NCBI GenBank assembly: GCA_944326255.1
Contig: CALVDG010000002.1
Location: 1 to 64,000, forward strand
Source of the DNA: an uncultured Bacteroidales bacterium
GTDB lineage: Bacteria; Bacteroidota; Bacteroidia; Bacteroidales; UBA932
DNA length: 64,000 nt
Direction: 5' to 3'
Each line of letters starts with the position of its first letter. Positions within the stretch are counted from its first letter, which is position 1. The notes beneath the pieces were generated by a model. That model did not search any database. It had not been told where the DNA came from and saw nothing but the letters and a program-made list of their open reading frames with translations. A program made the position numbers and the translations under genes. This document shows, in pieces, positions 1-64,000 of this stretch.

Positions 1-68
1 ACAAAATTTTCAAAGAACTCATTTTATTTACTGCCAGAGCCGCTTAGGCGAGGCCATTTTTTAACGAA

Positions 69-1784
69 CTATTGTTTTAAAGAACCGGTTTTATTTAGAT
101 GATCTTTTAATATTGCTTCAAATTCTCTTTTCTTATTTTCTGCTTTATGTATAATTTGCTTTCGTTTCAGCAAAAGTCGTTTTAAGATTTCTCGACTATC
201 GTCATCGGTTCTATTAATGATTCTGGCAATTTTCTTTGACAGTTCAATGTACTGACCCATTTCATCTTGAGTCAATTCCACTAGATGAGGATAATAATAA
301 TATTTACACAATGCTTTGTTTCTAATGGCCTCTGCCATTGAGTACTCAAAAGTGAATTCTTTATCGCATCCAAAGAATGACATTAATCGCAAATTTCCTT
401 CTTCATCAAACTGTCGCTCAGGTGTAGCAGACAGTCCTATCCGTCGCAAATATTTAATATCATTCAATCGTTTTGCAACAAGCCCTCCTCCCATATTGTG
501 AGCCTCGTCAGCAATAAGCAACAATTTAGCCTTTGGGAATTGATTTAATTCAAAAAAATTGGCCGGTCGAATAAAAGATGCATATGTAGAAATAATCACA
601 TACGATAATTTGTTGTTTGGATCTGACAACTCCAACATTCGTATGTTTGCCAGCGAGGTCTGCCACTTTCCGTATTTAGAGCAGACTTTGATTACATTGC
701 AAAAATTAAATTTTTCACATTCTTTTTCCCACTGTTCAACAAGTGTAATAGTTGGAACTAATATAAGTGCTTTATAATAACCTAGTTTCTTATAAATTTC
801 AAGTAAACAGTTTAAGGATGTAATAGTTTTGCCTGTACCTGTTGCCATAGCAAATAATCCTTTCTGTTTGTTATCTTTCCAGTTCTCAAAAGCCTGTACT
901 TGATAGTCTCTTGGTCCAGATGGATATGGGAAATGTGGTTCGTGGTTTTTCAAAACATCTACTTTGTATTTTCCATCCTTGAGCTTATCAAGAATTACCT
1001 CCAATCGCTCTTTGGCATTATCTAAAGCTTTGGCAATACGTTTAGAGATATTTTGTGAATATTGATTCCTTAAAATATTGTATTCGGATTCAAGCAGTTC
1101 GGATATAGATTTATCTGGATAATTCTCTGTAATATGAGTTTTAATCTTGTCTGCCGATAAATAAACTACAGTGTCATCTCTCTCTTGAAAGACTTTCTCA
1201 AAATCATCCTTTATATATTTGATCTTAGCAACATCTACATCGCCGTCCCAATCACATGAAACGGTCAGACTTTCTATATTGTCCACCAATGCAGTCCGAG
1301 AAAAATTACACGAACCGTCAAATCCAACGTCATTAATACCATCAGAGAATATGCCTGACTTGGTATGCGATATGCCAATACCATTCTTCGGTGCTATAAT
1401 TTTAATATCAAGACGATTATGCCGTATGAGCCATGCTAAACAGTTGAAGAAATGATTATCTCTTTCTGACAATGTTTCTTTAATCTTTCGAATGTCTGAC
1501 ACATCAAAATAAGGTATTTCAACATCACCAGTCCCATCTGCAATAGCATTCTTATCTTCTTCAGTTAAGACGTCATTAACTATAAGCCTCATCCTTCCTC
1601 CATTATAAAGGAATACTGCAAATCCATTAGCGAGCACGCTTATCGCAGATGAAGAAAAGAACCCAAGCATAAGATCAAAATGCGTCGTATTGCATAAACA
1701 ATCTGAGAAGAAACCTATCGGTTCCCACTCTGTACGCGATTTGTATCGCCGATGTTCAGGCCATATGATATCTGATTTTAACAT
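69..1784 (-). CDS. PLD-like domain plus DEAD/DEAH helicase, lacking the second RecA domain
   Basis: A 571-residue protein with two recognisable parts. Residues about 30-200 look like a phospholipase-D-type nuclease half, with HTK at 140-142 followed by a GSCNFSRTAL-like stretch near 157-166. Residues about 290-460 are a superfamily-2 helicase RecA1 domain, with Walker A ATGTGKT at 314-320, DEAH at 426-429 and SAT at 452-454. The reading frame stops about 115 residues after SAT, before any RecA2 motif, so it is shorter than a functional SF2 helicase of this type. It could be truncated, frameshifted, or continued by a second gene beyond the window edge. It is the last gene of the AT-rich defence-like operon, and its start overlaps the PIN gene by 7 nt. 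In the family, PLD-helicases act on foreign DNA; that role here is inferred. Confidence 0.75.
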   Translation of the reverse strand: MLKSDIIWPEHRRYKSRTEWEPIGFFSDCLCNTTHFDLMLGFFSSSAISVLANGFAVFLYNGGRMRLIVNDVLTEEDKNAIADGTGDVEIPYFDVSDIRKIKETLSERDNHFFNCLAWLIRHNRLDIKIIAPKNGIGISHTKSGIFSDGINDVGFDGSCNFSRTALVDNIESLTVSCDWDGDVDVAKIKYIKDDFEKVFQERDDTVVYLSADKIKTHITENYPDKSISELLESEYNILRNQYSQNISKRIAKALDNAKERLEVILDKLKDGKYKVDVLKNHEPHFPYPSGPRDYQVQAFENWKDNKQKGLFAMATGTGKTITSLNCLLEIYKKLGYYKALILVPTITLVEQWEKECEKFNFCNVIKVCSKYGKWQTSLANIRMLELSDPNNKLSYVIISTYASFIRPANFFELNQFPKAKLLLIADEAHNMGGGLVAKRLNDIKYLRRIGLSATPERQFDEEGNLRLMSFFGCDKEFTFEYSMAEAIRNKALCKYYYYPHLVELTQDEMGQYIELSKKIARIINRTDDDSREILKRLLLKRKQIIHKAENKKREFEAILKDHLNKTGSLKQ

Positions 1785-2605
1785 GGCATTTTATATATTG
1801 GATGTCGTTTAAGGCTACTAACAGTATCCTTGATTTTTGAAACCATATACCCACTAAAATTTATATCTAAATAACTATCTAGAAAGGTTTTTATTTCTTT
1901 GTATGATTTACCATCATTTTTAAAATAAGCCATGCCTTCCCCAATCTTTTCGAAATTCAATCCTTCAAGCCCGTGTTCAATTTTATCCAGGTTTTCTTTT
2001 AATATTTTGTTTTTAATATTGCGAGTAATCCATCTTCCTTTCTTTTCTATAAATTGATTATGAAATTCTTTGAATGGAGTTGCAAATTCGGACAGAAGAT
2101 TTTGAAGATATTTCTCCAATTTCCGTTGGTCGAAATCAGGATTGGACCAATATAAAAAAACCAACAAATCAATAGTATCACCTATTACCCCTATCTGTTG
2201 ATAGTTAAAAAAACTATCAAACACACATTTTGCAGGATAGTCATCTGTATAAAAGTATAGTCGACAGTGCTTTTGTCTACATAAATATAAACTAATTAAC
2301 GTAGAATAAAATTCACCATTTTCTTTTTTATAAGCACAAAATTCTTGAATACAAGCTTTGTACTTTTTCTCAAATTGTTCATCACATCTTACAATGAAAG
2401 GTGCTAATTGCGGTGTATGTGATGAAATATATTTTCTCTGATTTTCAGAAAAAGTTTTAGTTTTCACATTTCTATTCGCCTCGTCAAATACAGATTGACA
2501 TATATTTATTTTTAATTTTATGAGTTTTTTATACAAGAACTCATCTTCATCTATTCGAAGAAGATTCAAAATAGTACAAGTATCTAAAACAATAGGTAAT
2601 CTCAT
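1778..2605 (-). CDS. PIN-like nuclease
   Basis: 275 residues. The N-terminus has the PIN pattern: a hydrophobic strand ending in Asp8 (VLDTC), an acidic pair at D41-E42 in SVFDEANRN, then TDD at 120-122 and GDTID at 142-146. PIN domains are metal-dependent ribonucleases or structure-specific nucleases that use such acidic clusters. The C-terminal half is lysine-rich, helical and unrecognised. The gene overlaps the AAA ATPase upstream by 4 nt and the PLD-helicase downstream by 7 nt, so translation is probably coupled and the ATPase may control the nuclease. The assignment rests on motif spacing alone. The target (RNA or DNA) is unknown. Confidence 0.65.
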   Translation of the reverse strand: MRLPIVLDTCTILNLLRIDEDEFLYKKLIKLKINICQSVFDEANRNVKTKTFSENQRKYISSHTPQLAPFIVRCDEQFEKKYKACIQEFCAYKKENGEFYSTLISLYLCRQKHCRLYFYTDDYPAKCVFDSFFNYQQIGVIGDTIDLLVFLYWSNPDFDQRKLEKYLQNLLSEFATPFKEFHNQFIEKKGRWITRNIKNKILKENLDKIEHGLEGLNFEKIGEGMAYFKNDGKSYKEIKTFLDSYLDINFSGYMVSKIKDTVSSLKRHPIYKMPC

Positions 2606-3699
2606 TTCCAGCCAATTATTTCACTCTTAATGTCATCATAATAAGCGATATCAATATTCTTTTTTCCATCATAGATGGCATTTTCTAGCAACAATGAGAA
2701 TGCCTCATTGTATCGTCGCAATGAAGTATTACCTAAATCTTTAATGACCTGATCTATTACATTTTCTTCAAACGGGTAAAAACGCTGACTCCCAGTACAC
2801 GGTTTGTCTCTGTATAATGGATTGTTAAGCAATTCCTCTAAATACTCTTTTAATTCCAAGGAATTAGGCATATTAAATTCTATCCGCTCTTTTATTCTAG
2901 ACTTAACAGCTTCCTGCAAATATTCCCCCAAATCTTCAACATCCATCATGGCGGATTGAGTTAGATTTAAGAACAGCAAGAGATTATTGGAAGCCTTATC
3001 AATCAGAGATCTAACAAAGCTGTTGATATTGCTTATGCTGCTAGTATTTAAAATGGAGATATCTTCAAACTCATCAATCCACAAGATAATAACAGAATAT
3101 ACTTTCTTTTCATAAGTAAGTAAAGAGAATAAACTGGTTATTAAATCGATATAGTCATTATCCGATGATAGCTTGCGAATAATCCCTTTTGAAGATAATT
3201 TTCGAAAAGATCCACCATAAAGATATTCGCGTATCCCTATAAGGTCCTCCTCATTATCAAATAGTAGACATAATACCTGACGAATTAATGTATTCTGCGT
3301 AATAATATTCATAACCTCCTTTAGATTATGGAATTTCTCGTTAACACGGGAACGGAGTTCATCAAAATTAATTCTGTCTATTATTTGAGTATATAACTCT
3401 TTTACAGGATCCTTACTTTTGGGAAATGATAAATTAATAGAAAATGGAATAGTATTAGTATCAGCAAGCTCCTCCAAGACTTCTTGTTTGTTAAAATATC
3501 TTGAAGCATGTGTTTTTCCACTGCCATACTCACCCCAATTGAGTATCAAACTAGAATTAGGTATGCTAATAGAACGTTTAATACGATTCTCTATTTTTTC
3601 TTTAATCTCCGGGAATCCCGCCCAAATTATTTCTTTTGAGTCTATAGATGGTGTTAACCTAAAAGGATTAGACTTCAAATTTAATTGCTCGATATTCAT
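2602..3699 (-). CDS. AAA ATPase of ORC/TniB-like type
   Basis: 365 residues. It begins with the NPFRLTP motif seen near the N-terminus of ExeA/TniB/Orc-like ATPases. Walker A GEYGSGKT is at 56-63, and Walker B (IILWIDEFED) has its acidic pair at D208-E209. A winged-helix-like tail is possible but not clear. Such ATPases load or regulate partner proteins on DNA. Here the partner is probably the PIN nuclease, whose start lies inside the last codons of this gene, or the PLD-helicase. It follows the 543-aa gene after 7 nt. The fold is well supported; the function is inferred from position. Confidence 0.75.
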   Translation of the reverse strand: MNIEQLNLKSNPFRLTPSIDSKEIIWAGFPEIKEKIENRIKRSISIPNSSLILNWGEYGSGKTHASRYFNKQEVLEELADTNTIPFSINLSFPKSKDPVKELYTQIIDRINFDELRSRVNEKFHNLKEVMNIITQNTLIRQVLCLLFDNEEDLIGIREYLYGGSFRKLSSKGIIRKLSSDNDYIDLITSLFSLLTYEKKVYSVIILWIDEFEDISILNTSSISNINSFVRSLIDKASNNLLLFLNLTQSAMMDVEDLGEYLQEAVKSRIKERIEFNMPNSLELKEYLEELLNNPLYRDKPCTGSQRFYPFEENVIDQVIKDLGNTSLRRYNEAFSLLLENAIYDGKKNIDIAYYDDIKSEIIGWK

Positions 3700-3706
3700 A
3701 TGCTAT

Positions 3707-5338
3707 TTATTGTTTTTTTTGTACATATCCGTCTTCATATTGTTTCTGATACTTATAAATATATTCAGAAAAGTCCAACTCTCCAAACAAATTCTTAATA
3801 TCTTCTGATTCAATCAATTTATTATCTTTAAAATAAAGTATATTCCTAACAAATTTCGACATCTGTGAGAATGTCACTCGATTAGGTGCCAACGTTCTAA
3901 ACAATAAAAAAGAATTATTGATATAATTTTTGATAATTGGGTAATCCGCTACTGTAAATTTATTCCCTCGCAAGCCTAAAATCGTATCCATTATCTGCAT
4001 GAAAAAATTGTCTAAAAACCATATGGGCGATACAACTTTTTTAAAATTTATATCATTCCATAGCGAGAGATGATAACACAGATATCGTCCTTTTTGAGTC
4101 AAATAAAAAGATAAGTCTTCATTTAGACAAATGAATTCCATGTCATATAACCAATTAAGTCTAGGCATTAGAAGATGCTCCATATACACATCAGGCTTTT
4201 TCCAATTCTGAATTCTATGAATTCTATTTTTGATAGATTGTATTTTGTCAAAAGGTTGATGAGATTTTGCTTCCTCTATATACAACTCACATTGTTCTAG
4301 CAAGGCTGCTTGAAAATTTGATTGCATAAATTTGTATGAAATATTATTAATCTTATGTGCTAATGTGATGATGGTATATAAATACAGGTAATCCTCTTTC
4401 AGTAATAATTCTATAAAAAACACAACATCAAAATCATTCAACATGAATGGATTCTGATCATTGAGTGATAAATGTTGCCTAATCTCATTATACACCTTTC
4501 CATCTTTACCCAGTGTATAATAACCAACAATTTTATGAATTAACCCTAACTGCTCTGCTAATTCTATATATGGCTTAGCAGAATTCCCGGTTTTTGTCCG
4601 AACAACTTCGCCTTTATTATTTTTATAACACAACAAAAAATCTCTATACTTACCTGCAAATTCCTCAAACTTTGCATTTATGTGCGTTATGGAGATTTTT
4701 GGATATGCTTTAAACATATCCAATATGATTTTAAGATATCCAAGTCTTCTCGCTTTTGTATTAGAAGACAATACTTTTATTTCATAACTATCTTTAAGGC
4801 GATTAGGCGTATGATAAAATTGAGGGGCACCAATTTTAGATGCTTTCTCAAAGAGTTTTGTGAAATGTTTATATAATTCAATATTATCCCAATAGTCCTT
4901 TCCAATAGTAAATACCGATCCATATTCCCATACCTCTGGGCACATAGTACATTCATCTACACAATAATACTCTGTCTTTGAGGATAAAATTGCACAAGGA
5001 AAATCTATATTAATTTGCTTGAATATTTCTGCAGTAATATAGGTGATAGGTCTACAATGCTTATACATATCAGTTTCTTCTTCATCGTCTGGAATATATT
5101 CTCCAGATAGAATAGTGACAGACTCGATATCATCTCTTTTAATATTTAATAAACTCTCAAAAGTAAGTTCTCCTATTGTTCCGGGGATATCATCATTATT
5201 TATATTGAGACATAATAGAGATGATAATCTAAGAACAATCCAATAATGATCCATATTAAACCATAATTCATTGTTCCAAGATTTAACTATTGAACCGAAT
5301 TCTCTTCCATAATATATGTATTTAATCACTTCCTTCAT
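3707..5338 (-). CDS. Unrecognised 543-aa protein of the defence-like operon
   Basis: I do not recognise this protein. It is 543 residues, rich in Lys, Ile, Asn, Tyr and Phe, with no signal peptide and no obvious membrane segment. Three clustered cysteines (C126, C130, C133) could bind zinc. The middle and C-terminal parts look helical. No P-loop, PD-(D/E)xK or methyltransferase motif stands out. It lies 2 nt after the PAPS-reductase-like gene and 7 nt before the AAA ATPase, so it belongs to the same transcript and may be a specificity or scaffold subunit. That role is a guess from its size and position. Confidence 0.7.
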   Translation of the reverse strand: MKEVIKYIYYGREFGSIVKSWNNELWFNMDHYWIVLRLSSLLCLNINNDDIPGTIGELTFESLLNIKRDDIESVTILSGEYIPDDEEETDMYKHCRPITYITAEIFKQINIDFPCAILSSKTEYYCVDECTMCPEVWEYGSVFTIGKDYWDNIELYKHFTKLFEKASKIGAPQFYHTPNRLKDSYEIKVLSSNTKARRLGYLKIILDMFKAYPKISITHINAKFEEFAGKYRDFLLCYKNNKGEVVRTKTGNSAKPYIELAEQLGLIHKIVGYYTLGKDGKVYNEIRQHLSLNDQNPFMLNDFDVVFFIELLLKEDYLYLYTIITLAHKINNISYKFMQSNFQAALLEQCELYIEEAKSHQPFDKIQSIKNRIHRIQNWKKPDVYMEHLLMPRLNWLYDMEFICLNEDLSFYLTQKGRYLCYHLSLWNDINFKKVVSPIWFLDNFFMQIMDTILGLRGNKFTVADYPIIKNYINNSFLLFRTLAPNRVTFSQMSKFVRNILYFKDNKLIESEDIKNLFGELDFSEYIYKYQKQYEDGYVQKKQ

Positions 5339-5340
5339 AT

Positions 5341-6447
5341 CTATATAAAACAGTTAGCGCAAGGTATTTCATCGTCATCGTCAAACATATCTACTAAAAG
5401 GCCACTTGAATTTTTACCTTTTAAATTAGCCTGCTTCTTGATGTGATCAAGCTTGATCTGGCGAACTCGTTCTGGGCGACTTAACTCCTCAAGCGTTTCA
5501 CCTTGAATCCATGTATAGCCATCCTTTTCATATTGCATAGCTTTTTTATAAAGTTCCGGGTGCTGTTCCAAAAGCCATATCCATTCGATACGTTGCTGAA
5601 AAAAACAGAAATAACATCCGGAACGACTTCTATTGTATGTCCCCACTTTCCCATCAACTTCGAACGGAATTGGATTGTAATAGGCTGGCACCTCAACTCC
5701 ATTATCTCTTAGAATATTGAAAATATCTTCTTTTACCAAGATATCTTCATTATCTATTAGAGGAAATTCCTCTAACTTTCCTACAGGATAATCAGTTGTC
5801 TTGAGATATTCAAAGACAACCTTATTAAAGGTCTTTACACTTAAATCCAATAAAGCATTGAACTTTCGACTAAATAAAAATTTTTTTGATGTAGGAATTT
5901 CTATAATCTGCAGAGCCTCGTCCAATATATCACGAGGAGCATACTCTTTGTATAGAGATGAAATCACACCTATGTTGCTATTTTGCATAACGTTATGAAT
6001 CACATCTATACTCCAAATGTTTTTCCGGAATGGGAATATAGCCTGAATATTAGGTTTGGTTGAAACATATCCCTCTCTATCCTCATCACCTCGAATCCCG
6101 ACATACGATATTGTAGGATCATCACCCACAAATCTCTCAAACTCTGCCAACTTCATTTTTTGCGTACACCACCGAGCTTGAGGCGACGGCAAATATCCCC
6201 CACTAATTTTAAGAAAATGATCAAATGGAGTTGGTTCAGGGCTATCTTCGGCCGCAACCAATATCTCAATATGCCCTAAATATGATTTTAGATTCTCAAT
6301 CAATTTTTGAGTTTCTGCCAATTCACATTTTGTATCAGTATTATAATACTCTATAGGAAGCTGAGGATACAACCGCTTCAAATAGATCGCCAGTGCTGCA
6401 CTATCTTTGCCGCCTGATATACCTAAGACATGTCTTACTTTACTCAT
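5341..6447 (-). CDS. DndC/PAPS-reductase-like PP-loop sulfurtransferase
   Basis: 368 residues. The N-terminal PP-loop SGGKDS is at 11-16, followed by NTDTKCELAET and ARWCTQK with Cys94, the layout of the PAPS reductase/DndC family. Two CxxC pairs follow, C278/C281 and C363/C366, the latter at the extreme C-terminus. With Cys94 they could hold an Fe-S cluster, as DndC does. DndC-type enzymes adenylate a target and help transfer sulfur, for example in DNA phosphorothioation. No cysteine desulfurase, DndD or DndE gene is present in the window. The start overlaps the large ATPase gene by 8 nt. PAPS reduction for sulfate assimilation is unlikely in this context. The substrate is unknown. Confidence 0.8.
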   Translation of the reverse strand: MSKVRHVLGISGGKDSAALAIYLKRLYPQLPIEYYNTDTKCELAETQKLIENLKSYLGHIEILVAAEDSPEPTPFDHFLKISGGYLPSPQARWCTQKMKLAEFERFVGDDPTISYVGIRGDEDREGYVSTKPNIQAIFPFRKNIWSIDVIHNVMQNSNIGVISSLYKEYAPRDILDEALQIIEIPTSKKFLFSRKFNALLDLSVKTFNKVVFEYLKTTDYPVGKLEEFPLIDNEDILVKEDIFNILRDNGVEVPAYYNPIPFEVDGKVGTYNRSRSGCYFCFFQQRIEWIWLLEQHPELYKKAMQYEKDGYTWIQGETLEELSRPERVRQIKLDHIKKQANLKGKNSSGLLVDMFDDDDEIPCANCFI

Positions 6448-9400
6448 CTCTCAATTTCTTTTTAAGGATAATTAACAAAGCATATGCATCGACCTCACTG
6501 TCTCCCGATAACAGCTTATCTATTTGTTTTTCAATTTTTTGTGCGACATCAATCTTGCTCTTATTAAGCCGTACTACTTGAGGTGATATTGCTCCATCAT
6601 TTGAGATCATTTCTATCCGAATAAAATTGTCCTCATGTTCAAGGTTCTGACGACTAATATCTATGTATTTATCCAGCTCTTTGAACAAATGGATCAAATT
6701 ATCTATCAGATACGCTTCTTCTTCATCAAGCAAATTTTCAAGCTGCTTATCTAATATGACATATGCCAACGATTGATACCAAGAAACCTCATCTGCTGCC
6801 GGAGATAATATTCTGTTGAGTATTGCCTTTTGTTTATCAGTTAGCAAATATGTTTTGAGGCAAGAGTATCGTTCCTCTAATTCTTTTTTGTATTGAATAA
6901 AGTCTGTCGACTTTAAACTCAACGAATCGACGAGCGCATTCTCAATGCGCCCAATCAGATTAACATAACAACTCCGAAGCTCTCTTATCGCATTCTGCAA
7001 TAGATCTACATAGCTCTTCAAAACCTCATCATTGCTAGCGAGGACACTATCCTTGAAACCCAAAGCACGAGGCAAATCCTCAAAAAAAGTCTTTTCGGGG
7101 TCTTTGGCGGTAGATAATACATTACGGAACTGCAATGTTGTCTTTTTGAGCCGCTTTGTTTGCTTAGTATATTTATTAAGTTTTTTATAGAACACCAAAA
7201 AAGGTCTAATGGTTTCTATAAGGCTAGCAGCCGTAAATTCACCATCTTGACTAAGGTTTAATGCTTCACGATATTTATTGTATAAATCCAGCTTAACTCC
7301 TTCTACATTAAATGCTTTAATTTGAAATCCGCCCGGTGATTTCTGCATAATATCCAATACCTCTCTATTAATAAAAGGAATAAAGACTCCCGAATCATTA
7401 TATAAAGAGTAATCATTCTTCTTAATAATGAGATATGTTGGTATCCACAAATCAATCACGCCTTGTTTGAGCTTAAATGGACGCGCCTTAAGTGTGTTAA
7501 TGAGTTCTGCCAATTTGCGAGGCTTCTCTTTACTGCCTTCCAAAAATGCTTCACAAACATTCCAAAGATCACTGAACGATTCTTCTTGGGGTGCATCTAA
7601 CTCATATGTACCGAGGAACAGTCTATGTATGCCGGTATTTTTCAACAACGTCAAATAGATGGTCTTTTCCGGTTTAAACATACTGTCCTCAAATCCCAGA
7701 TTGTATTCAGTAGAGTTCTCTAATAAATGAGATAAGTAGTTGACACGAGCTAGTGACATTGCACCGCTCGGTTTATGCTTGTTTACCATCTCATTGATAA
7801 ATATAGGAGTAGAGAAATAAACCTCATCACATATTCGAGATAAAAATTTATTAAAGCTAGCCTTAGAGTTAATAGAGATTTCATTACCTCTATACACCCA
7901 AACAACATCTTGACTATATCTAAATAATGTATCTAACACGCTCGCATTAAGCAAACTACGCTCATGATTCATCAATGCTTTTAACTCCCGATGAGCGACT
8001 TTATCTGCACTATCAACTATATTCTGAACATAAGCAAGCTTATCTAACATCCAAATATGGTCAATAACTTTATCAGTTCGCTTAAAATAAGCATATAATA
8101 TAGCCTCTTCGACAATACTAGTCTCTTGTTTGAGCTTCTCTAATGTCAATGATTCATTAAAGACAAGATTAATATATCCGTCAATCTCATTTTGAGGTTG
8201 CTTATTAATTGGATAGTCCGATATAACATACTCAAAATATCGAGGTGTCCCCTTACGATAATATGCAGCATTAGCAAACTCTACAGGAAGTGAGAAATTC
8301 TCAAGAAGTTTATCAACAACATCTTTAGAACGAGGCACGATTCCAGAGGCTTTTAGTAATTCACTTTCAATGTTGACGTCAGTACCCTCAAACAAAACAT
8401 ATTGCGACTTATATTCTGCATAACGAATTATTTTGTGCTGTGCTAACAAGTCAATCACACCCTCTGGAGATATAATTCCTAACGCATTCTTAGCATACAA
8501 TGACAAATCTTTTTTAGTAAAGCTTACACCAGCATTACCGAATAAATTTATCATGCCAATAGTCTTGACAAGCTTAATTGCATCGTCTGCAACTTCTGTG
8601 TCAAACAGTCCTTCTACTCGCTCCAAAGAGACTCGAATACCTGCCCATGCTGCCGAATCGAGGTTAATCTCAGAAAGGAAAGAGTGGAAGTTATATATGT
8701 CGTAGTCATATACATCCGCTAGATTATAGGTAGTATGTTCACTATCTTTAAAGGCCTGTAAAGAACCTCCGCCAGTCGATTCAAGAAATGAAAACAGAGT
8801 CCGTTCATTTTGGCCATATCGTTGAATCGACAATGTTAATGCATGGGCAGCAAATAAATCCAATGGATATAATCGTTCTGCTGTATCTTCATATTTGATT
8901 GACGGACTCGCAAACTTTGTATTTTGCGCTAAATCATATATTGATCTAAAACCATTGTTAAGGACGGATCTAGATGTACGCTCTATTCGTTTGGCTGCTA
9001 GATATAACAGTTGTTCAACTGGCTCATTGAAGACAATTTCCTGAAAGCGGCCTTTCACCTTATTCCATTCATGACGCTGAGATTCACTTAATGTGAGAGC
9101 GTATGAATTGAAATTCTGATGAAGTGTTGTAAGTAAAATTACATTACGTTTCTCGCTGTTAATAAACTCAGTAAACTTCTGAAATATATACAGTTCTCTC
9201 TCTGGATTATTTTTCGCGGCATACTCTAATAGCTTACCAAACTCGTCTATGACAATAAAAACAAATTCATCCCTTTTCTCTGCTTTAGCAAAAAATCGGG
9301 ATAGATTCTCAAACAGATTCTCAGAAGCCGAATCGGGGAAGAGATGTTCAGTCAACAGGCTATGTAATGATGTATAATCTCCAACAATTTTGTGGAATCG

Positions 9401-9652
9401 GAAACGACTATATCCATTAAATTGACCCTTATTTGCTACTAGAACATGAGAGTTATTCACCAAAGAATCCTCTAAGGCCAAAAGAAAACTAGATTTACCT
9501 GTTCCATAAGAGCCAATAATATTAAATGAGTGAATCCCTGTATTGAATGCATCAATAATGCGTCCCACAACGCCAAGAGCATTTGGCGTTACAATATAGC
9601 TCTCTGGGTCAAAAGTGCTATGTTCTATATTTATTGAGAGGGTATATTTCAT
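6440..9652 (-). CDS. Large P-loop ATPase of the DUF4007/PAPS-reductase-like cluster
   Basis: 1070 residues. The N-terminal ATPase domain has Walker A GSYGTGKS at 47-54 and Walker B VFIVIDEFGK with D136-E137. The remaining roughly 800 residues are mostly helical with no domain I can name. A Lys/Glu-rich stretch near 830-900 may form coiled coil. In size and layout it resembles the large ATPases of DNA-modification defence systems (BrxC/PglY-like), but I cannot claim homology. It starts 1 nt after the DUF4007 stop and overlaps the PP-loop gene by 8 nt, which suggests these three products work together. It is probably a DNA-associated motor or switch for the sulfurtransferase. Confidence 0.75.
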   Translation of the reverse strand: MKYTLSINIEHSTFDPESYIVTPNALGVVGRIIDAFNTGIHSFNIIGSYGTGKSSFLLALEDSLVNNSHVLVANKGQFNGYSRFRFHKIVGDYTSLHSLLTEHLFPDSASENLFENLSRFFAKAEKRDEFVFIVIDEFGKLLEYAAKNNPERELYIFQKFTEFINSEKRNVILLTTLHQNFNSYALTLSESQRHEWNKVKGRFQEIVFNEPVEQLLYLAAKRIERTSRSVLNNGFRSIYDLAQNTKFASPSIKYEDTAERLYPLDLFAAHALTLSIQRYGQNERTLFSFLESTGGGSLQAFKDSEHTTYNLADVYDYDIYNFHSFLSEINLDSAAWAGIRVSLERVEGLFDTEVADDAIKLVKTIGMINLFGNAGVSFTKKDLSLYAKNALGIISPEGVIDLLAQHKIIRYAEYKSQYVLFEGTDVNIESELLKASGIVPRSKDVVDKLLENFSLPVEFANAAYYRKGTPRYFEYVISDYPINKQPQNEIDGYINLVFNESLTLEKLKQETSIVEEAILYAYFKRTDKVIDHIWMLDKLAYVQNIVDSADKVAHRELKALMNHERSLLNASVLDTLFRYSQDVVWVYRGNEISINSKASFNKFLSRICDEVYFSTPIFINEMVNKHKPSGAMSLARVNYLSHLLENSTEYNLGFEDSMFKPEKTIYLTLLKNTGIHRLFLGTYELDAPQEESFSDLWNVCEAFLEGSKEKPRKLAELINTLKARPFKLKQGVIDLWIPTYLIIKKNDYSLYNDSGVFIPFINREVLDIMQKSPGGFQIKAFNVEGVKLDLYNKYREALNLSQDGEFTAASLIETIRPFLVFYKKLNKYTKQTKRLKKTTLQFRNVLSTAKDPEKTFFEDLPRALGFKDSVLASNDEVLKSYVDLLQNAIRELRSCYVNLIGRIENALVDSLSLKSTDFIQYKKELEERYSCLKTYLLTDKQKAILNRILSPAADEVSWYQSLAYVILDKQLENLLDEEEAYLIDNLIHLFKELDKYIDISRQNLEHEDNFIRIEMISNDGAISPQVVRLNKSKIDVAQKIEKQIDKLLSGDSEVDAYALLIILKKKLRDE

Positions 9653-9653
9653 A

Positions 9654-10502
9654 TTACTCAGTCAAGTAGTGGTTATTGAGTATCGTATCTTTGGATAGAT
9701 TTTCTCTAATCTGTAATTCTTTAATACCCGCAACATCAGAAAATACTATTTGGGTGGGGTATGAAACACACAACTGTTTTATAATACTTAACAAATCATT
9801 ATTTGTTAAGCAAAACATTAGTGCCAAGTCTTTCATGGCCTCAAATGATATACTTTTGCTATCAGGAAATTGAACAAGTAATGCAAATAAAAATATATTA
9901 GCTGGGATGCTATTACGAGTATCATAATTGAAGATATACATCCCATCTTCCGTTTCTTGAATAAGGTTCAAAGGAGCCAATAGCATATTCGACTCTTCAA
10001 TGCTCCCATTACTATGGCTACAATAGTTATGGAATAAAACACCTATATCACGTTTAACTGTATTTTCGTTGTAAAGGTTTTTATAGCTCGTGCCATCAAA
10101 GCATAGATGCTTAATGAAATTTTGAAGTTTTATACCATCAATTAAATTACGCTGTTTATGGTAATCAATAAAAGTGCTTTTATAAATTGTTGCATAATCT
10201 TCATTTATAAGATTAAAATGCAACAACCATAAGCTACCCATATCTTCAAAAAAAGGATCATAGCCATTTCTATCACTCATAAGTTTATGAGCTAACGGGG
10301 TTAATTCCCCTTCTGCTTTCAATAACCCAAACGCTCGCATCCAATATTTAATGGAATTGACCATATTCTTACCAACTCCAAGGTGCACAACAGCATCTTC
10401 ATTATTAAAACTATGCCCTGCAAGCACAAAGTCATATCCGCGTTTTAACCAATGTGATTTGCACGCAAATGATTCATGCCCCGAGAATACAGGTTTTTTC
10501 AT
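9654..10502 (-). CDS. DUF4007 family protein
   Basis: 282 residues. The N-terminus carries the family signature: FSGHESF, then WLKRGYD, then LGVGKNMVNSIKYWMRAFGLL. As I recall, this family is found in defence islands beside PAPS-reductase-like proteins and P-loop ATPases; no biochemical role is known to me. The helical, basic N-terminal part could bind DNA. It is the first structural gene after the XRE regulator (17 nt gap) and ends 1 nt before the large ATPase. The family call is confident. The role (specificity or adaptor for DNA modification) is inferred. Confidence 0.8.
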   Translation of the reverse strand: MKKPVFSGHESFACKSHWLKRGYDFVLAGHSFNNEDAVVHLGVGKNMVNSIKYWMRAFGLLKAEGELTPLAHKLMSDRNGYDPFFEDMGSLWLLHFNLINEDYATIYKSTFIDYHKQRNLIDGIKLQNFIKHLCFDGTSYKNLYNENTVKRDIGVLFHNYCSHSNGSIEESNMLLAPLNLIQETEDGMYIFNYDTRNSIPANIFLFALLVQFPDSKSISFEAMKDLALMFCLTNNDLLSIIKQLCVSYPTQIVFSDVAGIKELQIRENLSKDTILNNHYLTE

Positions 10503-10519
10503 ACATTGATTCTTATTTA

Positions 10520-10717
10520 TTATTTATTATTTATTAAATCCTTTATATCAACATCTAATACTTTAGCTATATTGACCAATGTATCTAATGTCGGCTGTGT
10601 AACATTTGAGCACCATTTTGAAACAGTAGATGGATCTTTACCTAATTGTTCTGCCAACCATTTTCCTGTTCTTTTCTGCTCAACCAGAACCAGCTTTAAT
10701 CTATTAACATCTTTCAT
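10520..10717 (-). CDS. XRE-family HTH regulator of the defence-like operon
   Basis: 65 residues, essentially one helix-turn-helix domain (WLAEQLGKDPSTVSKW followed by a conserved second half). The start at 10717 is chosen because a -7 box lies at 10746-10753; starts further upstream would lie in or before the promoter. It is the first gene of the operon, 17 nt before the DUF4007 gene. A perfect 6-5-6 palindrome at 10753-10769 next to the -7 box is a plausible operator for self-repression, as is usual for XRE proteins heading defence operons. The target site is inferred. Confidence 0.8.
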   Translation of the reverse strand: MKDVNRLKLVLVEQKRTGKWLAEQLGKDPSTVSKWCSNVTQPTLDTLVNIAKVLDVDIKDLINNK

Positions 10718-10745
10718 ATAAGTACTAGTGACATTTGACATTCTG

Positions 10746-10769
10746 CAAATATATTGAAAAATATTCAAT
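10746..10769 (-). promoter_or_regulatory. Promoter and palindromic operator of the defence-like operon
   Basis: On the minus strand TATATTTG (10746-10753) matches the Bacteroidetes -7 consensus TAnnTTTG. Directly upstream lies the perfect inverted repeat ATTGAA-5 nt-TTCAAT (10753-10769), placed where a repressor would block sigma factor. No TTG sits at the expected -33 spacing. It would drive the XRE gene and the seven genes after it. Confidence 0.55.
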
Positions 10770-10890
10770 CGAGAGTATCTATAAGCAACAAAATAGCGAT
10801 ATAGCATAAACATTTGGCCTACCTCCAGATGTTCACGAAAGACCATTGTATGCATCAAGGAGGTAATACTCTTGTAAGGCTGTGTGATTG

Positions 10891-11052
10891 TTATCGGGGC
10901 CTTGAAGGATGAGAAGAGAATCCGATAGATTGGATGCTCTGACTCTGCGGCATTGGATTTTGTCCATAAGGGTTATATCCGTCTTCGAGATGAAGGTATA
11001 ATTCTTCATTCGTAAATATACATTTGCAAGACTGATTGTCACTCAGGCTCAT
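10891..11052 (-). CDS. Possible 53-aa small protein
   Basis: An ATG-started frame of 53 codons in the gap between the XRE gene and mnmE. It encodes a hydrophilic peptide with a CKC motif at the start and a Pro/Gln/Ser-rich tail (YNPYGQNPMPQSQ). A 69-codon frame overlaps it in another phase (10833-11042), so neither is secure. No clear -7 box or ribosome site precedes it. It could be a real small protein tied to the defence operon, or non-coding DNA. Confidence 0.2.
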   Translation of the reverse strand: MSLSDNQSCKCIFTNEELYLHLEDGYNPYGQNPMPQSQSIQSIGFSSHPSRPR

Positions 11053-11153
11053 GTATAATAAACTCTATTCTGGATAACCCAATAGAAATATCGTAGTTTT
11101 AAGTTCGACTATCCGTCCTTTATTATCCCCTTTGTCAACGATACTTGTACAAC

Positions 11154-11178
11154 AAAAAAGGCGCCCGTAAAGAGCGCC
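11154..11178 (-). terminator. Rho-independent terminator after mnmE
   Basis: On the minus strand GGCGC-9 nt-GCGCC is followed by a run of six T. It lies about 45 nt past the mnmE stop. It also marks the junction between GC-rich core DNA and the AT-rich operon. The remaining intergenic bases (about 11053-11153) show nothing else I can support. Confidence 0.75.
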
Positions 11179-11223
11179 ATATTAATTGATCATAATCAAT
11201 TTAACTATTTATCAATTAGATAT

Positions 11224-12714
11224 TTACTTACCTATACAGAACCGCGAAAACACAGTCCCCAGCACCTCCTCCGAAGTAACCTCCCCGCAAATCTCCCCGA
11301 TATGGTGCAGGGCCTCGCGTATGTCCTGTGTTACGAATTCTGTGGAGACTCCGGCGAGGAGGGCTTCGCGGGCGCGGGTGAGGGCTTCCAGGGCTTTCTG
11401 GAGGGCCTGGTAGTGGCGGAGGTTGGTGACGAGGGTGGCGGAGGTGTCGGTTGTGTGGGCTGCGGCGGTGGCGGCAAGGGCTGCGGTGATTTCGGGCAGG
11501 CCGAGGCGGTTGCGGGCGCTGATGGCTAGGGTGCGGGTAGGGGAGAGGCCCTTTTGGCGGGCGAGGCTCTCGGCTGAGGTCAGCATTGCGGGGATTTCCG
11601 GCTCGCTGAGCAGGTCCGCCTTGTTGAGCAGTATCAGCAGTGTCCGCTCGCTGATTCCGCTATGAGTGGAGGGGACATGGTTAAGCCGCGAGGCGATGGC
11701 CTCGAAGGATTCCCCGAATGTCCCGGGTCTGGTGGCGTCGAGCATGAGGAGGATGACGGAGGCGCGCTCGATGGTGCTGTAGGTGCGGTTGATGCCGATG
11801 GCCTCGATGGTCTCGGCGGTGTCGCGGATGCCGGCGGTGTCGATGAAGCGGAAGGTGACTCCGGCGATGTTGACGGTGTCCTCTATGGTGTCGCGGGTGG
11901 TGCCGGCGATGTCGGAGACGATGGCGCGGTCCTCGCCGAGCAGGGCGTTGAGCAGGGTGCTCTTGCCGGTGTTGACGGCTCCGACGATGGCGACGGGGAT
12001 GCCGTTCTTGATCGCATTGCCGAGGGCAAATGAGTCGGCCAGCCGGGAGATGTGCGCGGATACCCGGTCGATAAGGTCAATGACCCGGGTGCGGTCAGCG
12101 AACTCGACGTCCTCCTCGCTGAAGTCCAGCTCGAGTTCCATGAGGGAGACGATGTCCAGCATCTCGGAGCGCATCTCCTGGAGCTCAGAGGAATAGCCGC
12201 CGCGCAGTTGCTGCAGGGCAATGTCGTGGGCGGCCCTGTTCTCGGAGGCGATCAGGTCGGCGACGGCCTCGGCCTGGGCCAGGTCCATCCGGCCGTTCAG
12301 GAAGGCCCGTTTGGTAAATTCACCGGCGGAGGCCATCTCGGCCCCTGCGGCTATCAGTGCCCGCAGTATCTCGGAGACAATGTATTGGGAACCATGGCAA
12401 TATATCTCGGCGGAATCCTCTCCGGTGTAGGAGTGGGGGGCACGGAAGATCACTGCCATCACCTCGTCGATGACGGTCTCGGCATTATCGGTGGAATGAC
12501 CGGGACTTTCAGGGAAAATAATCCGCCCGTAGTGCATCTCCCTGGGCCGGAACTCCGCAGCCCGCGGCCCTTTGTCCTTGAAAGGCCGGAATACCTTGTC
12601 CAGCACCTCCACCGCCTCCGGTCCGCTGACACGCACTATCGCGACCGCCCCCTGTCCCGGAGCCGTCGCCCGGGCGCATATCGTAGTCTGCTCGTATATT
12701 GTTCCGCTGTCCAT
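11224..12714 (-). CDS. mnmE: tRNA modification GTPase MnmE
   Basis: 496 residues, full length. With MnmG it makes the cmnm5/nm5 modification at the wobble uridine of tRNAs. The N-terminal formyl-folate-binding domain begins TICARATAPGQGAVAIVRVSG. The GTPase domain has G1 GAVNTGKST (Asn in place of the common Pro), then DIAGTTRDT and DTAGIR (G2/G3) and NKAD (G4). The C-terminus ends in the catalytic CIGK. It follows the RlmD-like gene after 1 nt on the same transcript. This is the first conserved core gene beside the AT-rich island. Confidence 0.97.
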   Translation of the reverse strand: MDSGTIYEQTTICARATAPGQGAVAIVRVSGPEAVEVLDKVFRPFKDKGPRAAEFRPREMHYGRIIFPESPGHSTDNAETVIDEVMAVIFRAPHSYTGEDSAEIYCHGSQYIVSEILRALIAAGAEMASAGEFTKRAFLNGRMDLAQAEAVADLIASENRAAHDIALQQLRGGYSSELQEMRSEMLDIVSLMELELDFSEEDVEFADRTRVIDLIDRVSAHISRLADSFALGNAIKNGIPVAIVGAVNTGKSTLLNALLGEDRAIVSDIAGTTRDTIEDTVNIAGVTFRFIDTAGIRDTAETIEAIGINRTYSTIERASVILLMLDATRPGTFGESFEAIASRLNHVPSTHSGISERTLLILLNKADLLSEPEIPAMLTSAESLARQKGLSPTRTLAISARNRLGLPEITAALAATAAAHTTDTSATLVTNLRHYQALQKALEALTRAREALLAGVSTEFVTQDIREALHHIGEICGEVTSEEVLGTVFSRFCIGK

Positions 12715-12715
12715 C

Positions 12716-14269
12716 CTATATTTTCTCTAAAAGAGCGACATTCTCCACATGAGTGGTGTGCGGGAACATGTCCACCGGCCTGATCCTGACCAGCCGGTAC
12801 GCTCCGCCGGAGGTGAGCATGGCGAGGTCGCGTGCCTGTGTGGCCGGATTGCAGCTTACGTACACGATCTTCCGCGCCCCGGTTCCGAGCAGCACCTCGA
12901 TGACCGAAGGGTGTACCCCGGCCCTGGGCGGGTCGAGTATCACCACGTCCGGCGAGGCTCCCTGGGCGGCCACGAACTCCGGAGTGAGGATGTCCTTCAT
13001 GTCCCCGGCGTAGAACCGGCAATTGTCTATCCCGTTGATCCGCGCATTGACCTTCGCGTCGGCTATGGCCTCGGGCACGTATTCCACGCCCACCACCGAA
13101 GCCACGCTCCGGGCCACGAACAGGGCTATCGTCCCGGTCCCGGTGTAGAGGTCGTAGACGTGCTCCCCGCCCTGGAAATCCGCAAATTCGCGCACCGTCG
13201 AGTAGAGCCTGTAGGCCTGCAGCGGATTGGTCTGGTAGAAGGATTTCGGCCCGATCTTGAACCGCAGCCCCTCCATTTCCTCGTAGATGGCGTCCTCGCC
13301 CCGCGCATTCAGAATATCCTGGTCGTTGATGGCGTCGTTCATCCTCCCGTTGTACAGATAGTTCAGCGACTTGATCTGGGGGAAACGCTCCATCAGCACG
13401 TCGAAGAGCTTCTCCGCCTCGGCGTCGCAGTCCTCCGGCCGGAACCCGCAGCGCAGTTTGCCGAGCCTCGGCGGACGGGCCCCGAACATGACGGTCAGCA
13501 TGACCTCCCCGCGCAGGTTGGTACGGATGATGATATTGCGCAGGAATCCGGTCTGCTCCCGGATGTTGAAGAATGGCAGCCCGTGCACGATGGCGTACTG
13601 CCGGATGAAGTTGCGTATCTCGTTGGAAGGCTCCGGCTGCAGCCAGCAGTGCCTGATATCCAGTATTTTGTCAAATGCCTTGGAAATGTGGAATCCGAGG
13701 GCGAATCCGGCGGGATTGCCGTTGACGGACGAGTATCCTCCGCGCAGGTGCCGGGGGAATACTCCTCCCTCGAACTCCGATGGGTCGAGAGGGACAGGGG
13801 GATCGAACACCGTCGAGGGGTCCTCGCCGCTTTGCAGCCACCTCCGGTCGGAGAAGGTGAATTCCAGCTTGTTGCGGTACTCCGTAGTGCGCTCCGACGG
13901 CAGGATCGGCAGCACTTCCACCTGGTCCATCGGCAGATGCCCGATGCGGGCGAACTGGTCCACGACCTGCTGCTGCTTGTACTTGAGCTGCAGGGGATAG
14001 GGGAGTTCCTGCCAGGCGCAGCCGCCGCAGTCCTTGTAATGCTCGCAGAATGGCTCCACCCGGTCCGGCGAGGGCTGCTCGATTTCGACCAGCGTGCCCT
14101 CGAAATACTTCTCCCGCCGTTTGTCGATCCGCACGGCCACGACATCCCCCGGCACGGCATTGGACATGAATACCACCTTCCCGTCAATACGGGCCACCGC
14201 CTTTCCCTCGGCACCGACGGACTCCACCGTCACGCCGCGGACTATTTCCTTTTCTTTCTTTCTACTCAT
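12716..14269 (-). CDS. rlmD: RlmD/RumA-type 23S rRNA (uracil-5-)-methyltransferase
   Basis: About 517 residues. An N-terminal TRAM domain precedes Fe-S-type cysteines (CEHYKDCGGC), then a Rossmann methyltransferase with DLYTGTGTIALF for SAM, DPPRAG, and the catalytic YVSCNP cysteine near the C-terminus. These enzymes methylate uridine C5 in 23S rRNA (or tRNA in TrmA relatives), so the exact target is not certain. The start at 14269 (MSRKKEKE) is chosen over 14305 because a near-consensus promoter lies at 14274-14305 and would exclude the longer form. The resulting leader is only a few nt. The gene is followed directly by mnmE. Confidence 0.9.
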   Translation of the reverse strand: MSRKKEKEIVRGVTVESVGAEGKAVARIDGKVVFMSNAVPGDVVAVRIDKRREKYFEGTLVEIEQPSPDRVEPFCEHYKDCGGCAWQELPYPLQLKYKQQQVVDQFARIGHLPMDQVEVLPILPSERTTEYRNKLEFTFSDRRWLQSGEDPSTVFDPPVPLDPSEFEGGVFPRHLRGGYSSVNGNPAGFALGFHISKAFDKILDIRHCWLQPEPSNEIRNFIRQYAIVHGLPFFNIREQTGFLRNIIIRTNLRGEVMLTVMFGARPPRLGKLRCGFRPEDCDAEAEKLFDVLMERFPQIKSLNYLYNGRMNDAINDQDILNARGEDAIYEEMEGLRFKIGPKSFYQTNPLQAYRLYSTVREFADFQGGEHVYDLYTGTGTIALFVARSVASVVGVEYVPEAIADAKVNARINGIDNCRFYAGDMKDILTPEFVAAQGASPDVVILDPPRAGVHPSVIEVLLGTGARKIVYVSCNPATQARDLAMLTSGGAYRLVRIRPVDMFPHTTHVENVALLEKI

Positions 14270-14273
14270 GGGC

Positions 14274-14305
14274 GCAAAAATAAAAAGAAGTCGAGAGCAA
14301 CGCAA
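14274..14305 (-). promoter_or_regulatory. Promoter of rlmD-mnmE
   Basis: On the minus strand a TTG (14303-14305) lies 20 nt before TATTTTTG (box with trailing C at 14274-14282), matching the Bacteroidetes consensus. The box ends 4 nt before the ATG at 14269, so transcription would start at or within a base or two of the start codon. Confidence 0.7.
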
Positions 14306-14387
14306 ATGAACTTGTTCGAATTACATTGCAGTTTTAAGGATGAAGTCACAAATACGCATAAACAGGATACTGAAAAATGCAGAATCC

Positions 14388-15140
14388 TCACATGGGCCGC
14401 CTGAGGCGCATCTCGTAGCAGGTTATGGCAGTCGCTATGGCCACATTGAGGGACTCTGCCCTGTCGGAAGTGCCCTCGGCCGCAGACGGTATGTAGATCC
14501 TGCGGACGGATTCGTCAAGCAGGGCGGGAGACACTCCGTCACGCTCGCTGCCCATTATGACAAGTGCGCGGTCTGTCTTCAATGGCACTGTGCGGATGTC
14601 TTCTCCTCCTTCAAGGGCTGTGGAATAGACCGGTATGCCTGCTGTACGGCAGTTCCGGGCAAGATGCACCAGGTCGCAAGTAGCGGTTTTCTGTCGGAAG
14701 ATGGAACCCATCGTGGCCTGTATGGTCTTGGGATTGTACAGATCCGCGCAGTCCGGCGACAGGTAGACTGTCTCTATCCCGAACCAGTCGGCCAGACGCA
14801 GGATGGTTCCGACATTTCCCGGGTCGCGGACAGAGTCCAGCCCGAGACACAGGCCGGAGGGCAATGCGGAGGCGCGGTCCGGAATTCCGTCTGTAGGGAT
14901 ACGCAGGACGGCAAGGGCAGGGGAGGGGGAGGAGAGATGGCTCATCCTGCCCATTGTCTTCTCCCCGATATCGGAGGTACGGTATACCGCTTCAACCTGG
15001 TACCGCTTCTGAGTCAGGGCCTCCCCGACCATTTTCTCTCCTTCGACGACGAAAAGCCCGTGCTCCTGCCGGAACTTCTTCTGTCCGAGGGAGCGGATGA
15101 GCCGGATGTCGGCCTTCGAGGGTATACGGTCGGTCAGCAT
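14388..15140 (-). CDS. SpoU/TrmH-family RNA 2'-O-methyltransferase
   Basis: 250 residues. The C-terminal SPOUT domain has the three family motifs: GLDSVRDPGNVGTILRLADW, VIMGSERDGVS, and IPSAAEGTSDRAESLNVAIAT. The N-terminal part has the substrate-binding pattern KKFRQEHGLFVVEGEKMV seen in RlmB and related enzymes. These knotted proteins use SAM to methylate ribose in rRNA or tRNA. The exact nucleotide cannot be told from sequence. It lies 18 nt after the PLP decarboxylase stop and is probably co-transcribed with it. Confidence 0.9.
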   Translation of the reverse strand: MLTDRIPSKADIRLIRSLGQKKFRQEHGLFVVEGEKMVGEALTQKRYQVEAVYRTSDIGEKTMGRMSHLSSPSPALAVLRIPTDGIPDRASALPSGLCLGLDSVRDPGNVGTILRLADWFGIETVYLSPDCADLYNPKTIQATMGSIFRQKTATCDLVHLARNCRTAGIPVYSTALEGGEDIRTVPLKTDRALVIMGSERDGVSPALLDESVRRIYIPSAAEGTSDRAESLNVAIATAITCYEMRLRRPM

Positions 15141-15158
15141 TGTCCCGCAGAACTTCCG

Positions 15159-16556
15159 TTAATATCCCAAGATCTTGAGCATCGACTTGTAGGTCTGCTC
15201 CTTGCTGAAGAGCTTGGTGGTATAGTCCCCGTCCGGTGTCTTGTCGATGATGATATGCTTGGGAGCGGGCTGGAGGCAGTGCTGGATGCCGCCATATCCG
15301 GCTATTGACTCCTGGTAGGCTCCGGTGTGGAAGAAGCCGATGTACAGGGGCTCCGGGTCGTCAGGGGAGACCTTGGGAAGGAAGATGGCGTTGGCGTGCT
15401 CCTCGGCGTTGTAGTAGTCCTGGCTGTCGCAGGTGAGGCCTCCGAGGAAGACTCTCTCGTAGGGCTGGTCCCACTTGTTTATCGGCAGGAGGATGAATTT
15501 CTGCTTGATGCCCCAGATGTCGGGGAGGGTGGTCATGAAGGAACTGTCGACCATATACCATTTCTCGCGGTCGTTCTGCTGCTTGACTCCGAGTATGGAG
15601 AATATGGTGGCTCCGCTCTCACCTACGGTATAGGAACCGAACTCGGTGAAAATGTTGGGCTCCTCGACTCCTCGGGAGTTGCAGATGCTCTTGATCTGGG
15701 CCACCACCTCCTCAATCATGTACTCGTAGTCGTAGTCCATGCCCAGGGAGTTCTTGATCGGCAGGCCGCCGCCTATGTTCAGGGAATCGAGGGTAGGGCA
15801 GACAGCCTTGAGGTTGCAGTATACGTTGACACATTTGCCCAGCTCGTTCCAGTAGTAGGCGTTGTCCTTGATGCCGGTGTTGATGAAGAAGTGCAGCATC
15901 TTGAGACTGAACTTCTTGTTATGGCTGAGCTTCTCCTGATAGAAGGGCATGATGTCCTTGTAGCGGATACCCAGACGAGAGGTGTAGAACTCGAACTTGG
16001 GCTCCTCCTCGGCCGCGATACGGATACCGATGCGGGTGGGCTCGTTGATCACGGCGTCAAGCTGGTCCAGCTCGGGCATGTTGTCGAGGATGGGTATGGT
16101 GTTGTGCCAGCCGTTGTTGATGAACTGGGCGATATTGGCGATGTATGTGTCTTTCTTGTAGCCGTTACAGATGATATAGAGATCCTTGTCTACTGTCTTG
16201 CTGTCGTAGAGGGACTCTATCAGGTTGAAGTCGAAGGCCGATGATGTCTCTATGTGGATGTCGTTCTTCAGGGCCTCTTCCAGTACGAAGGAGAAGTGCG
16301 AACTCTTGGTACAGTAGCAGTAATGGTAGTCGCCCTGATAGTCCACCTTGGCCATGGCCACATTGAACATCCTCTTGGCCCGCTGTATCTGCGAGGATAT
16401 TTTGGGCAGATATGATATCTTCAGCGGCGTGCCGTACTGTTCGATGACATCCATCATCGGAATATCGTGGAAATACAGAGCTCCGTCCTCTACACGGAAT
16501 TCGTCCTGCGGAAACTCGAAGGACTGCTCAACCAAATCGATGTACTTGTTCTTCAT
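15159..16556 (-). CDS. Fold-III PLP-dependent decarboxylase, arginine/diaminopimelate decarboxylase family
   Basis: 465 residues. The N-terminal barrel has YCYCTKSSHFS, with Lys likely binding PLP. A glycine-rich NIGGGLPIKNS follows, then EFGSYTVGESG in place of the usual EPGR phosphate loop, and CDSQDYYN as the C-terminal active-site motif. Proteins of this size in Bacteroidetes are usually called arginine decarboxylase, which makes agmatine for polyamines. Carboxynorspermidine or another basic amino-acid substrate is possible. A -7 box at 16626-16634 gives a leader of about 65 nt. The gene heads an operon with the SpoU methyltransferase and is divergent from tamL. Confidence 0.8.
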   Translation of the reverse strand: MKNKYIDLVEQSFEFPQDEFRVEDGALYFHDIPMMDVIEQYGTPLKISYLPKISSQIQRAKRMFNVAMAKVDYQGDYHYCYCTKSSHFSFVLEEALKNDIHIETSSAFDFNLIESLYDSKTVDKDLYIICNGYKKDTYIANIAQFINNGWHNTIPILDNMPELDQLDAVINEPTRIGIRIAAEEEPKFEFYTSRLGIRYKDIMPFYQEKLSHNKKFSLKMLHFFINTGIKDNAYYWNELGKCVNVYCNLKAVCPTLDSLNIGGGLPIKNSLGMDYDYEYMIEEVVAQIKSICNSRGVEEPNIFTEFGSYTVGESGATIFSILGVKQQNDREKWYMVDSSFMTTLPDIWGIKQKFILLPINKWDQPYERVFLGGLTCDSQDYYNAEEHANAIFLPKVSPDDPEPLYIGFFHTGAYQESIAGYGGIQHCLQPAPKHIIIDKTPDGDYTTKLFSKEQTYKSMLKILGY

Positions 16557-16625
16557 GACGCTTAATGCAACTTAGTTACTTTTACCTCTTTTCATGCCAT
16601 CCGGCTCACCCGGATTTTTCACACT

Positions 16626-16676
16626 GCAAATATATTCAACTATTTTTTATAAAAGCATTAAAAATTATAAATTTGC
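16626..16676. promoter_or_regulatory. Divergent promoters of the decarboxylase and tamL
   Basis: On the minus strand TATATTTGC (16626-16634) fits the -7 element for the decarboxylase. On the plus strand TAAATTTGC (16668-16676) fits that for tamL and ends 12 nt before its ATG. Neither has a clear TTG at the expected -33 distance. The boxes lie about 35 nt apart, so the two promoters may compete. Confidence 0.6.
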
Positions 16677-16688
16677 AGAAAAATGTAA

Positions 16689-19037
16689 ATGCGTCAAAAG
16701 AGCCCGGCATATATCTATCTGATATTGACTTTCATGTCGATGATGCTTCTATTGGGCTCATGCAGTACTACGAAGGTCCTGACCGGAGACCAGACCCGCT
16801 TGAAAAGCAACGTCATAACTGTGGTCAACAAGAAGGAGCATCCGGAATATCAGGACTCCCAGCTGGACAACTATATCCGCCAGCAGGCCAATACCTATAT
16901 TATAAAAACCAGAAGGGGAGGGTGGAATCCGTTTATATACGTCTACAACTGGACTAATGGAAAAGGCAAGGGGTGGGACAGATTTGTCACCCGCTTAGGG
17001 CAGGCGCCAGTGGTGTTTGATCCGGCGTTGATGGAGGACAGCCGGGATAATATCACCACGCATCTGAAAAATATCGGCTACTACAACTCCACGGTGGAGG
17101 CCAGGGCGGAGATCAAGGACAAGCAGACCGTCGTGGACTATATGGTCACTCTCGGCAAGCAGTATCCAATTAAGGACATACAGTATCAGGTAGATGACCC
17201 TGCTCTTGCAGAAGTGGTGTACAGTGATACGGCAAACTCCCTGATAAAACGAGGAGCTCCGTTGTCAGAGGACCTGTTGGACAGGGAGACCGAGCGTTCA
17301 GCTGCCTATATCAAGGACAGGGGTTACTATGAGTTCTCTAAAAACTACTATTTTTTTGCAGCGGATACATTATCGATAAAGGATTCCGCCCTGCTGAAGG
17401 TGTTTGTACGCAATTACACCCGCAATGAAACTCCTCAGGATGCCCGACGGCACAGGAAATTCTACTTCGGTGACGTATCTATACGTCCGGTATCCGACAA
17501 CATCAGGTACAGGGTTTCTGTCGCCAAGAAGATTCCTCAGATACTGGATACCCTCAAATATGAGAATCTTACGATACTGTATGATTCCAAACGGAAGGTG
17601 CGTCCGTCCATCCTGTACAAGATGAACCGCATAGAACCGGGAGATGTCTACAGTGAGTTTATCGTCAACAACACCTACCAACGGTTCGCAAACATGCGTA
17701 TTTACAACAACGTAAGTGTCGAACTCAATAAGACAGACACCAACGTGGTGGACTGTATGATAAGGCTGATACCTTCAAAGGCCCACGGCTACAAGATCAA
17801 CCTTGAGGCTTCGACCAACTCGACCGGTCTGATAGGTATTTCTCCTACTTTGTCATATTATAACCGCAATATATTCAAAGGAGGGGAGTGGCTCTCGCTA
17901 TCTGTTTCCGGCAATTTCCAGTTTTCTGTGGACAACTCGACACGGGCGACCGAATTCGGTGCCAGTGCCGGTCTCAGTTTCCCGACGTTCGTACTCCTGC
18001 CCGACAGGATGTTCAAGAACATCATTCCACGTACCGACTTGGATATCACGTACAATTTCCAGCGTCGGCCGGAGTATACACGCAATATGATCGGAGCCAG
18101 TTTCGGCTGGAACTGGAGCAGCCAGTCCAACAAATATTATTTCAAAGTGGTTCCAGTCCAGTTCAATATAGTCAACCTGCCTGTTTACAGCGAGTCTTTT
18201 ATGGAATCGCTTACCAATCCGTTCGTGCGCGAGGCCTACAAGAATCATTTTGAGTTCGGTCTCGGATTCGATATGCAGTACAGCAGTGATCCGAGCCTCA
18301 ATCCCCAGAAGTCATTTTTCAAGGCAGACTTTCAATTCGACCTGGCAGGAAATCTGCTTTCCGCCTTTAACAATTTCATGCCGGTAGACAGTTCCGGTTT
18401 CCATACTATCTGGAATTCGCCTTACTCGCAGTTCGTAAGGGCGGAGCTGTCGCTGTCCTATACATGGAAATTCGGCAAGAACAATAAGCAGGCCCTGGCT
18501 GTAAGGGCTCTTGGAGGTGCCGGTTACGCTTACGGCAACTCGACCAAGATGCCTTTCGAGCGTCTGTTCTGGGCAGGAGGCTCAAACAGCCTGCGCGGCT
18601 GGACTGCAAGAAGCGTAGGTCCTGGCTCGTCCCAAATGGACCAGACATTCTCCATTCCCAACCAAACCGGCGATATGAGGCTTGAGGCCAACGTCGAGTA
18701 CCGTTTTCCTCTGTTCTCTATCTTCCGTGGAGCCCTGTTCGTAGACTGGGGCAATGTCTGGAATATTGACCGTACCGGCCGTAACCATCAGTCCATGGAG
18801 GGCAGCACGGAAGACGAGAGCGCGGAGCAGTCCTCGTATTTCTCTTTCAGGAATATGCTTACGACCTCCGCTCTTAGCTGGGGTGCCGGCATCAGGCTGG
18901 ACCTCAATTTCGTAGTCGTGCGTTTTGACTTGGGAATCAAACTGTACGACCCGGCTTCACAGCAGTGGCAGAATGCCCGCAACTGGCTCAGGCGCGGAGG
19001 ATATGCCTTCCAGTTCGGAATCGGCTACCCGTTCTAG
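16689..19037 (+). CDS. tamL: BamA/TamA-family outer-membrane lipoprotein TamL
   Basis: 782 residues. The signal peptide ends in the lipobox LLGSC, so this is a lipid-anchored member of the Omp85 family. POTRA-like domains fill about 80-400, and a 16-strand barrel domain fills the rest. It includes the GGSNSLRGW motif, which matches the Omp85 loop-6 region, and an aromatic C-terminus (YPF). In Bacteroidetes the lipoprotein form of TamA, called TamL, works with TamB in outer-membrane protein assembly. No tamB lies in the window. It is transcribed divergently from the decarboxylase and converges on rarA with only 11 nt between stops. Confidence 0.9.
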   Translation: MRQKSPAYIYLILTFMSMMLLLGSCSTTKVLTGDQTRLKSNVITVVNKKEHPEYQDSQLDNYIRQQANTYIIKTRRGGWNPFIYVYNWTNGKGKGWDRFVTRLGQAPVVFDPALMEDSRDNITTHLKNIGYYNSTVEARAEIKDKQTVVDYMVTLGKQYPIKDIQYQVDDPALAEVVYSDTANSLIKRGAPLSEDLLDRETERSAAYIKDRGYYEFSKNYYFFAADTLSIKDSALLKVFVRNYTRNETPQDARRHRKFYFGDVSIRPVSDNIRYRVSVAKKIPQILDTLKYENLTILYDSKRKVRPSILYKMNRIEPGDVYSEFIVNNTYQRFANMRIYNNVSVELNKTDTNVVDCMIRLIPSKAHGYKINLEASTNSTGLIGISPTLSYYNRNIFKGGEWLSLSVSGNFQFSVDNSTRATEFGASAGLSFPTFVLLPDRMFKNIIPRTDLDITYNFQRRPEYTRNMIGASFGWNWSSQSNKYYFKVVPVQFNIVNLPVYSESFMESLTNPFVREAYKNHFEFGLGFDMQYSSDPSLNPQKSFFKADFQFDLAGNLLSAFNNFMPVDSSGFHTIWNSPYSQFVRAELSLSYTWKFGKNNKQALAVRALGGAGYAYGNSTKMPFERLFWAGGSNSLRGWTARSVGPGSSQMDQTFSIPNQTGDMRLEANVEYRFPLFSIFRGALFVDWGNVWNIDRTGRNHQSMEGSTEDESAEQSSYFSFRNMLTTSALSWGAGIRLDLNFVVVRFDLGIKLYDPASQQWQNARNWLRRGGYAFQFGIGYPF

Positions 19038-19048
19038 GATTCAGGGGT

Positions 19049-20344
19049 TTATTTCTTGTATTTTGGCCAGAGACGCTCCATTCGGGTACGTATCTCATTT
19101 TCCCTCGGATTATTGCCAGGCTCGTAAAATACAGTTCCGGAAAGTCCGTCCGGAAGGAATTCCTGATCAGTGAAATTACCCTCGAAGTCGTGGGCATACT
19201 TGTAGTCCTTCGAATATCCGAGATCTTTCATGAGCCTGGTAGGGGCATTGCGCAGATGGAGCGGGACGGGGGAGTTGTCCCCCTTTTCCGCGAGGGCCAT
19301 AGCTGCGTCAATGGCCATGTAGGCCGAGTTGCTCTTGACACAGGTGGCAAGGTAGATGGCACATTCAGAGAGGATTATGCGGGCCTCGGGCATCCCTATC
19401 TTGTGGACTGCGTCAAATGTGGCCTGAGCCAGCAGCAGCGCGTTGGGGTTGGCCAGTCCGATATCCTCCGAAGCCAGAATGAGCATCCTGCGGGCAATGA
19501 ACAGGGGGTCCTCACCTCCGGCCAGCATACGGGCCATCCAGTAGACGGCTCCGTTGGGGTCAGAGCCCCGCATACTCTTGATAAAGGCGGAGATGATGTC
19601 ATAGTGCATCTCGCCGTTCTTATCGTATATCGAGATGTTCTCCTGAAGCCGGTCGGCCACTACAGCATCGTCTATCACCACCTGCTCCTCAGGCGGGAAC
19701 GAGTTTACAACTATCTCCAGTATATTCAGCAATTTACGAGCATCCCCTCCGGAAAATCTGAACAGCGCGTCCTTCTGCCTTACATCAATACTTCGAGTCC
19801 TAAGATACGGATCCTTGGTAAGCGCGCGTTCCAGCAGGGTCTCCAGATCCTTGACTTCCAACGGCTTCATGACAAATACCTGACACCGGGAGAGCAAAGG
19901 GGTGATTACCTCGAAGGACGGGTTCTCTGTAGTGGCGCCGATGAGGGTCACGGTGCCGGTCTCCACGGCTCCGAGCAGCGCGTCCTGCTGTGATTTGGAA
20001 AAACGGTGAATCTCGTCGATAAAAAGTATCGGCGAGCCTTTGGCGAATATGGAGTTGTCCTTGGCGCGGGCAAATACGTCGCGCAGTTCCTTGACTCCGG
20101 AACTGATGGCTGAGAGTGTGTAGAAGTCCCGCTTGAGTTCCTTGGAGACGATGTGCGCGAGCGTGGTCTTGCCGACACCCGGAGGGCCCCAGAGAATAAA
20201 CGAGGAGATATTGCCGGACTCAATCATTTTCCGGAGCACCGCACCGGCACCGACCAGATGTTCCTGGCCGACGAACTCCGCAAGAGAGTTGGGGCGCATC
20301 CGCTCAGGCAGCGGCATGGAAGGCATGGAGAAGAGGTCTGTCAT
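19049..20344 (-). CDS. rarA: Replication-associated recombination protein A (AAA+ ATPase)
   Basis: 431 residues, the usual RarA/MgsA length. The N-terminal MRPNSLAEFVGQEHL motif precedes Walker A GPPGVGKTT and Walker B LFIDEIHRF; sensor and tetramerisation regions follow. RarA is a clamp-loader-like ATPase acting at stalled replication forks. It is the last gene of a four-gene minus-strand run (PPi-PFK, GH13, kinase, rarA) and starts 3 nt after the kinase stop. The functional link to those metabolic genes is probably only transcriptional. Confidence 0.95.
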   Translation of the reverse strand: MTDLFSMPSMPLPERMRPNSLAEFVGQEHLVGAGAVLRKMIESGNISSFILWGPPGVGKTTLAHIVSKELKRDFYTLSAISSGVKELRDVFARAKDNSIFAKGSPILFIDEIHRFSKSQQDALLGAVETGTVTLIGATTENPSFEVITPLLSRCQVFVMKPLEVKDLETLLERALTKDPYLRTRSIDVRQKDALFRFSGGDARKLLNILEIVVNSFPPEEQVVIDDAVVADRLQENISIYDKNGEMHYDIISAFIKSMRGSDPNGAVYWMARMLAGGEDPLFIARRMLILASEDIGLANPNALLLAQATFDAVHKIGMPEARIILSECAIYLATCVKSNSAYMAIDAAMALAEKGDNSPVPLHLRNAPTRLMKDLGYSKDYKYAHDFEGNFTDQEFLPDGLSGTVFYEPGNNPRENEIRTRMERLWPKYKK

Positions 20345-20347
20345 ACC

Positions 20348-21430
20348 CTATTTAACATAATGGCCATTGTATGGGAACAGCTGGTGCTCGATGGACCGGA
20401 GCAGACGCAGCTGGGCACGGGTTCTTACCAGATTGTGCTCAGGGTATTTCACCTTATAATATCTGTCACCGTCAATGTAGTCCATCAGGAACCTCAGGAC
20501 CTGTTCGTACGTGATGTAACGGGCCGAGAACGGCAGCCACTCGCGCTCGGTATCCGTAAGGAAATCTCCGGCCTCGGACAGATATCCGCGCAGGAACGCC
20601 TCGTACATTCCGCGGCTCATGGACACCCTGTCCGGATTCGGATCATCCTCGGCTCCGGTATTGGCATACGAACGTATTGAGTCACCGAAATCGTACAGAC
20701 ACGGAGCTCTGAGCACGGTGTCCAGATCCAGGACACACAGGACGTTGCCGCTACGGTCAAAGAGCATATTGGCTATCTTGGTGTCGTTGTGAGTGACTCT
20801 CAACGGTATATGACCGTCTTCTATAAGTTTGAAAAAATCCAGCATCTCGGAGCGACGTGACTCTATCTCGCCGATCAGGTCGCGTACATCAGCCGCACGC
20901 CCAGCCGGATCCTCGGCCAAGGTCTTGTCCCACTGTCCGAAACGATATCTGATATTGTGGAATCCGGGCAATGTGTCCACCAGCTCTCCGTCGAAATCCG
21001 CCAGCATTGCCTGGAAACGGCCTATGCCGCGTCCTCCGCATTCGGCGAGAAGTTCTGAATCCGCCTTATCATAACTCACTGAATTGTCGATAAATACCGT
21101 TATGCACCAGTATTCCCCGTCAGATTCATAGTAGAGCCTGCCGTCCTTGGCCGGCACGACAGTCAGGGACTCCCGCATCGGATCTCCGCCAGCAGCGGCT
21201 ATCTTCCTCTTCAGATGCTCCGTCACCGCCTTGATGTTGCTCATCATACCCGGTATATCCTTGAATATTACCGTGTTCTTACGTTGCAGGATATATTTCA
21301 CCGGACTGTCGGCAAGCAAGACAGTATAAGTATCGTTGATGAAGCCGTCCCCAAGGGCCTTGACTTCAGATGGCCTACCTTCCAGGCAGAACTGTCCGGC
21401 AATTTCTACCAATCGGTTATTATTCAACAT
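20348..21430 (-). CDS. APH-fold small-molecule kinase (N-acetylhexosamine/choline-kinase-like)
   Basis: 360 residues with an aminoglycoside-phosphotransferase fold. The N-terminal lobe has GFINDTYTV and a Lys in YILQRKN. The catalytic loop is THNDTKIANMLFD, and the metal-binding motif is VLDLDTV followed by DFGDSIRS. Members in gut Bacteroidetes and bifidobacteria (NahK-like) phosphorylate the anomeric position of N-acetylhexosamines, but substrates vary. It starts 1 nt after the GH13 gene and sits beside PPi-PFK, so a sugar substrate is likely. The substrate itself is inferred. Confidence 0.8.
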   Translation of the reverse strand: MLNNNRLVEIAGQFCLEGRPSEVKALGDGFINDTYTVLLADSPVKYILQRKNTVIFKDIPGMMSNIKAVTEHLKRKIAAAGGDPMRESLTVVPAKDGRLYYESDGEYWCITVFIDNSVSYDKADSELLAECGGRGIGRFQAMLADFDGELVDTLPGFHNIRYRFGQWDKTLAEDPAGRAADVRDLIGEIESRRSEMLDFFKLIEDGHIPLRVTHNDTKIANMLFDRSGNVLCVLDLDTVLRAPCLYDFGDSIRSYANTGAEDDPNPDRVSMSRGMYEAFLRGYLSEAGDFLTDTEREWLPFSARYITYEQVLRFLMDYIDGDRYYKVKYPEHNLVRTRAQLRLLRSIEHQLFPYNGHYVK

Positions 21431-21431
21431 A

Positions 21432-22826
21432 TTACTTAAGTCTCAACAATGTTCCTGCATCCGAGGCGATCCGAACATCCACGGGAGTCCGGGAGTTCAG
21501 CTCGTCCGTCTCCGCAATTCCGAAATAATCGAATGCGTGCTTTGGAATATTAACCTTAATCTGTACCCTCTCGTTGGAGAAATTGGCTGCGCACAGGTAC
21601 AGCCTGCTTCCGGAGCGTCTCATAAAGACGAAATGCCTGTCCGGATTGAAGTATTCGGAAGCGGGATTGACATATTCCAGGTCAAAGGTATCTCCCTTGA
21701 ATATTGCCGGATCCGCAGTCTTTTTCATGAACTCGCGGTAAACCACATACAGAGCCTGCTCCTCGTAACCCAGATACTTCATCGGATCTCCGGCCTTGAC
21801 GCCACGGAGCCAGTTGCGGACCTTGGGCAGCGAACAGAAATCGAATATCGAGGTCTTTTCCGGGCCTTCTCCCAGCTCCTGTCCGAAGTACAGCATGAAC
21901 GGGGCTCTGTTGAAAAACAGCGACACGAACAGGGCGGCCAGCCCTCCGAACGGACTGCCGGCAAAGTAAGGCGATGATATGCGGTCCTCGTCATGATTCT
22001 CCAGGAAGTTGAGCATACGGTCCTGATAAGGCCCGATCTTCTGCCACTGGGCAGTGAGACTGCTGGCCGGAGCCTCTCCCCTTACGATTTTCTTAAGAGT
22101 GTCATAGAAACCGCTCTTGTCATAGAGGTAGTCAAAATGTCCGTGATCAAAGTAACTGCGGTAGTTGTCAGGCTGATAGGCCTCGCCGATGAAGATAAGT
22201 CCCGGATATGCCTTTTTCACCTCGGGAATGCACCAGTGCCAGAAATCCACGGGCACAAGCTCCACCATATCGCAGCGGAAGCCCCCTACTCCCTTTGCCG
22301 CCCAGAAGAGCAGGATGTCACGCATCTTCTCCCATGTGTCCCGGTCGTTGTAATTGAGCTTGACAGTGTCGCTCCAGTCTCCGTCATGGATGCGGCCAGG
22401 ATAGAAATTACGGTCCTTGAAAGGCCTTACAGTACCTTTATATGAAGGAGACACATGGTTGGGCACAAAGTCCAGGATAACCTCCATACCGGCCTCCTTG
22501 GTCCTGGAGACCAGAGCCTCGAACTCCTTCATCCGGCTGCCTTCCCGGGACGCCAGATACGGATTGACGTCGTAGTAATCCGTTATTGCAAACGGAGAAC
22601 CGGCGCCACCTTTTACTCCGTAATCACCATGGACGGCGTGACGTATGACGCCCGTGTACCATATATGAGTCACATTGAGCTTCTTGATCTCGTCCAGCAC
22701 AGGAGCTGTGATGTTCTTGAACTTACCGGTGCCGTTCTGTTCAAGTGTACCTCCGGGGACATTGTCCATGCGCATATTGCCGAACACCCTCGGCAGCAGC
22801 TGATAGATGATGAGTTTTCCTTTCAT
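21432..22826 (-). CDS. GH13 alpha-amylase-family enzyme, cytoplasmic
   Basis: 464 residues, no signal peptide. The four GH13 regions are visible: DFVPNH (119-124), GFRCDMVEL with nucleophile Asp186, IGEAYQ with acid/base Glu215, and ENHDE with Asp279. A short beta domain closes the protein. It probably acts on intracellular alpha-glucans or maltodextrins. Its ATG overlaps the PFK stop by 1 nt (TAATG), so the two are translationally coupled, which fits glucan breakdown feeding glycolysis. The exact specificity (amylase, maltogenic enzyme or glucanotransferase) cannot be told. Confidence 0.88.
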   Translation of the reverse strand: MKGKLIIYQLLPRVFGNMRMDNVPGGTLEQNGTGKFKNITAPVLDEIKKLNVTHIWYTGVIRHAVHGDYGVKGGAGSPFAITDYYDVNPYLASREGSRMKEFEALVSRTKEAGMEVILDFVPNHVSPSYKGTVRPFKDRNFYPGRIHDGDWSDTVKLNYNDRDTWEKMRDILLFWAAKGVGGFRCDMVELVPVDFWHWCIPEVKKAYPGLIFIGEAYQPDNYRSYFDHGHFDYLYDKSGFYDTLKKIVRGEAPASSLTAQWQKIGPYQDRMLNFLENHDEDRISSPYFAGSPFGGLAALFVSLFFNRAPFMLYFGQELGEGPEKTSIFDFCSLPKVRNWLRGVKAGDPMKYLGYEEQALYVVYREFMKKTADPAIFKGDTFDLEYVNPASEYFNPDRHFVFMRRSGSRLYLCAANFSNERVQIKVNIPKHAFDYFGIAETDELNSRTPVDVRIASDAGTLLRLK

Positions 22827-24073
22827 TAGTCTTCAGGTCTTTCCCAGTTGAGTATCTTGTAAAAATCGTAGTCAGAAGGGTAAGTGACGTACTTTTTGGC
22901 GGCTTCATAGTCGTCAGGTGTCAGATAATGAAGCATATACCTGAGTACATTCTGCACTTTTTCCCTGGATATGTCCACCGGACGCGGAGGGATCTTTCCT
23001 GTCTCCGGATCCTGCAGGTCCTTCAGGTACAAGGGGGTCACGATGCCCAGAGAGTTGATATACACCATGCAGCCGGTCTCTCCGGCCTTGAAGAGCTTCC
23101 ATACACCGAATGCCATCTGCGAGCAGTAAGTGATGTCGAACGATACGGGAGTATGGCAGCGCACGTCATAGCCTATCTCGATGGGACGGGTCTTGACCTT
23201 CAGTCCCAGAGACTCCAGCTTGGCATCCAGCACTGTGCTGAACAGCTGGGCCTTGGATATCTTCCCAAGTTCAGGGTGGCCGTGCTCGTCATAGGAGAAC
23301 TGCACCCCTGTGGACATCAGTTCATCGTTGCTGAGCTGATAGAACACGCCCTCCGAGACTATTATACCGCCGTATGAGATGCCCATGAGCTTTCTCTTTA
23401 TGATGGACGATACGGCCAGGCGCACTATCTTGTCGATGGTCAGCTCGGTCTTGTTGAACATCTCCGGAATCACTATCATGGGATAATGACAGGAGGCTCC
23501 GATACCTATCGCCAGATGACCGGCGCTTCGCCCCATAGCTGAAACCAAAAACCACGTACCGCTGGTACGGGCATCCTCGTAGACAATAGTCGCGACCCTC
23601 GTGCCTTCTGACTTTGCGGACTGGTAACCGAAAGTAGGCTGGTTGTTCGGCAACGGAAGGTCATTGTCTATAGTCTTGGGGACATGGATGTTCTGAATGG
23701 AGACACTGTGTGCGCCCAGATATTTGGTCACCCGGTTGGCAGTGGAGGCAGTGTCGTCTCCGCCTATAGTAACCAGCAGCTTGACATTGTTGTCCTTGAA
23801 GAACTTCAGGTCAAACCGTTTCTCAAAATCCTCATCCGAAGGTTTGTAACGGCTCATCATCAGATGCGAACCGCCCCGGTTGAATATGTCGTCAGCCAGG
23901 AAGAAATCAATGTCGATATAGGACGGTTTTCCGTTGAAAAGGCCCTTATATCCCTCATGCAGACCGATAACCCTGTATCCTTTGGATATGAAAGTCTTCG
24001 CTATAGTGCCTATAACGGTGTTGATGCCGGGAGCCGGTCCTCCTCCCGCTAAGATTACAATTGACGGCTTCAT
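22826..24073 (-). CDS. pfp: Pyrophosphate-type 6-phosphofructokinase
   Basis: 415 residues. GGGPAPGIN near the N-terminus binds phosphate, and PKTIDND (132-138) holds the catalytic Asp. The key position reads GGDDT (104-108); the second Asp is the known mark of PPi-dependent enzymes, where ATP-dependent PFK has GGDGS. The enzyme would phosphorylate fructose-6-phosphate reversibly with PPi. It heads the minus-strand operon with the GH13 enzyme and the sugar kinase. A -7 box lies at 24096-24103. Confidence 0.9.
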   Translation of the reverse strand: MKPSIVILAGGGPAPGINTVIGTIAKTFISKGYRVIGLHEGYKGLFNGKPSYIDIDFFLADDIFNRGGSHLMMSRYKPSDEDFEKRFDLKFFKDNNVKLLVTIGGDDTASTANRVTKYLGAHSVSIQNIHVPKTIDNDLPLPNNQPTFGYQSAKSEGTRVATIVYEDARTSGTWFLVSAMGRSAGHLAIGIGASCHYPMIVIPEMFNKTELTIDKIVRLAVSSIIKRKLMGISYGGIIVSEGVFYQLSNDELMSTGVQFSYDEHGHPELGKISKAQLFSTVLDAKLESLGLKVKTRPIEIGYDVRCHTPVSFDITYCSQMAFGVWKLFKAGETGCMVYINSLGIVTPLYLKDLQDPETGKIPPRPVDISREKVQNVLRYMLHYLTPDDYEAAKKYVTYPSDYDFYKILNWERPED

Positions 24074-24095
24074 AAGTCATTGTGCTAATTCATTA

Positions 24096-26163
<2,068 letters not shown>

Positions 26164-26173
26164 ACCTATTGAT

Positions 26174-27358
26174 ATGATACAGATCAGCAACAAAGTGTTC
26201 TATATCGGAACCAATGACCGCAAGAAGCATCTTTTCGAGAACAACTGGCCTCTGCCCAACGGAGTGGCCTACAATTCATACATCATAGCCGACGAGCATC
26301 CGGCCCTGATAGACACGATTGAATACGGTTCTGACCCCGACTATCTGGCACATATAGACAGCGCGCTGGGCGGACGGGATCTGGAATATATGATCGTCAA
26401 CCACATGGAGCCCGACCACTCCAGCATGATCGGCGAGATCCTGCGCCGCTATCCCAGGGTCAAGGTCGTGGCCAACTGCAAGACCTATAAGATAATGGAA
26501 AGCTACTACCCTCTCCCTCAGGACAATATCCATGAGATTAAGGAAGGGGACGTCCTCGACCTCGGCCATCACAAGCTGACATTCGTCATGGTTCCCTGGG
26601 TACACTGGCCCGAGACGATGGTGACATACGACACTGTGGATCAGATACTCTTCTCGTGCGATGCATTCGGCTCTTTCGGAACCCTGGACGGAGGCATCTT
26701 CGACGACACGGCCAACTTTGACTTCTATGAGGAGGACATGCTGCGTTACTACTCCAACATCGTGGGCAAGTGGAGCGGCATGGTGCAGAAGGCTTTCAAG
26801 AAGCTGGAGGGTGTGCCGGTGAAGATTATCTGCCCGTCTCACGGACTCATCTGGCGCAAGGACCCGGGCAAGGTGCTCTCGCTTTACGACAAGTGGAGCA
26901 AGTACGAGGCTGAGGACGGCTTCGTAATCGCATACGCCTCGATGTACGGCAACACCGAGAAGTTCGCTGATGAGATAGCCCGTCAGATATCGGCCCTCGG
27001 TGTCAGGGATATCCGCGTATACGACGTGTCCAAGACCCATGTCTCCTATCTGCTGACAGCCATCTGGAAATACAGGGGCCTCGTACTCGGAAGCTGCGCC
27101 TACAACACCGGTATGCACCCCATGATGGCCCTGCTTACCCATGAGATAAGCGTATCGGCTCCTCAGAACAAGATTCTGGGTATCTTCGGAGGCTCAAGCT
27201 GGAACGGAGCCGGAGCAAAGGCCCTCAGAGAGTTTGCGGAGAAGGCCAAAATGCCCGTAACCGGAGATCCCGTGGAATTCCTCGGACGGCCCTATGAGTC
27301 CGATTTCGACAAGATAGGCGACTTCGCCAAGAAACTGGTGGATGCGATGCGCGGATAA
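26174..27358 (+). CDS. FprA-type flavodiiron protein
   Basis: 394 residues. The N-terminal metallo-beta-lactamase-like domain has the diiron ligands HxExDH (H77, E79, D81, H82), a His in VPWVHWPE, an Asp in FSCDAFG, and a His in CPSHG. The C-terminal flavodoxin domain has the FMN loop SMYGNTEKFAD. These cytoplasmic proteins reduce O2 to water or NO to N2O and protect anaerobes. No rubredoxin gene is adjacent. It lies between ligA and the YihY gene, overlapping the latter by 17 nt. Confidence 0.93.
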   Translation: MIQISNKVFYIGTNDRKKHLFENNWPLPNGVAYNSYIIADEHPALIDTIEYGSDPDYLAHIDSALGGRDLEYMIVNHMEPDHSSMIGEILRRYPRVKVVANCKTYKIMESYYPLPQDNIHEIKEGDVLDLGHHKLTFVMVPWVHWPETMVTYDTVDQILFSCDAFGSFGTLDGGIFDDTANFDFYEEDMLRYYSNIVGKWSGMVQKAFKKLEGVPVKIICPSHGLIWRKDPGKVLSLYDKWSKYEAEDGFVIAYASMYGNTEKFADEIARQISALGVRDIRVYDVSKTHVSYLLTAIWKYRGLVLGSCAYNTGMHPMMALLTHEISVSAPQNKILGIFGGSSWNGAGAKALREFAEKAKMPVTGDPVEFLGRPYESDFDKIGDFAKKLVDAMRG

Positions 27359-28268
27359 CATAAGACGCTTCAAGGAGTTCTTCCGCGACGGCATCTGGAA
27401 CATCAACACCTCCGACCTTGGCCGGGCAAAGGCCAAGGTCGTCAGGTATATCAGGGTCATCATACTGACCGCCAAGAATTTCAGTCACCAGAACGTAGGA
27501 CAGCAGGCCGTGGCTCTGAGCTTCTTCACGACCATGGCCTTCGTGCCCTTTCTGGCAGTAGCATTCGCCATATCCAACTACGCAGGACTGGGAGACCACC
27601 TGAGGGAACTGATATACGACAATTTCGGACGCGATACGATAGTAAACCATATACTTACCTTCGCGGACAACATCATAGCCGCCTCCCAGCAGGGCATCTA
27701 CGGAATCCTCTCGTTTCTGATCTTCCTATGGATGGTGATATGGCTGATGTCCAGGGTTGAATGGTCTTTCAACCGGATCTGGAAGGTGGAGCGCAACCGC
27801 ATACTGTGGAAGAGGGTGCTGGCATACATCGTCACCATGACCGCTTCCCCGTTCGTCATCATGGTCTTCCTTTCGGTGGCCCTCTCCATTTCCGACGGTA
27901 TCGAGGCCATCGGACTTGAGATACCTTTTCTGAGCTCCATCAGCACTTTTCTGGTGTGGCTCTCGTTCTTTGCGTTCATGACGGTTGTCCTGACTGCAAT
28001 GTACATACTGATACCCAACGCCCGGGTGAGGCTGCTGCCGGCGCTTTCGGCCGCGCTTATATCCTCACTGGCATTTACGGTCGTGCAGTATCTCTATATG
28101 GAGACCCAGATGTTCGTGTCGAGGATGAATGCCGTCTACGGAGTGTTCGCTGCCATTCCGCTTTTTATGGTATGGCTCAACATCGGATGGTTCATCATCC
28201 TGCTGGGCTCTGAACTTTCCTACGTCTTTCAGAACGTGGACAATTATCCGCTGGAAGACTTGAATTGA
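27342..28268 (+). CDS. YihY/BrkB-family inner-membrane protein
   Basis: 308 residues with about six hydrophobic segments, the size and pattern of the YihY/BrkB family. The start of the conserved core is visible (QAVALSFFTTMAFVPFLAVAF), as is the later YxLIPNARVRLLPALSAALI pattern. The function of this family is not settled: it was once annotated RNase BN, which is now known to be wrong. The start codon at 27342 lies inside the end of the flavodiiron gene, so translation may be coupled. Confidence 0.88.
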   Translation: MRCADNIRRFKEFFRDGIWNINTSDLGRAKAKVVRYIRVIILTAKNFSHQNVGQQAVALSFFTTMAFVPFLAVAFAISNYAGLGDHLRELIYDNFGRDTIVNHILTFADNIIAASQQGIYGILSFLIFLWMVIWLMSRVEWSFNRIWKVERNRILWKRVLAYIVTMTASPFVIMVFLSVALSISDGIEAIGLEIPFLSSISTFLVWLSFFAFMTVVLTAMYILIPNARVRLLPALSAALISSLAFTVVQYLYMETQMFVSRMNAVYGVFAAIPLFMVWLNIGWFIILLGSELSYVFQNVDNYPLEDLN

Positions 28269-28270
28269 GA

Positions 28271-29710
28271 ATGTTTAAAATATTGAGTAAAATGAATATG
28301 GAATTAACAAAAGGCTTCGTGGATTTTATTGACGACGCCAAACTGCATTCCCTGATCAACAACACCAGGGAGGACCCGGTGGTCTACAGGGCTATTTTAA
28401 AGAAATCCCTTTCCAAACAACCGCTGACGGTCGAGGAGACGGCTGCTCTCATCGCTGTCCAGTCCCCCGAGGGTCTGCACGAGATATTCGAGACAGCCCG
28501 GGAGCTCAAACGCTCGGTGTACGGCAACCGTATAGTGCTCTTCGCTCCCCTTTATATCGGCAACTACTGCATCAATGACTGTCAGTACTGCGGTTTCCGC
28601 CGCTCGCTGCGCAGCACAGTCCGTCACAGTCTCAGCGACCAGGAGCTGGTCAACGAAGTGCGTTCCCTGGAGGACGAGGGGCACAAGAGGCTGATCCTCG
28701 TCTACGGTGAGCATCCCAAGTACACTCCCGAGTTCATCGCGCACACAGTCAGGATGACCTACGCCACCAAATCCGGCAAAGGCGAGATCCGCAGGGTCAA
28801 CATCAACGCCGCTCCTCTGGACATCGAGGGCTACAGGACGGTCAAGGAGGCCGGCATAGGCACGTTCCAGGTATTCCAGGAGACATATCACAAAGAGACA
28901 TACGCCAAATATCATCCCGGCAATACCCAGAAGAGCAATTACCTGTGGAGACTCAACGCCATGGACCGCGCCTTCGAGGGCGGCATAGACGACATGGGCA
29001 TCGGTGCCCTGTTCGGACTCTATGACTGGCGGTTCGAGGTACTCGGACTGGTATCCCATGCAATCCACCTCCAGACTACTTACGGAGTCGGTCCTCACAC
29101 CATCAGTTTCCCGAGGATACAGCCGGCCAACGGCATGGAACTGGACCTGCCCTACAGGGTCTCCGACCAGGACTTTAAGAAACTGGTGGCGATTCTCAGG
29201 CTTGCAGTACCTTATACCGGCCTTATAATGACCGCCAGAGAGTCCCGTGCCATCCGCGATGAGGTGATGGAGTTCGGAGTTTCGCAGATCGATGCCGGCA
29301 CCAAGCTGGAGATCGGAGGCTACAATAAGGAACGCAAGGGAGATGAGCAGGCCCTGGACGAGGAACAGTTCCAGATCGGAGATACCCGCAATCTGGACGA
29401 GGTCATCCGCTGGCTGCTTACCCGCGATTATATCCCCAGCTTCTGCACCGCCTGCTACCGCGTAGGCCGCACAGGAGAGCATTTCATGGAGTTTGCCATC
29501 CCCGGCTTCATCAAGAGATTCTGCACCAGGAATGCCTTGCTTACCCTGGCCGAATACCTTGAGGACTATTCGTCGGACCTTACGAAAGAGGAAGGATATA
29601 AGCTGACAGAGCGGGAACTGGCGAAGATGCCCGACGGGGACGAGAAAGAAAGTCTGAAAGAGAGACTGAAAAAAATCCGCGAACAGGGTATCCGGGACAT
29701 TCTCTATTAG
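28271..29710 (+). CDS. hydG: [FeFe]-hydrogenase H-cluster maturase HydG
   Basis: About 479 residues. The radical-SAM cysteines are C100, C104 and C107 (CxxxCxxC). The C-terminus has CTAC followed by a further Cys 22 residues later: this CX2CX22C auxiliary cluster separates HydG from ThiH. HydG cleaves tyrosine to supply CO and cyanide for the H-cluster. The first ATG after the previous stop (28271) is used; 28292 and 28298 are alternatives. No hydrogenase, HydE or HydF gene is in the window, so the partners must lie elsewhere. It sits between the YihY gene and relA/spoT. Confidence 0.93.
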   Translation: MFKILSKMNMELTKGFVDFIDDAKLHSLINNTREDPVVYRAILKKSLSKQPLTVEETAALIAVQSPEGLHEIFETARELKRSVYGNRIVLFAPLYIGNYCINDCQYCGFRRSLRSTVRHSLSDQELVNEVRSLEDEGHKRLILVYGEHPKYTPEFIAHTVRMTYATKSGKGEIRRVNINAAPLDIEGYRTVKEAGIGTFQVFQETYHKETYAKYHPGNTQKSNYLWRLNAMDRAFEGGIDDMGIGALFGLYDWRFEVLGLVSHAIHLQTTYGVGPHTISFPRIQPANGMELDLPYRVSDQDFKKLVAILRLAVPYTGLIMTARESRAIRDEVMEFGVSQIDAGTKLEIGGYNKERKGDEQALDEEQFQIGDTRNLDEVIRWLLTRDYIPSFCTACYRVGRTGEHFMEFAIPGFIKRFCTRNALLTLAEYLEDYSSDLTKEEGYKLTERELAKMPDGDEKESLKERLKKIREQGIRDILY

Positions 29711-29719
29711 TTTTTTGAT

Positions 29720-29728
29720 TATTTTTGC
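29720..29728 (+). promoter_or_regulatory. -7 box of relA/spoT
   Basis: TATTTTTGC, matching TAnnTTTG, ends only 3 nt before the ATG at 29732. No TTG lies at the right -33 spacing. If active, transcription would begin at or beside the start codon. Confidence 0.55.
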
Positions 29729-29731
29729 AGA

Positions 29732-32062
29732 ATGGATTTCACACAAAGCGATTACGATCTGATAAATAAAGAATTCGAGGAGCTTCGGCTGGCCGCGCTC
29801 AAGCGGTGCTCCTCGCAGGAGGAATATGACGGTGTTCTGAAGGCCTTTGACTTCGCAAATGAAGCCCACAAAGGTGTCCGGAGAAGGTCTGGAGAACCGT
29901 ATATCATCCATCCGATATCCGTGGCCAAAATCGTTGTCAACGAGATCGGGCTCGGATACAAGTCTATCGTAGCCGCCCTTCTGCATGATGTGGTGGAGGA
30001 CACGGAATACACCGTGGACGACATCAAGCGTCTTTTCGGAGAGAAGATAGCCTCGCTGGTAGACGGCCTGACAAAGATCAAGGCCGCCATGGACACCGAC
30101 GGCGGCGGCAATCTTCAAGCCGAGAATTTCAAGCGGATCATCCTGACTCTCAACGATGACGTGCGTGTAGTGCTGATCAAGCTGGCCGACCGTCTGCACA
30201 ATATCCGCACCATCGGCTCCATGCCGGACTACAAGAAGGACAAGATACTCAGCGAGACCATGTACCTCTTCGTGCCCCTGGCTCACCGGCTGGGTCTGTA
30301 CAACATAAAGTCCGAGATGGAGAACATCTGGCTCAAGACCAGAAATCCCAAGATGTACAACGACATCGTAGCCAGGATAGACGGAGTGATAAAGGAAAAG
30401 GGGGAGGCCATGGACAAGTTCATCCAGCCCGTGGCTGATGCCCTGCAGAATGCCGGCTATACATTCGACATCACCAAGAGGACCAAGACCCCCTACTCTG
30501 TCTGGCACAAGATGCAGGAAAAGCACGTGGAGTTCGAGGACATATACGATATCTACGGTATCCGCATCATATTCACTCCAAAGCCCGATGAGGACGAGCG
30601 CACCCAGTGCTGGTACATCTATTCGCTCGTATCCGGCATCTACACTTCCAAGACAGACCGCATCCGCGACTGGGTGACCAGACCCAAGAGCAACGGCTAC
30701 GAGGCCCTGCACTGTACGGTCATGAGCAACGGCGGAGGATGGGTGGAGGTCCAGATCCGCAGCGAGAGGATGAACGAGATAGCCGAGAAGGGTATCGCCG
30801 CACACTGGAGCTACAAGCAGAAAGGCGAGGAGACCAACTCTGAGAAGGAGATGGACCGCTGGCTGGACATGGTCCGGGAAGTGCTGGAGAATCCGGATTC
30901 CAACGCCTTGAAATTCCTGGACAAGTTCCACGACACCCTGCTGGACCAGGAGATATACGTCTTTACTCCGAAAGGTGAGTCGAAATCCCTGCCTAAAGGC
31001 TCCACCGCCCTGGATTTCGCATACAGCATCCATTCCCAGATAGGCAACAGGGCCATTGCGGCCAAGATCAACTTCAAGCTCTCGCCTCTGTCCAAGGTGC
31101 TTCGCAATGGAGATCAGGTGGAGATCATCACCGCCGAATCCCAGAAGCCCCAGCCGGAATGGCTTGAATTCCTCAGGACATCCAGAGCCAGGAACTATGT
31201 TTACGAAGCTCTTAAGGATGACGTGGATGACAGCATCAAAAGCGGCCGCCAGATGCTTGAGAAAGAACTGGCGGGCTATGGAGTCAAGCTGCAGAGCAAC
31301 GTGCTCAAGAAACTCCTGCGCGAATATTCTGTGAGCACGAAGGAGGAGCTGTACAACAAGATATCCACAGGAGTCATCTCGCTGAAAGATCTGGACAAGG
31401 TCCTGCGCAAGAATACCGAGAACAAGAACGTCATATACTGGACCCTGAAACTGTTCGGAAGCAACAAGAAGAGCAGTTCCGAGGACAGCGGGGACGATGA
31501 GGACGGAGAGAGCGACGAGATGACCAACGCCGAGATAAGGGACCGCATCATCAAGAATCAGCTGGACAAGAACAGGGATCTGATTTTGGCCGAGGAAGGC
31601 AAGGGCGAAGGGAAGAACCCCGGCTCACCTGTCACATACCGCATAGCTGACTGCTGCTACCCTATTCCCGGTGACACTATAGTGGGTTTCATCAATGACA
31701 GCGGAGAGGTCGTCGTACATAAGAAGACCTGCCCGGAGGCCGTCAATCTGGCCTCCATTCACGGAGACAGGATAGTAAACGCCAAATGGAGCAAGAACAC
31801 CGTTGCATCCTTCCTTGCCCGTATCAAGATGTTCGGTACTGACCGGCTCGGCATACTCAACGAGCTTACTAAAGTCACGACACTTGTGCTGAACATCAAC
31901 ATCCGGAAAGTCTATATCGCCACTCATGACAGCATCTTCGAGGGTTATATCGACTGCTACGTCCGCAGTACAGCCGACCTGGACAATCTGATGGCCCATA
32001 TCAGGAAGATCAAGGGTGTCGAGAGCGTCAACAGAATTGATATCAAAGAAGACAAATACTAG
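29732..32062 (+). CDS. Bifunctional (p)ppGpp synthetase/hydrolase, RelA/SpoT family
   Basis: 776 residues with the full long-RSH layout. An HD hydrolase domain (AALLHDVVEDT) is followed by a synthetase domain (residues about 240-400), TGS (VFTPKGESKSLPKGSTALDFAY), a zinc-finger/helical region, and a C-terminal ACT domain. The intact HD motif suggests it can also degrade the alarmone. It controls the stringent response. An Asp/Glu/Ser-rich linker lies near 575-605. The Ig-like lipoprotein follows after 2 nt. Confidence 0.96.
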   Translation: MDFTQSDYDLINKEFEELRLAALKRCSSQEEYDGVLKAFDFANEAHKGVRRRSGEPYIIHPISVAKIVVNEIGLGYKSIVAALLHDVVEDTEYTVDDIKRLFGEKIASLVDGLTKIKAAMDTDGGGNLQAENFKRIILTLNDDVRVVLIKLADRLHNIRTIGSMPDYKKDKILSETMYLFVPLAHRLGLYNIKSEMENIWLKTRNPKMYNDIVARIDGVIKEKGEAMDKFIQPVADALQNAGYTFDITKRTKTPYSVWHKMQEKHVEFEDIYDIYGIRIIFTPKPDEDERTQCWYIYSLVSGIYTSKTDRIRDWVTRPKSNGYEALHCTVMSNGGGWVEVQIRSERMNEIAEKGIAAHWSYKQKGEETNSEKEMDRWLDMVREVLENPDSNALKFLDKFHDTLLDQEIYVFTPKGESKSLPKGSTALDFAYSIHSQIGNRAIAAKINFKLSPLSKVLRNGDQVEIITAESQKPQPEWLEFLRTSRARNYVYEALKDDVDDSIKSGRQMLEKELAGYGVKLQSNVLKKLLREYSVSTKEELYNKISTGVISLKDLDKVLRKNTENKNVIYWTLKLFGSNKKSSSEDSGDDEDGESDEMTNAEIRDRIIKNQLDKNRDLILAEEGKGEGKNPGSPVTYRIADCCYPIPGDTIVGFINDSGEVVVHKKTCPEAVNLASIHGDRIVNAKWSKNTVASFLARIKMFGTDRLGILNELTKVTTLVLNINIRKVYIATHDSIFEGYIDCYVRSTADLDNLMAHIRKIKGVESVNRIDIKEDKY

Positions 32063-32064
32063 AG

Positions 32065-33882
32065 ATGAGACATAAGAACCTGCTGAACACCGTCATAGTT
32101 GTCGGAATATTCGCATCGGTCATCTTTTCCAAATCCTGTGCGAATACATCCACCCCTCCGGAAGGAGGTCCGAAAGACACCATACCTCCGGTAATCGTAG
32201 AGGTGGTACCTGCCAACAATGCGCTGAATCATCCGAGAGACAAGCGGCACAGCTCGGTATCTTTTGAATTCAACGAGTATGTGGCTCTGAACAATCCGAA
32301 CTCATACCTTTTCCTGTCCCCGCCTCAGACCAAGCCGCCTACAGCCAAGATCAAGGGCAAGCGCGTAGTCGTCTCGTTCGAGGAGCCGCTTGACTCCAAC
32401 AAGACTTATTCCCTTTCCCTGGGAGAGGCCATAAAGGACAACAACGAGGGCAATCCGTTTCCGCCCTATACTCACAGTTTCTCTACCGGAAGCCATATTG
32501 ACTCGCTATTCGTATCCGGCAATATAGTGGAGGCATCCACCATGCTCCCCATGCCGAACATTACCGTACTTTTCCATACCGACCCTTCGGATTCGGCCAT
32601 ATTCAAAGTACTGCCCAAAGCAGCTGCAAAAAGCGACCTATGGGGTTATTTCACAGTACGCAACCTTCCTGCGGACACCGTATACAGAGTGTTTGCCATC
32701 GAGGACCTTAACAACAACTGCCTCTATGACCCCGATCAGGAGAGAGTGGCGTTTCTGGACACTCTGGTGCTGCCCTCCAGTGTGATGAGGGACAGTCTTC
32801 CGGAACTTTTGTCATTCAATATGACCGATACCGCCGCCTGTCTGTCAAGACCCGCCCAGCTGTCCCTGTCAATGTTCAAGGAAGTCTCGCAAAGACAGAT
32901 TCTCCGGGCAAAGGAAAGGGTTTCCAGAAGACAGATGTACCTTAAGTTCTCCGCTCCATATCCACAGATAGACTCCATCATCATTGACGGCATTCCCGAT
33001 GAGAAACTCATAAAGGAATATAACTACTACAAAGACAGTATCGTAATCTGGATCAATGATCAGGGGCCTGTGGCCGACACCCTGCGGATGCGCCTGACGT
33101 ACATGAAGACAGATGATTCCCTCAATATATTGGTTCCGCAGACCGATACCATCAGAATGGTCCGTCCCAAGGCCAAGATGGTGGAGAACCGCTGGGGAGA
33201 GATGGTGGAGGAAGTGGACACCCTTGCGGCCTACGAGGTGGATGCCACTCCTGAGAACATAGACCAGAACGGCATCATCATCACCTTTGAGTCCCCGATG
33301 ATAGTCACTCCGTTCGACTCCATCACCATCATGGCGAAGAATACCAGGGAGCAGGTCTCCCCGGCTCAGTTCACTGTCGAGCAGGATACGGCCAATATCA
33401 AGAAATTCACTCTCAGGCTGGCGGATAAGCTTACTCCCGGCTTCGAGTACACCCTTCGAATCCCTGACAGCGTGTTCATGGATATAGACGGCATCTACTG
33501 CGACAGTCTGGTCAAGAAGATAACCCTGCCCCAGGATGAGAGCCTGAGTTCCCTGACAGTGGAGGCATCCAATGTCCATGAGAAATACCTCGTGGAACTG
33601 GTGGACGAGAAAAGGACGAAGGTATTCCGAAGCTATCAGATAGACACAGTTTCCGTTCTCGAATTTCCTTACCTCAAAGCCGGGAAATATTCTATCAGGA
33701 TCACCGAGGACAAGAACGGCAACGGACAGGTTGATACAGGTTCCCTACTTGACAAGAAACAGCCGGAGAAAGTCATGATGTTCAGGTTCAACGAGTCCAT
33801 GGGAAACAACGCATATATTCTGGAACTCCCTGAACGGACAGAATTGATACAAACCATAGATATCGGAGAGATGTTCAAATGA
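32065..33882 (+). CDS. Ig-like (Big_5 type) lipoprotein
   Basis: 605 residues. A signal peptide ends near Cys25 (SKSCANTS), so it is probably a lipoprotein. The following GGPKDTIPPVIV and an Ig-like domain (about 40-140, ending GEAIKDNNEGNP) are typical of a common Bacteroidetes envelope family with no fixed function. The rest is beta-rich; a second Ig-like copy lies near 380-490. It lies between relA/spoT and a small outer-membrane barrel, whose start overlaps its end by 4 nt, suggesting a shared envelope role. Confidence 0.85.
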   Translation: MRHKNLLNTVIVVGIFASVIFSKSCANTSTPPEGGPKDTIPPVIVEVVPANNALNHPRDKRHSSVSFEFNEYVALNNPNSYLFLSPPQTKPPTAKIKGKRVVVSFEEPLDSNKTYSLSLGEAIKDNNEGNPFPPYTHSFSTGSHIDSLFVSGNIVEASTMLPMPNITVLFHTDPSDSAIFKVLPKAAAKSDLWGYFTVRNLPADTVYRVFAIEDLNNNCLYDPDQERVAFLDTLVLPSSVMRDSLPELLSFNMTDTAACLSRPAQLSLSMFKEVSQRQILRAKERVSRRQMYLKFSAPYPQIDSIIIDGIPDEKLIKEYNYYKDSIVIWINDQGPVADTLRMRLTYMKTDDSLNILVPQTDTIRMVRPKAKMVENRWGEMVEEVDTLAAYEVDATPENIDQNGIIITFESPMIVTPFDSITIMAKNTREQVSPAQFTVEQDTANIKKFTLRLADKLTPGFEYTLRIPDSVFMDIDGIYCDSLVKKITLPQDESLSSLTVEASNVHEKYLVELVDEKRTKVFRSYQIDTVSVLEFPYLKAGKYSIRITEDKNGNGQVDTGSLLDKKQPEKVMMFRFNESMGNNAYILELPERTELIQTIDIGEMFK

Positions 33883-34601
33883 GACCACTGTTTTCAATAA
33901 TAGCATTTATTATACTGATCATCACACCATTGTCTGTCTCAGGGCAGGATCGTAAGTCCCAAAAGGACACAGTGCAGAAGATACAGCCCGGCATTCAATG
34001 GGACACCACCGTAAAGGTACTGCCAGTCAAGTACCCGGAGCATCTCATTGGTGTCAGGTATGACTATTCCTTTACCGGAGTGTCCATGACTCCGGATATG
34101 GGCATTAAGTCCATCAACTCCCCTTTAAACATCGCCGTGCTGTATACCTACTATCATCCACTGTGGGGTGCCTACGACTTCTTCGGACTCCAGACGGGAC
34201 TCAGATACAGTAAATACGGATTTGTCAACGATGAATACAACTTTGAGCATTTCGAGCAGACAGTCACCTTTGTGGAACTGCCGTTTCTGTCTGCATTTCA
34301 CGTAGATCTCGGAGAACACTTCAGGATCCTGCTCAGCCTCGGACCCTTTGTCGGATACCGTTTCGCCACTACTAAGGACAACGGCTTTGACTGCTTTGAC
34401 ATCCGTTTCGACTACGGTATAGTCGGAGGGGCGGGACTGGCTTACATCCTTGGCAAGAGAATAGAGTTCCATCTGGAAGGAGCCTTCCACTACTCCCTTT
34501 CCATGCTGTATCATCCCGAGAAAATGAGCAGTGCATCCTGGATATACAGCTATCCGTGGCAGGCCAGCATCTGCTTCGGAGTACATTTCAAGATAAAATA
34601 G
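33879..34601 (+). CDS. Small outer-membrane beta-barrel protein
   Basis: 240 residues. A signal peptide (cut after VSGQ) leads into alternating beta strands rich in Tyr, Phe and Gly, ending in FKIK. Size and pattern match the PorT-like/outer-membrane beta-barrel families of Bacteroidetes. The start ATGA overlaps the preceding lipoprotein stop, so the two are probably co-translated and may interact. ispG follows after 6 nt. I cannot name the subfamily. Confidence 0.8.
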   Translation: MRPLFSIIAFIILIITPLSVSGQDRKSQKDTVQKIQPGIQWDTTVKVLPVKYPEHLIGVRYDYSFTGVSMTPDMGIKSINSPLNIAVLYTYYHPLWGAYDFFGLQTGLRYSKYGFVNDEYNFEHFEQTVTFVELPFLSAFHVDLGEHFRILLSLGPFVGYRFATTKDNGFDCFDIRFDYGIVGGAGLAYILGKRIEFHLEGAFHYSLSMLYHPEKMSSASWIYSYPWQASICFGVHFKIK

Positions 34602-34607
34602 CCAATC

Positions 34608-35957
34608 ATGCGCTACATAACAGCAAAAGTGAGAAATCTGTCCATAGGACATGAGGCACATCCCATAGTCGTTCAGAGCATGTGCAACTGCGACACAAAT
34701 GACATAGAGTCGGCAGTGACCCAGTGTAGGGAAATGTACCGGGCCGGAGCCCGGCTTGTAAGGCTGACCACCCAGGGCAAGCGTGAGGTGGAATCCCTTG
34801 CAGTCATAAAAGACAGGCTGACGAAGGAAGGTATCGACGTACCGCTGGTGGCCGACGTGCATTTCTCATCTGACGTGGCAATTGCTGCAGCTTCCGTAGC
34901 CGATAAGGTCCGCATCAATCCCGGCAATTTCGCCAAGGACCACGAGGTGGCCCGCAGCCAGTTCCGCAAGTTTCTGGAAGAATGCCGAAGGCACGGGACA
35001 GCCGTCCGCATAGGCATTAATCACGGTTCGTTAGGTCAGCGTATCACAGAGATTTACGGCAACACACCTAAAGGAATGCAGGAAGCCATGTCAGAGTGGG
35101 TGCAGATGTGTATCGACGAGGATTTCTACAATGTGGTGCTCTCACTCAAGGCCAGCAACGTCCCGGTCATGACTCAGGCCTATATCCTCCTTCAGCAGTG
35201 GATGGAGGAGAGCGGCGTCATCTTCCCCCTGCATCTCGGAGTCACCGAGGCCGGTAACGGGGACATGGGCCGCATCAAGTCGGCGGCCGGTCTGGCTACC
35301 CTGCTCTCCCGCGGCATAGGAGATACTATCAGAGTATCCCTGACCGAGCCTCCGGTAAACGAGATTATGCCTGCAAGGCTCATAGCAGAGTTCTTTGACA
35401 CGGCTCGGAAGCCCTCGGACTATCAGACCGGAACAGTGGACGGAGTTCCTTCCTTCGAGCTCCGCTGCGCCTCCCACGAAGAGTTTATCGTCAAGGCTTC
35501 GTGCATACTCGGGCCGATGCTGGTCAATAAGGAAATAGACGATTTCAATATCCGTTGCATCTATGGAGATAAAGAGGCCGACAACGCTGAAATAGGACAG
35601 TTTAAGTCGGACATAATGCAGGCGACACGCCGTCGCATGACCCAGTGTGAGTACATCGCCTGCCCCAGTTGCGGAAGGACGTTGTACGACATTGAGCCGG
35701 TATTCAATGAGGTAAAACGCCGGACATCGCATCTCCGCGGCCTGACCATCGCGGTCATGGGCTGCATCGTCAACGGCCCGGGCGAGATGGCCGACGCCGA
35801 TTACGGCTATATCGGCGAGGGACGAGGCAAGGTATCCATTTATCGGGGCAAGGAGGCCGTAGTGCGCTCAGTGCCTCAGGAAAAGGCCATAGACGTGCTG
35901 CTGGACATCATCAGGAAAGATGGACGCAGTACAGACGTCCGCCCTCTGACCGAATGA
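34608..35957 (+). CDS. ispG: 4-hydroxy-3-methylbut-2-enyl diphosphate synthase IspG, short form
   Basis: 449 residues. It makes HMBPP in the MEP isoprenoid pathway with a [4Fe-4S] cluster. The N-terminal TIM barrel (about 1-265) is conserved, and the cluster domain has CPSC and GCIVNGPGE, giving the three Cys and one Glu ligands. As I recall, the Bacteroidetes enzyme usually carries a large insert between these parts and is about 600 residues; here only about 75 residues lie between. It is therefore intermediate between the short and long types. Its last 47 bp overlap the 3' end of the convergent nfeD gene. Confidence 0.93.
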   Translation: MRYITAKVRNLSIGHEAHPIVVQSMCNCDTNDIESAVTQCREMYRAGARLVRLTTQGKREVESLAVIKDRLTKEGIDVPLVADVHFSSDVAIAAASVADKVRINPGNFAKDHEVARSQFRKFLEECRRHGTAVRIGINHGSLGQRITEIYGNTPKGMQEAMSEWVQMCIDEDFYNVVLSLKASNVPVMTQAYILLQQWMEESGVIFPLHLGVTEAGNGDMGRIKSAAGLATLLSRGIGDTIRVSLTEPPVNEIMPARLIAEFFDTARKPSDYQTGTVDGVPSFELRCASHEEFIVKASCILGPMLVNKEIDDFNIRCIYGDKEADNAEIGQFKSDIMQATRRRMTQCEYIACPSCGRTLYDIEPVFNEVKRRTSHLRGLTIAVMGCIVNGPGEMADADYGYIGEGRGKVSIYRGKEAVVRSVPQEKAIDVLLDIIRKDGRSTDVRPLTE

Positions 35958-37263
35958 CCCTCAGGCGGTCTCCGGCATTGGCAGAGCCGTATTCCATAAC
36001 CGCCTCATACTGACGTCCGTCCAGTTCCACCTTACCTGACGGACACATCTCCGTAGCAGCCGTCACTTCTTTTCCTTTCAGACCGGCTATGGACTCGGTA
36101 TCCACTCCTACCCAGCCTTCGTCTCCTTTGAGCTCGGTCTTCTGGGCGATATATGCGAACGACTTTCTGGGATACAGCCTGGCTGCGCCCCAGATTGACA
36201 GTATCAGAGCGGTGACAGTAGATACCAGCACTATGGCGCACGGCTCCAGAAACGCTCTCAGATTCAGTTTCCCCTCAAAATACAGGGTGTCATTGTCAAT
36301 CATGGCAAAAATGAGAGCGGTCAGGGACAGTATGGCGCCTAGGACCCCCGCCACTCCAAAACCGGGTGTGACGAATATCTCCACGGCAAGCAGTATGAGA
36401 CCCAGAACGAAGAGTATTATCTCCCAGTTGAGAGCCAGACCGGAGATATACAGCGGGGAAAAATACAGTACGGCCCCCAGGAGCGCTATTACGGACGGCA
36501 GACCCAGACCGGGCGACTGCACCTCGAAGTATATGCCCCCGACGATCATCATCAGGAAAATTCCCTGCAGCACAGGAGACAGCATCATGAGAATGAACCT
36601 CTCTATCCACGACAACTGCTGATGCACTATCTCGCAGTCATCCAGCTCTATAATTGATATTACCTCATCTATGGATTCGGCCTTGCCCTCGCAGTAGCCA
36701 GCCTCTATCGCCTCGTCCGGAGTAAAGCTCAGTACTCCGGCAGTATCCACCATTTTCTCCGCTATGGCCGGGTCCCTGAACCAGCTGCCGTCGGAGCGGC
36801 GGCCGTGAGCCTCGGCGGTGGAGCGCATCATCCCGCGCATGAAGGACTGGTATTTGTCCGGCATCACCTCCCCGTTCTGATTGACCACAGTTGCGGCTCC
36901 TATCGATGAGCCGTTCCGCATGTATATGGAATCGCATGCTATGGATATCAGGGCTCCGGCGGAGGCGGCCTGCATGTCGATAAATGCGATTACCGGCACC
37001 GGTGCATGTAGAATGGCCGTCCGCATACTGTCCGCCGCGTCCACAGCCCCTCCGTAAGTGTCCAGATGCAGGATTATATAGTCAGCTCCTGCCCTTTCCG
37101 CCTCCCTGAGCCCCAGGCCCAGCTTCCGCATGGAAGACTTGTCAATGTCCTGCCGTATCTCGATGACGAATACCGTGTCCTTTTCCGCCGCCTCTGCCGA
37201 AAAGACTGAAAAAGAGAGGATAATACATGCGATGACCGCAATGCTGGCTGATATTGTTTTCAT
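35911..37263 (-). CDS. NfeD-family membrane protease with ClpP-like domain
   Basis: About 450 residues. A signal peptide, then a ClpP/SppA-like serine-protease domain (HLDTYGGAVDAADSM, AASAGALIS with the likely catalytic Ser, then SSIGAATVV). Four to five membrane segments follow, then a C-terminal NfeD OB-fold ending near GDRLRVIRSEG. These proteins act in membrane quality control with stomatin-like partners; no stomatin gene is in the window. The start at 37263 is chosen because the -7 box at 37293-37300 excludes the longer frame. The 3' end overlaps ispG by 47 bp tail to tail. Confidence 0.9.
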   Translation of the reverse strand: MKTISASIAVIACIILSFSVFSAEAAEKDTVFVIEIRQDIDKSSMRKLGLGLREAERAGADYIILHLDTYGGAVDAADSMRTAILHAPVPVIAFIDMQAASAGALISIACDSIYMRNGSSIGAATVVNQNGEVMPDKYQSFMRGMMRSTAEAHGRRSDGSWFRDPAIAEKMVDTAGVLSFTPDEAIEAGYCEGKAESIDEVISIIELDDCEIVHQQLSWIERFILMMLSPVLQGIFLMMIVGGIYFEVQSPGLGLPSVIALLGAVLYFSPLYISGLALNWEIILFVLGLILLAVEIFVTPGFGVAGVLGAILSLTALIFAMIDNDTLYFEGKLNLRAFLEPCAIVLVSTVTALILSIWGAARLYPRKSFAYIAQKTELKGDEGWVGVDTESIAGLKGKEVTAATEMCPSGKVELDGRQYEAVMEYGSANAGDRLRVIRSEGGRLYCVHLS

Positions 37264-37292
37264 CTTGGTGAGTTTTATTGCTTTTGACTCCA

Positions 37293-37331
37293 CAAATATA
37301 AGGCAGAAATCGCATTTTTTTCTAATTTTGC
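37293..37331. promoter_or_regulatory. Divergent promoters of nfeD and carA
   Basis: On the minus strand TATATTTG (37293-37300) lies 29 nt before the nfeD start. On the plus strand TAATTTTGC (37323-37331) ends 10 nt before the carA ATG. No pyrimidine-type attenuator is visible in so short a leader, so carAB control must act at the promoter. Confidence 0.6.
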
Positions 37332-37341
37332 ATTCTTAGAT

Positions 37342-38412
37342 ATGAAAGAAGCACTATTACATCTCGGAAAAGACTTTGCGGTCAAAGGATTTTCCTTCGG
37401 CTATGAGGGCCGTGCCGACGGAGAGGTGGTCTTCAACACCGCCATGGTCGGCTATCCCGAATCCCTCACCGACCCTTCCTACTCGGGTCAGATATTATGT
37501 GTAACCTACCCTCTTGTAGGCAACTACGGAGTTCCTGAAGAGAAGACGGCCGACGGTATTTCCGTCAACTTCGAGTCCGAGCGCATCCACGTCCGGGGCC
37601 TGATCATCTCCGACTACTCCTTCAAGTACAGCCACTGGAGCGCGGTCAAGAGCCTGGATGAGTGGCTCAAGGAGTACCGCATCCCCGGCATCTTCGGAGT
37701 GGACACCAGGGAGATCACCAAGATCCTCCGCGAGCAGGGCTCCATGCCCGGCTGCATCGTGCCCGAGGGCTTCGAGGTACCGGAGACGCTCTACGATCCG
37801 GGTTCCGAGAACCAGGTGGCCATCGTCAGCTGCAAGGAGGTGATCCGCTACGGCAACCCCTCCGGCAAGAAAGTAGTGCTGCTCGACTGCGGAGTCAAGA
37901 ACAACATCCTCCGCTGCCTGCTCCGCTCAGGCGACATTGAGGTCATCCGCGTGCCCTGGGACTACGATTTCAACACGATGGAGTACGATGGTCTGTTCAT
38001 CTCCAACGGTCCCGGCAACCCGGAGTACTGCGGCGAGGCCGTCCGCAACATTCAAAAAGCCATGGCGGCTGAGAAGCCGATATTCGGTATCTGCATGGGC
38101 AACCAGCTGCTGGCCAAGGCCGGAGGCGCATCTACCTTCAAGCTCAAATACGGTCACCGCAGCCACAACCAGCCCGTCCGCCTCGTAGGCACCGAACGTT
38201 GCTACGTCACCTCCCAGAACCACGGTTACGCTGTGGACGGAGACACCCTCGGCACTGACTGGGAGCCACTCTTCGTCAATATGAACGACGGCACCAACGA
38301 GGGCCTGCGGCACAAGAGCGGCCGCTTCTTCTCCGTGCAGTTCCATCCCGAAGCGTCCAGCGGTCCGACCGACACCGAATTCCTCTTTGACAAATTCATT
38401 AAAATGCTGTAG
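37342..38412 (+). CDS. carA: Carbamoyl-phosphate synthase small (glutaminase) subunit
   Basis: 356 residues, normal length. The N-terminal CarA domain is followed by a class-I glutamine amidotransferase with the nucleophile in GICMGNQLL and the His/Glu in FHPEASSGP. It supplies ammonia from glutamine to CarB for arginine and pyrimidine synthesis. It lies 3 nt before carB and is the promoter-proximal gene of a long plus-strand run that continues into the Hdr-like genes. Confidence 0.98.
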   Translation: MKEALLHLGKDFAVKGFSFGYEGRADGEVVFNTAMVGYPESLTDPSYSGQILCVTYPLVGNYGVPEEKTADGISVNFESERIHVRGLIISDYSFKYSHWSAVKSLDEWLKEYRIPGIFGVDTREITKILREQGSMPGCIVPEGFEVPETLYDPGSENQVAIVSCKEVIRYGNPSGKKVVLLDCGVKNNILRCLLRSGDIEVIRVPWDYDFNTMEYDGLFISNGPGNPEYCGEAVRNIQKAMAAEKPIFGICMGNQLLAKAGGASTFKLKYGHRSHNQPVRLVGTERCYVTSQNHGYAVDGDTLGTDWEPLFVNMNDGTNEGLRHKSGRFFSVQFHPEASSGPTDTEFLFDKFIKML

Positions 38413-38415
38413 ACC

Positions 38416-41400
38416 ATGATCGACACCACTATAAAGAAAGTCCTGCTCCTGGGTTCGGGAGCACTCAAAATCGGTGAGGCCGGCGAGTTCGACTACTCCG
38501 GCTCCCAGGCCCTCAAGGCCATGCGCGAGGAAGGCATAGAGACTATCCTGATCAATCCCAATATCGCTACCGTCCAGACATCGGAAGGTATAGCCGACAA
38601 GATATATTTCCTCCCCGTGACACCCTTCTTCGTGGAGGCGGTCATCAGGAAGGAGCAGCCCCAGGGCATTCTCCTCGCATTCGGAGGTCAGACCGCACTG
38701 AACTGCGGAGTGGCCCTGTACAGGGAGGGAATTCTGGAAAAATACAATCTGAAGGTGCTCGGCACCCCCGTCCAGGCAATCATGGACACCGAGGACCGCG
38801 AGCTCTTCGTCAAGAGGCTCGACGAGATCAATGTCAAGTCCATAAAGAGCCATGCGGTCAGCAATATCGAGGACGCCCTCGCCGCAGCCTCCGAGCTCGG
38901 CTATCCGGTAATTCTCCGCGCGGCCTACGCCCTCGGCGGTCTCGGCAGCGGATTCTGCGACAATCCGGACGAACTTATCAAGTTGGGAGAGAAAGCCTTC
39001 TCCTACTCACCTCAAGTGCTGGTGGAGAAGTCCCTCAAGGGCTGGAAGGAGATAGAATACGAGGTGGTGCGCGACCGCTACGACAACTGCATCACGGTCT
39101 GCAACATGGAGAACTTCGACCCGCTCGGAATCCATACCGGCGAGAGTATCGTGGTCGCTCCTTCCCAGACCCTGACCAACCATGAGTACAATCTGCTCCG
39201 CGAGCTCTCGATACGCATCGTCCGTCACGTGGGCATCGTCGGCGAGTGCAACGTGCAGTTCGCCTTTGACCCCAACTCCGAGGACTACCGCGTCATCGAG
39301 GTCAATGCCCGTCTGAGCCGCTCCTCGGCCCTGGCCTCCAAGGCTACGGGTTATCCCCTCGCCTTTGTGGCCGCCAAGCTCGGCTTGGGCTACGGCCTGT
39401 TCGAGCTGAAGAACTCCATTACCAAGACTACTCCGGCCTTCTTCGAGCCCGCACTGGACTACGTGGTCTGCAAGATTCCCCGCTGGGACCTCTCCAAGTT
39501 CCACGGCGTGTCCCGTGAGATCGGCAGCAGCATGAAGAGCGTCGGTGAGGTAATGGCTATCGGCCGCACCTTCGAGGAAGCCCTGCAGAAGGGTCTGAGA
39601 ATGATCGGACAGGGAGCCCACGGCTTCACCGGCAACAAGGAGATCCCAATAGAGAACATCGACAAGGCTCTCCGCGAGCCCACCGACAACCGCATCTTTG
39701 TCATATCCAAGGCCCTGACCCACGGCTACACCCCCGAGAAGATACACGAGCTCACCAAGATAGACCGCTGGTTCATCGACAAGCTGATGAACATCATCTA
39801 CACTGCCGCAGAACTCTCCGCCCTGAACTCCCTCGAGGAACTGGGCGAGCCCCTGCTGCGTCAGGCCAAGCGCCAGGGCTTCTCCGACTTCCAGATCGGA
39901 CGTCACATACTCAAGGACCGCATCGACTCTGAAGAGATGGTGATTAAGGTGCGCGAGTACCGCAAGAAACTCGGGGTGCTGCCCGTCGTCAAGCAGATCG
40001 ACACCCTCGCAGCCGAGTTCCCCGCCCAGACCAACTACCTCTACCTGACATACAACGGTACTGCATCCGACATAGCCTATGAACATGACGGCAAGTCTAT
40101 TGTCGTGCTCGGATCTGGTGCCTACCGTATCGGCAGCTCCGTGGAGTTCGACTGGTGCAGCGTCAACGCCCTGCAGACCATCCGCAAGAGCGGCTGGAGG
40201 GGCATCATGATCAACTACAACCCCGAGACCGTATCCACCGACTACGATATGTGCGACCGCCTCTACTTCGACGAGCTCACCTACGAGAGGGTGCTCGACA
40301 TCTGCGACCTGGAGGAGCCGCACGGAGTCATCATATCCATGGGTGGACAGATTCCCAACAACCTGGCCACCCGCCTCGATGCAGCCAGGGTGCCCATCCT
40401 CGGCACTACCGCCGACAGCATCGACAACGCCGAGGACCGCAACCGCTTCTCGGCCATGCTCGACCGCCTCGGCATAGACCAGCCCAGATGGAGGGAGCTG
40501 ACCTCGATGAACGACATCCACAGTTTCATCCGCGATGTGGGATTCCCCGTCCTGGTGCGTCCCTCATACGTGCTTTCCGGTGCGGCCATGAACGTCTGCT
40601 CCAACGACACTGAGCTCGAGCAGTTCCTTAAATTGGCCGCGGAAGTATCGAAGAAACACCCTGTTGTGGTCTCAGAATTCATCCAGCATGCCAAGGAGAT
40701 AGAGTTCGATGCAGTGGCAGACCACGGTACTGTCATCGCCTATGCCATCTCGGAGCACATAGAGTTTGCAGGAGTGCACTCGGGCGATGCGACGATACAG
40801 TTCCCTCCCCAGAAGCTGTACGTGGAGACAGCCCGCAGAATCAAGAAGATAGCCCGCAAGATCGCCGAGGCCCTGAAGATTTCCGGCCCGTTCAACATCC
40901 AGTTCCTGGCCAAGGAGAACGACATCAAGGTCATCGAATGCAACCTCAGGGCCTCGAGAAGTTTCCCCTTCGTGTCCAAGGTGCTTAAGATCAACCTTAT
41001 CGAGCTGGCCACCAAGGTCATGACCGGAGAGAAGGTCACTCCTCCTGAAAAGAGTGCGTTCGACCTGGACTACGTAGGCGTGAAGGCATCCCAGTTCTCC
41101 TTCTCCCGTCTGCAGAAGGCCGACCCTGTCCTCGGAGTGGACATGGCCTCCACCGGAGAGGTGGGCTGCATCGGAGATGACACCAACGAGGCAGTGCTCA
41201 AGGCCATGCTCTCAGTAGGCTATACCGTGCCAGGCAAGAATATCCTGGTATCCTCTGGCGATGCCAAGCAGAAAGTAGAGCTCCTGGGTGCCTGCAAGCT
41301 GCTGGCCAAGCACAATTACTCGATATTTGCCACGGGCGGAAGCTACAAGTTCCTGGTGGACAACGGAGTACCTGCCACTCTGGTATACTGGCCGTCGGAA

Positions 41401-41637
41401 GCCGGAGAGCCTCAGGCCCTGGAGATGCTTCACGAGCGCAAGATAGACCTGGTGGTCAATATCCCTAAGAATCTCACCAAGGAGGAACTGGACAACGGCT
41501 ACCGCATCCGCCGCGCCGCCGTGGACTTCAACATCCCGATTATAACCAACACCAGGCTTGCATCGGCTTTCATCACGGCATTCTGCAACATGCCCCTCGA
41601 CAATATCCAGATCAAGTCCTGGGACGAATACAGATAG
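38416..41637 (+). CDS. carB: Carbamoyl-phosphate synthase large subunit
   Basis: 1073 residues, normal length. Two homologous halves each hold a pre-ATP-grasp motif (LLLGSGALKIGEAGEFDYSG and VVLGSGAYRIGSSVEFDW) and an ATP-grasp domain. A C-terminal MGS-like allosteric domain (KHNYSIFATGGSYKFL) normally binds UMP or IMP. It makes carbamoyl phosphate from bicarbonate, ammonia and two ATP. The Hdr-like operon starts 12 nt downstream, so read-through is likely. Confidence 0.98.
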   Translation: MIDTTIKKVLLLGSGALKIGEAGEFDYSGSQALKAMREEGIETILINPNIATVQTSEGIADKIYFLPVTPFFVEAVIRKEQPQGILLAFGGQTALNCGVALYREGILEKYNLKVLGTPVQAIMDTEDRELFVKRLDEINVKSIKSHAVSNIEDALAAASELGYPVILRAAYALGGLGSGFCDNPDELIKLGEKAFSYSPQVLVEKSLKGWKEIEYEVVRDRYDNCITVCNMENFDPLGIHTGESIVVAPSQTLTNHEYNLLRELSIRIVRHVGIVGECNVQFAFDPNSEDYRVIEVNARLSRSSALASKATGYPLAFVAAKLGLGYGLFELKNSITKTTPAFFEPALDYVVCKIPRWDLSKFHGVSREIGSSMKSVGEVMAIGRTFEEALQKGLRMIGQGAHGFTGNKEIPIENIDKALREPTDNRIFVISKALTHGYTPEKIHELTKIDRWFIDKLMNIIYTAAELSALNSLEELGEPLLRQAKRQGFSDFQIGRHILKDRIDSEEMVIKVREYRKKLGVLPVVKQIDTLAAEFPAQTNYLYLTYNGTASDIAYEHDGKSIVVLGSGAYRIGSSVEFDWCSVNALQTIRKSGWRGIMINYNPETVSTDYDMCDRLYFDELTYERVLDICDLEEPHGVIISMGGQIPNNLATRLDAARVPILGTTADSIDNAEDRNRFSAMLDRLGIDQPRWRELTSMNDIHSFIRDVGFPVLVRPSYVLSGAAMNVCSNDTELEQFLKLAAEVSKKHPVVVSEFIQHAKEIEFDAVADHGTVIAYAISEHIEFAGVHSGDATIQFPPQKLYVETARRIKKIARKIAEALKISGPFNIQFLAKENDIKVIECNLRASRSFPFVSKVLKINLIELATKVMTGEKVTPPEKSAFDLDYVGVKASQFSFSRLQKADPVLGVDMASTGEVGCIGDDTNEAVLKAMLSVGYTVPGKNILVSSGDAKQKVELLGACKLLAKHNYSIFATGGSYKFLVDNGVPATLVYWPSEAGEPQALEMLHERKIDLVVNIPKNLTKEELDNGYRIRRAAVDFNIPIITNTRLASAFITAFCNMPLDNIQIKSWDEYR

Positions 41638-41649
41638 ACCGCAATTATT

Positions 41650-42354
41650 ATGGGTAAGATATACGAACGGCTGATGAGCGACGTCCGGCTCCAGGAGGGA
41701 CTGAAGGCCTGCATCAACTGCGGGACCTGCACCGCCGTGTGCCCGGCTGCCGAATTCTACCGCTACAACCCCAAGAACATCGTCAACATCGTCCAGACCC
41801 AGGACGACGAGGAGATCATCAAGCTGCTCAAGAGCGATACGATATGGTACTGCGGCGAGTGCATGTCCTGCGTGACCCGCTGTCCCAGGACCAATGCCCC
41901 CGGGCAGGTCATCATCGCCCTGCGCACCCTCTCCGTCGAGCTGGGCTACTTCGTGGAGTCCGAGAAAGGCCGGCAGCAGTATGCCCTGGCCAAGGTGCTC
42001 TGCGGCAATGTCCTCAATTACGGTTACTGCGTCCATCCCGAGACCTTCAAGTACGCCTCCCATCCTGAGTACGGGACGGTAGGCAAATGGATTGAGGACC
42101 ATCTGCAGGACGTGTACGACCGCGTGGGAGCCAACTATGGAAAGAGCGGCCCGGGTCCCCTGCGCAAGATTGCCCGGGAGTCCCTTGACGACCTTCAGAA
42201 GATATTTGACGTGACAGGCGGCTCGGCCCGGGTCGAGAAGATTAAGGACCTCTCGCGCAAGAAGGCTCAGGAGATGGGACTGAGCGAGGAAGAGTATTTC
42301 AACGAAGTGTTCAATGAGACTCATGGTGAGCACCTTAACCAACAGAATCAGTAG
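41650..42354 (+). CDS. HdrC-like 4Fe-4S dicluster protein (first copy)
   Basis: 234 residues. Two cluster motifs, CINCGTCTAVCP and CGECMSCVTRCP, match heterodisulfide reductase subunit C. The C-terminal half is charged and helical. In Hdr complexes HdrC passes electrons between the flavin subunit HdrA and the catalytic HdrB. Bacteroidales lack coenzymes M and B, so the disulfide or other substrate differs from that in methanogens. It is the first of five tightly linked genes (6 nt to HdrB). Confidence 0.88.
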   Translation: MGKIYERLMSDVRLQEGLKACINCGTCTAVCPAAEFYRYNPKNIVNIVQTQDDEEIIKLLKSDTIWYCGECMSCVTRCPRTNAPGQVIIALRTLSVELGYFVESEKGRQQYALAKVLCGNVLNYGYCVHPETFKYASHPEYGTVGKWIEDHLQDVYDRVGANYGKSGPGPLRKIARESLDDLQKIFDVTGGSARVEKIKDLSRKKAQEMGLSEEEYFNEVFNETHGEHLNQQNQ

Positions 42355-42360
42355 TACCGC

Positions 42361-43434
42361 ATGAATTACGAAGGAAAGAAAAAAATATGGTCCGAGTTCC
42401 AGAAAGAGATACCCGATGACAAGTATTTCTACGCCCGCAGCTGCATCCGCCAGAACTTCAATCCGGGTGCGGAGCAGGCCTTTCTGGACATAGTGCGCAA
42501 CCGCTTCGGCAAGGATTTCTATGAGGATCCACTCCACACTACCTGCGGAGGCATAGCATACCACAGCGACACCACGCCTGAAGAGACGTCGATGACTATC
42601 ATCGCCCGCCAGTTCTCGCTGATGAACCAGGCCGGCTACAGGAATTTCGTGGTATCCTGCGTCACCTCCTTCGGTCTGCATACCGAGATTCTCCAGACAT
42701 GGGAGGAGCATCCGGAGATTGAGGCCAAAATACACGAACTGCTCTGGAAAGCCTGTAAACGGGAGTTTACCAAGCCGGACTTCCTGATGCACTCCAGCGA
42801 CATGATGTACCACTACCGCTTCCTGATATCGGAGCAGGCCAGGTATCCGCTGATAAACGTACATACCGGGGAGCCTCTGAAAGTAGTCGAGCACATAGGC
42901 TGCCACTACTCCAAGATCTTCCCCTCCAAGTCTGTCGGCGGTGCCGAATACCCGCGTGTCCTGGCCGGGCTTGTAGAGGCCCTGGGAGGCAGCGTGGTGG
43001 ACTATCCGGAACGCAGACACTGCTGCGGCTTCGGTTTCCGGCAGTATCTGGTCAAGGCCAACAGAGGCTATTCCCTGACCAATACCTACAAGAAGTTCGA
43101 GTCCATGGAACCGTTCCACCCCGACCTGATCATCACCAACTGCCCGGGCTGCAACTACTTCCTGGACCGCTGGCAGTATGTCATCGCAGAGACATCCGGC
43201 AAGACATACGGAGATACTCCCGGCTACGGCATACCGGTGCTCTCATCCGAAGAAGTGTCCGCGCTGGTCATGGGCTATGACCCCTGGGACCTCGGCCTGC
43301 AGATGCACCAGGTAGCCGTGGAGCCGCTGCTGGACAAGATGGGAGTGCAGTACGACAAATCCCGTAAATACAAGGGTGTGGGCGGCAAGGACCTCGGAAT
43401 CCCGGCCAGCCCCGCCAACATCAGAATATTCTAA
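42361..43434 (+). CDS. HdrB-like CCG-domain protein
   Basis: 357 residues. Cysteine-rich CCG motifs occur at GCHYSK, CCGFGF and NCPGCNYF, the kind that bind the non-cubane iron-sulfur clusters cleaving disulfides in HdrB. An earlier region (HTTCGGIAYHSD, then VVSCVTSFGLH) supplies the first CCG-like half. This would be the catalytic subunit of the complex. It lies between the HdrC-like and HdrA-like genes, with 20 nt to the next. The substrate cannot be told from sequence. Confidence 0.88.
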   Translation: MNYEGKKKIWSEFQKEIPDDKYFYARSCIRQNFNPGAEQAFLDIVRNRFGKDFYEDPLHTTCGGIAYHSDTTPEETSMTIIARQFSLMNQAGYRNFVVSCVTSFGLHTEILQTWEEHPEIEAKIHELLWKACKREFTKPDFLMHSSDMMYHYRFLISEQARYPLINVHTGEPLKVVEHIGCHYSKIFPSKSVGGAEYPRVLAGLVEALGGSVVDYPERRHCCGFGFRQYLVKANRGYSLTNTYKKFESMEPFHPDLIITNCPGCNYFLDRWQYVIAETSGKTYGDTPGYGIPVLSSEEVSALVMGYDPWDLGLQMHQVAVEPLLDKMGVQYDKSRKYKGVGGKDLGIPASPANIRIF

Positions 43435-43454
43435 GCCTCATACACCGACAATAT

Positions 43455-44480
43455 ATGGAACTGACCAATCAACAGAGAAATGTAGTGATAATCGGCGGAG
43501 GACCGGCCGGAATAGAGGCTTCCAAAGCCCTGGATGCCCTCGGATATACGGTTTTCCTTATCGAGAGAGAGAACCGTCTGGGCGGACATCTGGGCCGCTG
43601 GGACCGTCTCTTTCCATACGGAACTCCGGCAGATGATGTCCTGGGACAGATGACAGCCTCTATGGGCAGAGTCAAGTGGTTCACCTCCACTGAAGTTACT
43701 CAGCTCAATAAACTGGAGCGGGGCTACAATGTTATCCTGTCCAACGGTCTGTCAGTCCTGGCTGATGCACTGCTTCTGACTACCGGATTCACCCTTTTCA
43801 ATGCATCAAAGAAAGAGGAATACGGCTACGGCATATACGACAAGGTGATAACAAACGCCGACCTGGAAGATTATTTCTCAGGGATCCCTGTCCCGGCTGT
43901 AGGCAATCCGCGCCGCATAGGATTCGTACACTGCGTGGGCTCCCGTGACGAGAAGGTAGGCAACCGCTACTGCTCCAAGGTATGCTGCGCCACGGCCGTC
44001 AAGCAGGCCTGCGAGATCAAGCAGCAGTTTCCGGATGCGGTAGTGTACTGTTTCTATATGGACCTCCGTATGTTCGGACGCGGATACGAGGACATGTATC
44101 TCGAAGCCCAGAAGAAATACGGCGTGATCTTCGTCAGGGGCCGTGTCTCGGAAGTCTCCGAGGACAAGGACGGCCACCTCTTCGTCAAGGCTGAGGACAC
44201 GCTCTCCGGCAAGCCGCTCAGAGTGACCCTGGACCTGCTGGTCCTCATGGCCGGGATGTCCCACAACAGGGCTGTGGATCCGATAGCGCGTACCCTCGCG
44301 CTCTCCACCATGGAGGACGGTTTCCTCAAGCCCAAGGACTCACTCACAGCCGCACAGGCGTCCTACTGCACGGGAGTATTCTACGCCGGTGCATGTACCG
44401 GCCCCAAGACACTGCCTGAGACCATGGCCGAGGCCCGGGCCGCCGCTACAAATATTCACGAATACCTGCAGGAACAATGA
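43455..44480 (+). CDS. HdrA-like FAD and Fe-S subunit
   Basis: 341 residues, shorter than methanogen HdrA (about 650). The N-terminal dinucleotide fold IIGGGPAGIEA precedes CSKVCCATAVKQA, the HdrA-type cysteine motif. The C-terminal ferredoxin domain found in long HdrA is absent, which is also the pattern of QmoA-like proteins. It probably holds FAD and splits or relays electron pairs. The end overlaps the next gene by 4 nt (ATGA). Confidence 0.88.
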   Translation: MELTNQQRNVVIIGGGPAGIEASKALDALGYTVFLIERENRLGGHLGRWDRLFPYGTPADDVLGQMTASMGRVKWFTSTEVTQLNKLERGYNVILSNGLSVLADALLLTTGFTLFNASKKEEYGYGIYDKVITNADLEDYFSGIPVPAVGNPRRIGFVHCVGSRDEKVGNRYCSKVCCATAVKQACEIKQQFPDAVVYCFYMDLRMFGRGYEDMYLEAQKKYGVIFVRGRVSEVSEDKDGHLFVKAEDTLSGKPLRVTLDLLVLMAGMSHNRAVDPIARTLALSTMEDGFLKPKDSLTAAQASYCTGVFYAGACTGPKTLPETMAEARAAATNIHEYLQEQ

Positions 44481-44806
44481 TAGACTTTGGATACGGCATA
44501 TCACCCAGTTCGGCAATCAATCTGGACAAGTTCGACAGGACCAGGTTCGAGGAACTTGCCCGCGAGGAGCCGGACGTGCTGAAGTGCATGGCCTGCGGTT
44601 CATGTGCGGCCTCCTGTCCGACCGCCGGACACAGCGACATGAATCTAAGGAAGGTGATCCTGCTGCTCGGACGCGGGCGCGAGGACGAGGCCCTCAGGAT
44701 GGTCTCCCACTGTATGCTCTGCGGCAAATGCCTGATAGTCTGCCCCCGCGGCATCAACACCAGGCATCTGATACCAAGTGTAACTAAAATCTACCAAAAG
44801 AAGTGA
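44477..44806 (+). CDS. HdrC-like 4Fe-4S dicluster protein (second, short copy)
   Basis: 109 residues, with CMACGSCAASCP and CMLCGKCLIVCP as two cubane-cluster motifs. It is a minimal HdrC without the extension of the first copy. Its start overlaps the HdrA-like gene by 4 nt and its end overlaps the membrane subunit by 4 nt, with GTG as that gene's start, so the three are translationally coupled. It probably links the soluble complex to the membrane protein. Confidence 0.87.
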   Translation: MIDFGYGISPSSAINLDKFDRTRFEELAREEPDVLKCMACGSCAASCPTAGHSDMNLRKVILLLGRGREDEALRMVSHCMLCGKCLIVCPRGINTRHLIPSVTKIYQKK

Positions 44807-46641
44807 AAGACAGGTTCATATCAGGATACAACGATTTCGTACTCCCCTTCGTGATAGGCATGAGTTTCATACTCATCTATCTGGCTATCGGGATAATACG
44901 GGTCATAGCCCAGCTGCCCGCCCAGGACCGCAAAAAGTTCTTCCTCTCCCTGATCAACCCCAAGCTCTGGATAATCAACCTCAAGGACATCATCTGCGAC
45001 GTCCTCCTGCACACCAGGATATGGAAGCGCAAGCCGCTGTTGGGCTACATGCACTCCAGCATCGCCTTCGGATGGTTCATGCTTATTGTCCTCGGACATA
45101 TTGAGACATGGATGTTTGTACCGGACAGACTGTCCACTTTCTACTATCCGGTATTCTTCCGTTTTTTCGTCATGGAAACAGACCATACCATCGGAGGCTC
45201 ATTCTTCTTCTTCCTGATGGACTTCTTTCTACTGATCGTGCTCAGCGGTGTATTTCTGGCCATGTTCAAGCGTATCCGCTCCAGGATATTCGGCATGAGA
45301 AGAACTACAAACAACCAGCTTCCGGACAGGATTGCAATGTACTGCCTATGGGCTATTTTCCCGGTGAGACTGCTGGCTGAAAGTTTTACCGCCGGTATTG
45401 CCGGAGGCAGTTTCCTCACCCGCCCTATGTATTGGCTCTTCAGCAACTTCCTGACCAATACCTACCACATCCTGCCGACCTGGTGGGCCTACTCTACCCT
45501 CCTCGGCACCTTCTTTGTACTGCTGCCATTCACCCGGTACATGCATATCCCTACGGAGGCCTTCCTGATAGTCCTGCGCAATGCCGGCATCAAAGTCTCC
45601 CATCCCCGCAAAGGCTACTCCATCGCCCAGATATACTCATGCTCCAACTGCGGAATGTGCATTGACGCATGTCCGATGATGGGGCAGAAGAAGAACCTGC
45701 GCTATGCCACCGTATATTTCAACCGTCTGCTGCGCCGCCGCAACTGGGCCCGCTGCGAGGAGAGCGCGGACAAATGCCTGATGTGCGGCAAGTGCGTGGC
45801 GGTATGCCCCGTCGGTGTCGACTCCTGCAACATCAAGCGCAGCCTTCGGGGTCTGAAAGCAGCCCCCGCTCCCGCAGATTACGGCTATTTCTCCACTTAC
45901 AGTCTGTCCGAAAGCGCCACCACATCCCCATCGTCTGCAGAACCAGCTGCGGGACAGGAGAAAATCCTGTATTATGCCGGCTGCATGACCCAGCTGACAC
46001 CCGTTATCTCCAAAGCTGTCGGAACGGTACTTGACCGGGCAGGCGTGAACTGGGAGTTCATGGACCGGGACGGCGGCATCTGCTGCGGACGGCCGCTGAT
46101 ATTGGCCGGAAGGGACGAGCGTGCCAGGGAGATGATCCGGAGCAATACCGAACTGATACGGCAGAGCGGAGCCACAGTACTGCTTCTCTCCTGCCCCATC
46201 TGCTACAAGGTGTTCCGGGAGAATTACGACTTGAAAGGCATCCGGATCGTGCATTATACCGAATATTTCGACGAGCTCGTGCGGCTTGGCAGGATAACAC
46301 TCAGGAATTCAGGTGAGAAACTCGTTTACCATGATCCCTGCGAGCTGGGACGCGGCTGCAAGGTGTACAAGGAGCCCCGGAGGGTGCTCGGTGCCGTTGG
46401 AGAGCTGGTGGAGGCGGAGAAACACCACGACGAGAGCATCTGCTGCGGAGGCTCGCTGGGCTCGCTGACATTGTCCTATGAGGACCGCAAGGACATAACC
46501 ATGCACTCTCTGGACAATCTGTTGTATGCATCTCCTGAACGGATAGTCACGGCCTGTCCGCTTTGCCTGAAGACATTCTCCCCCTATTCACCTAAAAAAG
46601 TGAGCGACTTCGCGGAAGTTGTCGCACAGAATATGAATTAA
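44803..46641 (+). CDS. Membrane Fe-S oxidoreductase, HmcF/DsrK-like with NarI-like membrane domain
   Basis: 612 residues with a GTG start. About five membrane segments fill 1-250, like a DsrM/NarI-type heme b subunit. Two cluster motifs (CSNCGMCIDACP and CLMCGKCVAVCP) follow, then paired CCG domains (YAGCMTQL, GGICCGR, SCPICYKVF, then DPCELGRG, CCGGSLGS, ACPLCLKTF). It therefore fuses what DsrM and DsrK do as two proteins in sulfate reducers. It would exchange electrons between menaquinone and the Hdr-like partners. It is the last gene of the five, 24 nt before cysteate synthase. Confidence 0.88.
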   Translation: MKDRFISGYNDFVLPFVIGMSFILIYLAIGIIRVIAQLPAQDRKKFFLSLINPKLWIINLKDIICDVLLHTRIWKRKPLLGYMHSSIAFGWFMLIVLGHIETWMFVPDRLSTFYYPVFFRFFVMETDHTIGGSFFFFLMDFFLLIVLSGVFLAMFKRIRSRIFGMRRTTNNQLPDRIAMYCLWAIFPVRLLAESFTAGIAGGSFLTRPMYWLFSNFLTNTYHILPTWWAYSTLLGTFFVLLPFTRYMHIPTEAFLIVLRNAGIKVSHPRKGYSIAQIYSCSNCGMCIDACPMMGQKKNLRYATVYFNRLLRRRNWARCEESADKCLMCGKCVAVCPVGVDSCNIKRSLRGLKAAPAPADYGYFSTYSLSESATTSPSSAEPAAGQEKILYYAGCMTQLTPVISKAVGTVLDRAGVNWEFMDRDGGICCGRPLILAGRDERAREMIRSNTELIRQSGATVLLLSCPICYKVFRENYDLKGIRIVHYTEYFDELVRLGRITLRNSGEKLVYHDPCELGRGCKVYKEPRRVLGAVGELVEAEKHHDESICCGGSLGSLTLSYEDRKDITMHSLDNLLYASPERIVTACPLCLKTFSPYSPKKVSDFAEVVAQNMN

Positions 46642-46665
46642 TAACTTATTAACGATATACAAGCC

Positions 46666-47958
46666 ATGAAAAGTTTTACTCCAACAGTGTACTCGCTGAT
46701 GAATGTGGCCACGGGAAGAGTATTCCCTGATGCCGGATGGATGCTGGCCGACCCGGAGTCTTCCAAGCCGTCGCTGGTGCGTGCGGTCTATCAGAAGAAG
46801 CAGATAGACGTCAAGGGCAGCGACTGGGGTTTCTACCGCTTCGCAGACTGGCTGCCGGTACACCGCCTGCTGCGTGATTCGGCGACAACTGTCACATACA
46901 GAAGTGAGGGACTGGCCCGTCACCTGGGTCTGGGCAATCTCTACATAGCATTCTCAGGCTACTGGCCCGAAAGAGGCGCACTGATGAAGACCTGCTCGTT
47001 CAAGGAGACCGAGGCCTATTCGGTCTGCGGCCGTCTGCCTTTGGACTGCAGGCAGATACTTACTGTGGCTTCCGCCGGCAATACGGCCAGGGCTTTCGCC
47101 AGAGTCTGCTCGGAGAATGACATACCCCTGCTGCTCTGCGTACCGGAGGACAATATCGACGCTCTCTGGTTCGAGAAACCCATAAAGGACTGTGTCAAGC
47201 TTGTCTGCGCCCCCAAGGGCAGTGATTATTTTGATGCCATAGCCCTCTCTCAGATAGCTGCATCCTCAGGAATGTTCGTTGACGAGGGCGGTGCCAAGAA
47301 TGTGGCCCGTCGCGACGGCATGGGTACGACCGTGCTCTCTGCCACTGTGGAGATCGGCCGGATACCCGACGCATACTTTCAGGCCATAGGCAGCGGCACA
47401 GGCGCCATTGCGGCCCGTGAGGCCAATCTTCGTCTGCTGGAGGACGGCCGCTTCGGTTCGGCTCAGATGAAGCTGCATACGGTACAGAATGTGCCTTTCC
47501 TGCCGATGTACGACGCATGGAAGGCCGGTCAGAGGGATCTGCTGCCCTTCGATGACGACGAGGCCCGTCAGAAAGCCGCAATGATCGACGCCAAGGTGCT
47601 CTCCAACAGACGTCCGCCCTATTCGCTCGCCGGAGGAGTGTACGACTGTCTGTGCGACTCACACGGTGATGTCTATGCGGTCACCAACGCCGAGATCCGC
47701 CATTGCGCCGCCATGTTCAAGGAGCTGGAGGGAGTGGACATCTACTCCGCCTCTGGTGCCGCGCTGGCCGGTCTGGAGCAGGCCGTGAAATCCGGTGCCG
47801 TAGGTCGCGACGACGTGATAATGCTCAATATCACAGGCGGTGGTGAGCTGCACTTCAAGAAGGACTGCAAGGTGCATTACCTGCAGCCGTCTCTAGTCAT
47901 TTCTCCGTCAGAAGACCGGGAGAAGATTATCCGGGAGATTGAAGGGCTGTTCGCATAG
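46666..47958 (+). CDS. Cysteate synthase (PLP-dependent, threonine-synthase-like)
   Basis: 430 residues. The fold is that of threonine synthase, with the PLP lysine at K113 in TCSFKETEAY and glycine-rich GSGTGAIAAR for the phosphate. As I recall, proteins with this pattern in Bacteroidetes are assigned as cysteate synthase, which makes L-cysteate from O-phosphoserine and sulfite. Cysteate is the head-group precursor of sulfonolipids (sulfobacins) of Alistipes-type bacteria. It follows the Hdr-like operon by 24 nt and may share its transcript. Threonine synthase activity is the main alternative. Confidence 0.8.
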   Translation: MKSFTPTVYSLMNVATGRVFPDAGWMLADPESSKPSLVRAVYQKKQIDVKGSDWGFYRFADWLPVHRLLRDSATTVTYRSEGLARHLGLGNLYIAFSGYWPERGALMKTCSFKETEAYSVCGRLPLDCRQILTVASAGNTARAFARVCSENDIPLLLCVPEDNIDALWFEKPIKDCVKLVCAPKGSDYFDAIALSQIAASSGMFVDEGGAKNVARRDGMGTTVLSATVEIGRIPDAYFQAIGSGTGAIAAREANLRLLEDGRFGSAQMKLHTVQNVPFLPMYDAWKAGQRDLLPFDDDEARQKAAMIDAKVLSNRRPPYSLAGGVYDCLCDSHGDVYAVTNAEIRHCAAMFKELEGVDIYSASGAALAGLEQAVKSGAVGRDDVIMLNITGGGELHFKKDCKVHYLQPSLVISPSEDREKIIREIEGLFA

Positions 47959-47991
47959 TCGTCCTGAATTTCAAGTTTAAAAATATTAAAT

Positions 47992-48633
47992 ATGAGACTT
48001 TTTAAGATATCCGCCGCTGCCCTGATGTGCGCGGCTGTCCTGAGTTCCTGCGGGAGCGGTGCCGGGAGTGAGGGCACAACTTCCGCCAAGAGTGCATCCG
48101 ACATTGTGATAGAGACCATTATGACCCGCCGTAGCGTGCGTCAGTATCAGCCCGCCGCCGTGGGCCGCGACACCATGAAGACGATACTCGAGTGCGGCAT
48201 CAACGCCCCGAACGGCATGAACCGCCAGTCATGGGAAATCCGAGTGGTGGACTCCCCCGAGTTCATCAACGGCCTTACAGAACTCTACGTCAAGTCCAAT
48301 CCCCGTGCCGCCGAGGATCCTTCCTTCAAGAACATGTTCCGCAATGCGCCTACTGTGGTGTTCATCGCCCATGATCCGTCATACGACATGTCGGCCATCG
48401 ACTGCGGCCTGCTCGGAGAGAACATGATACTCTCGGCCTGGTCAATGGGCATCGGCTCCTGCTGCCTGGGCGGACCTGTAAGGTTCATGAAATCGCCCGA
48501 GGCTGCTGATTATCTGAAACGTCTGGGCTTCTCCGAGGGCTATGAGCTGCTCTACTGCATCGGATTCGGCTATCCGGCCGAGAGTCCTGCGGCCAAGGAC
48601 CGCGATGCCTCCAAAGTAAGGTTCATCGACTAG
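47992..48633 (+). CDS. Nitroreductase-family lipoprotein
   Basis: 213 residues. A signal peptide ends in VLSSC, so it is lipid-anchored outside the cytoplasm, unusual for this FMN-dependent family. The nitroreductase fold is shown by MTRRSVRQYQP near the start of the domain, INAPNGMNRQSWEI, and IGSCCLGG in the second half. Substrates may be quinones or nitro compounds. An A+T-rich gap of 33 nt separates it from cysteate synthase; a DUF486 gene follows after 18 nt. Confidence 0.87.
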   Translation: MRLFKISAAALMCAAVLSSCGSGAGSEGTTSAKSASDIVIETIMTRRSVRQYQPAAVGRDTMKTILECGINAPNGMNRQSWEIRVVDSPEFINGLTELYVKSNPRAAEDPSFKNMFRNAPTVVFIAHDPSYDMSAIDCGLLGENMILSAWSMGIGSCCLGGPVRFMKSPEAADYLKRLGFSEGYELLYCIGFGYPAESPAAKDRDASKVRFID

Positions 48634-48651
48634 TTTTACCATATACATTAT

Positions 48652-49020
48652 ATGACAGGTCTTTATACTGTCCTGCTGCTGGTGGTGTCCAATATCTTCA
48701 TGACTATTGCATGGTATGGACACCTAAAGCTGCAGGAGATGAAACTTATTGACAACTGGCCGCTCTTTGCGGTCGTTCTTTTCTCATGGGGCATCGCCCT
48801 CTTCGAGTACTCCTTCCAGGTGCCCGCCAACCGCATAGGATTTGTGGACAACGGCGGTCCATTCAACCTCGTTCAACTCAAGGTAATCCAGGAAGTCGTC
48901 TCCCTGACCGTATTCACCGCCTTTACCATATTGGTATTCAGAGGCCAGACCTTCCACTGGAACCACATCGCCGCCTTCGTCTGCCTTATCCTCGCGGTGT
49001 ACTTCGTATTCATGAAATAA
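48652..49020 (+). CDS. DUF486/DMT-family small membrane protein
   Basis: 122 residues with four membrane segments. The pattern fits DUF486: WYGHLK in the first third, GIALFEYSFQVPANRIG in the middle, and QLKVIQEVVSL later. The family resembles small multidrug or metabolite exporters but has no known substrate. It ends the plus-strand run begun by carA. A hairpin at 49032-49053 follows 11 nt after the stop. Confidence 0.88.
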   Translation: MTGLYTVLLLVVSNIFMTIAWYGHLKLQEMKLIDNWPLFAVVLFSWGIALFEYSFQVPANRIGFVDNGGPFNLVQLKVIQEVVSLTVFTAFTILVFRGQTFHWNHIAAFVCLILAVYFVFMK

Positions 49021-49031
49021 ACCGAGCCCCA

Positions 49032-49053
49032 CATTCCCGAGAATGCGGGAATG
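49032..49053 (+). terminator. Hairpin after the DUF486 gene
   Basis: CATTCCCG-6 nt-CGGGAATG is a perfect 8-bp stem. There is no T-run after it, so it may be a processing or Rho-linked end rather than an intrinsic terminator. It abuts the first 73-nt repeat. Confidence 0.5.
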
Positions 49054-49126
49054 TCACTATACATTTTCGTTATAATGTATGATGCTGATTTATTGCACAT
49101 TATGATTTCACTAAAATGTAACGTGA
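49054..49126 (+). repeat. 73-nt palindromic repeat, copy 1
   Basis: The unit begins TCACTATACATTTTCGT and ends ACTAAAATGTAACGTGA, whose complement matches the start at 14 of 17 positions. The 39-nt interior (49071-49109) holds a further inverted repeat, ATAATGT/ACATTAT. The left half matches copy 2 read in reverse, including GATGCTG in the interior. Confidence 0.7.
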
Positions 49127-49190
49127 TAAGCCTGTTTCCCGGAACCTGCCTCAGAGATGCCTGTGAGCGGCCTGCATTTCCGCCTATGTA

Positions 49191-49263
49191 TCACTATACA
49201 TTTTCGTCACGCAGCAATTGCCTAAATGCCAGCATCTTATATTACAACTAAAATGTAACGTGA
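49191..49263 (-). repeat. 73-nt palindromic repeat, copy 2, opposite orientation
   Basis: Same length and same 17-nt ends as copy 1, with a 64-nt GC-richer spacer between the two. Read on the minus strand, its first 34 positions follow copy 1 closely (TACATTTT, GTT, TAAT, GATGCTG), so the copies lie head to head. It ends 4 nt before the small membrane protein gene, so it may also act in that gene's leader. Confidence 0.7.
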
Positions 49264-49267
49264 AAAT

Positions 49268-49471
49268 ATGAACCAAAACTTATTATTCAAAATACTCTTA
49301 TCTGTCTTCCTTCTGGCCGGTATTGTCTTCCTGATATGCGGATTCCTAGGATATGATTCAGGTTACTCTACGGGATCCCTGTGCCTGTGTGTCGCAGCCG
49401 TAGTTGCTGTACGCAGGCGGAGAAGCAAAATACGACAAGGCCAAAATACAGACAGCAATCCTGAGGCATGA
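49268..49471 (+). CDS. Small two-span membrane protein, unknown
   Basis: 67 residues. Two hydrophobic stretches (about 8-27 and 33-48) are followed by a basic RRRRSK segment, so both ends are probably cytoplasmic. I know no family. Its stop overlaps the acetyltransferase start (ATGA), which supports it being translated. The leader contains the end of the second 73-nt repeat. Confidence 0.55.
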   Translation: MNQNLLFKILLSVFLLAGIVFLICGFLGYDSGYSTGSLCLCVAAVVAVRRRRSKIRQGQNTDSNPEA

Positions 49472-50007
49472 ACGATATCCACATAAACAACGGATACTAC
49501 AGGCTGCGGCCGGCGACGATGGAGGAGATTCCGGTCATCTGGGAGATCATCCTGCAGGCCAAGGCACAGATGTACCGCGAGGGCAAGCACCAGTGGGACG
49601 AGAACTACCCTACCGTGCCGATTCTGGAAAACGATGTGCGCCGGGGCTGGGGTTACGTGCTGGTACCGTCTGATGATGATTCTGACATCATCGCCTACGG
49701 TGCAGTGGTCTTCGACGGAGAGTCGGCATACAGCGGACTGCAGGACGGTCAGTGGCTGAGCGGGCAGCCCTACGTGGTACTGCACCGCCTGGCAGTGGCC
49801 GACCGCTGGAAACGTCAGGGCATGGCCGTCCGCTACATGCAGGCAGTCTGCGACCTGGCCCTTTCCCGCGACATCCGAAGTTTCAAAGTCGACACCAACT
49901 ACGACAACTTCTACATGCAGCGCGTCTTCTCCCGCCTCGGCTTCACCTACTGCGGCCGCATCCGCTACGATGCCGGCGAGCGCATGGCCTACGAAAAGCT
50001 GCTGTAA
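49468..50007 (+). CDS. GNAT acetyltransferase
   Basis: 179 residues. The GNAT core is visible: VVLHRLAVADRWKRQGMAVRYMQA carries the R/QxxGxG/A-type acetyl-CoA loop, and the last part (NFYMQRVFSRLGFTYCG) is the usual C-terminal strand. The substrate is unknown. The last 57 coding bases plus the stop and a few more (49951-50011) are repeated at 51099-51158 on the far side of rhuM, so rhuM was inserted just behind or into this gene's end. Confidence 0.88.
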   Translation: MNDIHINNGYYRLRPATMEEIPVIWEIILQAKAQMYREGKHQWDENYPTVPILENDVRRGWGYVLVPSDDDSDIIAYGAVVFDGESAYSGLQDGQWLSGQPYVVLHRLAVADRWKRQGMAVRYMQAVCDLALSRDIRSFKVDTNYDNFYMQRVFSRLGFTYCGRIRYDAGERMAYEKLL

Positions 50008-50011
50008 ACAT
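49951..50011 (+). repeat. Left direct repeat around the rhuM insertion
   Basis: 61 nt covering the last codons and stop of the acetyltransferase. The copy at 51099-51158 is identical except for one missing C. Similarity stops sharply at both edges. Confidence 0.9.
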
Positions 50012-50056
50012 AAATTGCAAATTTTTCCTACATTTGTTATTTTATTGAACGGAAAT

Positions 50057-51076
50057 ATGCAAGCCATGGCCGACGGAACACCACAGGGAAATATTATACT
50101 TTATCAGACCGAAGATGGGCAAAGCCGGATAGATGTCACTCTATCAGGCGATACAGTGTGGCTTACCGCAGATCAGATGGCCGAACTGTTCCAGCGCAAC
50201 AAGTCCACCATTTCAAGGCATATCCGCAATGTCTTTGAATCTGGGGAACTGAATCCGGATTCAACTGTTGCAATTTTTGCAACAGTTCAAAACGAGGGAA
50301 ACAGGAAAGTAGAACGAAACATAGCATACTACAACCTCGATGTAATCATCAGTGTCGGCTATAGGGTCAATTCCCACCGTGGCGTACAGTTCCGCATCTG
50401 GGCCACGCAAGTACTGCGCGAGTACCTTGTCAAAGGCTTTGCTATGAACGACGATCTTCTGAAACGCGCCGGCGGAGGCAATTACTTTGACGAACTCCTG
50501 GCACGCATTCGGGACATCCGCTCCTCGGAAAAGGTATTCTATCGCAAGATTCTGGAAATCTATGCCCTCAGCATAGACTATGACCCGAGAACAGAAGCCA
50601 CGCAGAAGTTCTTCAAGACAGTCCAGAACAAGATGCACTTCTCCGCTCACGGACATACTGCGGCGGAAGTCATTCACAGCAGAGCCAATGCCGACAAGGA
50701 CTTTATGGGGCTGACATCATGGACTGGAGCATTGCCGAAACGAACTGATGCCGGAATCGCCAAAAACTACCTTTCACCCGACGAACTCGATACCCTGAAC
50801 CGTATCGTCAGCCTTTACCTTGATTTTGCAGAACTCCAGGCCAAGTCTCACAAACCGATGTATATGAAGGACTGGATTCAGAAACTTGACGAATTCCTGT
50901 CACTTTCCGGCAAAGAGCTCCTGACCCATGCCGGGACAGTCTCTGCTGAAATCGCGAAACATAAGGCAGACTCCGAATACGACAAATACAGCAAACGGAT
51001 ACAGTATGAGCTCTCTCCCGTGGAAATCCATTTCATAGAGAGTTTTGAAAAGGAAGTCAAGCGGCTGAAAAAGTAA
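50057..51076 (+). CDS. RhuM-family protein
   Basis: 339 residues. The N-terminal part has the RhuM pattern: DTVWLTADQMAELFQRNKSTISRHI, then VERNIAYYNLDVIISVGYRVNS and FRIWATQVLREYL. A helical C-terminal region follows. The family was named from a Salmonella pathogenicity island; its biochemistry is not settled, and the N-terminus looks like a DNA-binding or Bro/KilA-type domain. Start 50057 gives MQAMADG; 50066 is an alternative. It occupies almost all of the 1.09 kb between two 60-nt direct repeats and is therefore a single-gene insertion. Confidence 0.88.
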   Translation: MQAMADGTPQGNIILYQTEDGQSRIDVTLSGDTVWLTADQMAELFQRNKSTISRHIRNVFESGELNPDSTVAIFATVQNEGNRKVERNIAYYNLDVIISVGYRVNSHRGVQFRIWATQVLREYLVKGFAMNDDLLKRAGGGNYFDELLARIRDIRSSEKVFYRKILEIYALSIDYDPRTEATQKFFKTVQNKMHFSAHGHTAAEVIHSRANADKDFMGLTSWTGALPKRTDAGIAKNYLSPDELDTLNRIVSLYLDFAELQAKSHKPMYMKDWIQKLDEFLSLSGKELLTHAGTVSAEIAKHKADSEYDKYSKRIQYELSPVEIHFIESFEKEVKRLKK

Positions 51077-51098
51077 GCGACAGCTCTGGGAATTCCTC

Positions 51099-51158
51099 TG
51101 CGGCCGCATCCGCTACGATGCGGCGAGCGCATGGCCTACGAAAAGCTGCTGTAAACAT
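51099..51158 (+). repeat. Right direct repeat around the rhuM insertion
   Basis: 60-nt copy of the acetyltransferase 3' end (one base deleted against 49951-50011). Its final bases TAAACAT run straight into the start codon of the next gene at 51157, showing the original junction between the acetyltransferase and that gene. Confidence 0.9.
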
Positions 51159-51537
51159 GGAACAACGGGACTATATCAAACGGCAGATTGAGCAGATCGG
51201 CATTTTGCTCGGACGGATGCTTAGCACCCTGCTCGGATTGCGGTCCGGCGGAGACACCGGCTCTGCCATCCAGCAGATATGCGAAGAACTTAAGGACGAA
51301 CTGGACCTCGACATAGATTCACTGGCCTCCGCTGACACTGAAGTCATGATTAAAGACTTGCAGACCAAGGGTTTTGATTATGACCTGCTTATAAGGTTGC
51401 GTGGCGTAATTGACAGCATGGCGGCCTCTCTGCCTGAAAACGATCGGCGCAGGCAATCACTGACAGATCTTTCCGATAAACTCGCCGCCGGTACACAGGC
51501 CGCCTACTCCACGGCGGATTTCTCCGATTTCCAGTAA
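51157..51537 (+). CDS. Conserved hypothetical 126-aa protein
   Basis: 126 residues, helical and acidic. The opening RDYIKRQIEQIGILLGRML is reminiscent of DUF6483-type proteins, but I am unsure. No catalytic motif is visible. The ATG overlaps the last base pairs of the right direct repeat; before the rhuM insertion it would have lain 3 nt after the acetyltransferase stop, so the two were probably one operon. The insertion now separates it by 1.15 kb. Confidence 0.6.
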   Translation: MEQRDYIKRQIEQIGILLGRMLSTLLGLRSGGDTGSAIQQICEELKDELDLDIDSLASADTEVMIKDLQTKGFDYDLLIRLRGVIDSMAASLPENDRRRQSLTDLSDKLAAGTQAAYSTADFSDFQ

Positions 51538-51538
51538 A

Positions 51539-52072
51539 TCATTCCTTCAGCTTGGCTTTAAGGCGTGAAGTCCGGTTGTACACCACGCTTTTGTCTTTGC
51601 CCAGCAGGACAGATATCATTGTCGGGGTAAAGCCGGCCGAGAGGTAGCAAAACAGCCGGATGTCCTGTTCAGTAAGTTCCGGATGCTTCTCCCTGACTTT
51701 TGCTACTATCCCGTCCCGTGAGGCATTCAGCCAGTCTTCCAAAGCCTGCAGAGCCTTCCCGTCATGCCGCAGCCTGTCGATTATCCCCTCCACCTCCCGT
51801 ACAATTCCGTCCCTAAGCCTGTCCGTACTCTCATAGACATAGTATTGCTCGCAAAGCCTTTCCAGAATAGCGAAGTCCGAACCTTCAGGCAGCGGCGGTC
51901 TTTCCGTGCTGTGTTTTCGGAAAGCCATGAAATCCTGAATGAACGACTTAATGTCATTGTACGAGATTTCTTTATACATGCCAAAACGTATGTTCCCTAT
52001 TAACCTGAAATTAAAAAGCCGGCCTCTAAACAGTTTTAAATCCTCCGGAGCATTAAAAATCTTAATCTTCAT
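51539..52072 (-). CDS. HTH regulator, LuxR/sigma-like C-terminal domain
   Basis: About 177 residues. The C-terminal 70 residues (ELTEQDIRLFCYLSAGFTPTMISVLLGKDKSVVYNRTSRLKAKL) are a LuxR-like helix-turn-helix of the kind common in Bacteroidetes regulators. The N-terminal part is unrecognised. The start at 52072 is chosen because a -7 box lies at 52087-52095, which excludes the longer frame to 52123. It converges on the 126-aa gene with 1 nt between stops. Confidence 0.7.
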   Translation of the reverse strand: MKIKIFNAPEDLKLFRGRLFNFRLIGNIRFGMYKEISYNDIKSFIQDFMAFRKHSTERPPLPEGSDFAILERLCEQYYVYESTDRLRDGIVREVEGIIDRLRHDGKALQALEDWLNASRDGIVAKVREKHPELTEQDIRLFCYLSAGFTPTMISVLLGKDKSVVYNRTSRLKAKLKE

Positions 52073-52086
52073 AATTATGTGTTTTT

Positions 52087-52095
52087 GCAAAATTA
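52087..52095 (-). promoter_or_regulatory. -7 box of the HTH regulator
   Basis: TAATTTTGC on the minus strand, 14 nt before the ATG. It decides the start codon of the gene downstream. Confidence 0.55.
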
Positions 52096-52321
52096 CGGAA
52101 TATCTCCCGGTATTCACTATCAAGGCAATAGAAAAACCTATCTCAACAAGATTTAAAAATACAGACTATCAATCACATACATAAAATCATCCAACAAAAA
52201 TCTATCTTGTCCGTATTCTGTATCTGATGCGGGCAATCCAGTACTGTTGTCAACGGTAAGTACTGCAGCATCCCCAAATTGTAATACGCTGATTTACATG
52301 GTATTATGATTAGGGCGCGTG

Positions 52322-52473
52322 CTTTTCGGCTGGTTGTGACAGCGCGAAAAGATCACCACCTGTCTGCAACTGTCTGATTATCACAAGACTGTGAAAACAC
52401 ACCGCTCGCGTACTTACCGTTAAGGATCTTACCAAATGGTAAGAGAAGTTTCCGGCATAAAGTGTACTTTTGC
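52322..52473 (+). promoter_or_regulatory. Control region of the SMR gene: hairpin, CTTACC palindromes and -7 box
   Basis: Upstream of the SMR start, CTTTTCG-16 nt-CGAAAAG (52322-52351) can form a stem. CTTACCAAATGGTAAG (52428-52443) is a perfect 6-4-6 palindrome where the -33 element should be, and another CTTACC half-site lies at 52413-52418. TACTTTTGC (52465-52473) is the -7 box. The palindrome suggests a repressor that blocks the promoter. The stretch 52124-52321 before it shows nothing I can support. I see no guanidine riboswitch motif. Confidence 0.5.
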
Positions 52474-52498
52474 ACCGCAAAATAAAATACACGGATAT

Positions 52499-52825
52499 AT
52501 GAACTGGATTATTCTTTTCGTTGCAGGACTTTTCGAGTCCGGATTCGCTTTCTGCTTGGGAAAGATGAAAGAGGTTTCGGGCACCGCGTGGTGGCTGTGG
52601 GGAGCCGGTTTCCTGTTGTGTCTTATTGCCAGTATGACCCTCCTGGCCAAGGCGGTACAGACCATTCCCATCGGTACGGCATATCCGATATGGACCGGCA
52701 TAGGGGCAGTGTGTACGGTGATTCTCGGCATCATATTTTTACATGAGCCTGCGACATTTCTGCGTCTGTTCTTTATCACTACCCTCATCCTCTCCATTAT
52801 CGGACTCAAGATGGTTTCCCACTGA
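52499..52825 (+). CDS. Small multidrug resistance (SMR) family transporter, SugE/Gdx-like
   Basis: 108 residues with four membrane helices. The essential Glu lies in AGLFESGFAF, and the later PIGTAYPIWTGIGAV motif is the family signature. Gdx/SugE members export guanidinium; others export quaternary ammonium compounds. The sequence leans to SugE/Gdx (GTAYPIWTGIG) but the substrate is not certain. The start at 52499 is fixed by the -7 box at 52465-52473. The Crp-type regulator lies tail to tail after 8 nt. Confidence 0.88.
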   Translation: MNWIILFVAGLFESGFAFCLGKMKEVSGTAWWLWGAGFLLCLIASMTLLAKAVQTIPIGTAYPIWTGIGAVCTVILGIIFLHEPATFLRLFFITTLILSIIGLKMVSH

Positions 52826-52833
52826 GGAAGACG

Positions 52834-53397
52834 CTATCTGATTCCGGCCCGTATGCGGCTCAGACTCTGAGCCGTTATTCCGAGATAAGAGGCCAGACAT
52901 TCCAAGGAAACTCTCTGCAGAAGCTCCGGACGGTTCTTGAGCAGGTCTCTGTAGCGTTCCGAGGCAGTGGTGAACAGCATGGGGATGAATTTCTCCTCGG
53001 TGCTCAGAAACTCAATCTCGGCAAACTTGCGGCCCCAGTTGGCGATATTGATATCCTCCAGGAAAAGCTTCTCCAAAGCATCCCTTCTCAGGACATACAG
53101 GGATGTGTCCTCGAGGCATTCCACCGTCTCATAGCCCGGCTGACCGTTGACATAGCTTTTCAGCGAGACCACTGCCGCCCCCTCCAGTCCGAACCAGAAT
53201 GTAATTTCCCTGCCGCCGTGCTCTATGAATGCACGGACAATCCCCTTTCTTACGAAGAATACACTGCGCTCCACATTGCCTGCTTTCAGGATACATGTTC
53301 CTTTAGGACAATGGATCTCTTCCAGCTGTCCGGCGAGACGGAGCATGGAACTGTCTGGTAACGGACTGATAGACTTTATAATATCCGGTGCGGTCAT
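52834..53397 (-). CDS. Crp/Fnr-family transcription regulator
   Basis: 187 residues. The N-terminal cupin-like sensor domain (PKGTCILKAGNVERSVFFVRKGIVRAF) is followed by a long helix and a C-terminal winged helix (SLECLASYLGITAQSLSRIRAGI). There are no Fnr-type cysteines for a cluster. It is divergent from mscS and converges with the SMR gene. It may control one of these; the CTTACC palindrome is not a Crp-type site. The ligand is unknown. Confidence 0.88.
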   Translation of the reverse strand: MTAPDIIKSISPLPDSSMLRLAGQLEEIHCPKGTCILKAGNVERSVFFVRKGIVRAFIEHGGREITFWFGLEGAAVVSLKSYVNGQPGYETVECLEDTSLYVLRRDALEKLFLEDINIANWGRKFAEIEFLSTEEKFIPMLFTTASERYRDLLKNRPELLQRVSLECLASYLGITAQSLSRIRAGIR

Positions 53398-53442
53398 AAT
53401 CTGAATATCTTTTCAATCAGTTGCGAAGATAACCCGATTTCG

Positions 53443-53473
53443 TTGAAAAATACAATCTCTTGCTTAACTTTGC
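53443..53473 (+). promoter_or_regulatory. Promoter of mscS
   Basis: TTG (53443-53445), 19 nt, TAACTTTGC (53465-53473): an exact Bacteroidetes promoter. It ends 6 nt before the ATG at 53480, so the leader is absent or very short. Confidence 0.75.
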
Positions 53474-53479
53474 AGCGAT

Positions 53480-54625
53480 ATGGAACAAGAAGCATTATTG
53501 AATCTCAGTGAGCAGATGCGGGTGATCATCTCCTGCGCTCTGGTGGTCGCGGCGTATCTCGTGGACTTTCTGTGCTGCAAGCTGTTGATCCCGGTGATAA
53601 GGAAGATTGCGGCCAGGACTGCGTTCAAGTGGGACAACTATCTGACCGGAGGCAAGGTCCTGCACAACATTTTCCATCTGATACCGCCGGTGACTTTTCT
53701 CGTCGCCCTGCCGCTGCTCTATCCCCGCCAGAACTGGACTTCCTTCGTTACCAAGGCACTCTATATCTACCTTATAGTCATCGGGACCCGCCTGATCAAC
53801 GAGTTCATATCCTCGCTGTACGCCATCTCCAGCGATTCCGACCTGCTCAGGGACAAGCCCATGAAGGGTGTCTACCAGATGCTGAAGGTCCTCGTAGTCT
53901 GCGTGGCCGTCATCCTGACGTTGGGCGTGCTGCTGGAAAGGGACTTCACTACCCTGCTGGCGGGACTCGGTGCGTCGGCTGCGGTGCTGATGCTGATTTT
54001 CAAGGATACAATCCTCGGCCTGGTGGCGGGCATCCAGCTCTCGGCCCACGACATGCTGCGTCCGGGGGACTGGATAGTCATGGAAAAATACGGTGTCAAC
54101 GGTACGGTGGAGGAAGTGACCCTGAACACGGTCAAGGTCCGCAACTGGGACAATACGATAGTGACCGTTCCGCCCTATGCCCTGGTCAGCGATTCGTTCC
54201 AGAACTGGCGCGGCATGCGCGAGAGCGATGGCCGCCGCGTAGCCCGTTCCATCAATATTGACGTAAATTCCATCCGGTTCTGCACTCCGGAAGAGCTGGA
54301 GCGCTTCTCCTCGGAAGCATGGACCGATGGCAGGACTCTGGACAGCAACTCGGTGAACCTCGGTCTCTTCCGCGCTGCCACCGAGCATTATCTCAGTACC
54401 CTTGCCCAGGTCAACACCGGACTGCGTATCCTCGTACGTCAGCTCGAGCCCACATCGGAAGGTCTGCCGATACAGATCTACTTCTTCACCCGCGAGAAAG
54501 ACTGGATCGCCCACGAGCACATAGCCGCCGACATCATCGAACACATTATCGCCACCATGCCTATGTTCGGCCTGCGGCTGTTCCAAAAACCCGCCGGCAC
54601 GGATATCTCCAACCTGAAAACATGA
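53480..54625 (+). CDS. Small-conductance mechanosensitive channel, MscS family
   Basis: 381 residues. Membrane helices lie at about 15-40, 62-84, 88-110 and 128-150; the pore helix (LAGLGASAAVLMLIFKDTILGLVAGIQLS) shows the Gly/Ala packing of MscS TM3. The cytoplasmic beta and alpha/beta domains follow (GDWIVMEKYGVNGTVEEVTLNTVKVRNWDNT). It releases solutes on hypo-osmotic shock. The promoter is one of the clearest in the window. Confidence 0.92.
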   Translation: MEQEALLNLSEQMRVIISCALVVAAYLVDFLCCKLLIPVIRKIAARTAFKWDNYLTGGKVLHNIFHLIPPVTFLVALPLLYPRQNWTSFVTKALYIYLIVIGTRLINEFISSLYAISSDSDLLRDKPMKGVYQMLKVLVVCVAVILTLGVLLERDFTTLLAGLGASAAVLMLIFKDTILGLVAGIQLSAHDMLRPGDWIVMEKYGVNGTVEEVTLNTVKVRNWDNTIVTVPPYALVSDSFQNWRGMRESDGRRVARSINIDVNSIRFCTPEELERFSSEAWTDGRTLDSNSVNLGLFRAATEHYLSTLAQVNTGLRILVRQLEPTSEGLPIQIYFFTREKDWIAHEHIAADIIEHIIATMPMFGLRLFQKPAGTDISNLKT

Positions 54626-54653
54626 TTGTCAAATAAAAATTCAAAGAAAAACT

Positions 54654-56039
54654 ATGAATTATGTAAAACATCTTGCAGGAACAGTACTGGCTGTCTTCCT
54701 GTCCATTTTTATCAGCAGAGCCCAGTCCTACAACATATCGGATACCAGGTATGACTACTCGAATGCCGCGCGGCAGATTACGGCAGGCTGCAGCACCAGA
54801 TACGAGCAGGCAAAAGCCATTTACCGCTGGCTGTGCCGGAATATCAGCTACGACACCTCGTACAGCATCTACACCGCAGATGAGTGCTGGGATTCCCGCA
54901 CAGGTGTATGCCAGGCCTACTGCGAGCTTTTCTACAGGCTGGCCGAGCCGCTGGGAATCAAGACATATATCATCACCGGAGACACGAAGAAGTCTGTAGG
55001 AGAAGAGATAGGACATGCATGGGTATTCGCCGTTGTAGAAGGAGACGGAACCGGCATACTGATAGATCCGACTTGGGGCGCCGGCTCGGTCGACGGGAAG
55101 GTGTTCAAGCGCAGCGACAACGACATGACGTGGTTCCATGTGGATCCAAGCTGGATGATTTTCTCGCATTTCCCTGACGATGACATTTTCCAGTTCATCG
55201 ACAACCGTCTCAGCGTAGAGCAGTTTCTGGCACTGCCTTACATAAGGCCCGTCTGGGGCGAATACGGCTATGACGCAAAAGAAATGCTGGAGTACTGCAT
55301 GGCCAACCGCAATGATATGCCGGAACTCAATAACAATGGAGTTGGAAAAGTGCTTCTAGTGGACATGCCTCTGCAGAAAGAGCTGAGGATAGGCAGCACA
55401 TACAGTTTCTCTTTTGGGAAACTGGAGAACTGCGACGTTAGAATCACGAACGGCGATGATCTCTACGATGGATGGACAGTAAGCAGCTCGGGAATATATA
55501 GCATGAATTTTACTCCATATACCCCAGGAAACCTGACACTCAGCATAAAGGGTAATGACGGCGCCTATTGGAGTTTCGTCCAGTATGAAGTACCGGAGCC
55601 CACCCGCAGTGACCTGGCCCGGCTGAAAAACGTCAGACCGCTCGCAATGCCCCAGATAACGGAACTGAAAAACGCCGACCTGCGAAAGATGGAAGAACTC
55701 GGTATTGACGGAGAGGAGCTGCTGTCCCAGGTCCTCGAAGGGAAAGTCCGCACTCTGCCGGTATTCTATACTTTCAATAACGGATGCAGGATAGTAGACA
55801 TGCCTTACAGCGGCATACTGGAGTCCGGCGTGCAGTACACATTCACCATAATACCGGAAGATGACAGCCAGTGGGCTCTCGTTAACGGAGACACCTGGTT
55901 CTCCGAATGGACAGAAATATCTGGTTCCCATGCACTTACAATGACAGTTATACCCAAAAATCCAGGAGAGCTCCTCCTCGTAGTCAACTCAGGCTCCGGC
56001 AACAATTACGAATATTGTCTCAAATACATTGTCCGCTGA
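54654..56039 (+). CDS. Secreted transglutaminase-like protein
   Basis: 461 residues. A signal peptide (cleaved near SRAQ) is followed by a transglutaminase-like core with the triad Cys86 (GVCQAYC), His121 (GHAWVF) and Asp138 (IDPTWG). The remaining 300 residues are beta-rich with two similar segments, near 235-300 and 385-455, that may be Ig-like or carbohydrate-binding domains. Members of this group act as proteases or peptidoglycan/peptide-modifying enzymes. The substrate is unknown. It starts 28 nt after mscS. Confidence 0.83.
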   Translation: MNYVKHLAGTVLAVFLSIFISRAQSYNISDTRYDYSNAARQITAGCSTRYEQAKAIYRWLCRNISYDTSYSIYTADECWDSRTGVCQAYCELFYRLAEPLGIKTYIITGDTKKSVGEEIGHAWVFAVVEGDGTGILIDPTWGAGSVDGKVFKRSDNDMTWFHVDPSWMIFSHFPDDDIFQFIDNRLSVEQFLALPYIRPVWGEYGYDAKEMLEYCMANRNDMPELNNNGVGKVLLVDMPLQKELRIGSTYSFSFGKLENCDVRITNGDDLYDGWTVSSSGIYSMNFTPYTPGNLTLSIKGNDGAYWSFVQYEVPEPTRSDLARLKNVRPLAMPQITELKNADLRKMEELGIDGEELLSQVLEGKVRTLPVFYTFNNGCRIVDMPYSGILESGVQYTFTIIPEDDSQWALVNGDTWFSEWTEISGSHALTMTVIPKNPGELLLVVNSGSGNNYEYCLKYIVR

Positions 56040-56067
56040 TTTTCAATCAAGCGAAGAGTTATAAAGA

Positions 56068-56134
56068 ATCACCGGAACAGCAAAATACTAAAACCACCAT
56101 GGCCGCGACTTGGCCATCTTCCTGCTCCGGTGAT
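56068..56134. repeat. Nested inverted repeat between convergent genes
   Basis: The outer arms ATCACCGGA (56068-56076) and TCCGGTGAT (56126-56134) are a perfect 9-bp match. Inner arms ATGGCC and GGCCAT lie at 56099-56104 and 56112-56117. It has no T-run. It may be a bidirectional transcription end or a small MITE-like remnant between the transglutaminase and the acyl-CoA ligase. Confidence 0.55.
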
Positions 56135-56162
56135 CCGGAAATATTATGGAATGAGAGTAGAT

Positions 56163-57773
56163 TTATGCGTGTGAGGGGCTCATGTAGAGGAAGCGGCGGA
56201 TCTTCTGGGTCGCGGTCTTCTTGAAGGGTTCGGTAAGCATCTCGATGCGGGCGAGGGCACTCTGCTTGTTCACCCGTTTGTTGACGTATTCGAGAATGGA
56301 CTTGGCGGCATCGGCCAATGAGCTGTGCTCAGTCCCTTCCTCCATGTGGACCAGTCCGACGAGATCTCTTCCCCGCTCCACTACCAAGGACTCTCCCACC
56401 CCTGGGTATGAGTTGATTACAAATTCTATTTCCTCTGGATAAATATTTTCTCCGGTCGCTCCTAGGATGACATTGTTGAGCCTGCCACGGATATAGAAGC
56501 GGCCCTTGGCATCCACCGCCGCCAGATCGCCGGTGTGGAACCAGCCGTCCTTGCCGATAGCCTTTGCCGTGCGGGAGGGGTCCTTGTAATAGCCCAACAT
56601 CACATTGCGGCCCCGGGCCACTATCTCCCCTTCTCCCGTCGCAGGATCCACATTGTCTAAGCGGACCTCCACCCCATATGCCGGTACCCCGATGGAACCT
56701 ACCCGGGTCCTGCCCACACAGGCGTTGCATACAAGCGGCGCCGTCTCCGTCAGGCCGTAGCCGATGGCGTATGGGAAATGTATCCGGTGCAGGAAGGCCT
56801 CCACCTCGGGACTGAGCTTCGCCCCGCCGATACCGAAGAACTTCAGGCAGCCGCCCGTCATTTTCCTGAGTTTCGCCCCGAGAAGGATATCCAGCAGCCA
56901 GGGGGTGCGGCGCCGCATCAGGCTCAGGCGCCTGTCGGCATCCACCGTCCGGCATACCGATTTGTAGACCTTCTCGATGATGAGCGGGACGGTCAGGATG
57001 ATGGTCGGGCGGACCTGTCTCATAGCCCCTAAAAGCACCGATGGTACGGGCATTCCCTTCAGATAATACACCTGAGCACCGACGCTTAGAGGATACAGCA
57101 TCCCGAGGGCCATCTCGTAGGCGTGAGCCATCGGCAGTATCGAAAGCCACCTGTCCCTATAACCTGCTTTCTGAGCGTGCCAGGCCTCCAGAATGCTGTG
57201 TATGAGATTGCTATGGCTGAGCATCACCCCTTTCGGAGAGCCGGATGTGCCCGAAGTGTAGATAATGACAGCCAGGTCGTTGGACTGTGGAGCGGCATTC
57301 CGTACCGCCACTTTCCTGTTCTGTTCCGTTTCTCCGTTATTCTGTGTGGAGATGACACCGAGCGTATCAATGTCTATGATGAGTTTCATCTTCTTGCGCA
57401 GGCCCTCCTCTACTTTTCGCAACTGACGTGCTGAAACGAAGAGGGCCTCCGACTCGGAGTGATCCAGGATGTTCGACACCTCCATCTGCGAGCTGGCCGG
57501 GAGGATGGGCACGGCTACACGGCCCATGGCGGCACTGGCGAAGAAGGCCACCGTCCAGTTGGGGCAGTTCTCGGCCAGAATGGTCACCTTGCCGCCGTAG
57601 ACATGGTGACGGGCCAGCAGGACGGACATCTTCAGGACCTTCTCCTGGAACGAGCCGTAGGTGTAGGCCTGGGTGCCGTCGATGTACGATGCCATCGGGC
57701 GTCCGTGCCATCTGGCTGCGGAGTATTCGAACAGCTTGAAAAGAGTGTCGTTTTGTTCTAAAATTCTATCCAT
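56163..57773 (-). CDS. AMP-dependent acyl-CoA/acyl-ACP synthetase
   Basis: 536 residues. The adenylate-forming motifs are complete: IIYTSGTSGSPKGVM (P-loop), GYGLTETAP, GWFHTGDLAAVD, and GRLNNVILGATGENIYPEEIE in the hinge. A short lid domain follows; the A10 lysine probably lies in KKTATQKIRR near the end. It activates a fatty acid to an acyl-AMP and then a thioester. The chain length is unknown. It converges on the transglutaminase and is divergent from the Fic gene. Confidence 0.9.
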   Translation of the reverse strand: MDRILEQNDTLFKLFEYSAARWHGRPMASYIDGTQAYTYGSFQEKVLKMSVLLARHHVYGGKVTILAENCPNWTVAFFASAAMGRVAVPILPASSQMEVSNILDHSESEALFVSARQLRKVEEGLRKKMKLIIDIDTLGVISTQNNGETEQNRKVAVRNAAPQSNDLAVIIYTSGTSGSPKGVMLSHSNLIHSILEAWHAQKAGYRDRWLSILPMAHAYEMALGMLYPLSVGAQVYYLKGMPVPSVLLGAMRQVRPTIILTVPLIIEKVYKSVCRTVDADRRLSLMRRRTPWLLDILLGAKLRKMTGGCLKFFGIGGAKLSPEVEAFLHRIHFPYAIGYGLTETAPLVCNACVGRTRVGSIGVPAYGVEVRLDNVDPATGEGEIVARGRNVMLGYYKDPSRTAKAIGKDGWFHTGDLAAVDAKGRFYIRGRLNNVILGATGENIYPEEIEFVINSYPGVGESLVVERGRDLVGLVHMEEGTEHSSLADAAKSILEYVNKRVNKQSALARIEMLTEPFKKTATQKIRRFLYMSPSHA

Positions 57774-57863
57774 CGCTGTGTTTATTTGCTACGTGTTATA
57801 CTTGTGGATTTTGCAAATTATCTGCCAATCAGGACATATTACATTGTCTTGATGACACCAAAA

Positions 57864-57895
57864 TTGTCCTGTTTGGAACTTTTTGCTAAATTTGC
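57864..57895 (+). promoter_or_regulatory. Promoter of the Fic gene
   Basis: TTG (57864-57866), 20 nt, TAAATTTGC (57887-57895). The box ends 4 nt before the ATG at 57900, which sets that start and suggests a leaderless mRNA. Confidence 0.7.
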
Positions 57896-57899
57896 ATTT

Positions 57900-58793
57900 A
57901 TGGAAGAGATAAAAAGACAACCAAAGAAATCCATCCGCTTCTTTAATGACCGGGAAGTGCGGGCGGTATGGGATGATGAGAATAACTGCTGGTGGTTCTC
58001 GGCAACCGATATTGTCCGGGCTATCAATAACGAGCCGGATTATACGAAGGCTGGAAACTACTGGCGATGGTTGAAGAGGAAGCTGAAGCAGGAAGGCATT
58101 CAACTCGTGAGTGCTGCTCACGGGTTCAAATTCGAAGCACCGGACGGAAAGTTACGCATGGCGGATGTGCTTAATAGTGAGAATGTAGCCCTACTGGCTA
58201 AACATTATCCAAATAACAGGGCAAACGAATTCCTTGATTGGTTCACCTACAGCGACAACACATTGGACGGCCAAAGCCGGAAAAAGGCCTATCAGTTATA
58301 TGAAAGCGGCCTGTTGCGCACTCTTGAACCCGGCAGTTTAAAATGTCTGCAACAGATTCATGCCTATATCTTTGGAGGGTTATACGATTTTGCTGGACAG
58401 GTACGCACAAAGAATATCTCAAAAGGAGGATTTACTTTTGCAAATTGCCTGCATTTCCCCGAAACACTCCAAGTCATTGAGCGTATGCCGGAAACCACTT
58501 TCGATGAGATTATGGACAAATATATCGAGATGAATGTGGCCCATCCTTTCATGGAAGGAAATGGCCGTGCTACCCGTATTTGGCTCGACTTGATGCTAAA
58601 ACGGTCACTCAAAAGGTGTGTGGATTGGAGTCAGATAGATAAGAACGAATATTTGGCAGCCATGCGTGAAAGTGTTACGGACGGCACTCACATCAAAGCC
58701 TTGGTAAAGCCCGCATTGACCACTAAGATTGATGACCGCGAGATGTTTATGAAGGGAATAGACTACTCTTATTATTACGAACAGAATGACTGA
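57900..58793 (+). CDS. Bro-N-like domain fused to a Fic domain
   Basis: 297 residues. Residues about 10-120 (KSIRFFNDREVRAVWD, WFSATDIVRAI) resemble the Bro-N DNA-binding domain of phage antirepressors. Residues about 130-270 are a Fic domain with the active motif HPFMEGNGR at 215-223, where the His transfers AMP or another nucleotide. No clear inhibitory (S/T)xxxE(G/N) helix is seen. Targets are unknown. The DNA-binding half could sense invading DNA or regulate its own gene. An AraC regulator follows after 5 nt. The local base composition is more AT-rich than the neighbours, suggesting transfer. Confidence 0.85.
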   Translation: MEEIKRQPKKSIRFFNDREVRAVWDDENNCWWFSATDIVRAINNEPDYTKAGNYWRWLKRKLKQEGIQLVSAAHGFKFEAPDGKLRMADVLNSENVALLAKHYPNNRANEFLDWFTYSDNTLDGQSRKKAYQLYESGLLRTLEPGSLKCLQQIHAYIFGGLYDFAGQVRTKNISKGGFTFANCLHFPETLQVIERMPETTFDEIMDKYIEMNVAHPFMEGNGRATRIWLDLMLKRSLKRCVDWSQIDKNEYLAAMRESVTDGTHIKALVKPALTTKIDDREMFMKGIDYSYYYEQND

Positions 58794-58798
58794 TTCTC

Positions 58799-59728
58799 AT
58801 GAAAAAGACACTGCCGCTGATACGTCTCGAGCTGTTCCACGAACTCGGAAAGAGCCTTGCCATAGACCGGGACATCTTCTTGGATGACAATCTGGATGAT
58901 GACCGGACCCTCACCTCGTATGTCTCGGCCGGGGATGCACAGCAGGATATCAACCGCTTTCCCTACAAGCTCTCGTTTACGGCTGCTGTCGTAGTGGTGC
59001 GCGGACAGCTGACGGCCTCGGTCAACGGCAGACAGTACCAGGTCTCTGCCGGCGATGCCCTGATAGTGCAGTCAGGTTCGGTAGTTGAATCCATGATGTG
59101 CTCTTCCGATCTGAAAATCATAGCAATGGCCTTCACTGACGGGCATGATGTCGAATACCTGCAGCGCTCCACATCTGAGGTATCCTCGCTCATCCAGCAC
59201 AGGGCTTTTCCGGTAACTGTGCATCTGGAAGAGGAGGCCATGAGCAACTATATCCGGCTGTACAGGGCCGTAAAGGGGATATACCGGTTCACCGAGCAGC
59301 GGTTCAGAGGGGACGTGGTCAAGGGCTTCCTGCAGATATCCACCTCCTCCTTTGCGGGACGCATCAAGGAAGAATTTCCTACAGGGGAAAATGTGAGAAG
59401 CAGGGCCAATGAGCTGTATCTCGATTTCATGGACGACCTCCAGAGATTCTGCACTCAGGAGCGGAGCGTCGAGTTCTACGCCGGCCGCCGATGCGTCTGC
59501 GCGAAGTATTTCGCCCGCCAGGTCAAGGCCGCCTCCGGCAAAAGCCCCGGCCGCATAATCCGCGAGCGCGTCCTTATCGAGGCCAAGGCCCTGCTCAACT
59601 CCACGGACCTTTCCGTCCGCCAGGTCAGCGACACCCTGCATTTTCCCAACGAATCCTTCTTCTGCCGCTGGTTCAAGGAGTCCTCCGGCCTTACTCCCAC
59701 TGCCTTCCGCCGCAGCAGGGATACATGA
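58799..59728 (+). CDS. AraC-family transcription regulator
   Basis: 309 residues. A cupin-like N-terminal domain (GDAQQDINRFPYKLSFTAAVVVVRG) is followed by two helix-turn-helices in the last 100 residues; the second (LSVRQVSDTLHFPNESFFCRWFKESSGLTPTAFR) is the AraC signature. It starts 5 nt after the Fic gene and could share its promoter, but its GC-richer sequence fits core DNA. The ligand and targets are unknown. Confidence 0.9.
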   Translation: MKKTLPLIRLELFHELGKSLAIDRDIFLDDNLDDDRTLTSYVSAGDAQQDINRFPYKLSFTAAVVVVRGQLTASVNGRQYQVSAGDALIVQSGSVVESMMCSSDLKIIAMAFTDGHDVEYLQRSTSEVSSLIQHRAFPVTVHLEEEAMSNYIRLYRAVKGIYRFTEQRFRGDVVKGFLQISTSSFAGRIKEEFPTGENVRSRANELYLDFMDDLQRFCTQERSVEFYAGRRCVCAKYFARQVKAASGKSPGRIIRERVLIEAKALLNSTDLSVRQVSDTLHFPNESFFCRWFKESSGLTPTAFRRSRDT

Positions 59729-59732
59729 GAAG

Positions 59733-60107
59733 TTATTGTAAATCGTGAATAATTTGTCTTACGACATTAAGCATCTGAGGCAAATTGTTTTTAACGACAT
59801 CATAGACAATCTCCGCATCAAGATCAAAATAGTGATGTGCTATTATGTCCCGTATTCCCATAGCACCTTTCCAATCTACCTGAGGATAATTCTGTAGCAA
59901 CTGCTTATCGGTAAGTTTATCTACCCCTTTAATGCTTTCGCCCAAAGCTATTAGCAGCATACATGTACTTTCAAGTCTTTCCATACCGGAAGGACTTGAG
60001 GCATAGTACTGATATGAATTGATTTCAGATGAATTGCCGATAATTCTCTCCAATGTGGTTTCTATCTTCTTCAAAAGATATTCAGTCTGTTTCTTCCTAT
60101 CATACAT
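59733..60107 (-). CDS. hepT: HepT-type HEPN toxin
   Basis: 124 residues, all helical. The HEPN ribonuclease motif Rx4HxY is seen as R86-x4-H91-x-Y93 (RDIIAHHY). In known HepT/MntA pairs the HEPN protein cleaves RNA and is silenced when MntA attaches AMP groups near this motif. The start overlaps mntA by 8 nt. The pair is AT-rich and lies beside a broken hydrolase gene and tRNA-Arg, a likely insertion spot. Confidence 0.85.
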   Translation of the reverse strand: MYDRKKQTEYLLKKIETTLERIIGNSSEINSYQYYASSPSGMERLESTCMLLIALGESIKGVDKLTDKQLLQNYPQVDWKGAMGIRDIIAHHYFDLDAEIVYDVVKNNLPQMLNVVRQIIHDLQ

Positions 60108-60393
60108 AAATGCTGTCCTCCATTATATTTTGGCGTAAGAGAGAATCCATATCATCGCGCATGCGGACTATATCGACCTGACACCCGAAAAGCTGCTCCA
60201 AATCATCCTTTATATGAACCATATTGAACATACTGGGTTTGTTAAGACTCACGCAGATATCTACATCGCTGCCCTCTGTCTGCTCGCCTCTGGCTACAGA
60301 ACCAAATATGCCGATACTTGCAATACTGTATTGTATCGCTTTGGCGGCTTTAAACCCCTTTAAAATGCTCAGATATTCGCCTGTAGTCTTCAT
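60100..60393 (-). CDS. mntA: MntA-type nucleotidyltransferase antitoxin
   Basis: 97 residues. The minimal nucleotidyltransferase motif GSVARGEQTEGSDVD lies at 31-45, with a further Asp in QVDIV near 75. It is expected to AMPylate the HepT toxin encoded by the overlapping gene. The start at 60393 is set by a promoter at 60399-60430 whose -7 box ends 5 nt upstream; a GTG/ATG further up would lie inside the box. Confidence 0.85.
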   Translation of the reverse strand: MKTTGEYLSILKGFKAAKAIQYSIASIGIFGSVARGEQTEGSDVDICVSLNKPSMFNMVHIKDDLEQLFGCQVDIVRMRDDMDSLLRQNIMEDSIYV

Positions 60394-61040
60394 ACTTTGC
60401 AAATATACTAAAATCTTGTAGTCTTATCAAATGTTGAGACTTACTTAAGAAGAATGCCTCTATCCGGTCAAAGGGAATCTTCTCGAGGTTGTCGTAGAGG
60501 TCGGTGTGGACTGCGCCTGGGACGATGAGCAGCTGCTTGTTGTCGCCCCGGAGCTGCTTGTAGGTGTCCTCGCTGAAATAGCGGGAATGAGCGTTCTCGC
60601 CGTGAACGAGAAGGACTGCGCTTTGGATTTCACCGGCATACGTCAGGAGCGGCATATTGAGGAAGGACAATGAGGAGGTCCTGTTCCATCCGTTGTTGGA
60701 GTTGAGCGAACGCCCGTGATAGCCGCGCGGAGTCTTGTAATATGCGTAGTAGTCTTTCACGAACTGGGGAGCGTCGTCAGGCAGAGGCTCGACGACTCCT
60801 CCGGCAAGCGCGTATGTGCCGTTCCGGTAGTCCTCGGTACGCTGGGCGTTGAGCTGACGGCGGGTCTCGTGGCGGGCATCGGCATTGTCCGCTGCATCGA
60901 AATAGCCGTTGGCTGTAACCCGGCTCATGTCGTACATCGTAGAAGCCACAGTGGCCTTGATGCGGGTGTCTATGGCAGCTGCATTGACCGCCAGGCCGCC
61001 CCAGCCGCAGATGCCCAGGATGCCGATGCGCTCCGATAAA
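60350..61040 (-). pseudogene. 5'-truncated alpha/beta-hydrolase remnant
   Basis: On the minus strand the frame reads RIGILGICGWGGLAVNAAAIDTR at its start, the elbow region of a Bacteroidetes alpha/beta hydrolase. It continues through VLLVHGENAHSRYF and PGAVHTDLYD (acid and His regions). The N-terminal lid and first strands are missing: homology begins near 61040, about 70 nt from the tRNA. From about 60446 the frame runs on into the mntA promoter and start, giving a non-native tail. The gene has lost its start and its proper end, so it is probably not functional. No frameshift is seen inside. Confidence 0.7.
60399..60430 (-). promoter_or_regulatory. Promoter of mntA-hepT
   Basis: On the minus strand TTG (60428-60430), 20 nt, TATATTTGC (60399-60407). 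The box ends 5 nt before the mntA start. Confidence 0.7.
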
Positions 61041-61110
61041 GACCAAAGAAAATAACAAAAAGAAAAGCTGTTATATTTCTATAACTGCTTGAAATTCAAT
61101 TACTTATCTG

Positions 61111-61184
61111 TGATCCGGTTGGGATTCGAACCCAAGACCCACAGCTTAGAAGGCTGTTGCTCTATCCAGCTGAGCTACCGGACC
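61111..61184 (-). tRNA. tRNA-Arg(TCT)
   Basis: 74 nt without an encoded CCA. The acceptor arms GGTCCGG and CCGGATC pair (one G-U), the anticodon loop is CTTCTAA with TCT, and the T-arm is TTGGG-TTCGAAT-CCCAA. The 3' end faces the truncated hydrolase and the mntA-hepT pair, as is common for tRNA-linked insertions. Confidence 0.97.
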
Positions 61185-61361
61185 GATGTCATTCGGATGG
61201 GCTCGCACGTCTGCGTACTCTTTGTGGTACAATACGTCGCCTGTTTCCCGAATGCGGCTGCAAAGATAGAAAAATATTTGATTTCAGAAACATTTTATTC
61301 TTATGAGACGATTTTTGCAATATCTTTATTCCAAATTTTAACTGTGCAAAGAGGAAGATTT

Positions 61362-61907
61362 ATGAAACGAATGCTGATGATTATTGACCCGCAGATTGAC
61401 TTCATAAGTGGGAGCATGGCTGTGGAGGGTGCTGCGGAGAAGATGGATGCTCTTATCAAATATATAGAGAAGATGGACGGAAAGTACGCGTGCAAGGCCG
61501 TGACGGTGGACTGGCATCCGTTCAATCATTGCTCATTCGGGGAGAACGGAGGGCAATGGCCCATGCACTGCGTGCAGCATACTGTCGGTGCATGTATCTA
61601 CCCTCCTATGGTTGAGCCGCTTTACAGGACTGCCGGGGAAGTGAAGATATTCAAGAAAGGCGATAAGAAAAACGTAGAGGAATATTCCATCTTCAGGAAC
61701 CTGACTTCCAGAAGACATATAGATTACCTGATGCACCGGCTTGATATAGGGAGAATAGACCTGTGCGGCATAGCAGGCGATATCTGCGTGCTCAGCACAC
61801 TCAAAGGCGGCATTGAGACATACGGAGCACCGATGTTCCATGTCCTGGAGGAATTCTGCCCCTCCATAGACGGAGGCACCGCCCTGCATCAGTTCCTCAT
61901 ATCATAA
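61362..61907 (+). CDS. pncA: Nicotinamidase/isochorismatase-family hydrolase
   Basis: 181 residues. The Asp in MIIDPQIDF, the NGGQWPMHCVQHTVG stretch, and the nucleophile Cys in CGIAGDICVLST match PncA-type nicotinamidases, which convert nicotinamide to nicotinate for NAD salvage. The start at 61362 is the natural domain start; a longer frame from 61089 would run through the tRNA. A weak -7-like GATTTTTGC lies near 61311. An exported flavodoxin follows after 77 nt. Confidence 0.85.
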   Translation: MKRMLMIIDPQIDFISGSMAVEGAAEKMDALIKYIEKMDGKYACKAVTVDWHPFNHCSFGENGGQWPMHCVQHTVGACIYPPMVEPLYRTAGEVKIFKKGDKKNVEEYSIFRNLTSRRHIDYLMHRLDIGRIDLCGIAGDICVLSTLKGGIETYGAPMFHVLEEFCPSIDGGTALHQFLIS

Positions 61908-61984
61908 GTAAAATCGGGTATTATTTCTGTAATATAGGTACATAGTCTTTTGGAGAAGAAGTGTAATTTTACGTCAAATTTCAA

Positions 61985-62536
61985 ATGAAGATGAAACGTA
62001 TTGTATTAACCATCGCAGCGGCTGCGGCTGTATGCCTGTCGGCCGGTGCACAGAATCAACAGGCTATGAACGGTAAAAAGACACTTGTGGCCTACTTCTC
62101 GGCCACCGGAATCACAGAGAAGGTTGCGAAGATGATTGCGGAAACTACCGGCGGAGACCTTTATGAGATTACTCCTATACAGGAATACACAGCCGCCGAC
62201 CTTGACTGGACCGACAAGACATCACGCAGCACCAAGGAGATGAATGACAGCGAGTCCAGACCGGCCATCAAGGCGGACCTGAAAGATGCGGAAAGCTATG
62301 ACGTAATCTACATCGGCTACCCTATCTGGTGGAACCTTGCGCCCAGAGCGGTGAACACATTCCTGGAGACTTACGACTTCTCCGGCAAGACGGTGATACC
62401 ATTCGCCACATCCGGCGGCAGCGGCATCGCCAACTCGGCTGCCCGACTCAAGAAAGAATACCCTTCCCTGAACTGGCAGAGCGGCAAGCTGCTCAACGGT
62501 GCTTCCAAGAACAGCATCGAGGCCTGGCTCCGCTGA
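61985..62536 (+). CDS. Exported flavodoxin-like protein
   Basis: 183 residues. A signal peptide (to about SAGAQ) precedes a flavodoxin domain with the FMN loop YFSATGITEKVAKMI and later IGYPIWWNLAPRAVNTFLE. Flavodoxins of this group with a leader are common in Bacteroidales, and their partners are unknown. It would act in the periplasm or be membrane-linked. A terminator at 62562-62595 follows. Confidence 0.87.
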   Translation: MKMKRIVLTIAAAAAVCLSAGAQNQQAMNGKKTLVAYFSATGITEKVAKMIAETTGGDLYEITPIQEYTAADLDWTDKTSRSTKEMNDSESRPAIKADLKDAESYDVIYIGYPIWWNLAPRAVNTFLETYDFSGKTVIPFATSGGSGIANSAARLKKEYPSLNWQSGKLLNGASKNSIEAWLR

Positions 62537-62561
62537 GTCGGATAAACAAGTTCTTTCGTGC

Positions 62562-62595
62562 AAAAAAGACTGGCCGCATCAGGTCAGTCTTTTTT
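62562..62595 (+). terminator. Intrinsic terminator after the flavodoxin gene
   Basis: AAAAAAGACTG and CAGTCTTTTTT form a perfect 11-bp stem with a T-run. The right arm contains the stop and last codons of the convergent channel gene, so it may serve both strands. Confidence 0.8.
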
Positions 62596-63321
62596 GTTGA
62601 GGCGGTCCTTCATGGAGGCGATGAAGGCCGAGCTGATGATACCGGTGGGGATGGCCAGCATGGCGATGCCGACGAAGCTGATGAAGGCGCAGAGGATGCG
62701 GCCTATTGGCGTGACCGGATAGATGTCACCGTAACCCACCGTAGTGAATGTTATGACGGCCCACCACATGCTGTCTCCGATGTTCTTGAAGACTTCGGGC
62801 TGCGCTCCCTTCTCCACGAAATAGACCAGTATCGCGGAGAAACAGATGATGATCAGGCAGGCGGTAAACGCCGTCAGCAGCTCGGAACGCACTGACTTCA
62901 TCACCTTCAGGATAAGCTGGAAGGCTGTCGAATATCGTATCAGCTTGAACACCACGAACACATACGGAAGGATGATGATGTGGACGATCTCGGTGTCCCA
63001 GTAGAAATAGGTCATCACAAACGGAATGACCGCCACCAGGTCCACCAGACCGTAGAAGGAGAAAACATACTTCAGGCGGCTACGGTACGCCGGCAGATCG
63101 GGATAAAGCGCGGGTGCGGAATAAATCCGAAGCACGTACTCTATCAGGAATACCAGCGAGGCAAAATGTATGAAACTCTGGAACAGCCAGCTGTACTGCT
63201 GGAACTCCTTGAATGATGACAGCACCACCGATGCGATGGACAGCATAATGAAAAGCATGGCGATAAAGCGCACCGCCCTGCTTCTCAAAAATCCCTGTAC
63301 GATATCAATATGTTTTCTCAT
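62584..63321 (-). CDS. Voltage-gated-type potassium channel
   Basis: 245 residues with about six membrane segments. The selectivity filter TTVGYGD is at 193-199, and TM6 follows (IGRILCAFISFVGIAMLAIPTGIISS). The fourth segment (KLIRYSTAFQLILKVMKS) has few Arg/Lys, so voltage sensing may be weak. No cytoplasmic RCK domain is present. It is divergent from the lipoprotein gene; a -7 box TAAATTTG lies at 63341-63348. Confidence 0.9.
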   Translation of the reverse strand: MRKHIDIVQGFLRSRAVRFIAMLFIMLSIASVVLSSFKEFQQYSWLFQSFIHFASLVFLIEYVLRIYSAPALYPDLPAYRSRLKYVFSFYGLVDLVAVIPFVMTYFYWDTEIVHIIILPYVFVVFKLIRYSTAFQLILKVMKSVRSELLTAFTACLIIICFSAILVYFVEKGAQPEVFKNIGDSMWWAVITFTTVGYGDIYPVTPIGRILCAFISFVGIAMLAIPTGIISSAFIASMKDRLNKKD

Positions 63322-63340
63322 AGCTGATTTTTCAGTCCTT

Positions 63341-63369
63341 CAAATTTACAAAAATTTTTGTACCTTTAC
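63341..63369. promoter_or_regulatory. Divergent promoters with a shared palindrome
   Basis: On the minus strand TAAATTTG (63341-63348) is the -7 box of the channel gene. On the plus strand TACCTTTAC (63361-63369) is a weaker one for the lipoprotein. Between them ACAAAAATTTTTGT (63348-63361) is a perfect 14-bp palindrome that touches both boxes, a possible operator for coordinate control. Confidence 0.5.
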
Positions 63370-63393
63370 AGATAATATCTAAATATAACCCTT

Positions 63394-64000
63394 ATGAGAA
63401 AATACGTCTTTATATCCTTTATCACATTCGTTGCTGCGTCCCTTACAGTGTCCTGCGACAAGAACAACAATACGGAAACTTTACCTGAGCAGAAACCGGA
63501 TCATCCAGTCCTTGCCCCTACAGCACCTGTCATTACTGATTTATCAGAAACTCTTGAGAATGAACTAATGCACTCTTCTATACGTTTTGAAGTAGAGGTC
63601 GGTACAGCTGACAGTGCTTATGTCCATGTGACAACACCTGATGGTGAGGAAGTTTTCAACAAAGACATTGTCACAGGCAGTGCAAATATTATAGATGTAG
63701 ACGATCTTGAACCTGAAACTGTATACACTATTAACGCAACGGCCATCAATATAGCGGAAGACGGTAGTCAGCTGAGTGCTTCGGCATCATTGGAAATCTC
63801 CACGGCAGCCGAGCCCGAGTACCTTACTCTAATAGACGCGACCGAGAACTCCTATGCTTTCAGGGTATACTCCAAATCAGAGACTGGATTCTGGTTCACA
63901 AGCGGAGAATATGCTGCCCTGGACTATATAGTACCCGGATGGAGCACAGACAACCAGGAAAGCCTTGAGCAGATTCTGATGTCCATATACCCTTTCGAGG
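63394..64000 (+). CDS. Lipoprotein with a fibronectin-III-like domain (cut by window edge)
   Basis: At least 202 residues; the frame is open to the end of the window. A signal peptide ends in LTVSC, so it is a lipoprotein. Residues about 40-140 (APVITDLSETLEN, then DLEPETVYTINATAIN and LSASASLEIST) look like a fibronectin-III or similar beta-sandwich, followed by a second domain. It is probably on the outer surface. The function is unknown. A promoter-like site precedes it at 63361-63369. Confidence 0.8.
   Translation, partial: MRKYVFISFITFVAASLTVSCDKNNNTETLPEQKPDHPVLAPTAPVITDLSETLENELMHSSIRFEVEVGTADSAYVHVTTPDGEEVFNKDIVTGSANIIDVDDLEPETVYTINATAINIAEDGSQLSASASLEISTAAEPEYLTLIDATENSYAFRVYSKSETGFWFTSGEYAALDYIVPGWSTDNQESLEQILMSIYPFE

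Follow-up and report, generated by a model that had tools for sequence, protein, structure and literature searches.

The window analysed here is a stretch of 64,000 nucleotides from an uncultured Bacteroidales bacterium, a gut anaerobe (contig CALVDG010000002.1, positions 1 to 64,000). A preliminary description had placed an Hdr-like operon of five genes, from a non-methanogen, at 41650-46641, and all five open reading frames are present with the expected domains. They lie in the following run of genes.

37342-41637, + strand: carA and carB (carbamoyl-phosphate synthase), preceding the operon in this run.
41650-42354, + strand: HdrC1-like protein, 234 residues, two 4Fe-4S clusters (Fer4_8/9/10 domains).
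42361-43434, + strand: HdrB1-like protein, 357 residues, the proposed catalytic subunit (domain matches, CCG ligands).
43455-44480, + strand: short HdrA-like FAD/4Fe-4S protein, 341 residues (end-to-end alignment with 6tjr, the sHdrA of a sulfur oxidiser; 34.6% identity over 324 residues).
44477-44806, + strand: HdrC2-like ferredoxin, 109 residues, two 4Fe-4S clusters (domain matches, conserved ligands).
44803-46641, + strand: fused membrane b-type cytochrome (NarI/HdrE/DsrM-like), 4Fe-4S dicluster and two complete CCG domains (HdrB2/HdrD/DsrK-like), 612 residues.
46666-47958, + strand: cysteate synthase (sulfite and phosphoserine to cysteate), 430 residues (TIGR03844).

Translational coupling had been claimed for the whole operon; it stands for A, C2 and the fusion, where both junctions are 4 bp overlaps (the start codon of the fusion is GTG), whereas at the C1/B and B/A junctions, with gaps of 6 and 20 bp, it is only likely. 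The extent of five genes holds for the Hdr-like genes, but the same-strand run goes one gene further, reaching the cysteate synthase across a 24 bp gap. Upstream, the co-directional run extends into carAB (12 bp gap). We rejected carAB as a functional part of the module because the association is lineage-specific, being limited to 14 of the 80 named loci. Promoter and terminator scans gave scores near background.

The domains uphold the assignment of the operon as Hdr-like, although all of the curated models score far below their cut-offs: this applies to the equivalogs of the CoB-CoM HdrABC (HdrC, 84.6 against 350 bits; HdrB, 139 against 450; HdrA2, 250 against 1100), to DsrK of DsrMKJOP (42 against 400 bits) and to QmoC (49.9 against 300 bits for the first gene; the fusion has none among its listed matches). 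The HdrC profile models likewise match HdrC1 below their cut-offs, and its eight cluster cysteines are kept in 50 relatives. The module also differs in gene set from methanogen HdrABC and HdrDE, from DsrMK and from Qmo, and its short HdrA is without the additional ferredoxin domains seen in methanogen HdrA. HdrB1 (AlphaFold model with a pLDDT of 78) has a complete C-terminal CCG motif (C181, C221, C222, C261 and C264) and an N-terminal motif reduced to C28, C62 and C100, leaving a single complete CCG motif per protein.

The last of the five proteins had been described as a fused DsrMK-type subunit of 612 residues, NarI/DsrM-like in its membrane part and HdrD/DsrK-like in its CCG domains, and this was confirmed by the domains and the predicted fold (pLDDT of 90.5 for the AlphaFold model). 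A NarI-like membrane part is followed by a 4Fe-4S dicluster (residues 277-340) and two complete CCG domains; HdrE plus HdrD, or DsrM plus DsrK, correspond to the two halves, with homologous domains. Fold comparison gave EtfD with a Z score of 26 (552 residues), HdrB with about 22 and NarI with about 8.5; the closest solved structure is thus EtfD, an ETF:menaquinone oxidoreductase, and not Dsr or Qmo. The fusion has the same fold and domain order as mycobacterial EtfD (9ojn), with the five-helix NarI-like domain, the dicluster, the two CCG domains and the heme-b histidine pair. The invariant H84 and H248 are spaced by 164 residues, nearly equal to the 163 between the EtfD heme-b ligands His78 and His241. 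The two proteins differ in that the CCG clusters of EtfD have Thr and His changes whereas both motifs of the fusion are complete, and in that EtfD is partnered by EtfAB whereas the fusion is partnered by the Hdr module; no EtfAB was found among the adjacent genes scanned. Based on this model, we propose that the fusion is the menaquinone end of the complex.

Similar operons were said to occur in Bacteroidales without a known role, and both parts of this statement agree with our results. In the order sample 53 further genomes have an HdrB homologue, nearly always full length and with 53-71% identity, and the gene order is conserved at about 40 loci, far more than chance would produce; about a third of the sampled genomes of the order carry the module. 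A literature search found no role assigned to it. In the phylum sample the module was found in no other genome of 295 at E <= 1e-60. At L062, L067, L074 and L080 only C1 and B are present, next to ORP/Mrp-type genes, DUF134 or methionine gamma-lyase, and these copies were classed as a different context. Two-component genes adjoin about nine module copies.

Outside the phylum, the closest relative that could be read lies on a plasmid of Picosynechococcus sp. PCC 7003 (NZ_CP016476.1, 185219-190959), in the order C1-B1-A-C2-B2 followed by a true sulfide:quinone reductase. Its C1, B1 and A are 45, 40 and 44% identical to those of the window, in the same order, and its B1 has the same reduced N-terminal CCG motif; it has separate soluble C2 and B2 and the sulfide:quinone reductase where the window has the membrane fusion. 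The C1-B1-A order, short HdrA and HdrC2/HdrB2-type partners are also those of sHdr types I and II. In type I C2 and B2 are separate, whereas in the window C2 is separate and the B2 part is fused to the dicluster and membrane cytochrome; type II has a B3 fusion with etfAB in the cluster, whereas the module has no adjacent etfAB. Sulfur-trafficking genes adjoin some module copies, as in sHdr systems: the Bacteroidales loci L055 and L072 carry DsrE-type and TusA genes, and L072 also carries rhodanese and sulfur-transporter genes. No TusA was found in the window's genome. By definition, the sHdrH gene is placed between A and C2/B3 in sHdr (PMC11582611); in the window it is absent, A and C2 overlapping there by 4 bp. 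There are no LbpA or lipoate genes beside the operon, and the genome has only one GcvH-like protein. Without sHdrH, and with no dedicated LbpA found, the module is best read as a membrane-anchored variant operating in the manner of sHdr, and not as a member of sHdr. The product of sHdr is sulfite (PMC11582611, PMC12423496). sHdr serves lithotrophy, whereas the use of the module, judged by its context, would be biosynthesis.

This context is that of sulfonolipid genes, to which the module is physically linked and with which it co-occurs. The cysteate synthase of the window scores 457.4 bits with TIGR03844, above the cut-off of 324.9, and such a gene adjoins the module in 38 of the 80 named loci. 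At two loci (L188 and L191) SulA, a ketocapnine-reductase-like SDR, C1, B1, A, C2, the fusion and cysteate synthase follow one another with no foreign gene between. SulA lies a few genes from the module in L085, L077, L082 and L097 (the first three of which also have an alternative cysteate-synthase-like gene), and in seven more family members it precedes HdrB by 0.7-1.7 kb in the same orientation. The identity of SulA is indicated by its top PDB match, 7u7h (E = 6e-190), followed by cysteate-C-fatty acyltransferase 28eh (E = 1e-177). Order-wide, SulA is present in 52 of 54 module genomes versus 63 of 105 without the module (p = 2e-7), and in the window's family in 168 of 173 versus 54 of 126 (p = 3e-28), the genomes in neither sample being independent. 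A sulfonolipid gene falls within the stretch read at only about 5 of 57 order-wide loci, and a recognised cysteate synthase gene was not found in every module genome. The TIGR03844 cysteate synthase alone was rejected as the co-occurring partner (an overlap of only 18 versus 13.6 expected); this weak overlap is explained by a second cysteate-synthase-like family, mutually exclusive with the first among SulA genomes (37 and 27, with both in 0), and SulA was therefore adopted as the pathway marker. The preliminary description stated that this group has no coenzyme M. Cysteate synthase also serves archaeal coenzyme M synthesis. The window's genome carries SulA/CFAT elsewhere (G000:C23:16600-17823; 62% identity), which points to sulfonolipids, rather than coenzyme M, as the destination of cysteate. 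The preliminary description, which took the redox partner to be open, was right in that the genes are Hdr-like and incomplete in omitting the cysteate synthase, the SulA link and the short-HdrA/C1-B1-A-C2-B2 layout common to sulfur-oxidising sHdr.

CysH offers a parallel. In L201-L204 and L208 it lies beside SulA and a cysteate-synthase-like gene, in genomes without the module, so that there, as proposed for the window, a sulfite supplier adjoins the pathway; the CysH clusters draw sulfite from (P)APS, whereas the candidate supplier of the window is the Hdr-like complex. Either the module or CysH is found in 106 of 115 SulA genomes and neither in 9. No CysH was found in the window's genome, but 35 of the 52 genomes with both module and SulA have it, so the module is not their sole possible sulfite source.

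We therefore suggest, with a probability of roughly 0.65, that the five genes encode an sHdr-like, menaquinone-coupled membrane complex that oxidizes sulfane sulfur to sulfite for cysteate and sulfonolipid synthesis. The supply of sulfite for sulfonolipids is the probable role given the gene neighbourhoods and co-occurrence; the reaction direction, sulfite product, sulfur donor, order of electron flow and menaquinone acceptor are what we infer for it. The CCG iron-sulfur site in HdrB1 would convert carrier-held sulfane sulfur or persulfide to sulfite. The electrons released would travel by way of HdrC1, then the flavin and 4Fe-4S cluster of HdrA, then HdrC2, reaching the CCG and 4Fe-4S clusters in the fusion and, via one heme b, menaquinone. 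The neighbouring cysteate synthase would consume this sulfite, and SulA would build the resulting cysteate into the backbone of the sulfonolipid. Against this reading count the absences of LbpA beside the operon, of sHdrH, and of TusA from the genome, as well as the energetics: by an estimate from textbook potentials, menaquinone would oxidize S0 to sulfite close to equilibrium, so the sulfite must be drained. With a little less assurance, we also favour the wider view that anaerobic Bacteroidales have a biosynthetic, oxygen-independent sHdr-type sulfite formation without sHdrH or a dedicated LbpA that replaces CysH-based sulfate reduction. Sulfonolipids, which are sulfur-containing membrane lipids with biological activity, occur in Bacteroidota of the gut and the environment, and papers covering SulA, ketocapnine reductase and cysteate formation (PMC9304779, PMC11211663, PMC10191378) make no mention of sulfite or its anaerobic source; the proposal supplies a candidate enzyme for this missing source in anaerobic sulfonolipid makers. 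If true, it would mean that strict anaerobes use menaquinone-coupled sulfur oxidation of the sHdr type for a purpose other than lithotrophy, and would account for the Hdr-like operon of about a third of the sampled genomes of the order.

The closeness of the fusion fold to EtfD, and of its CCG part to HdrB, would also suit a menaquinone-linked disulfide reductase or thiol oxidase (HdrDE- or EtfD-like) in general redox or respiration, with sulfonolipid neighbours acquired through shared habitat or chance, and the absence of sulfonolipid genes nearby at most order-wide loci is in keeping with this. We consider it unlikely, as SulA occurs in 96-97% of module genomes in two samples, the module sits inside contiguous clusters running from SulA and the SDR to cysteate synthase, and the adjacent genes scanned include no EtfAB. 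The same linkage and co-occurrence would fit a sulfonolipid enzyme that makes no free sulfite, taking a thiol or persulfide directly towards the sulfonate or performing a redox step in capnine modification, and some module genomes are indeed without a recognised cysteate synthase gene; this seems less probable still, since the gene that follows the module in the window, and in many named loci, encodes a sulfite-using cysteate synthase, and the equivalent place is elsewhere occupied by CysH, a sulfite producer. Hdr-type enzymes are reversible in principle and sulfite is toxic (PMC12423496), so menaquinol might instead reduce sulfite or a derived compound for detoxification or overflow control. 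We regard this as very improbable: as the window's genome is without CysH it would have no evident sulfite supply for such a reaction, and the cyanobacterial homologue is paired with a sulfide:quinone reductase.

The five Hdr-like open reading frames lie where the preliminary description had placed them, and the gene run extends beyond them: carB ends 12 bp upstream of C1, and a 430-residue gene starts 24 bp downstream of the fusion.

Genes of the module in the window
41650-42354, C1 (HdrC1), 6 bp gap to HdrB
42361-43434, HdrB (HdrB1), 20 bp gap to HdrA
43455-44480, HdrA, 4-bp overlap with C2
44477-44806, C2 (HdrC2), 4-bp overlap with the fusion
44803-46641, fusion, last of the five Hdr-like genes

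In a profile search the downstream gene was identified as a cysteate synthase (457 bits; curated cut-off 324.9); none of the window's Hdr proteins reached the cut-off of the curated Hdr, Qmo, Dsr or Tmc models. The organism has Candidatus Coprenecus stercorigallinarum and uncultured Bacteroidales as close relatives. HdrB homologues were found in 54 of 159 genomes sampled across the order, and none of the other genomes in a phylum sample of 295 had one at E<=1e-60; the five genes stand together at ∼40 loci.

At four loci from related Bacteroidales (L085, L077, L082 and L097) a neighbouring protein has as its best solved relatives 7u7h, SulA of Alistipes finegoldii, and the cysteate-C-fatty acyltransferase 28eh. 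The reaction of SulA, the sulfonolipid-backbone enzyme, has been described (PMC9304779). A second cysteate-synthase-like gene adjoins SulA at the first three of these loci, and L188 and L191 carry, on one strand, SulA, an SDR, C1, B1, A, C2, the fusion and cysteate synthase. The SDR is taken as a putative 3-ketocapnine reductase from its family and position; it and the cysteate-synthase-like genes have functions assigned by homology. With genomes counted as independent, SulA is present in 52 of the 54 module genomes of the order sample (of the other two, one is 76% complete and one has a same-genus genome with SulA) and, within the window's family, in 168/173 module genomes versus 54/126 without the module. 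The window's genome has SulA on a different contig. The relation does not hold in reverse, the module being missing from many SulA genomes. A sulfonolipid gene falls within the stretch read at only ∼5 of 57 order-wide loci, and cysteate synthase occurs at 38 of 80 named loci, a set that leans to the window's own relatives. A literature search, with most subscription papers outside its scope, returned no paper joining sulfonolipid and heterodisulfide reductase.

The second cysteate-synthase-like PLP family (L077:15450-16670, L085:10412-11641 and 30 other genomes) adjoins SulA in several genomes and is probably an alternative cysteate synthase; none of the SulA genomes has it together with the TIGR03844 type. 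A glyoxalase/VOC-family protein of ∼355 residues turns up repeatedly next to SulA or the SDR within sulfonolipid clusters (L191:6150-7217, L077:13172-14239, L208:10962-12065 and, by look, L202:13207-14262 and L204:13078-14199) and may be an unrecognised pathway gene. In the 1.5-Mb, 99% complete genome G126, from the window's genus, the module is absent along with cysteate synthase and SulA, which fits loss of the entire sulfonolipid pathway.

Cysteate synthase uses sulfite and phosphoserine. Most SulA genomes without the module have CysH, a sulfite producer, and at L201-L204 and L208 CysH adjoins SulA and a cysteate-synthase-like gene; at L208 CysD and CysN, named by eye, apparently also lie beside them. 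As CysH sits in SulA clusters as the module does elsewhere, two unrelated suppliers seem to occupy the same position. Of 115 SulA genomes, 54 carry CysH without the module, 17 the module without CysH, 35 carry both and nine neither. CysH was not found in the window's genome, an absence that is provisional at ∼90% completeness.

In organisms with sHdr, the sulfur-oxidising heterodisulfide-reductase-like system, sulfite is formed when sHdr oxidises the sulfane sulfur brought by carriers (TusA, DsrE-type) (PMC11582611, PMC12423496). DsrE-type genes, TusA and FlpD adjoin the full module at L055, and a C1-HdrB pair at L072 is accompanied by a sulfur transporter (PF04143), rhodaneses, a DsrE-type gene and TusA, together with a TonB receptor, FlpD and HdrA; this stretch of a Bacteroidales genome (L072:1-14361) resembles an island for the import and oxidation of sulfur. 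Two gene layouts define the sHdr types, C1B1A-H-C2B2 and C1B1A-H-B3 plus etfAB, and LbpA is the partner protein (PMC11582611). The nearest readable relative outside the phylum is a Picosynechococcus plasmid operon, C1-B1-A-C2-B2 followed by sulfide:quinone reductase. The window's module lacks H, adjacent etfAB and neighbouring LbpA; its genome has one GcvH-like gene, and no TusA was found there (again provisionally, at ∼90% completeness). We therefore do not class the module as an sHdr member and describe it as a membrane-anchored variant that works like sHdr.

HdrA is short (341 residues). Among its solved relatives only 6tjr, sHdrA of Hyphomicrobium, matches it over its full length (34.6%, 324 residues), whereas methanogen HdrA aligns mainly via the second half. 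The C-terminal CCG motif of HdrB is complete and invariant; the N-terminal motif is reduced to C28, C62 and C100. The fusion is predicted with confidence (pLDDT 90.5), and the top structural match of the model is mycobacterial EtfD (Z 26, 552 residues), with further matches of the membrane part to NarI and of the CCG part to HdrB. In EtfD, His78 and His241 bind heme b beside the menaquinone site (PMC13083937), and the invariant H84 and H248 of the fusion have nearly the same spacing. In EtfD, Thr539 stands in place of one CCG cysteine and His583 is used (PMC13083937), whereas the fusion keeps all ten CCG cysteines, with residues paired by motif order.

We infer every catalytic step of the proposed mechanism: carrier-bound sulfane sulfur would be oxidised at HdrB1, and the electrons, relayed by C1, A and C2, would enter the fusion and leave it via heme b for menaquinone; the final acceptor would probably be fumarate. 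Using textbook potentials (sulfite/sulfide -116 mV, menaquinone -74 mV), we estimate that sulfide to sulfite would be slightly downhill with menaquinone and S0 to sulfite slightly uphill unless cysteate synthase holds sulfite low.

C1-HdrB pairs at L062, L067, L074 and L080, with no other module genes, adjoin genes for ORP/Mrp iron-sulfur carriers, DUF134, OsmC or methionine gamma-lyase. In several lineages (L052, L069, L079, L089, L091, L092 and L095) the genes upstream of the module include a pair for a histidine kinase and a LuxR-type response regulator, which may regulate it. Elsewhere in the window, a RhuM-family gene (49970-51076; PF13310, E 1e-114) lies between the two copies (49950-50011 and 51098-51158; whole region 49950-51158) of a 62-bp direct repeat that is almost perfect; the repeat duplicates the 3' end of the acetyltransferase gene next to it and might be the trace of an insertion.
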